Source: Acidobacteriota bacterium (GTDB lineage Bacteria > Actinomycetota > Acidimicrobiia > Acidimicrobiales > CADCSY01). Taken from it: DNA of 32,666 nucleotides. The notes under the pieces were generated by a model. The model was given only the letters and a program-made list of their open reading frames with translations. It made no database searches and was not told the DNA's origin. The DNA lies in assembly GCA_019510095.1 (NCBI GenBank), contig JAEKLB010000031.1, positions 1 to 32,666 of the forward strand. Reading direction: 5' to 3'. Every line of letters starts with the position of its first letter. Within the stretch, counting starts at the first letter, position 1. The position numbers were made by a program, and so were the translations under genes. Shown here in pieces: positions 1 through 32,666 of the stretch.

Positions 1-308
1 TGCAGCGCACCGGGGAGCAGGCCGGCCTCGGTGAGCACCTGGAAGCCGTTGCAGATCCCGACGACCGGGCCGCCGGCGGCGGCGAAGGCGGCCACCGCGC
101 CCATGACCGGGGAGAAGCGGGCGATCGCACCGGGGCGGAGGTAGTCGCCGTGGGCGAACCAGCCAGGGACGATCACCGCGTCGGCGTCGCCGATGGTGGC
201 GTCGCCGTGCCAGAGCACCTCGGCGTCCCCTCCCAACAGCCGAATCGATTCGATGGCGTCCTGCTCGCAGTTCGAGCCGGGAAACAGAACGACGCCGACC
301 TTGGTCAT
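1..308 (-). CDS. purQ: PurQ, FGAM synthase glutaminase subunit (partial, C-terminus outside window)
   Basis: This is the glutamine amidotransferase subunit of phosphoribosylformylglycinamidine synthase. It releases ammonia from glutamine for the PurL subunit, with PurS as third partner, in step 4 of de novo purine synthesis. About 102 N-terminal residues are visible. They begin MTKVGVVLFPGSNCEQD and include the nucleophile elbow GICNGFQ with the catalytic cysteine near residue 86. The ATG start overlaps the purS stop codon as ATGA, so translation is probably coupled. The segment usually close to PGGFSYGDYLR reads PGWFAHGDYLR here, a local divergence in an otherwise typical protein. The remaining half, with the catalytic His-Glu pair, lies beyond base 1. 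purL would be expected further left, but that is inference. Confidence 0.93.
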   Translation of the reverse strand, partial: MTKVGVVLFPGSNCEQDAIESIRLLGGDAEVLWHGDATIGDADAVIVPGWFAHGDYLRPGAIARFSPVMGAVAAFAAAGGPVVGICNGFQVLTEAGLLPGAL

Positions 309-559
309 GAGATCGTGATCACCGCGTCCTCGATGACCGGGTTGGTGAGGAACCGCTTGCACATCTCCTCGACCTCGCCGCGCGCGGCGGCCTCGTCGGT
401 GGCCTCGACGGTGAAGCGGATCGACTTCCCCACGGTGACGCCGCTCACGCCGTGGAAGCCCAGCGTCGGCAACGACCGCTCGATGGTTGCGCCCTGCGGG
501 TCGGCGATGCCGGGCCGGTGCTTCACCTCGACCAGCACGTCGAACGTCACGTCGCTCAT
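305..559 (-). CDS. purS: PurS, FGAM synthase small subunit
   Basis: PurS is the small structural subunit that bridges PurL and PurQ in the three-protein FGAM synthase of Gram-positive bacteria and archaea. The product is 84 residues, the usual size. It shows the family pattern: an N-terminal strand (FDVLVEVKHRPGIADPQG), a GFHGVSGVTVGKSIRF segment around residues 34-49, and a C-terminal CKRFLTNPVIEDAVI stretch. Its ATG overlaps the purC stop (ATGA), and its own stop overlaps the purQ start. A separate purS rules out the single long PurL seen in gamma-proteobacteria. Confidence 0.95.
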   Translation of the reverse strand: MSDVTFDVLVEVKHRPGIADPQGATIERSLPTLGFHGVSGVTVGKSIRFTVEATDEAAARGEVEEMCKRFLTNPVIEDAVITIS

Positions 560-1449
560 GCTCCCACGACTTGCTGTCCGCCCCCGCCCACGCCGGGCCA
601 GTCGGCGAACTGCAAGCCGGAGACCCGCTCATAGGCCTCGATGTACCGGGTGCGGGTGGCCCTGATCACCTCGGCGGGCATCGGCGGCGCCGGCGCCGTC
701 TTGTCCCAGCCGAGCGACGCCGCGTAGTCCCGCACCGGTTGCTTGTCGAACGACGGCGGCGTGCGCCCGGGCGTCACCTGGTCGGCCGGCCAGAACCTCG
801 ATGAGTCCTGGGTGAGGACCTCGTCGCAGACCGCCAGCTGCCCGTCGATGAAGCCGAGCTCGAACTTGGTGTCGGCAATGACGATGCCGTTGCGCAGCGC
901 CCGCTCGGAGCCGCGCCGGTACAGCTCGAGCGAGGCCTCGCGCGCCTGCTCGGCGACCTCCTTGCCGACGACCTCGCACGCGTCGTCGAAGGAGATGTTG
1001 ACGTCGTGCTCGCCGAGGTCGGCCTTGGTCGAGGGGGTGAAGACCGGCTCCGGCAGGCGGTCCGACTCCTGGAGCCCAGCCGGCAGCCGCTGGCCGTTCA
1101 TCGTGCCGCTCTCCTGGTACTCCTTCCAGGCCGAGCCCGACAGGTACCCGCGGACGATGCACTCGATCTTCAGCATCTCGGCCCGATGGGCAAGGGTGAC
1201 CCGCCCGACCCATTCGTCGGGCACGTCGGGAACCGACGTGGCGACGACGTGGTTGGGCAGCACGTCGGCCAGCTCGTCGAACCAGAACGTCGACATGGCG
1301 GTGAGCACCCGGCCCTTGTCGGGCACGGTCTCACCCAACACCACGTCGAACACGCTCAGGCGGTCGGACGCCACGAACAGCAGCAGGCCGTCGCCGGCGT
1401 CGTAGATGTCGCGGACCTTGCCGGAATAGACGTGCTTCAGCTCGCTCAC
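556..1449 (-). CDS. purC: SAICAR synthetase
   Basis: PurC makes SAICAR by ATP-dependent ligation of aspartate to CAIR in the cytoplasm. The 297-residue product is the longer form found in actinobacteria and yeast rather than the ~240-residue Bacillus/E. coli form. Recognisable parts are the N-terminal glycine-rich SGKVRDIYD, SDRLSVFDVV, the IECIVRGYLSGSAWKEYQ motif near residues 92-109, and SFDKQPVRDY near the C-terminus. The start is GTG, overlapping the purB stop as GTGA. The gene lies inside the purine operon and no separate promoter is visible. Confidence 0.95.
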   Translation of the reverse strand: MSELKHVYSGKVRDIYDAGDGLLLFVASDRLSVFDVVLGETVPDKGRVLTAMSTFWFDELADVLPNHVVATSVPDVPDEWVGRVTLAHRAEMLKIECIVRGYLSGSAWKEYQESGTMNGQRLPAGLQESDRLPEPVFTPSTKADLGEHDVNISFDDACEVVGKEVAEQAREASLELYRRGSERALRNGIVIADTKFELGFIDGQLAVCDEVLTQDSSRFWPADQVTPGRTPPSFDKQPVRDYAASLGWDKTAPAPPMPAEVIRATRTRYIEAYERVSGLQFADWPGVGGGGQQVVGA

Positions 1450-2870
1450 AGGATCTCCGGGGTCTCGAATGTCAGGGCGTGTGGATGGTGGGCGACGACC
1501 TCGGCGACGCGGTCGACCACGGTGGCCACCTGGCGGCGGGCGTCGCCGACGAAGTCGAGCGGCTCGGTCATCAGCGACCGCAGCTGCGCCTCGGTGAGCG
1601 GGAACCGGGGGTCACCGCCGAGGCGGTCGAGGAGGTCGTCGCGGTCGTCGGGCTTCTCCCGCAAGGCGAGTGCGTAGGCCACCGCGTGGGTCTTGATGAC
1701 CTCATGGGCCTCCTCCCGGCCCATGCCCTCCCGCACCGCGGCCACCAGGAACTTGGTCGTGGCGAGGAACGGGAGGTAGCGGCGCAGCTCCCGGTCGATC
1801 ACCGCCGGGTAGGCGCCGAAGCCGTCGAGGATCGCCAGGGTGGTGAGCAGCGAGCCCTCGGTGGCGAAGAAGGCGTCGGGCAGCACGACACGGCGGACGA
1901 CCGACTCGCTGACGTCGCCCTCGTTCCACTGGTCGCCGGCGATGCCGGCGGCCATTGTCAAATGGCCGCGCAGCACGTTGAGGAAGCCGGTGACCCGCTC
2001 GCTCGAGCGGCTGTTCATCTTGTGGGGCATGGCCGACGAGCCGACCTGCCCGGGGGCGAAGCCCTCGGTGGCCAGCTCCTGGCCGGCCATCAGCCGCAAC
2101 GTCGTGCAGAAGCTGGCGGGCCCGGCAGCGACCTGCACGAGGGCGGCGACCAGGTCGAGGTCGAGCGACCGCGGGTAGATCTGGCCCACGCTGGCCAGCA
2201 CCCGGGCGAAGCCCAGCTCGCCGGCGACCCGCGACTCGAGCTGGTCGAGCTTGGCCAGGTCGCCGCCGAGCAGGTCGAGCTGGTCCTGGGAGGTGCCGAC
2301 CGGCCCCTTGATCCCCCGCAGCGGGAGCCGGGCCAGCAGCTCGTCGACCCGCTCGTAGGCCAGCAGCAGCTCCTCGGCCGCCGTCGCGAACCGCTTGCCG
2401 AGGGTCGTGGCCTGGGCCGGGACGTTGTGGCTGCGACCGGTGATCACCGTTGCCTCGTGCTCGGCGGCGAGGCCGGCCAGCCGGGCGAGGGTGCTCACCA
2501 TGCGGTCACGGACGAGGGCGAGCGCTTCCCGCACCTGCAGCTGCTCGACGTTCTCGGTCAGGTCGCGGGAGGTCATCCCCTTGTGGATGTGCTCGTGGCC
2601 AGCCAGGGCGGCGAACTCCTCGACCCTCGCCTTCACGTCGTGCTTGGTGACCCGCTCCCGGGCGTCGATCGAGCCCAGGTCGACCTGGTCGACGACCGCC
2701 TCGTAGGCCTCGAGCACGCCGTCGGGAACGTCGACCCCGAGCTCCTTCTGGGCCCGCAGCACGGCGATCCACAAGCGGCGCTCCAACACGATCTTGTGCT
2801 CGGGCGACCAGAGCTCGGCCATCTCCCGGCTGGCGTACCGCCCAGCAAGCACGTTGGGGATGGATGTCAT
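1446..2870 (-). CDS. purB: Adenylosuccinate lyase
   Basis: PurB cleaves SAICAR to AICAR and adenylosuccinate to AMP, releasing fumarate each time. The 474-residue product belongs to the fumarase/aspartase superfamily. The signature loop GSSAMPHKMNSRSSERV near residues 278-294 carries the catalytic serine, and TSRDLTENVEQLQ and GRSHNVPAQ are the other conserved active-site segments. I chose the ATG at 2870 because it forms an ATGA overlap with the purE stop and the protein then begins MTSIPNVLAGRYASREM, as the family does. An upstream in-frame start would add six residues but lie deeper inside purE. Confidence 0.94.
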   Translation of the reverse strand: MTSIPNVLAGRYASREMAELWSPEHKIVLERRLWIAVLRAQKELGVDVPDGVLEAYEAVVDQVDLGSIDARERVTKHDVKARVEEFAALAGHEHIHKGMTSRDLTENVEQLQVREALALVRDRMVSTLARLAGLAAEHEATVITGRSHNVPAQATTLGKRFATAAEELLLAYERVDELLARLPLRGIKGPVGTSQDQLDLLGGDLAKLDQLESRVAGELGFARVLASVGQIYPRSLDLDLVAALVQVAAGPASFCTTLRLMAGQELATEGFAPGQVGSSAMPHKMNSRSSERVTGFLNVLRGHLTMAAGIAGDQWNEGDVSESVVRRVVLPDAFFATEGSLLTTLAILDGFGAYPAVIDRELRRYLPFLATTKFLVAAVREGMGREEAHEVIKTHAVAYALALREKPDDRDDLLDRLGGDPRFPLTEAQLRSLMTEPLDFVGDARRQVATVVDRVAEVVAHHPHALTFETPEIL

Positions 2871-3325
2871 AGCTGCTTGGGCTTCCACTCGGACCGGGCC
2901 TCAGCCAGCTTCTCGGCCAGCCCCGCGTCGGTGACGGCGAGGATCTGGATGGCGAGCAGGGCGGCGTTCATGGCGCCGTTGACGGCGACGGTCGCCACCG
3001 GCATGCCGGGGGGCATCTGCACGGTCGAGTAGAGAGCGTCGACGCCGTCGAGGGCGCCGCCGGAGACCGGCACGCCGATGACGGGCAGGGTGGTGTTCGC
3101 CGCACAGGCCCCCGCCAGGTGGGCGGCCATGCCAGCAGCGGCGATGATCACGCCGAAGCCGTTGTCGCGGGCGCCACCGACGAAGGCGCGGACGGCCTCG
3201 GCGTTGCGGTGGGCGCTCATGGCCCACACCTCGTGCTCGACGCCGAACTTCTCGAGGGTCTCGCGGGCGGGCGCCAGCTTGTCGGCGTCATTGGCCGAGC
3301 CCATCAGCACGGCAACCTTCTTCAC
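2867..3325 (-). CDS. purE: N5-CAIR mutase (PurE)
   Basis: PurE converts N5-CAIR to CAIR in purine synthesis, normally after PurK. The 152-residue product starts VKKVAVLMGSANDADK, with the MGS-D phosphate/ribose-binding pattern, then SAHRNAE with the conserved SAHR, and VIGVPVSGGALDGVDALYSTVQMP. The loop usually written GAGGAAHLPG reads AAAGMAAHLAG here. The GTG at 3325 overlaps the purD stop (GTGA); an upstream in-frame start would add 20 unrelated residues within purD and is rejected. No purK is adjacent, so it must be elsewhere or absent. The QMP-GMPVATVAVNGA pattern looks like ordinary bacterial class I PurE. Confidence 0.92.
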   Translation of the reverse strand: MKKVAVLMGSANDADKLAPARETLEKFGVEHEVWAMSAHRNAEAVRAFVGGARDNGFGVIIAAAGMAAHLAGACAANTTLPVIGVPVSGGALDGVDALYSTVQMPPGMPVATVAVNGAMNAALLAIQILAVTDAGLAEKLAEARSEWKPKQL

Positions 3326-4527
3326 GGCGTCACTCCTTCGAGGGCTTGGGCGGCGATGTCGGTTCGATAGTGCATGCCCGGCCACGAGATCCGGCGAACC
3401 GCCTCGTAGGCAAGGGCATGGGCGGCGGGCAACGACCGTGCGGTCGCGCTCACGTGCACGACTCGCCCGCCCGCGGTGCGTCCTTCGGCGTCGAGACCGG
3501 CGGCGAACACCTCCACTCCCTCGAGGTTGGCGGCCGCGGCAAGACCCTCCACCGGGTCACCCTTGCGGGGTGCGGCCGGATAGCCCTCGGCCGCCAGCGA
3601 CACCACGACGCAGGCGTCGTGCGACATCACCGGCTCGGCCGTGAGGTGCCCGGCCGCGGCGCCGGCGAACAGCTCGTAGGGATCGCTCGCGAACAACGGC
3701 ACCAGCGCCTGGCACTCGGGATCACCGAACCGCACGTTGTGCTCGATCACCTTGGGACCCTCGCCCGTGAGCATCACGCTGGTGTACAGCACACCGCGGT
3801 AGTCGATGCCCCGGTCGCGCAGGCCAGCCAGCGTCCGCCCGACGCACTCGTCGTAGGCCCGGTCGAGCACGTCGTCGCCGACGAACGGGACCGGCGCATA
3901 GGCACCCATCCCCCCGGTGTTGGGACCGGTGTCGCCGTCGCCCACCCGCTTGTGGTCCTGGCACACCGGCAGGCGGGCGAAACGCTCGCCGTCGCACAGG
4001 GCGAAGAGCGACACCTCGGGCCCGGCCATCGCCTCCTCGACCACGATCGCCCCGCCGGCCAGCTTGGCCCCGGCGTCGGCGATCGCCTCGCCGAGATCAG
4101 CGGTGACGAGCACGCCCTTGCCCTCGGCCAGGTAATCGGTCTTCACCACGTACGGCCCGGGCAGCGACTTCAGGAACTGGACCGCGGGCTCCAGCTCGGT
4201 GAAGGAGCCGTAGCGGGCGGTTGGGACGCCGGCCTCCACCAACAGCGCCTTCATCCACGCCTTCGAGCCCTCGAGCTGGCCCCCGTCGGCGTTGGGGCCG
4301 AACACCAGGCGGCCCTTGGCTCTGAGCCGGTCGCCGAGCCCGCTCACCACCGAGGCATCGTCGCCCAGCACGAACAGATCGGCGTCGACGTCGAGTGGAT
4401 CGCCCAACGTCGCCCACGGGATGCGCGGGTTTCCCGGCGCCACGACAACGTCATGCCCGAACCGGTCGAAGAGCCAGCCGAGGGCATGCTCCCGACCGCC
4501 CTTCCCGCCGGCGATGCACACCCGCAC
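3322..4527 (-). CDS. purD: Phosphoribosylamine-glycine ligase (GAR synthetase)
   Basis: PurD ligates glycine to phosphoribosylamine using ATP, giving GAR. The 401-residue ATP-grasp enzyme shows GGREHALGW at the N-terminus, GPNADGGQLEGSKAWMK, the ATP-binding AEGKGV, the DHKRVGDGDTGPNTGGMGAY signature near residues 195-215, and EHNVRFGDPECQ with metal-binding residues. It is slightly short for the family (usually 415-430). Its N-terminal domain is divergent: the usual VGPEAPLV reads VLGDDASVV, and the first loop is GGKGGREHA rather than G-GGREHA. Because the ATP-grasp core is intact I expect an active enzyme. The start is GTG, three bases after the purA stop. Confidence 0.93.
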   Translation of the reverse strand: MRVCIAGGKGGREHALGWLFDRFGHDVVVAPGNPRIPWATLGDPLDVDADLFVLGDDASVVSGLGDRLRAKGRLVFGPNADGGQLEGSKAWMKALLVEAGVPTARYGSFTELEPAVQFLKSLPGPYVVKTDYLAEGKGVLVTADLGEAIADAGAKLAGGAIVVEEAMAGPEVSLFALCDGERFARLPVCQDHKRVGDGDTGPNTGGMGAYAPVPFVGDDVLDRAYDECVGRTLAGLRDRGIDYRGVLYTSVMLTGEGPKVIEHNVRFGDPECQALVPLFASDPYELFAGAAAGHLTAEPVMSHDACVVVSLAAEGYPAAPRKGDPVEGLAAAANLEGVEVFAAGLDAEGRTAGGRVVHVSATARSLPAAHALAYEAVRRISWPGMHYRTDIAAQALEGVTP

Positions 4528-4530
4528 GGG

Positions 4531-5826
<1,296 letters not shown>

Positions 5827-5827
5827 C

Positions 5828-5833
5828 TACTTT
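5828..5833 (+). promoter_or_regulatory. Putative -10 box of the 146-residue helical protein gene
   Basis: TACTTT, eight bases before the ATG at 5842, with no Shine-Dalgarno sequence between. It fits the TANNNT-N7/8-start pattern that recurs in this window. Confidence 0.48.
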
Positions 5834-5841
5834 TCCGGCCC

Positions 5842-6282
5842 ATGGCCGAAGTTCCTGAGCATGACCACAAAGTCGATACCGGCAAGAGCGTCCTGAGCCT
5901 CGAGGAGCTGGGGCACATCCAGCCCGGCATGGCCGAGATCATGCCCCTCATCGGGGTACGCATCTGGAAGTGCTTCTATGCCGGAAAGGCTCGCAACCGG
6001 GAGCTGGCGAAGTTCCAGCTCAAGGAAGCGATCAACCTGATGGAGAAGGGCGTCCTCCTCCGGCCGAAGTACACCGACAACATGTACAAGTTCATCGAGG
6101 AGGAGTGCGCCGTCCTCGGCAAGCTCATCGACTCGGAGGACTGGGACGGCTTCGAGGCCGCCTTCGACAACATGGTCAGCGCCGCCAACGCCTACCACGA
6201 GGTCTACGACAAGGGCTTCCTCGTGTGGAAGGTGCCGTCGGAGGCGCCTGGCGACATGGACTTCACGCCTCGTAAGCGATGA
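5842..6282 (+). CDS. Uncharacterised helical protein, 146 residues
   Basis: I do not recognise this protein as a named family. It is soluble, has no signal peptide or membrane segment, and looks almost entirely alpha-helical, probably a four-helix bundle. Candidate helices lie near residues 20-32 (LEELGHIQPGMAEIM), 35-63 (RIWKCFYAGKARNRELAKFQ onward), 72-95 and 98-122. The C-terminus has a tryptophan-containing VWKVPSEAPGDMDFTPRKR tail. Two isolated cysteines (near residues 44 and 91) form no CxxC or CxxCH motif, so heme c or zinc binding is not indicated. It is divergent from purA across a 33-bp gap and is followed on the same strand, after 56 bp, by an SDR and a P450. A role with those oxidoreductases is inference from position only. 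Confidence 0.85.
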   Translation: MAEVPEHDHKVDTGKSVLSLEELGHIQPGMAEIMPLIGVRIWKCFYAGKARNRELAKFQLKEAINLMEKGVLLRPKYTDNMYKFIEEECAVLGKLIDSEDWDGFEAAFDNMVSAANAYHEVYDKGFLVWKVPSEAPGDMDFTPRKR

Positions 6283-6290
6283 ACGACAAC

Positions 6291-6296
6291 TAACTT
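6291..6296 (+). promoter_or_regulatory. Possible -10 box for the SDR-P450 pair
   Basis: TAACTT in the gap between the helical protein gene and the SDR. Transcription would start at about 6303, on the edge of an inverted repeat (6302-6317). No convincing -35 is seen. Readthrough from the gene upstream is an alternative. Confidence 0.35.
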
Positions 6297-6301
6297 CACA
6301 A

Positions 6302-6317
6302 GCTGACACAAGTCAGC
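6302..6317. promoter_or_regulatory. Perfect inverted repeat before the SDR gene (possible operator)
   Basis: GCTGAC-ACAA-GTCAGC, a six-base perfect inverted repeat with a four-base spacer. It lies just before the GGGGGAG ribosome-binding site of the SDR. It could be a repressor operator at the transcription start or an RNA hairpin. No T-run follows, so a terminator is unlikely. Confidence 0.4.
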
Positions 6318-6338
6318 CGTTCGATTCGGGGGAGCGTC

Positions 6339-7238
6339 ATGGCGAACAGGTTCGAGGGCAAGGTCGTGGCCGTCACCGGCTCCGGCTCCGGCATGGGCCG
6401 CGAGGTCGCCCGCATGATCGCCGCCGAAGGCGGCTCGGTCGTGGTGAGCGACGTCATCGAGACCCGCGCCAAGGAGGCCGCCGACCTGATCCAGTCGGAG
6501 GGCGGCAAGGCCGTCGGCCTGAAGGCCGACGTCACCAGCCAGGACGACATGGACCTGCTGGTGAAGACGGCGGTCGACAACTTCGGCCGGCTCGACGCCA
6601 TGCACGCCAACGCCGGCGTCGCCGAGCCCACCTTCGGTACCACCACGCGGCTGCACGAGGTCGGCGCCGCGGCGTGGGACCAGATCATGAACGTCAACGG
6701 GCGGGGCATCTTCCTCGCCTTCCGCTCGGCGGTGACCCAGCTCCTGAAGCAGGGCAGCGGCGGCGTCCTGCTGGCCACGACCTCGGCCGCCGGCTCGTTC
6801 ATCTATCCCCGCTTCCCGCTCTACGCCGCCAGCAAGTTCGCCGGCAACGGCATCACCAAGGCGTTCGCCGTGGAGTACGGGCCCCAAGGGATCCGGGCCA
6901 ACGCCATGGCCCCGTTCCACGGGATGAGCCCCAACCTGCTCATGCCGGCCGATGCCCCTGTGCTCGGCAAGTCGTACGAGGAGGTCGGGGGGCCGTGGGA
7001 CCCGGCGGGCAACCCCGGGGCCATGCCACTCGCCCTGCCCACGCCACCGACCCTGCGCGACAACGCCAACCTGGCGCTGTTCCTGCTCTCCGATGAGTCT
7101 CGCTACATCTCTGGCGAGGTGATCCACTCGGTCAGCGGCGCCACCTCGGCGCGGGTCGCCATGAACTTCGGCTCCGCCGCCGCCGGCGATGTCGTGCCCG
7201 AGGACGTCCGGGCCGCTCTCGACTCATCCGACAAGTAA
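6339..7238 (+). CDS. SDR-family NAD(P)-dependent oxidoreductase
   Basis: This classical short-chain dehydrogenase has 299 residues, longer than the usual ~250. The Rossmann cofactor loop is TGSGSGMGR near residues 14-22. An aspartate at the end of strand 2 (VVSDVIE) suggests NAD(H) preference. ADVTS, HANAGVA and the catalytic serine (TTSAAGS), Tyr162 and Lys166 (YAASK) are present. An insert after the PFHGMSPNLL segment and a ~30-residue C-terminal extension account for the extra length. A GGGGGAG ribosome-binding site precedes the ATG. The P450 gene follows by 15 bp, so the two are likely co-transcribed and may act on one lipid, terpene or steroid-like substrate; the substrate cannot be read from sequence. 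Confidence 0.9.
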   Translation: MANRFEGKVVAVTGSGSGMGREVARMIAAEGGSVVVSDVIETRAKEAADLIQSEGGKAVGLKADVTSQDDMDLLVKTAVDNFGRLDAMHANAGVAEPTFGTTTRLHEVGAAAWDQIMNVNGRGIFLAFRSAVTQLLKQGSGGVLLATTSAAGSFIYPRFPLYAASKFAGNGITKAFAVEYGPQGIRANAMAPFHGMSPNLLMPADAPVLGKSYEEVGGPWDPAGNPGAMPLALPTPPTLRDNANLALFLLSDESRYISGEVIHSVSGATSARVAMNFGSAAAGDVVPEDVRAALDSSDK

Positions 7239-7253
7239 CAAGCAGAGGTGACC

Positions 7254-8486
7254 ATGACCCGAACGGTTGTCCAACGTTCGCTCGCCGAGCTGCCCGACGC
7301 CGTGCAGGCGATCGTGGCCTTCGCCCCGGGGCCCAGCCTCGACGTCGCCGAGCCCCAGCCCATCTTCGAGCGCATGCTCGAGGAGCATCCTGTGCTGCGG
7401 TGGGACAACGGCGTCGCCTTCTTCAAGATGGCCGACATCGTGGAGGCCGGGCGCAACCCGGCCATCGTGTCGGAGATGACCCAGGGCTTCGAGGGCATGG
7501 GCTCGCGCGAAGCCCTCATCCCACTCAATGTCGACGGCGACCGGCACCGGCGCTACCGGAAGATCCTCGATCCGCTCCTCGCGCCCCGCAAGATGGCAGT
7601 GCTCGAGCCAGGCATCCGCCAGCTGGCGAGCAAGCTGATCGACGGGTTCATCAATGATGGCCAGGTCGAGCTCCACGACGCGTTCGCCGTCCCGCTGCCG
7701 TCGCAGACCTTCCTGCAGCTCTTCGGCCTTCCCATCGAGGACGCCGAGTTCCTGAACGGGATCAAGAACCAGATCCTCAAGAACGCCGGCGCCACCTTGG
7801 AGGAGCACAACGCGCTTGCTGTCGAGGCCGGTGACGAGCTCAAGGCCTATCTCGAGGTCAAGATCGCCGAACGGGAGAAGGAAGGCGCGCCCCGAGACGA
7901 CCTTCTCGGCGCCTGCATGTCGTATGTGACCGACGACGGCAGCCGGCTCACACGCGACGAGATCATGAACATCGCCCACCTGTTCGTGATCGCCGGCCTC
8001 GACACCGTGACGGCCTCGCTCACCTGCATCATCGGGTGGTTCGCCCGTCATCCGGAGGAGCGGCGCCAGGTCATGGCCGACCCCTCGCTCCTGCCGGCCG
8101 CCATCGAGGAGCTCATGCGCTTCGAGAACCCCGTGCTCATGGGTGGGCCGCGGTTCGCGACCGCCGACACCGAGGTCAACGGGGTCCCGGTCAAGGCCGG
8201 TGACATGGTTGCTCTCTGCTGGACGACGGCCGACCTCGACGGCGACGTCTTCTCCGACCCCCTCACCGTCGACCTGCAACGGCCCGAGAACCGCCACATC
8301 GCGTTCGCCGCCGGCCGCCACCGCTGCCTCGGCTCCCACCTTGCCCGGCTCGAGCTGCGCGTCGCCATCGACGAGCTTCATCGCCGACTGGCCGACTACG
8401 AGATCACCCCCGGCGACGAGCCCCACTACAACCACGCTGGCGTGCGCGCGGCAGAGCACCTACCGCTCACCTTCACTCGGGCGTAG
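7254..8486 (+). CDS. Cytochrome P450
   Basis: A soluble bacterial P450 monooxygenase of about 410 residues. The I-helix oxygen-activation motif AGLDT lies near residues 247-251, the K-helix ExxR is E286-L-M-R289, and the heme-binding loop FAAGRHRCLG places the thiolate cysteine near 358. In that loop the first glycine of the usual FGxGxHxC is alanine. I chose the ATG at 7254, preceded by AGAGG at suitable distance; a GTG two codons upstream is the alternative. Electrons must come from a ferredoxin and reductase encoded elsewhere, since none is adjacent. The gene ends 8 bp from the convergent clpB stop, with no terminator-like hairpin between. Confidence 0.93.
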   Translation: MTRTVVQRSLAELPDAVQAIVAFAPGPSLDVAEPQPIFERMLEEHPVLRWDNGVAFFKMADIVEAGRNPAIVSEMTQGFEGMGSREALIPLNVDGDRHRRYRKILDPLLAPRKMAVLEPGIRQLASKLIDGFINDGQVELHDAFAVPLPSQTFLQLFGLPIEDAEFLNGIKNQILKNAGATLEEHNALAVEAGDELKAYLEVKIAEREKEGAPRDDLLGACMSYVTDDGSRLTRDEIMNIAHLFVIAGLDTVTASLTCIIGWFARHPEERRQVMADPSLLPAAIEELMRFENPVLMGGPRFATADTEVNGVPVKAGDMVALCWTTADLDGDVFSDPLTVDLQRPENRHIAFAAGRHRCLGSHLARLELRVAIDELHRRLADYEITPGDEPHYNHAGVRAAEHLPLTFTRA

Positions 8487-8494
8487 CCAGATCG

Positions 8495-10972
8495 TTAGAC
8501 GAGGGCGATCTCGCCGTCCTGGGCGTCGACGGTGACCGTTGCACCTTCGGTGTAGCGGCCTTCGAGCATGGCGAGCGCCAGCTGGTCGCCGATCTGCTGC
8601 TGCAGGAGCCGCTTCAGCGGGCGAGCGCCGTACACCGGGTCGAAGCCCTGCTTGGCCAGCAGCAGCTTGGCGGCGTCGGTGACCTCGAGCCGCATGCGCC
8701 GGGCGGCGACGCGCTTGCCGAGGCCCTCCAGTTGGATGTCGACGATGCGGACCAGGTCCTCCTCGGTGAGCGACCGGAAGCGAATGATGTCGTCGATGCG
8801 GTTGACGAACTCGGGCTTGAAGAAGTCGCGAGGATCGCCGGGCAGGTTCGACGTCATGATCAGCACGACGTTGGTGAAGTCGACCGTGCGACCCTTGCCG
8901 TCGGTGAGCCGGCCGTCGTCGAGCAGCTGCAAGAGGACGTTGAACACATCGGGGTGGGCCTTCTCGATCTCGTCGAGGAGAACGACCGCGTAGGGCCGCC
9001 GCCGCACCGCCTCGGTGAGCTGGCCACCCTCGTCGTAGCCGACATAACCGGGAGGGGCCCCGATCAGGCGGGCCACAGAGTGCTTCTCCATGTACTCCGA
9101 CATGTCGATGCGGGTGACCGCGTGCTCGTCGTCGAACAGGAACTCAGCCAGGGCCCGGGCCAGCTCGGTCTTGCCGACACCGGTCGGGCCGAGGAACAGG
9201 AACGACCCGATCGGCCGGTTGGGGTCGGACAGCCCGGCGCGGCTGCGGCGGATGGCATTGGCCACGGCGCGGACGGCGTCCTCCTGGCCGACGACCCGGC
9301 GGTGCAGCTCGTCCTCCATCCGCACCAGCTTCTGGACCTCGCCCTCCATGAGCCGGCTGACCGGGATGCCCGTCCACTTGCTCACGACCTCGGCGACGTC
9401 CTCTTCGTCGACCTCCTCCTTGAGCATGCGCTGGCTCGACTGGAGCTGGTCGAGGTGCTGGGTGGCCTCCTCGATCCGCCGTTCGAGCTCGGGGATCTGG
9501 CCATACCGGATCTCGGCGGCTCGGTTGAGGTCCTGCTCGCGCTCGACCTCGGAGCGCTTCTGCTCCAAGGTCTCCTTGAGGGTCTGGATCTCGGTGATGG
9601 CCTGCTTCTCGCCGGCCCAGTGGGCCTTCATGGCGTCGGACTGCTCGCGCAGGTCGGCCAGCTCGCGGTCGAGCGCGTCCAGCCGCTCCCGCGACGCCGC
9701 GTCGGTCTCCTTGGCCAGCGCGACCCGCTCGATCTCGAGCTGGCGGATGCGCCGCTCGACGACGTCGATCTCGGTCGGCATCGAGTCGATCTCGATGCGA
9801 AGGCGCGATGCCGCCTCGTCGATCAGGTCGATGGCCTTGTCGGGCAGGAACCGCCCGGTGATGTAGCGATCGGACAGCACCGCCGCGGCCACCAGGGCGG
9901 CGTCCTGGATGCGAACGCCGTGGTGGACCTCGTAGCGCTCCTTCAGCCCCCGAAGGATGGCGATGGTGTCCTCGACCGACGGCTGCCCGACGTAGACCTG
10001 CTGGAACCGACGCTCGAGGGCGGGATCGGTCTCGATGTGCTTGCGGAACTCGTCGAGGGTGGTCGCGCCGATCATGCGCAGCTCGCCGCGCGCCAGCATC
10101 GGCTTCAGCATGTTGCCCGCGTCCATTGCGCCCTCGGCCGCGCCGGCACCGACGACGGTGTGCATCTCGTCGATGAAGGTGATGACCTCGCCGCCGGCGT
10201 CGCTGATCTCCTTCAGCACGGCCTTGAGCCGCTCCTCGAACTCGCCGCGGTACTTGGCGCCGGCGACCATCGAGGCGAGGTCGAGCGAGATCACCCGCTT
10301 GCCCTTCAGGCCCTCGGGCACGTCGCCTTCGACGATGCGGCGGGCGAGCCCCTCGACGATCGCCGTCTTGCCGACCCCCGGCTCGCCGATGAGCACGGGG
10401 TTGTTCTTGGTGCGGCGGGACAGCACCTGGATGACCCGGCGGATCTCCTCGTCGCGACCGATGACCGGGTCGAGCTTGCCCTGGCGGGCCGCCTCGGTCA
10501 GGTCGCGCCCGTAGCGCTCCAGCGCCTGGTAGCTCTCCTCCGGGTTCTGGCTGGTCACGCGGTGGCTGCCTCGGACCGACTGCAGTGCCTGCAGGAGCTC
10601 CTCGGTACTGGCGCCGACCTCCGCCGACATCGCCAGCACGACGTGCTCGGTCGAGAGGTACTCGTCGTGCAGGTCGACGCGGACCTTGTCGGCCCGCTCG
10701 ACGACGTCACGCAGCGCTCGCGACAGGCCGGCCTCGCCACCGTACGATCGGGGCAGGCGGGCCAGGCGCTCTTCGGCCTGGGCGCGCAGCGCCCGGGGAT
10801 CGATCCCGACCTTCTGGAGCAGGGGGATCACGACGCCATCGGCCTGGGCGAGCATTGCCACCAGCAGGTGGTCGGGCGTGACCTCGGGATGGCTGGCGGC
10901 CCGGCCGGCCTCGAGGGCCGCGTTGAACGCCTCCTGGGTCTTGATGGTCCAGCGGTTTGGGTCGAACGCCAT
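8495..10972 (-). CDS. clpB: ClpB, AAA+ disaggregase
   Basis: ClpB extracts polypeptides from aggregates with the DnaK system. The 825-residue product has an N-terminal Clp-N double repeat (about 1-145), then NBD1 with Walker A GEPGVGKT and Walker B VITFIDE. The coiled-coil middle domain (about 400-515) is rich in Glu, Arg and Leu. NBD2 has GPTGVGKT, Walker B VVLLDE and sensor MTSN. After MTSN the chain is shorter than usual, running [17 protein letters not shown] where most ClpB proteins have 15-20 more residues before FRPEFLNRID; this explains part of the short length. It is last in the dnaK-grpE-dnaJ-hspR-clpB operon, three bases after the hspR stop, so HspR/HAIR control is expected. Confidence 0.96.
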
Positions 10973-10975
10973 GCG

Positions 10976-11347
10976 TTACCTCTTTCCGAACAACTCGATC
11001 GCTTGGGAGAGCGGCACAAGATCTCGCCGGTAGCTCTGGTGGGCGCGGGCCACGGCGTCGCGCACGGCCGCCTCGGCCTGGGCGAGCGCATCGCGCACCC
11101 GCGCCAGCTCGTCCTCGAGCGCCATCACCCGCTGCACGCCGGCCAGGTTGAGACCCTCGTTGGTGAGGTCCTGGATGCGGCGCAGCCGGTCGATGTCGCG
11201 CTCGCTGTACCGGCGACTGCCACCGGCGGTCCGAGCGGGGTCGACCAGGCCCTTGCGCTCGTAGATGCGGAGGGTCTGGGGATGCACCCCTGCCAGCTCC
11301 GCCGCCACGGAGATCACGAAGACAGCGCGGTTCGGTTCAGTTGCCAC
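10976..11347 (-). CDS. hspR: HspR, MerR-family heat-shock repressor
   Basis: HspR represses the dnaK operon by binding HAIR inverted repeats; in Streptomyces DnaK acts as co-repressor. The 123-residue product has the MerR-type winged helix at about residues 10-75 ([23 protein letters not shown], with [16 protein letters not shown] as wing and helix). A coiled-coil dimerisation helix of about 40 residues follows. Its position between dnaJ and clpB, with a HAIR-like site upstream of dnaK, identifies it as HspR rather than another MerR protein. The start is GTG, six bases after the dnaJ stop. Confidence 0.95.
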
Positions 11348-11353
11348 GGCTCA

Positions 11354-12487
11354 TCACACTCCCAAGTGCGCCCGGGGCGACGAGGTGGTCGCCGCCGCCA
11401 ACGCCTCGACCGCTGTCCGCTCGGCATCGGTCAACTTCGCCGGCACCGCCACCTCCGTCGTCACCAGCAGATCGCCGGTGCCCTTGCCGGTGGCGACGCC
11501 GCGCCCCTTCACGCGGAAGGTGCGGCCCGAGCGGGTGCCCGCCGGGATGCGCAAGGTCACCGGCTCCCCGTCGATCGTCGGCACCTTGATGTCAGCGCCC
11601 AGGACCGCCTCGGCGAACGTGACCGGCACGGTGATGGTGAGGTTGTCGGCCTTCCTCCCGAACATCGGGTGCTTGGCCACGTGCACGACGACGTAGAGAT
11701 CGCCGGCTGGCCCCCCGTTGCGGCCCGGGCCGCCCCGCTCCTTCATGCGGATGCGCTGCCCGGGATGGACACCGGCAGGGATCCTGACCTTCACCGACCG
11801 GGCGCGCCGCTCGACGCCGGTGCCATGACAGGTGGAGCACGGCGTCTCGATGACGTTCCCACGGCCGCCGCACGTGGGGCACGGCGTCGACATGCTGAAG
11901 ACACCCTGGTTCTCGGCGACGGTTCCCCGACCGTGACAGGTGGGGCACGTCCGAGGGACCGTCCCTGGCGCGGCACCGACGCCGTGGCACACCGAGCACG
12001 TCGCCTCACCGTTGAGGTTGACCGAGGTGGTGACCCCTTGGACGCTCTCCTCGAACGACAGGTGGAGCTCGGCCTCCAGATCGGGCCCTCGCTGCGGCCC
12101 GGAGCCGCGCGAGCGTGACCGGCGGCCGGTCGTAGCGCCGCCACCGCCGAACAGGTTGCCGAACAGGTCACCGAGGTCACCGAGGTCGTCGACCCGGAAC
12201 GAGCCGCCGCCCGGGCCACCGGCCCCACCGAAGCCGCTGAAGCCACCGCCCCCGGCAGCGGCCATGCGGCGCACCTCGTCGTACTCCTTGCGCTTCTCGG
12301 CATCGCCGAGCACGTCGTAGGCAGCCGAGATCTCCTTGAACCGCTCCTCGTGCCCGGGGTTGGCGTCGGGGTGGTTCTCCTTCGCCAGGTTCCGGTAGGC
12401 GCGCGTGATCTCCTTCGGGGTGGCGCCCTCGGCGACACCGAGCACCGCGTAGTAGTCCTTCTCGAACCATTCGCGCTGCGGCGCCAT
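11354..12487 (-). CDS. dnaJ: DnaJ, Hsp40 co-chaperone
   Basis: DnaJ stimulates DnaK ATPase and delivers substrates. The 377-residue product has a J domain (about 8-75) with the catalytic HPD in KENHPDANPG, a G/F-rich linker (GGGGFSGFGGAGGPGGG), and four CxxCxGxG zinc-finger repeats (CSVCHGVG, CPTCHGRG, CPTCGGRG, CSTCHGTG). The C-terminal substrate-binding beta domains follow. All features of a type I DnaJ are intact. It starts at an ATG five bases after the grpE stop and is followed directly by hspR. Confidence 0.96.
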   Translation of the reverse strand: MAPQREWFEKDYYAVLGVAEGATPKEITRAYRNLAKENHPDANPGHEERFKEISAAYDVLGDAEKRKEYDEVRRMAAAGGGGFSGFGGAGGPGGGSFRVDDLGDLGDLFGNLFGGGGATTGRRSRSRGSGPQRGPDLEAELHLSFEESVQGVTTSVNLNGEATCSVCHGVGAAPGTVPRTCPTCHGRGTVAENQGVFSMSTPCPTCGGRGNVIETPCSTCHGTGVERRARSVKVRIPAGVHPGQRIRMKERGGPGRNGGPAGDLYVVVHVAKHPMFGRKADNLTITVPVTFAEAVLGADIKVPTIDGEPVTLRIPAGTRSGRTFRVKGRGVATGKGTGDLLVTTEVAVPAKLTDAERTAVEALAAATTSSPRAHLGV

Positions 12488-12491
12488 CGCC

Positions 12492-13015
12492 CTAGTTCCT
12501 GACGCGGACCATCACGGGCCGGAGCAGATGGCCCTGCCAGCGGTAACCCGCCCGAAGTGACTCGGCGACCACGGGCTCCTTGTCGTCGCCGGGCTCGTGG
12601 GCGACGGCGTCGTGCTCGTTCGGGTCGAAGGGCTCGCCTTCCTTCGGCTCGATCCGGGCCAACCCTTCCTTCTCGAGCGCCAACAGCATCTGCTCACGCA
12701 GCGGTGCCAGCGAACCATCGCCGTGGGCAACGCCGTAGTCGAAGGCGTCGAGCACCGGCAGCAGGTTCTCGACCAGCCGCCCCGACGCCCGCGACACCTC
12801 CTCGGCCTGCTGCTTCATCATCCGCTTGCGGAAGTTCTCGAACTCCGCCTGCTTCGACTTGGCCAGGTTGAGGTACTCCTCAGCCCGGGCAGTGACAGCT
12901 TCGAGATCCGAGATGAGCGACTCGACGCTGGGGCCGGCGCCGTCGTCCTCGGAGGCATCGTCCACCGCGTCGAGCACGACGTCCTCCTCCCCGGACGGCG
13001 CTCCGCCGTTCTCGG

Positions 13016-13019
<4 letters not shown>
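12492..13019 (-). CDS. grpE: GrpE, DnaK nucleotide exchange factor
   Basis: GrpE releases ADP from DnaK. The 175-residue product has an acidic, disordered N-terminus ([16 protein letters not shown]), a long coiled coil (about 30-100: [20 protein letters not shown] and on) including FENFRKRM, and a C-terminal beta domain with the conserved [10 protein letters not shown] and [16 protein letters not shown]. The GTG start overlaps the dnaK stop as GTGA, indicating translational coupling that would hold GrpE in proportion to DnaK. Confidence 0.96.
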
Positions 13020-14845
<1,826 letters not shown>

Positions 14846-14883
14846 TCCGAGTCCTCCGACGAAGAGACGTTTGGTTGCCCAGC

Positions 14884-14889
14884 AGTGTA
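14884..14889 (-). promoter_or_regulatory. Putative -10 box of the dnaK operon
   Basis: TACACT on the minus strand; transcription would start near 14877, giving a leader of about 30 bases that contains the GGAGG site. The expected -35 region lies at 14906-14912, just downstream of the HAIR-like repeat in the direction of transcription. Confidence 0.5.
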
Positions 14890-14896
14890 GCGACCC

Positions 14897-17581
14897 TTAT
14901 ATGGGTTCCACCAGAGAAGTTGAGTCATCCACTATCAAGAATGTGGCATCGGCCCACTCGGCCATGGCCGGAGCCGGCTGGGGTCGGGCGAAGAAGAAGC
15001 CCTGGGCGGCGTGGCAGCCCCGGCGAAGGAGCGCAGCGGCCTGGGCTGCCGACTCGATCCCTTCGGCCACGACGGCGAGGCGCATGCGGTCGGCCATCGC
15101 CAGCATCACCCCGACCAGGGGCGCCTCCGTCCCGGCGTCGAGCTCGGCCACGAACGACCGGTCGATCTTGAGCTCGTCGACCGGCAGCGCCTGGAGCCGG
15201 CCCAGCGAGGAGTAGCCGGCACCGAAGTCGTCGACCGAGAGGCGGATACCGAGCGCCCGGAGGGCGTGCAGCTCGGCCTCGACCTCGTCGTGACCGACGG
15301 TGAGGGCGCCCTCGGTGATCTCGAGGGTCAGCAGCTGCTCGGCGAGCTCCGCCCGATCGAGCGCCTCACGAACGAGGGCGTCGAGGCCACGGTCCTGGAG
15401 TTGGCGGATGGCCACGTTGACCGAGACCGACAGCGGGGGCCCGTCGGGCCGGAACACCTGCCAGGCGGCCGCATCGGCGCACGCCCTGCGGAGCACCCAC
15501 CCACCGAGCGAGCCGATCAGGCCGATGTCCTCGGCGATCGGGATGAACTCGGCGGGCGGCAGAACGGTGCCGTCTGGCAGGGGCAGGCGGACGAGCGCCT
15601 CGGCGCCGATGACCCGGCCGCTGGCCAGCTCGACGATCGGTTGGTACTCGAGCAGCAGCCGGCCGTCGTCAACTGCGGCGCGGAGCTGGACCTCGATCAT
15701 CTGTCGCCGCACCACGTCCCGGTGCATGTCATCGGTGAAGACCTCGAACCGACTCTTGCCCCGGCGCTTGGCCACGTACATGGCGACGTCGGCGTCCCGG
15801 AGCAGGTCCGCGGCTGCGACAGTGCTGTCCCGGCGGCCGGCGACGCCGGCAGAACCGGCGCACCGAACGTCCTGGCCGTCGACGCGGAGGGCAAGCGAGA
15901 GGTCGTCGATGAGCCGCCTGGCAACGGTGGTCGCCACCGCCGCCCCGGGATCGTGGACGACGAGCACCGCGAACTCGTCACCACCGAGGCGGGCGACCAG
16001 ATCGCCCGGCCGGATGCAGCGGCGCAGCCGGTCGGCCACCGCCATGAGCAGGTGATCGCCCAGCTGGTGCCCGGAGGTGTCGTTCACTGCCTTGAAATCG
16101 TCGAGGTCGAGCAGCACGAGCGAGGGCGACTGGCCGGCCACCAGCGCCTGTTCCAGCGCGGCGTGCAGGTGCCTGCGGTTGGCCAGCCCGGTGAGCTCGT
16201 CGTGGTGGGCCTGCTGGCGAAGCTGCTCCTCGAATGCGTGCCGCTCGGTCACATCTCGGAAGGTGACGAGCACGCCGCCGAGCGCCGAATCGGCGCCGAG
16301 GTTGCTGTAGCGGGCGTCCATGGGGCACCACGTCCCGTCGGCGCGAAGCACCCGCATCGAGCTGGACCCAGCTGCCCCAGGGTGGTGGAACACCTTGGTG
16401 TGCTCCCCCGGCTTGAGCCGCCGGAGATCGTCCGGATGGACGAGGTCGGACATCGGGCGGCCGATGACATCCGCGGGCTGGTACCCGAGCACCGCGGTCA
16501 CCGACGGGCTCACCTCGTTGATGCCGTCTCTCCCGATCACCACGACGACGTCGGAGATGGCCTGGACGATCGAGCGGAAGTGCTGCTCCCGCTCCCGAAG
16601 CTCGGCAGTTCGCTCGTCGACCCGCGCCTCGAGGGTCCGCGCCCACTGGTGGTTCTCCCAGAGGCTGACGATCTGGCGGGAGATCACGGCGAGCACCAGG
16701 GCGACGAGCGGCAAGGCCGCCCAGCCGCTGACGGCGTCGTAGTCGACGGAGCCAATGAGGAAGGCAACCAGCGCCAGCGGATACGGCAGCAGCAGCTCCC
16801 ACCGCGAGTTGACCCGCCGCTCGATCGGCTGCGACGGTCGGCGATCGGCCAAGGGCGAGAAACCCACGCCGAGGTAGCCGGCGATCCACACCAGCGCCAT
16901 CAGGTGGCCGCCGACCTGGCCACCCGTGGCCACCCGGTAGGCCCAGGTCGAGTCGCCGACCGCCAGCAGCAGCATCGACCCGCTGACCAACCACCAGGGG
17001 AGCCGGTCCCGCCTCGGCCTCTGGACCATGACCATGGCAGCCAGGCAGGCCGCCGTCGTGTCGAGCGCGGGATACAGCCAGAGGAAGTTGCCGTGCTCGG
17101 TACGTAGGAGCGCCCACCACAGGACCCAGATGGCAGAGACGGCGAGGATGAAGCCGTCGAGCATGGTGCGGACCACGGCGGCCGCGCTCACAACGGTGCG
17201 CAGCAGCAGCAGGCAGGCGACGACTACGAGGCCGAGCGATGCCGTGTAGAAGACGTCGACGAACGAGATGGTGGGCAGGTCGCGATCGAGCACGACCTCG
17301 TAGACCACCCGCCCGACGCTGGCGGCCGTCCAGCACAGGGCGGCGGCGGCGAACAACAGGGTGCGCACGGCGACAGGGCCCTCGCCGTAGCTACGGGCGC
17401 AGCGCCACAGCAGCGCGGTCGCAAGTGCCGAGGACGCGACCAACGCCAGGTCGTTGACCACGAGGTGGGCGCGATCGGGCCCGATGCCCGACAGGTGCCA
17501 GAGGGCCAAGGCCGCCAACACCCCAGCAGCCAGGCGCACTGCCCGTCGCAGGCTCACGTTTGCGGACCTCATCGCCTGCAT
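14897..17581 (-). CDS. Membrane PAS-GGDEF-EAL cyclic-di-GMP protein
   Basis: A composite enzyme of about 894 residues that may both make and break cyclic-di-GMP at the membrane. The N-terminal ~310 residues hold about eight hydrophobic helices resembling an integral sensory region. A short coiled coil ([21 protein letters not shown]) and a PAS domain follow. The diguanylate cyclase has an intact GGDEF ([10 protein letters not shown], near 532), and the phosphodiesterase domain has EAL (GAEALVRL, near 660). EAL metal and catalytic residues look complete ([43 protein letters not shown]). Both activities could therefore be real. The start is uncertain: I used ATG 17581; TTG 17602 and ATG 17572 are alternatives. 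The last ~18 residues lie beyond the EAL fold and share DNA with the dnaK operator. Confidence 0.9.
14919..14939. promoter_or_regulatory. HAIR-like HspR operator of the dnaK operon
   Basis: In the dnaK direction this reads CTTGATA-N7-ACTCAAC. The HAIR consensus is CTTGAGT-N7-ACTCAAG, so the halves match 5/7 and 6/7 with exact spacing. It lies about 30 bases upstream of the putative -10 and 74 bases before the dnaK start, next to the -35 region where an HspR repressor would block RNA polymerase. It also lies inside the final codons of the upstream GGDEF-EAL gene. Confidence 0.7.
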
Positions 17582-17634
17582 TCTCGGCACAATCGATCCC
17601 AAGGATTAGCTCCGGCCCCGAGAATTCGAGACGC

Positions 17635-17640
17635 TACCGT
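17635..17640 (+). promoter_or_regulatory. Putative -10 box of gpmA
   Basis: TACCGT, seven bases before the GTG at 17648, with no Shine-Dalgarno sequence between. It supports this GTG as a leaderless start. Confidence 0.45.
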
Positions 17641-17647
17641 GCTCCCG

Positions 17648-18403
17648 GTGGCCACCCTCGTGCTGCTGCGTCACGGCCAGAGCGTCTGGAACGAGCAGGA
17701 TCTGTTCACCGGCTGGCACGACGTCGATCTCACGCGACTGGGGGAGCAGGAAGCCCGCGACGGCGGCCGCCTCTTGCTCGAATCGGGCATTGAGGTCGAT
17801 GTGGTGCACACCTCACTCCTCCGTCGCGCCATCCGCACCGCGAACCTCGCGCTCGAGGAGGCGGACCGGCTCTGGATACCGACCCGCCGGCACTGGCGGC
17901 TCAACGAACGCCACTACGGCGACCTGCAAGGCCGGAACAAGACCGAGACCGCCCAGCGCTACGGCGAGGCCCAGCTCAAGGTCTGGCGCCGCTCCTACGA
18001 CATCCCGCCCCCGCCCGTCACGCCGGACAACCCCCGTCATCCTCGGTTCGATCCCCGCTACGCCACCCTGCCACCCGACCTGCTGCCGGCCAGCGAATGC
18101 CTGCGCGACGTCGTCGACCGGATGCTCCCGTACTGGCACGACCACATCTGCGTCGACCTGCTCGAAGGACGGGTCGTGCTCGTCGCCGCCCATGGCAACA
18201 GCATCCGGGCGCTGGTGAAGCACCTCGACGGGATCTCCGACGCCGACATCGCCGAGGTCAACGTCCCGACCGGGCTACCGCTGGTCTACGAGCTCGACGA
18301 GCACCTCGTGCCGGTGAAGAGCAACTACCTCGGCGACCCCGCCGAGGCGGCCCGCAAGGCGGCCGCGGTGGCAGCCCAGGGCTCGGTGCCGCCCAACCGC
18401 TAG
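17648..18403 (+). CDS. gpmA: 2,3-bisphosphoglycerate-dependent phosphoglycerate mutase
   Basis: GpmA interconverts 3- and 2-phosphoglycerate in glycolysis and gluconeogenesis. The 251-residue product starts [23 protein letters not shown], with the phosphohistidine in RHGQS near residue 9. It has the [18 protein letters not shown] substrate loop, the dPGM insertion (SYDIPPPPV), and the second catalytic histidine in [15 protein letters not shown] near 183. The reading frame is open far upstream, but similarity begins at this GTG. It is divergent from the cyclic-di-GMP gene and ends exactly where the convergent amt stop begins, with no bases between. Confidence 0.95.
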
Positions 18404-19971
18404 TCAGCTGACGCCGATCGTCGACGGTGCTTCCATGAAGTCGGGGTAGGCAGCGGCACCGAGCTCGGGCCCGTCGAGGCCGGCGATCTCGTCCTCGGCC
18501 CGGCTGCGCATGCCCATGGTCTTGTTCATGACCGTGAAGAAGAGGACCGTCGCCAGGCTGCACCACACCAGGATGGTGAGCGCATCGGCTACCTGGGCCA
18601 GGAACTGGCCGCCGTCGCCGTAGAAGAGGCCCTTCACCGCGCCGTCGACGCCGTTGAGCCCGGCACCGTACGACCCGTCGGCGAACAGTCCCAGGGCCAG
18701 CACGCCCCAGAGGCCGTTGGCGCCGTGGACCGCCACCGCGCCGACCGGGTCGTCGACCTTGAACACCCGCTCGACGACCAACACCGCCATCACGACGAGG
18801 ATGCCTGCGACCGTGCCGATGACTGCTGCCGCCCAGGGAGCGACGAACGCGCACGGCGCGGTGATGGCGACCAGGCCGGCCAGGAGGCCGTTGGCCGTCA
18901 TCGACGGATCGGGCTTCCCGAACATCTTCCACATCGTGAACATGGCGGCCAGGCAGCCGAACGCCGAGGCGAGGATGGTGTTGGTGATGACGACCGTCAG
19001 CCGGAAGTCGGTGCCGGCGAAGGTGGACCCGCCGTTGAAGCCCATCCAGCCGACGAGGAGGATGAACGTCCCGAGGATCGCCATCGGGATGTGGTGGCCG
19101 GGAATGGCGCGCGGCTTGCCATCCGGGCCGAACTTGCCGATGCGCGGGCCGAGGATCTTCGCCCCCCAGAACGCGGCGACCCCGCCCATGGCGTGGACCA
19201 CCCCACTCCCGGCGAAGTCGACTGCGCCGTGGCCCCACTTCGGCCCGAGCACGCCCAGCTGGGCCAGCCAGCCGCCACCCCACACCCAGTTGCCATAGAC
19301 GGGATAGAGGATCGCCGACACGAACAGGCCCCAGACGCAGAAGGAGCTGAACTTCCAGCGCTCGGCCATGGCGCCGGTGGGGATGGTGGCGGTGGCGTCC
19401 ATGAAGACGAGCTGGAAGAAGAAGAAGCCCAACACCGAGACGTCGTAGGCCTTGCCGCCGAGGAAGAAGCCGTCGTGGGCAAGGAGGTTCCAATCGCCGA
19501 GATGCCACGGCGAGCCGAGCGCGGTGAGGCCCAGGATCCCGTGGTAGTCGGTGGCGCCGAACATGAAGGCGTAGCCGCACACCCACCAGCCGACGACGCC
19601 GAGGGCGAAGATGACCATGTTCATCATCATCGTGTGGCTCGCGTTCTTGGCCCTCGTGAAGCCGGTCTCGACCAGGGCGAAGCCGGCCTGCATGAACAGG
19701 ACGAGGACACCGCCGAGCATCAGCCAGGTGAGGTTGATCGCCACCCGGTTCTTCTCGGTGGCGCTGGCCACGTCGGACAGGGTCGGCGTGGCCCCCGGCT
19801 CCTGCTTCTGCGCGGGAACCAGGTTGACGACCTTGTCGCCGGTGTGGGAGCCGTCGCGGTCCCCGTCGTCGGCCGCGGCCACCCCACTGAGGGCGGCGAC
19901 CGAGATCACGACGGCGAGCAGCGCCGCCAGCCAACGGACGGCCCGGTTCGAAGGGCGCTTGTTGGTTCTCA

Positions 19972-19972
<1 letters not shown>
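18404..19972 (-). CDS. amt: Ammonium transporter, Amt family
   Basis: Amt conducts ammonium across the cytoplasmic membrane. The 522-residue product has a signal-like hydrophobic N-terminus (about 13-34, ending GVAAADD) and a ~45-residue exported linker, then 11 membrane helices from about residue 78. The twin pore histidines lie in DFAGSGVVHAMGG and VAVHGANGLWG. The DFAGSGVVH aspartate, the FMQAGFALVETG helix and the GFNGGSTF segment match the family. It ends with a ~50-residue cytoplasmic tail. The ATG overlaps the PII stop as ATGA, so the transporter is coupled to the PII protein that would plug it when nitrogen is plentiful. Confidence 0.96.
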
Positions 19973-20869
<897 letters not shown>

Positions 20870-20877
20870 GGCCGTCG

Positions 20878-20883
20878 AACCTA
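20878..20883 (-). promoter_or_regulatory. Putative -10 box of the regulator-glnB-amt unit
   Basis: TAGGTT on the minus strand, eight bases before the regulator's ATG at 20869, with no Shine-Dalgarno sequence. It fits a leaderless transcript. Confidence 0.48.
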
Positions 20884-20893
20884 GAGAGCGACT

Positions 20894-20920
20894 GTTGCCT
20901 GTTTGTTTCGGAGCGATGAA
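20894..20920 (-). promoter_or_regulatory. Weak GlnR-box-like sequence
   Basis: On the minus strand TTCAT-N6-GAAAC-N6-GCAAC. The GlnR pattern is roughly gTnAc-n6-GaAAc repeated. One GAAAC is exact, the first half fits at TnA, and the third element has a mismatch. It is centred near -36 relative to the presumed start. The match is partial and could be chance. Confidence 0.22.
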
Positions 20921-20945
20921 CCCCCGGGGACCCCACGTCCAGCAG

Positions 20946-20951
20946 TACGTT
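20946..20951 (+). promoter_or_regulatory. Putative -10 box of the cyclic-nucleotide-binding gene
   Basis: TACGTT, seven bases before the ATG at 20959, with no Shine-Dalgarno sequence between. This supports ATG 20959 over a TTG three codons upstream, which would overlap the box. Confidence 0.45.
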
Positions 20952-20958
20952 GGCGCCC

Positions 20959-21390
20959 ATGCCAGGCAAGCCCAAGCTGCTCGACCAGCTGGCCGCCGTC
21001 CCGCTCTTCGCCGGCCTCCCTCGGGCCGACCTCCACCGCATCGCCGGGGCAGCCGACGAGGTCGAGGTCAAGCCCGGCCGGGTGCTGGTGGAGCAGGGCC
21101 GGCTCGGCCATGAGTTCTTCCTCATCCTCGACGGCACGGCGGTGGTCCGCCGGAACAACCGCAAGGTCGCCAGCCTCGAGGCCGGCTCCTACTTCGGCGA
21201 GCTGTCCCTGCTCGACAAGGGGCCGCGCGACGCGACCGTGGTGGCCGACTCCGACATGCGCCTCCTCGTCCTGGGCCAGCGGGAGTTCCTGGCCCTGGTC
21301 GACGACGTGCCCGGGCTGACGATGAAGCTCCTCCGCAACATGGCCCGGCGCCTGCACCAGGCGGAGATGCCGGCGTCCGGCCGGCGCTGA
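20959..21390 (+). CDS. Stand-alone cyclic-nucleotide-binding domain protein
   Basis: The 143-residue product is a single Crp-type cyclic-nucleotide-binding beta barrel with no DNA-binding or catalytic domain. It shows LLDQLAAVPLFAGLPRADL at the N-terminus, then PGRVLVEQGRLGHEFFLILDGTAVV. The phosphate-binding cassette FGELSLLDKGPRDATVVA lies near residues 77-94, and a C-helix (FLALVDDVPGLTMKLLRNMA) follows. The glutamate of FGELSLL and the arginine of PRDATV match residues that contact cAMP ribose and phosphate in CRP. It may act as a small binding or adaptor protein; its partner is unknown. The EtfD-like gene starts 63 bp downstream on the same strand with its own TANNNT box. Confidence 0.9.
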   Translation: MPGKPKLLDQLAAVPLFAGLPRADLHRIAGAADEVEVKPGRVLVEQGRLGHEFFLILDGTAVVRRNNRKVASLEAGSYFGELSLLDKGPRDATVVADSDMRLLVLGQREFLALVDDVPGLTMKLLRNMARRLHQAEMPASGRR

Positions 21391-21437
21391 CGGCGTTCCG
21401 GCACCTCGTCACCACCGTTTCCAGGACCACCCGGAGC

Positions 21438-21443
21438 TAACGT
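21438..21443 (+). promoter_or_regulatory. Putative -10 box of the EtfD-like gene
   Basis: TAACGT, ten bases before the ATG at 21454. The spacing is slightly longer than at other putative leaderless genes here, leaving a leader of perhaps three or four bases. Confidence 0.4.
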
Positions 21444-21453
21444 CGCCGCCCGC

Positions 21454-23718
21454 ATGGCGACGACGATCGAGCACCAGACCGAGCCGGCCGGTGACACCGC
21501 TCCCCGCCGGCGCCTGATCTCACCCCAGGCGATCGCCCTGGGCGTCGGGATCGCATTCGCGGTCATCACCATCGGTTCCGGCATCGCCGGCGCGGTCTTC
21601 GACTTCCACGACTCGTCGCCGGTGAGCCGGCACGTGTTCGGCGACATCCCCGACGCATGGGAGGTCGCGTTCTATTCCGTCCTCCCCGTGCTACTGGTGT
21701 ACGGGGCCTACAACTTCTCGCTGCGGGTGCGGAACTGGCAGCGGGGCGGGCCCGATCGCCGCGCCACCACCCGTGACAACGTCGGCCGCCGGCTGCGGGA
21801 CTTCCGGGCCGGCGTGTACATGCGGACCCTGCTGCGCGACCCGGCCGCCGGCCTCATGCACTCCTGCATCTACTTCGGCTTCCTCGTGCTGCTGGCGGTG
21901 ACCACCGTCCTCGAGATCGACCACCAGATGCCGGAGAGCGCCAAGTTCCTGCACGGCGACGTGTACCGCGCCTACGCGCTGGTGGGCGACGTGGCCGGCC
22001 TGGTCTTCACCATCGGCGTGCTGTGGGCGGTCTACCGGCGCTACGTCCAGCGCGTCTACCGGATCCGCATCAAGTCGAAGCCGGAGCACGCCGTCATCCT
22101 CGGCACCTTCCTCACCATCGGGCTCACCGGATTCGGCACCGAGGCCTTCCGCATCGCCCTCGCCGGCCGGCCGGCCTTCGAGCGCTGGAGCATCGTCGGC
22201 TGGCCGCTGTCGGGCCTGCTCGACGGCCTTGCGCCCACCACGCTGCAGGACTGGCACCGGGCGTTCTGGGCAACCCATGTGTTCGCCTTCTTCACGTTCC
22301 TGGTGATCCTGCCGGTGACCATGCTCCGCCACATGTTCACCTCGCCGCTGAACATGTACCTCCGCGACCGCGACCGGCCCAAGGGCGCCATGAAGCCCAT
22401 GCCGAACCTGATGGAGACCGAGCTCGAGACCTTCGGTGCCTCGGTGGTCGAGGAGTTCACCTGGAAGCAGCTGCTCGACACCGACGCCTGCACCATGTGC
22501 GGGCGGTGCACCAGCCGCTGCCCGGCGCACGCGACCGGCAAGCCGCTCGACCCGCGGGAGATCGTGCTCAAGACCGGCGAGGTCATGGCTGCAAGCGGCC
22601 GGCCGGCGGTGTCGGCCCCGATCGGCACCGTGCCCGAGATCACCATCAGCACCAACTCGCTCTTCGAGCGCATCACCGCCGAAGAGGTGTGGGCCTGCAC
22701 CTCGTGCAAGGCATGCGACGAGGTGTGCCCGGTCAACATCGAGATCCTCGACAAGATCCTCGACATGCGGCGCTATCTCACCCTGATGGAGTCGAACTTC
22801 CCGACCGAGCTGGGCAACGCCTTCAACTCGATGGAGCGCTCGTCGAACCCGTGGGGCATGAACAACGCTGACCGGGCTGGCTGGACGGCCAAGCTCGACG
22901 GCATCGACGTCGTCGATCCCGGCGAGGCCTTCACCCACGAGTACCTCTACTGGGTCGGCTGCGCCGGCTCGTTCGACGACAAGAACCAGAAGGTCACCCA
23001 GGCCACCGCCAAGCTCATGCAGCGGGCTGGTCTCGACTTCGCCATCCTCGGCCCGTCGGAGCTGTGCACCGGCGATCCGGCCCGCCGCTCGGGCAACGAG
23101 TACCTGTTCCAGATGCTCGCCACCCAGAACGTCGAGACCCTCAACGGCATGGGCGTCAAGAAGATCGTCACCCAGTGCCCGCACTGCTTCAACACCCTGC
23201 TCAACGAGTACCCCCAGCTCGGAGGCAACTTCGAGGTCGTCCACCACTCCCAGCTCCTCGAGTGGCTCATCGACAGCGGCAAGCTCGACATGCGCAACGC
23301 CCGCCTCGACGAGCGGATCACCTTCCACGACAGCTGCTACCTCGGCCGCCACAACGACGTCTACCTCGCACCGCGCAAGGTCGTCGGCTCCATCGCCGGC
23401 GTGCAGCTGGTGGAGATGGGCCGCAGCGGCACCGCTGGCATGTGCTGCGGCGCTGGCGGCGCCCGCATGTGGATGGAGGAGACCACCGGCACCAAGGTCA
23501 ACGACGCCCGGGCCCGTGAGGCGATCGAGACCGGCGCAACGCGCGTCGCCACCGCCTGCCCCTTCTGCTACATCATGCTCGACGACGGTGTGAAGGGGCA
23601 GGGCAAGGACGAGAGCGAGGTCCGCGTCGCCGACATATCGATCCACCTCGTCGAGGCGCTCGAGGCCGGCGAGGCTGCCGCCCGGTCAGGCCCGCCGGAA
23701 GTGCTTGCTGAGGGTTGA
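21454..23718 (+). CDS. EtfD-like membrane Fe-S oxidoreductase (HdrD/CCG family)
   Basis: A 754-residue membrane electron-transfer protein. The N-terminal ~300 residues contain about six hydrophobic helices resembling the heme-b NarI/HdrE type subunit. Two [4Fe-4S] motifs follow (CTMCGRCTSRCP near 347 and CTSCKACDEVCP near 420). Two cysteine-rich CCG segments (TQCPHCFNTLL; GMCCGAGGARMW with ATACPFCYIML) lie in the last third. This layout matches actinobacterial EtfD (Rv0338c type), which is thought to pass electrons from acyl-CoA dehydrogenases via EtfAB to the membrane quinone pool. I infer a role in fatty acid beta-oxidation; no etfAB or acyl-CoA dehydrogenase is adjacent. Its last 33 bases overlap the convergent dCTP deaminase gene. 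Confidence 0.87.
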   Translation: MATTIEHQTEPAGDTAPRRRLISPQAIALGVGIAFAVITIGSGIAGAVFDFHDSSPVSRHVFGDIPDAWEVAFYSVLPVLLVYGAYNFSLRVRNWQRGGPDRRATTRDNVGRRLRDFRAGVYMRTLLRDPAAGLMHSCIYFGFLVLLAVTTVLEIDHQMPESAKFLHGDVYRAYALVGDVAGLVFTIGVLWAVYRRYVQRVYRIRIKSKPEHAVILGTFLTIGLTGFGTEAFRIALAGRPAFERWSIVGWPLSGLLDGLAPTTLQDWHRAFWATHVFAFFTFLVILPVTMLRHMFTSPLNMYLRDRDRPKGAMKPMPNLMETELETFGASVVEEFTWKQLLDTDACTMCGRCTSRCPAHATGKPLDPREIVLKTGEVMAASGRPAVSAPIGTVPEITISTNSLFERITAEEVWACTSCKACDEVCPVNIEILDKILDMRRYLTLMESNFPTELGNAFNSMERSSNPWGMNNADRAGWTAKLDGIDVVDPGEAFTHEYLYWVGCAGSFDDKNQKVTQATAKLMQRAGLDFAILGPSELCTGDPARRSGNEYLFQMLATQNVETLNGMGVKKIVTQCPHCFNTLLNEYPQLGGNFEVVHHSQLLEWLIDSGKLDMRNARLDERITFHDSCYLGRHNDVYLAPRKVVGSIAGVQLVEMGRSGTAGMCCGAGGARMWMEETTGTKVNDARAREAIETGATRVATACPFCYIMLDDGVKGQGKDESEVRVADISIHLVEALEAGEAAARSGPPEVLAEG

Positions 23719-24834
23719 CCGCTGGCCCTGGTAGTTCGACGAGATCTGGCTGCCGTAGCTGATCTCGGTGGGCTCGACCAGCCGTTCGAACGCCAGCTTG
23801 CAGACCCGCTGACCGTGCTCGACCATGAACGGCACGTCATGCGCGCGCACCTCGAGGGCGGCCTTGCTCCCGGCCAGCGCGCCGGCGTCGTCGCCGAAGC
23901 CGGGATCGAAGAAGCCGGCGTAGTGGGTCCGCAGCTCGCCGCTCATGGTGTCGTAGGCCGCCATCTCGCCGGCGAGGTGGTCGGGGATGCGGATCGCCTC
24001 CTCCGACAGCAGTAGGTAGAACTGGTCGGGCTCGAGGACGACGAGCCCGCCGCGCTCGGGTCGCACCGGATCCCAGTAGTCATCCGGGTCGTGCCCGCCG
24101 ATGGCGCCGAGGTCGAGCAGCCGGCTGTTGCGGCGGGCCCGGTAGCCAACCACGCCATCGGGCTCGGCGGTGTCGGGGCCGAAGTCGAGGCCCATGAACA
24201 CGCCGTGCGACTGCCGGAAGTCGGCGTCGGGCACCGGCTGGCCCCCGCGGAACAGGATCCGCTCCTCCTGGTGGAGCTGGAGCAGCTCGGCGTCGCTGAC
24301 CGGCGCGTGGCCCCATCCCAGCCGGAGCTGGTTGAGCGCGAGACCGGGGTGGACCTTGATCGTGAACGTGCTCGACGTGACCTCGAGATAGAGGCGGCCG
24401 GCGTAGCCCTCGGCGACCTCGTCGAAGCGGTAGCCGCGGTCGGTGACCAAGCGGGTGAAGACGTCGACCCGACCGGTCGAGCTCTTGGGGTTGGCCTTGG
24501 CCCAGACGGCGGGCGGCAGGTTGAGCTCCTCGGCCAACGGGATGAGATAGGGGGTCTCCCGCTCCAGCACGGCGCCACCGGCGAGCGAGACCTCGCCCAT
24601 GCCGAACTCTTCGAGCCGCTGCTCGACTGTGGCTGCGCCCGGCAGGAAGCTGCACCGGAGCCGGTGCGCGACATCGCCGAGGTGGAGGTCGACGCTGGCC
24701 GGCTGGAGGCCCGACCGGAGCTGCTCCTCGTCGCCGGAGCGCAGGACCCCCTGGTCCATCGACCGGGCGAGGTGCTGGGCGGCGAAGATCCCGTGGCGAG
24801 GCAGCTTGAGGTCCTGCACCGTCGGGCCGCCCAC
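23686..24834 (-). CDS. dcd: Tandem-domain 2'-deoxycytidine 5'-triphosphate deaminase
   Basis: This makes dUTP from dCTP for thymidylate synthesis. At 382 residues it is about twice the usual ~190 and appears to hold two dUTPase/Dcd-like folds. Domain 1 has SGLQPASVDLHLGD (41-54), the substrate loop SSTGR (118-122) and GRLYLEVTS with the candidate catalytic Glu151. Domain 2 has FFDPGFG (308-314) and KAALEVRAHDVPFMVEHGQ with Glu328. SSxGR is seen only in domain 1 and DPGF only in domain 2, so the halves may complement each other. The long form is best known to me from alpha-proteobacteria. GTG 24834 lies seven bases after a TAGCTT box. GTG 24819 is an alternative start. Confidence 0.9.
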   Translation of the reverse strand: MGGPTVQDLKLPRHGIFAAQHLARSMDQGVLRSGDEEQLRSGLQPASVDLHLGDVAHRLRCSFLPGAATVEQRLEEFGMGEVSLAGGAVLERETPYLIPLAEELNLPPAVWAKANPKSSTGRVDVFTRLVTDRGYRFDEVAEGYAGRLYLEVTSSTFTIKVHPGLALNQLRLGWGHAPVSDAELLQLHQEERILFRGGQPVPDADFRQSHGVFMGLDFGPDTAEPDGVVGYRARRNSRLLDLGAIGGHDPDDYWDPVRPERGGLVVLEPDQFYLLLSEEAIRIPDHLAGEMAAYDTMSGELRTHYAGFFDPGFGDDAGALAGSKAALEVRAHDVPFMVEHGQRVCKLAFERLVEPTEISYGSQISSNYQGQRSTLSKHFRRA

Positions 24835-24841
24835 CAGCTCG

Positions 24842-24847
24842 AAGCTA
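24842..24847 (-). promoter_or_regulatory. Putative -10 box of dcd
   Basis: TAGCTT on the minus strand, seven bases before the GTG at 24834, without a Shine-Dalgarno sequence. It supports GTG 24834 as a leaderless start. Confidence 0.45.
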
Positions 24848-24893
24848 CCGGCGCCGGCTGCGGCACCCCGGATTCCTGTGAGAACGACCTGGC

Positions 24894-24899
24894 TACAGT
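24894..24899 (+). promoter_or_regulatory. Putative -10 box of tRNA-Gly
   Basis: TACAGT, 11 bases before the mature 5' end of the tRNA, so transcription would start about five bases upstream of it. No clear -35 is visible. Confidence 0.5.
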
Positions 24900-24910
24900 G
24901 ACCGCCCTCC

Positions 24911-24981
24911 GCGGGTGTAGTTCAGCGGCAGAACATCAGCTTCCCAAGCTGAGAACGCGAGTTCGATTCTCGTCACCCGCT
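24911..24981 (+). tRNA. tRNA-Gly (anticodon CCC)
   Basis: A 71-base tRNA with all arms pairing. The acceptor stem is GCGGGTG/CACCCGC with discriminator T, the D stem GTTC/GAAC with loop AGCGGCA, and the anticodon stem TCAGC/GCTGA with loop TTCCCAA. The T stem is GCGAG/CTCGT (one G-T pair) with loop TTCGATT. The anticodon CCC at positions 34-36 reads the GGG glycine codon. No CCA is encoded, so CCA must be added after transcription. It stands alone between dcd and the LLM oxidoreductase. Confidence 0.96.
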
Positions 24982-25040
24982 CTCGATCGAACGGTCTGCT
25001 GAGACCCGCGGCTCCGGCGGCGGCTCTGCGCCCGACTCGT

Positions 25041-25046
25041 TACTGT
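25041..25046 (+). promoter_or_regulatory. Putative -10 box of the LLM oxidoreductase gene
   Basis: TACTGT, eight bases before the ATG at 25055, with no Shine-Dalgarno sequence between. Readthrough from the tRNA is also possible. Confidence 0.48.
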
Positions 25047-25054
25047 CCGGCCCG

Positions 25055-25945
25055 ATGAAGATCGGTATCGGGATTCCCGAGCAACTGATCGGGTTCGACC
25101 CTGTGGTGCTCCGGGACTACGCGGTGGCCGCCGAGGAGCTGGGCTTCGACTTCCTCACGTGCGTGGACCACGTGCTCGGCACCGAGCACGCCCGGCGGGA
25201 CCCGCCGTTCGCCCCTGGGGGCATCTACACGGAGGAGAGCAAGTTCCACGAGCCCCTCACACTGTTCGCGTTCCTGGCCGGGGTGACGACCCGCATCGAG
25301 CTGACCTCGTCGGTGCTCGTCCTTCCCCAGCGCCAGACTGCCTTGGTCGCCAAGCAGGCGGCCGAGGTGGCGCTGCTCTCCAACTACCGCCTGCGGCTGG
25401 GCGTTGGCAGCGGCTGGAACTACATCGAATACGAGTCGCTCGGCACCGACTACCGCACCCGCGGCCGGCGCCTCGAGGAGCAGGTGAACGTCCTGCGCCG
25501 CCTGTGGTCCGACCCGCTGCTCGACTTCACCGGGGAGTTCCACCGGATCGACCGCGCCAGCATCAACCCGCGTCTGGAGCGCCCGGTACCCATCTGGTTC
25601 GGCGGCTTCAGCCAGGTCCAACAGGACCGGTGCGCCCGCATCGGCGATGGGATGCTCTGGGGTCGGAACTCGAGCTTGTCGCGCGCCGGCAATGAGTTCA
25701 TCCGGCGCCGGGCCGCCGAGGTGGGCCGCGATCCCGACAGCATCGGGTTCCAAGCCGGCGTTCACCCGCGCGAGGGGGAGACCTACGAGCAGGCCCTCGC
25801 CGCTTGGGAGGCGGCCGGGGGCACCCACGCCACCGTCTCGCTCGTCGGCGCCCACGCGGCCACGGGCAGCACAGGCCGGAGCCTCGTCGACCAGCTACCC
25901 CGGCTGAGGGAAGCCGTCGGCAACGCCATCGTCACCGAGACGTGA
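25055..25945 (+). CDS. LLM-class (probably F420-dependent) oxidoreductase
   Basis: A TIM-barrel luciferase-like oxidoreductase of 296 residues. The N-terminal strand MKIGIGIPEQ, AAEELGFDFLTCVDHVLG (about 29-46), IELTSSVLVLPQRQTALVAKQAAEV and LRLGVGSGWNYIEYESLGTDYRTRGRRLEEQV are typical of the actinobacterial F420-dependent group. Cofactor F420 rather than FMN is likely from this pattern but is not proved. The C-terminal third keeps PVPIWFGGFSQ and a helical end. Members reduce or oxidise diverse small molecules, so no substrate can be assigned. An SDR follows on the same strand after 90 bp. Confidence 0.9.
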   Translation: MKIGIGIPEQLIGFDPVVLRDYAVAAEELGFDFLTCVDHVLGTEHARRDPPFAPGGIYTEESKFHEPLTLFAFLAGVTTRIELTSSVLVLPQRQTALVAKQAAEVALLSNYRLRLGVGSGWNYIEYESLGTDYRTRGRRLEEQVNVLRRLWSDPLLDFTGEFHRIDRASINPRLERPVPIWFGGFSQVQQDRCARIGDGMLWGRNSSLSRAGNEFIRRRAAEVGRDPDSIGFQAGVHPREGETYEQALAAWEAAGGTHATVSLVGAHAATGSTGRSLVDQLPRLREAVGNAIVTET

Positions 25946-26035
25946 TCACACCAGAGGTCGCCTGATGCCTGCGCGGCGACAGGTGTCGGGCGTCCGCCAA
26001 TGTTGTTCCGGCCAATGCGACCAGGAGGTCCTCAC

Positions 26036-26884
26036 ATGAGCGGCACAGACCAGCGACTGAGCGGGAAGGTCGCCGTCGTCACCGGCGCCAGTCGCGGCAT
26101 CGGCAAGCAGGCCGCGCTGCGGTTGGCGGGGCACGGTGCCAAGGTGGTGATCGCGGCGCGAACGGTCGAGCCGCGCCCCAACACCCCTGGCACGCTCGCC
26201 GACACAGCCGACGAGCTGCGGGCGCTGGGCTGCGAGCCACTGGTGCTTGCCGCTGACCTCGGCCGTCAGGAAGACCTTGATGGGCTCGTCTCGGCGACGC
26301 TCGAGCAGTGCGGCGGGATCGACATCCTGATCAACAACGCTGCCTACACGGTGGGGAGGGCGCTGTTCGCCACGGTGCCGGACCTGACCCGGGACCAGTG
26401 GGAGAAGGGCTTCGCCATCAACGTGACGGCCCCGCTGATGCTCATGACCGCCTTTTGGGACTCGATGCGCCAGCGCGGCGGTGGCCTCGTCCTCAACGTG
26501 ACCTCACCTTCGGCAAATCTGCAACCGCTCCCGGCGACCAACGGGCACGCAGGCGGCGGGCTTCCGGAGAGCTCACTGTCGGATCTCGGACCGCTGTACG
26601 GGGCGAGCAAGGCGGCGCTGGACCGCATGGCGAACGTGGTCGCGGCCACCGGCATGCCGCACAACATCGCGGTCATCAACCTTGCTCCTGGGCACGTCCT
26701 GACCGAGACGATGGACGAGACGTACCGCCAGCAAGGCATCGTCGGATCGGAGACTGGAGCGATCCCGCTCGCCGTTCCTGCCACCGCCATCGACTACCTC
26801 TGCACGATCGAGGACCCGATGCGCTACAGCGGCCAGATCGTCCACGCGCCGCAGCTCGTCGCCGAGCTCGGCCTCCTCGACTGA
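26036..26884 (+). CDS. SDR-family oxidoreductase
   Basis: A 282-residue short-chain dehydrogenase. The cofactor loop is TGASRGIGK near residues 16-24. AARTVE at the end of strand 2, with arginine, suggests NADP(H). NNAA appears in LINNAAYTVG, and the catalytic Ser (VTSPSANLQP), Tyr188 and Lys192 (LYGASKAAL) are in order. A ~20-residue insert lies between the serine and the tyrosine (PLPATNGHAGGGLPESSLSD). I chose ATG 26036, preceded by AGGAGG (26023-26028) at seven bases; an earlier in-frame ATG would add 12 residues. The stop is four bases from the convergent flavodoxin-like gene. Confidence 0.9.
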   Translation: MSGTDQRLSGKVAVVTGASRGIGKQAALRLAGHGAKVVIAARTVEPRPNTPGTLADTADELRALGCEPLVLAADLGRQEDLDGLVSATLEQCGGIDILINNAAYTVGRALFATVPDLTRDQWEKGFAINVTAPLMLMTAFWDSMRQRGGGLVLNVTSPSANLQPLPATNGHAGGGLPESSLSDLGPLYGASKAALDRMANVVAATGMPHNIAVINLAPGHVLTETMDETYRQQGIVGSETGAIPLAVPATAIDYLCTIEDPMRYSGQIVHAPQLVAELGLLD

Positions 26885-26888
26885 CCGG

Positions 26889-27638
26889 TCAGCGGTACTC
26901 GGGGTTCGGGAAGTCGAATCGGCAGCCGGCATCCCACGACGACCGCTGGTTGCCATGGGCGGGCATGCCGCCGGCGTCCTTGAGCATGCGGGCGACGTGC
27001 AGCAGGTTCCACGCCATGAACGTGGTGTTGCGGTTGGTGAAGTCGTTGTCCGGACCGCCGGAACCGGGATCGAGGTAGCTCGGCCCGGGGTCGGCCTCGC
27101 CGATCCAGCCGGCGTCGGCCTGGGGCGGGATCACGTAGCCGAGGTGCTGGAGCGAATAGAGGACGTTCATGGCGCAGTGCTTCACCCCGTCCTCGTTGCC
27201 GGTGACGAGGCAACCACCCACCCGCCCGTAGTAGGCGTACTGGCCGGCGGCGTTGAGCTGGCTCGAGTTGCCGTAGAGACGCTCGATGACCTTGGTGCAC
27301 ACCGACGACTTCTCGCCCAACCAGATCGGCGTGCACAGCACGAGGATGTCGGCCGCCATGACCTGCTCGAAGATCGACGGCCACTCGTCGGCCGGCCAGC
27401 CGTGCTCGGTCATGTCGGGATAGACCCCGACGGGGATCTCGTGGTCGACGGCGCGCACGAGGTCGACGGTGACCCCTTGGCGCCGCATGATCTCCATGGC
27501 GATCGCCGCCAAGCCCTCGGTGTTCGACAGCTCGGGTGAGCGCTTCAGCGTGCATCCGATGAACAGCGCCCGCAGGTCGGAGAAGTCCCACCTGCTCTGC
27601 TGGCACAGCTCCTCTTGCATGGCGTTCAGCTCGGTCAT
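26889..27638 (-). CDS. Flavodoxin-like NAD(P)H-dependent FMN reductase family protein
   Basis: A 249-residue flavodoxin-fold protein that probably binds FMN and carries out two-electron reduction using NAD(P)H. LRALFIGCTLKRSPELSNTE (about 22-41) forms the first strand and phosphate-binding loop. ADILVLCTPIWLGEKSSVCTKVIERL (about 96-121) and GRVGGCLVTGNEDGVKHCAMN (about 138-158) are the isoalloxazine-contact segments. A ~60-residue C-terminal extension rich in Gly, Pro, Asp and Asn (GWIGEADPGPSYLDPGSGG) exceeds the core fold. AGGAGG seven bases before the ATG is a strong ribosome-binding site. The ATG also overlaps the stop of a tiny upstream membrane ORF as ATGA. Confidence 0.9.
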   Translation of the reverse strand: MTELNAMQEELCQQSRWDFSDLRALFIGCTLKRSPELSNTEGLAAIAMEIMRRQGVTVDLVRAVDHEIPVGVYPDMTEHGWPADEWPSIFEQVMAADILVLCTPIWLGEKSSVCTKVIERLYGNSSQLNAAGQYAYYGRVGGCLVTGNEDGVKHCAMNVLYSLQHLGYVIPPQADAGWIGEADPGPSYLDPGSGGPDNDFTNRNTTFMAWNLLHVARMLKDAGGMPAHGNQRSSWDAGCRFDFPNPEYR

Positions 27639-27799
27639 CCAGCGTCCTCCTTCGTCGTCCAACGGAGCATCAGGGCCACCACGACGGCGCCGAGCCATGT
27701 CACGCCGAGCACCACCAGCAAGCCATGCGCGTAGTTGCGGGGCAGCAGCGACGGGTTGCTCGACTGGCGCCCGTAGCCGCGCGCCAACGGCCAGGCCAC
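27635..27799 (-). CDS. Putative 54-residue single-pass membrane protein
   Basis: A short ORF starting at GTG 27799, preceded by GGAG at about seven bases, and ending in an ATGA overlap with the flavodoxin-like gene. A basic, polar N-terminus (WPLARGYGRQSSNPSLLPRNY) leads into one transmembrane helix of about 23 residues (HGLLVVLGVTWLGAVVVALM), then a short tail RWTTKEDAG. I recognise no family. The start/stop overlap and membrane segment favour a real small gene, perhaps a membrane anchor for the reductase. It could instead be the surviving tail of a larger gene, because the reading frame stays open upstream to 27973 through DNA that encodes the MTAP remnant on the other strand. Confidence 0.55.
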   Translation of the reverse strand: MAWPLARGYGRQSSNPSLLPRNYAHGLLVVLGVTWLGAVVVALMLRWTTKEDAG

Positions 27800-27842
27800 G
27801 AGCGACTCCGCGCCCGAGACGAGGAGCGCCCGAGCGGCACTC

Positions 27843-28163
27843 GTGAGCGCCTGCATCGACCTTGGGTACGGGGTGCACGACCGTGGGACGGTCGTGGTGA
27901 TCCAAGGCCCGCGCTTCTCGACCCGCGCCGAATCGGCCTGGTTCGGGCGCAACGGTTGGGACGTGGTCAACATGACCCAACACCCGGAGGCCGCCCTTGC
28001 CCGGGAAGCGGGTTTGGCCTATGCCGGCATCGCCCTTGTCACCGATCACGACGCCGGCGTCCCCGGCGTCGAGCCAGTGGCCCAGGGCGAGGTGTTCCGG
28101 GTGTTCGAGGACAACGTTGCCCGCCTCCGCGCCTCGCTCCTGACGGTGGTCAAAAGCCTCTGA
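27843..28163 (+). pseudogene. C-terminal remnant of methylthioadenosine phosphorylase / purine nucleoside phosphorylase
   Basis: The frame encodes about 106 residues matching the C-terminal third of MTAP: VHDRGTVVVIQGPRFSTRAES, WDVVNMTQHPEAALAREAGL, YAGIALVTDHDAG (including the catalytic aspartate region) and a final helix. Similarity extends slightly upstream, to about 27804 (PETRSARAALVSAC resembles the usual PYCP-LRAAL stretch). The N-terminal half, with phosphate-binding residues and the FLPRHG motif, is absent from the window. The fragment therefore should not be active alone. It has an in-frame GTG at 27843 but no clear ribosome-binding site, and it is divergent from the small membrane ORF. 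I read it as a decayed or rearranged copy; the remaining codons are still well conserved, so the event may be recent. Confidence 0.75.
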
Positions 28164-28241
28164 TCTTGACGCGCTGGCTCGGACCGCACCGCGCCGACTG
28201 ATCGCTAGGGTCTCGAACCGACCGGAGCGAAGGGAACCAAC

Positions 28242-29030
28242 GTGGCCGACATCGATGGCTTGACCGTGATCATCTCGGGTGTGGGCGACGGCCTGGGCCG
28301 GGAGACCGCGCTCGTTGCCGCCCGGGAGGGCGGCAACGTGGTGCTCGGGTCGCGCACGGAGTCAATGCTCGCCAAGGTGGCCGACGAGGCCGACCCCACG
28401 GGAGCAAGGGCGGCGTGGCGACGCACCGACATCACGTCGGAGTCCGACTGCCAGGCGCTCGTCGACCTGGCGATGGAGCGCTTCGGCCGGGTCGATGCTC
28501 TCATCAACGTCGCCGCCCTCGACCAGGTCCGCGGCGGGCTCGATGCGGCCGGCGACTTCAGCGACTGGCGCAAGACATTCGACGTGAACGTGTTCGGCTC
28601 GTTCACCATGACCCGGGCCGCGCTGGCACCGTTGCGCAAGCGCGGCGGCTCGGTCGTGTTCGTGTCGTCCCAGACCCAGCACGCCCCGCGGATCAGGGCC
28701 GAGCAGATGGCGTACTCGGCGTCGAAGGGCGCCATCACCGGCGGCATGCGCCATCTCGCGTCCGAGGTCGGGCGCGACGGCATCCGCGTGAACGAGGTGG
28801 CGCCCGGCTTGATGTGGGGCCCCACCCTCGAGGGCTACGTGAAGATGGCGTCGGAGAAGCGCAACGTCGACCCCGACGTCGTGCTCGGCGAGCTGACGGC
28901 CCGCATGCCGCTCGGTCGCATGGCCACCGACGGCGAGGTCGCCGAGGCCCTCGTGTTCTTCGCCTCGCCCCGCGCCGCCGGCATCACCGGCCAGACGCTT
29001 CTCATCAACGCCGGCGAGGTCGTCCACTAA
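28242..29030 (+). CDS. SDR-family oxidoreductase with atypical cofactor loop
   Basis: A 262-residue short-chain dehydrogenase. The cofactor loop reads SGVGDGLGR (residues 11-19) instead of TGxxxGxG. The usual NNAG is NVAA (INVAALDQ). Serine in VSSQTQ, Tyr158 and Lys162 (YSASKGAI) complete the catalytic set, and the PG motif VAPGLMWGPTLEG follows. The C-terminus GITGQTLLINAGEVVH is standard. The start is GTG 28242 with GAAGGGA upstream. The GVGDGLGR loop occurs in a subset of SDRs and does not by itself argue against cofactor binding. A perfect palindrome begins directly after its stop codon, and tetR follows. Confidence 0.88.
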   Translation: MADIDGLTVIISGVGDGLGRETALVAAREGGNVVLGSRTESMLAKVADEADPTGARAAWRRTDITSESDCQALVDLAMERFGRVDALINVAALDQVRGGLDAAGDFSDWRKTFDVNVFGSFTMTRAALAPLRKRGGSVVFVSSQTQHAPRIRAEQMAYSASKGAITGGMRHLASEVGRDGIRVNEVAPGLMWGPTLEGYVKMASEKRNVDPDVVLGELTARMPLGRMATDGEVAEALVFFASPRAAGITGQTLLINAGEVVH

Positions 29031-29044
29031 GGCTCCCGGGAGCC
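29031..29044. repeat. 14-bp perfect palindrome between SDR and tetR
   Basis: GGCTCCCGGGAGCC, fully self-complementary, starting at the base after the SDR stop codon and 50 bases before the tetR start. It has no loop and no T-run, so it is a poor terminator. Its core TCCCGGGA shares the hexamer TCCCGG with the inverted repeat before coxL, which makes a second TetR site possible but unproved. Confidence 0.4.
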
Positions 29045-29094
29045 CTGTGATAGGAACACCAGCCCCGCTGGGATGAGCTGTCGGAAGGCCCTAC

Positions 29095-29652
29095 GTGCGT
29101 GCTGATGCTGAGCGCAATCGCAAGCGCGTTCTCGAGGTGGCAACCGAGACGTTCGCCACCGAAGGCCTCTCCGTGCCGGTGGCAGAGATCGCGCGGCGAG
29201 CCGGAGTCGGTACCGGGACGGTCAGCCGCCACTTCCCCACCAAGGACTCGCTGTACGAGGCGATCGTCCGCCACCTGGTCACCGGGATCGTCGAACGGGC
29301 CCGGGAGCTGGCGGCAACGCTTGACCCCGGCGAGGCGTTCTTCGCGTTCTTTGCCGTCATGGTTGAGCAGACGGCCGTGAACCGCGGCATGGCCGAGGCG
29401 ATGAGTGGCACCGGGTTCGATGTGGAGGCGGTGGCGGTCGCCCCCGAGCACAGCCTGCTGGTGGTGGAGGACGAGTTGCTGCGGAAGGCGCAACGAGCCG
29501 GCGCTGTACGCCGGGACATCACCCGTGCCGACGTCAAGGCGCTCATGGTCGGCTGCGTCGCTCGTGAGCAGCAGGCGCTTGACCCCACGGCGCGCCGGCG
29601 CATGATCGATGTGGCCTGCGCCGGCATGCGCTCCCACACGTCGTCCCCCTGA
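29095..29652 (+). CDS. TetR-family transcriptional regulator
   Basis: A 185-residue regulator. The N-terminal helix-turn-helix (about residues 8-55) reads NRKRVLEVATETFATEGLSV, then VAEIARRAGVGTGTVSRHFPTKDSLYEAIV, the classical TetR pattern. The C-terminal all-helical domain would bind an unidentified ligand. The start is GTG 29095, which gives VRADAERNR, a typical start for this subfamily, with GGAAGG (29083-29088) six bases upstream. It lies directly upstream of the CoxL-S-M operon on the same strand, and a perfect inverted repeat lies in the 42-bp gap, so it probably represses that operon and perhaps itself. Confidence 0.92.
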   Translation: MRADAERNRKRVLEVATETFATEGLSVPVAEIARRAGVGTGTVSRHFPTKDSLYEAIVRHLVTGIVERARELAATLDPGEAFFAFFAVMVEQTAVNRGMAEAMSGTGFDVEAVAVAPEHSLLVVEDELLRKAQRAGAVRRDITRADVKALMVGCVAREQQALDPTARRRMIDVACAGMRSHTSSP

Positions 29653-29655
29653 CGT

Positions 29656-29673
29656 CCGGGATGGTCATCCCGG
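29656..29673. promoter_or_regulatory. Inverted repeat in front of coxL, candidate TetR operator
   Basis: CCGGGAT-GGTC-ATCCCGG, a perfect seven-base inverted repeat with a four-base spacer. It lies over the expected -35 region of the coxL promoter (-10 at 29679-29684), where a bound TetR dimer would block RNA polymerase. A tetR terminator is the alternative, but no T-run follows. Confidence 0.55.
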
Positions 29674-29678
29674 TTCGC

Positions 29679-29684
29679 TACTGT
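29679..29684 (+). promoter_or_regulatory. Putative -10 box of the coxL operon
   Basis: TACTGT, ten bases before the ATG at 29695. The same hexamer precedes the LLM oxidoreductase gene. The transcript would be almost leaderless. Confidence 0.42.
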
Positions 29685-29694
29685 GGCCGGTCTC

Positions 29695-31941
29695 ATGCCC
29701 AGCATCCTCGGGACGCGCGTGAAGCGCGTCGAAGACCCCCGTTTCCTCACCGTCGGCGGCACCTACGTCGACGACCTGCGCGACCCGCGGCTCGACGGTG
29801 CCCTCTGGTTGACCTTCGTGCGCTCTTCGGTGGCCCACGCCCGGTTGGCTTCGATCGACACCAGCTCAGCTGCCGCCGCCCCCGGCGTGGTGGCCATCTA
29901 CACGTTCGCCGACCTCAGCGTCGAACCACAGCTCTCGATGCCAGCGTTCAACGAGGCGATGAAGCGGCCGGCGCTCGCTGACGGCGTCGTGCGCTTCGTC
30001 GGTGAGCCGATCGTGGCGATCCTCACCGAGCAGCGCTCCCAGGGGGAGGACGCCGCCGAGTTCGTCGTGGTGGACTACGACCCGCTCCCGGTCGTCGTCG
30101 ACCCGGTCGAGGCGGCGGCCGACGAGGTGCTCCTGTTCCCGGAGGCGGGCACCAACACGGCGTACGGGCGTGTCCGTGAGCCCGACCCCACCCTGTTCGA
30201 GGGTTGTGACGCCGTCGTACACATGACCCTGTACAACCGCCGTCTCGCCGTCGCGCCGCTCGAGGTCAAGGGCTGCGCAGCGGTACCGGCTGAGGATGGC
30301 CGGATGGTGGTCTGGCTCAGCTCGCAAGGCGCCCACACCGCCGTCGCCAGCCTCCAAGCGGCCCTTGGCACCGAGGATCTCCACATCATCACCCCCGACG
30401 TCGGCGGTGGCTTCGGTGCCAAGAACGGCGCCTCGGCCGAGGACATCGTGGTGTGCCGAGTCGCACAACTTCAGGGCCGGGCGATCCGGTGGGCGGAGAC
30501 CCGCACCGAGAACGTGCTCACCATGCAGGGCCGGGGCCAGGTCCAGACCGTGACGATGGGTGGGACGAGGGATGGCCGCATCCTGGCCTACCGCGTCGAC
30601 ATCCTTGGCGACGCCGGTGCCTATCCCATGATCGGCGCCTTTCTCCCGATGGCGACCCGCATGATGGCCCCGGGTGTCTACGACATGCCCAAGGTCGAGG
30701 TGATCGCCCGCTCAGTGGTCACCAACACGGCGCCCCAGATGGCGTACCGCGGGGCCGGCCGGCCGGAGGCGACGGCGGCGGTGGAGCGGACGATCGAGCG
30801 GTTCGCCGCCGAGATCGGCATGGACGCGGCGGAGGTTCGGCGCAGGAACTTGGTGCCCAAGTTCGTCGAGCCGCACAAGACGCCGGTGGGCACGACCTAC
30901 GACATTGGCGACTACCCCGCGGCGCTCGAGCTCGTCCTCGAGGCGGCCGGTTACGACGCCCTCCGCAAGGAGCAGGCCAGCCGCCGCGCCGCCGGCGACC
31001 GGTTGCAGCTCGGCATCGGCATCGCCACCTACGTCGAGATCACGGCCTTCGGCGGCAGCGAGTACGCCCGGATCGAGGTCAAGGACGATGGCAGCGCCGT
31101 CGTCTACACCGGGACCTCGCCGCATGGCCAGGGCCACCACACCAGCTTTGCCATGATCGCCAGCGAGCGAACCGGCATTCCGATCGAACGCATCAACCTC
31201 GTGTGGGGCGACACCGACCTGGTGCCCACCGGCGGCGGCACCGGCGGGTCCCGGTCGCTCCAGCTCGGCGGCTCGGCGGTGCTCCAGACGACGGACCTCC
31301 TGGTCGAGGAGGCCCGCCAGCGTGCTGCCCAGCAACTCGAGGCGAACCCCGAAGACCTCGTCCTCGACACCGAGGCCGGGCGCTTCCACGTCGCCGGCTC
31401 GCCGACCGCCGGCCGCACCTGGGCGGAGGTGGCGGGCAACGATGGGCTCGCGGTCGCCAGTGACTTCACCCAGCCGAGCGGCACCTTCCCGTTCGGGGCC
31501 CACGTGGCCGTGGTCGAGGTCGACACCGAGACCGGCCAGGTCGAGCTGACGCGCTTCATCGCCGTTGACGATGCCGGCACCATGATCAACCCGTTGATCG
31601 TGGAAGGGCAGCGCCATGGCGGTATCGCCCAGGGCGCGGCTCAGGCGTTGTGCGAGGAGTTCATCTACGACGCCGACGGCAACCCGCTGACCTCGAACCT
31701 GGCTGATTTCACGTTCATTTCGACGTGTGAGTTGCCGAGCTTCGAGCTGGTGCCGATGGAGACGCCGACGCCGATGAACCCGCTGGGCGCCAAGGGGATC
31801 GGCGAGGCAGGCACCATCGGGGCCACGCCCGCAGTCCAGAACGCCGTGGTCGACGCTGTCGCCCATCTCGGTGTCCGTCACATCGACATTCCGTGCACGC
31901 CCGAACGGGTGTGGACGGCGATCCAGGAGGCCAGCAAGTGA
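29695..31941 (+). CDS. Molybdenum hydroxylase large subunit, form II CoxL / xanthine dehydrogenase family
   Basis: The 748-residue catalytic subunit binds the molybdopterin-cytosine-dinucleotide Mo cofactor. [19 protein letters not shown] opens the N-terminal domain, and [10 protein letters not shown] (about 237-246) is a cofactor loop. The active-site loop is AYRGAGR at 350-356, and the catalytic base Glu704 lies in [16 protein letters not shown]. True CO dehydrogenase (form I) carries AYxCSFR with a Cu-binding cysteine; here the loop is form II, so this is a hydroxylase of unknown substrate (aldehyde, purine-like or other heterocycle). I chose ATG 29695, where family similarity begins; a GTG four codons upstream lies inside the -10 box. 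Its stop overlaps the coxS start as GTGA. Confidence 0.93.
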
Positions 31942-32399
31942 AGGTCACGTTGACGATCAACGGCGCGCGTCACAGCCACGATGTGGAGCCGCGGACCCTG
32001 CTCGTGCACTTCATCCGGGACAACGTCGGTCTGACCGGCACCAACATCGGTTGTGACACGTCGTCGTGTGGGGCGTGCACGGTGCATCTCGACGGCGAGG
32101 CGGTGAAGTCGTGCACGATCCTCGCCGCCCAGGTCGACGGGCGTGAGCTCCGGACCATCGAGGGCCTCGCCGCGGCCGACGGCACGCTGCACCCGATGCA
32201 GCAGGCGTTCCATGAGAACCACGGCCTGCAGTGCGGGTTCTGCACGCCGGGCATGGTCATGGCCGCGGTGTCACTCCTCGACGACGTCCCGCACCCGACC
32301 GAGCGAGAGGTCCGGGAAGGCCTCGAGGGCAACCTGTGCCGCTGCACCGGCTACCACAACATCGTCAAAGCCGTCATGGCTGCCGGAGGTAGTAAGTGA
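31938..32399 (+). CDS. Molybdenum hydroxylase [2Fe-2S] subunit, CoxS type
   Basis: The 153-residue iron-sulfur subunit carries electrons from the Mo centre to the FAD subunit. The plant-ferredoxin-type cluster is bound by [16 protein letters not shown] (Cys39, 44, 47) and a fourth cysteine in VKSC near 59. The second, helical-domain cluster is bound by CGFCTPGM and [12 protein letters not shown]. All eight cysteines appear to be present. The GTG start overlaps the coxL stop, and the stop overlaps the start of the FAD subunit, both as GTGA, so the three subunits are translationally coupled in the order L-S-M. Confidence 0.95.
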
Positions 32400-32666
32400 T
32401 CCCCGCCCAGTTCGACTATGTGCGGGCCAGTTCCGTTGACGAGGCCGTCTCGTTGCTCGGCGAGCACGGCGACGACGCCAAGCTCCTCGCCGGCGGGCAC
32501 TCGCTCCTCCCGCTCATGAAGCTCCGGCTCGCCACCCCAGCAGTGCTGATCGACGTCGCGCCGATCACCGAGCTCTCCTACATCCGCACCGACGGCGACG
32601 AGGTCCGCATCGGCGCCCTCACCCGCCACGCCGACGTCGAACACTCCGACGTCCTCGCCGCCGAAG
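32396..32666 (+). CDS. Molybdenum hydroxylase FAD-binding subunit, CoxM type (partial)
   Basis: The first 90 residues of the flavoprotein subunit are in the window; the rest lies beyond base 32666. [21 protein letters not shown] is the usual N-terminus. [17 protein letters not shown] near residues 38-54 is the FAD pyrophosphate-binding motif, and [14 protein letters not shown] and [13 protein letters not shown] follow as in family members. The GTG start overlaps the coxS stop. It would pass electrons from the [2Fe-2S] subunit to an external acceptor. Confidence 0.94.

Follow-up and report, generated by a model that had tools for sequence, protein, structure and literature searches.

Why should the probable operator of a heat shock operon lie within the last codons of a cyclic-di-GMP gene, and what would it do there? 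The question is raised by a window of 32,666 nucleotides (the whole stretch of DNA analysed, contig C18 of a 2.95 Mb genome in 227 contigs), in which the minus strand from 14939 to 14919 reads CTTGATA-GTGGATG-ACTCAAC. This near-palindrome, whose two arms are separated by exactly 7 nt, matches the published HAIR consensus, CTTGAGT-N7-ACTCAAG as quoted in PMC6102357, at 11 of 14 bases and differs at 3. An earlier note on this DNA had described the repeat, its spacing and its fit to the consensus, and all three are confirmed from the letters of the minus strand. We consider it likely that the site is the ancestral operator of a five-gene operon autoregulated by HspR, overrun by the frame of a GGDEF-EAL gene as a by-product of the arrangement of the genes. 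The account is built on four observations, namely the sequence of the site, its conservation, the order of the genes and the odd codons at the end of the GGDEF-EAL frame.

Results

The putative operator (14919-14939, minus strand) lies 74-94 nt upstream of dnaK (13016-14845; Pfam HSP70, and NCBIfam DnaK equivalog TIGR02350 above its cut-off), the first of five genes that all lie on the minus strand and would be transcribed together. It is followed by grpE (12492-13019, Pfam GrpE), dnaJ (11354-12487, Pfam DnaJ, DnaJ_C and the central domain), hspR (10976-11347) and clpB, last of the row (8495-10972; NCBIfam ClpB equivalog TIGR03346, 1279 bits for a cut-off of 1232.1). HspR, a MerR-type protein and the presumed repressor of the operator, is recognised by the NCBIfam equivalog NF047375 with 122.8 bits, for a cut-off of 105. 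We also note that clpB starts only 3 nt after hspR (window 8495-11347). The features that define a HAIR site, i.e. two arms with a 7 nt gap, a position upstream of a chaperone gene and an HspR orthologue encoded in the genome, are all found here. Judging from this type of operon and the G+C content, the DNA is probably actinobacterial.

The gene whose last codons hold the site is a PAS-GGDEF-EAL gene (14897-17602, minus strand; Pfam PAS, GGDEF and EAL), with a homologue in a related genome, G006 (47% identity over residues 39-879). In this ORF of 901 codons, read from 17602 to 14897, the operator starts with the third base of codon 888, stops at the second base of codon 895, and occupies bases 20-40 upstream of the stop codon (14899-14897). 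The Pfam EAL match stops at residue 874 (profile positions 3-236 of 236), so that the operator is coded outside the domain, which bears out the position that the earlier note had given it.

A HAIR pattern with 3 mismatches is not rare by itself, and is weak evidence. Scanning the window with the bare pattern gave 1 match for 0.44 expected, and 32 of 100 shuffled sequences contained at least one. Genome-wide, 29 places were found with at most 3 mismatches, compared to 78 for a reversed control pattern; by simple arithmetic, 29 places in 2.95 Mb correspond to ∼0.002 expected in any 200 nt. The significance of the operator comes therefore from its place and its conservation, rather than from the bare pattern. 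A pattern fitted on the sites of relatives, STTGAHR-N7-RCTCAAS, defined after the window site had already been seen, has its sole exact genome-wide match at the operator. With a scoring matrix built on 77 exact-core sites from other genomes, own site excluded, the operator scored 27.8 (training median, 25.5); the opposite strand at the same place reached 15.9, and elsewhere in the window the best score was 10.8. The comparison with this matrix also indicated that the three bases departing from the consensus are all common in the sites of relatives; two of them form the terminal TA of the left arm, which is the commonest ending outside the window's family (TA in 50 of 112 loci, CA in 37 of 112). 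Given that the search for further HspR targets at 3 mismatches revealed no enrichment over the reversed control, and that the fitted pattern has a single exact match, no wider regulon is claimed. With clpB directly behind hspR and no second exact fitted HAIR, HspR may control one operon only.

To place the operator among its relatives, 154 dnaK loci were pooled from draws of 30, 8 (of 9), 19 and 97. L054, a second dnaK-like locus of G006 with 57% identity, and L267, with 113 nt of upstream sequence, were dropped before the 153-locus counts, and the second dnaK copy of G075 was left out. G010, G021, G054, G063 and G126 contributed no dnaK start; G083 was excluded because of a contig edge, and G047, G064, G072, G118, G130 and G142 because they had no dnaK match at 1e-200. 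In a set of 38 loci, 26 had an exact TTGA-N11-TCAA core in the 200 nt that precede dnaK, own locus included (25 of 37 without it), while 40 dinucleotide shuffles of the same 38 loci gave a mean of 0.075 and a maximum of 1. In the 153-locus set (one locus per genome, 250 nt), which was counted directly, the shuffle control pertaining to the 38 loci, the core was found with at most one mismatch in 123 loci, own included. Over the 153 loci, the core had no mismatch in 78, 1 in 45, 2 in 23, 3 in 6 and 4 in 1.

The presence of the repeat was then related to that of the repressor. In the order, 158 genomes were searched for HspR and 143 gave a match (E≤1e-20); the HspR status of the family genomes outside this draw came from a separate search. 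HAIR was absent from 9 of the 13 loci of genomes without HspR match, compared to 21 of the 140 others (Fisher p 5.8e-5). Repressor and operator have thus apparently been lost together at nine dnaK loci. These loci (L049, L292, L294 and L303-L308) belong to three families, f26, f50 and f55, and so correspond to few independent events. HAIR thus recurs at this position among relatives and disappears together with hspR, with exceptions on both sides: four genomes (G001, G012, G035 and G055, assemblies of 160-670 contigs) keep HAIR though no HspR match was found in them, and G026 has hspR and no HAIR before its dnaK. More generally, in the 21 of 140 loci of HspR-bearing genomes that lack a core with at most one mismatch, HspR must bind elsewhere or at degenerate sites.

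The earlier note had taken the repeat for a HAIR-like operator serving the dnaK operon, a proposal to be refuted if related genomes kept the operon and lacked the repeat. On this point the relatives speak mostly in its favour, as 123 of the 153 loci have the core; 30 do not, and 21 of those belong to HspR-bearing genomes. Conservation in relatives, the presence of hspR in the gene row and the co-loss of operator and repressor all support the proposal, and positions 14919-14939 very probably serve as the operator through which HspR controls the dnaK-grpE-dnaJ-hspR-clpB row.

We next turn to the promoter on which such an operator would act. A scan of positions 14700-15100 for a sigma-70 consensus promoter found none. 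A candidate comes from comparison with relatives, using the 123 loci, among L016-L053 and L194-L309, that have a core with at most one mismatch. A TAnnnT motif 26-31 nt after HAIR is present in 11 of 11 loci of the window's family, compared to 6 of the 112 others, with a p value of 8e-12 that overstates the contrast, as the tests were devised with the pattern already in view and the rows are related. A TG at positions +6 and +7 after HAIR, part of a putative −35 adjoining the repeat, follows the same division, being present in all 11 family loci and in 13 of the 112 others. In the window, these motifs correspond to a putative −10, TACACT (14884-14889, minus strand), 29 nt after HAIR and 7 nt past the stop codon, and to a putative −35, CTGGTG (14909-14914, minus strand), a weak match to the consensus lying inside the GGDEF-EAL gene. 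The TAA stop of the GGDEF-EAL frame falls between the two. The stop codon also offers TATAAG as an alternative −10, which we set aside, as TACACT sits at the distance common to the family.

Outside the family the picture differs: in 84 of 112 loci TAnnnT follows HAIR at 2-6 nt (5 nt being the commonest distance), which it does in none of the 11 family loci. With a −10 so close, the left arm of HAIR can double as the −35. The commonest spacer is 19 nt in both placements (53 of the 84 short-distance loci); the range is 16-21 in the window's family and 17-20 elsewhere, within the range examined. A 19 nt spacer recalls the promoters controlled by MerR-type proteins. This reading was not retained, since spacers vary, and the TG that precedes the −10 in 43 of 112 loci provides a plainer reason. 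The comparison suggests that the dnaK promoter has two placements relative to HAIR within a single order. Such a difference would help to decide if repression comes from HspR lying over the −35 and the spacer, or from just upstream.

As to how operator and frame came to overlap, the neighbours are informative. On the plus strand, positions 17648-18394 encode a member of the histidine phosphatase superfamily (Pfam His_Phos_1), which we take to be phosphoglycerate-mutase-like, and which is a homologue of the gene that many relatives have upstream of dnaK. Of the 153 loci, 89 have such a gene ahead of dnaK and pointing away from it; HAIR is present in 72 of these 89, and lies between the two genes in all 72. 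In the window, the GGDEF-EAL gene intervenes between dnaK and this neighbour. The comparison covered 1.2-1.5 kb upstream of dnaK, and in this stretch a GGDEF-EAL homologue was found in the window's genome and in G006 only. The DnaK N-terminus of G006 is, among family loci, the closest to that of the window (94.2% over 120 residues), and the same mutase-like neighbour is found beyond its GGDEF-EAL homologue. There, a tauE/safE gene, divergent from dnaK, stands between the GGDEF-EAL homologue and dnaK.

Two further observations concern this tauE/safE gene. In G006 (L056:1450-1543), the 3′ end of the GGDEF-EAL gene overlaps the convergent tauE/safE gene by 94 nt, meaning that the GGDEF-EAL tail is there also read from a neighbour's DNA. 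The window's own genome contains a homologue of the G006 TauE/SafE gene (G000:C48:41107-41834), matched in two overlapping stretches, which is perhaps a frameshifted copy.

Since relatives have HAIR before dnaK, and the mutase-like gene is their frequent neighbour, the operator appears to be older than the overlap. We take it to go back to an ancestor of the order; that the GGDEF-EAL frame overran it later we infer from the gene order and the codon bias of one genome, the single representative of its genus among those searched. Of the 123 HAIR-bearing loci, 31 have a mechanical, same-strand ORF of at least 100 codons covering the site, the window's being the only one whose protein has family support. 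Among these 31 loci, 15 with the divergent neighbour were left unscanned, in L051 tauE occupies the opposite strand, and the Pfam scan of the remaining 14 gave no match (10 + 4), which does not prove that none of the 14 is a gene.

The overlap has left its mark on the coding sequence. The last 18 codons (14900-14953, minus strand), read through the operator and the putative −35, have a GC3 of 0.50, compared to 0.897 for the whole gene and lower than in all 866 overlapping 18-codon windows of its body. They contain ACA, ATA, TCA, ACT and TCT, codons used only 2-6 times each among 3010 codons (six genes, tail included). Comparison with the tail of the G006 homologue gave no similarity. The length of the tail is ordinary: it extends 21 residues past position 880, for a median of 16 among 108 other EAL proteins (L148 and the window's own protein excluded), 40 of which have at least 21. 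Its length therefore needs no operator as explanation, whereas its sequence does. The earlier note had supposed that the tail may exist because of the operator. Judging from GC3 and codon use, its sequence does reflect the operator; that it was added for the operator does not fit an ancestral site overrun by the frame.

Discussion

According to the portions of PMC10415612 and PMC6102357 on which we draw, HspR holds HAIR with DnaK as co-repressor and releases it upon heat, and the H. pylori protein covers 70-80 bp. If HspR protected as much DNA around a centre at 14929, the putative −35 would be covered and the edge would come close to the −10, which makes repression of the dnaK operon the most likely function of the operator. 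HspR, with DnaK as co-repressor, would bind 14919-14939 and deny RNA polymerase access to the dnaK promoter next to it; upon heat, HspR would leave the site and dnaK, grpE, dnaJ, hspR and clpB would be made. In this lineage, the GGDEF-EAL gene would have come to separate dnaK from the divergent gene that is often its neighbour, with a frame that runs through the older operator and −35 and stops at TAA before the −10, the overlap being a by-product of this arrangement.

Two other relations between tail and operator can be envisaged. The C-terminal tail might be a functional element of the protein whose likeness to HAIR is a coincidence. The frame is intact, and matches of this quality to the bare pattern occur, as seen above, at 29 places in the genome; against this stand the dissimilar tail of the G006 homologue, the odd codon use, and the fact that the site sits where relatives carry HAIR and is the sole exact match of their pattern, and we hold such a coincidence to be very improbable. 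Conversely the tail might have been added, or kept, in order to carry the operator, which comes nearest to the wording of the earlier note. Tail and operator do coincide, but relatives without such a gene at this place still have HAIR before dnaK, and the tail is of ordinary length; this too has very little chance of being correct.

The earlier note had also suggested readthrough or a roadblock, and the two can be joined into a functional link between the genes: transcripts of the GGDEF-EAL gene would read through into the dnaK operon, with HspR as a roadblock relieved by heat, tying a cyclic-di-GMP gene to the chaperones. The genes have the same orientation, with 51 nt from the GGDEF-EAL stop to the dnaK start. 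No U-tailed terminator was found in 14700-15100 (the scan covers this type, not U-less or factor-dependent ones), and the RNA of 14846-14960 has no unusual structure (z −0.30). In the absence of a T-run terminator between the genes, readthrough is possible. However, the arrangement is found in one genome only, and in G006 a convergent gene separates the GGDEF-EAL homologue from dnaK; moreover, in the part of PMC6102357 considered here, speA mRNA is unchanged in an H. pylori hspR mutant, although HspR binds within the 3′ portion of that gene. We regard this coupling as unlikely. That HspR acts on two transcripts, repressing the dnaK promoter and also halting GGDEF-EAL transcripts at their last codons, we find about as unlikely. 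If it did, heat would both open the promoter and let transcription from the cyclic-di-GMP gene enter the chaperone operon, so that cyclic-di-GMP turnover would be coupled to heat shock.

Repression of the dnaK promoter from an overrun ancestral operator, the reading we prefer, relates the site to known systems. As far as the sources quoted describe them, the HAIR sites of the Streptomyces dnaK operon and clpB and of mycobacterial dnaK share with the window an inverted repeat with a 7 nt gap, a position before dnaK, and hspR in the row. The window differs in its left arm (TTGATA instead of TTGAGT) and its last base, C, both common in its order, in having clpB directly behind hspR, and in having its operator within the codons of the upstream gene. 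A single HAIR copy was seen in it, whereas S. coelicolor is quoted with three.

For the coding context, the part of PMC6102357 used here describes in H. pylori speA an HspR site in coding DNA near the 3′ end of a gene, as binding in the window would be. The speA site lies 250-298 nt before the stop and is apparently not tied to transcription control; the window site, unlike it, adjoins the putative promoter of the downstream gene. The speA case sets a precedent for intragenic HspR binding, and warns against taking a roadblock for granted. PtsaD, within rimI of the alr-groEL1 operon, is similarly a downstream promoter in upstream coding sequence, unlike the window in that no HAIR operator was found in the portion of PMC5335608 covered. 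Among the titles and abstract openings of the matches listed in a literature search, there was no report of a dnaK HAIR inside the codons of an upstream gene.

What the window contains is very probably a plain HspR operator, remarkable only for the coding sequence in which it lies. It would be a clear example of a reading frame that overran an old operator, where selection on the site of a repressor writes the end of an unrelated protein.
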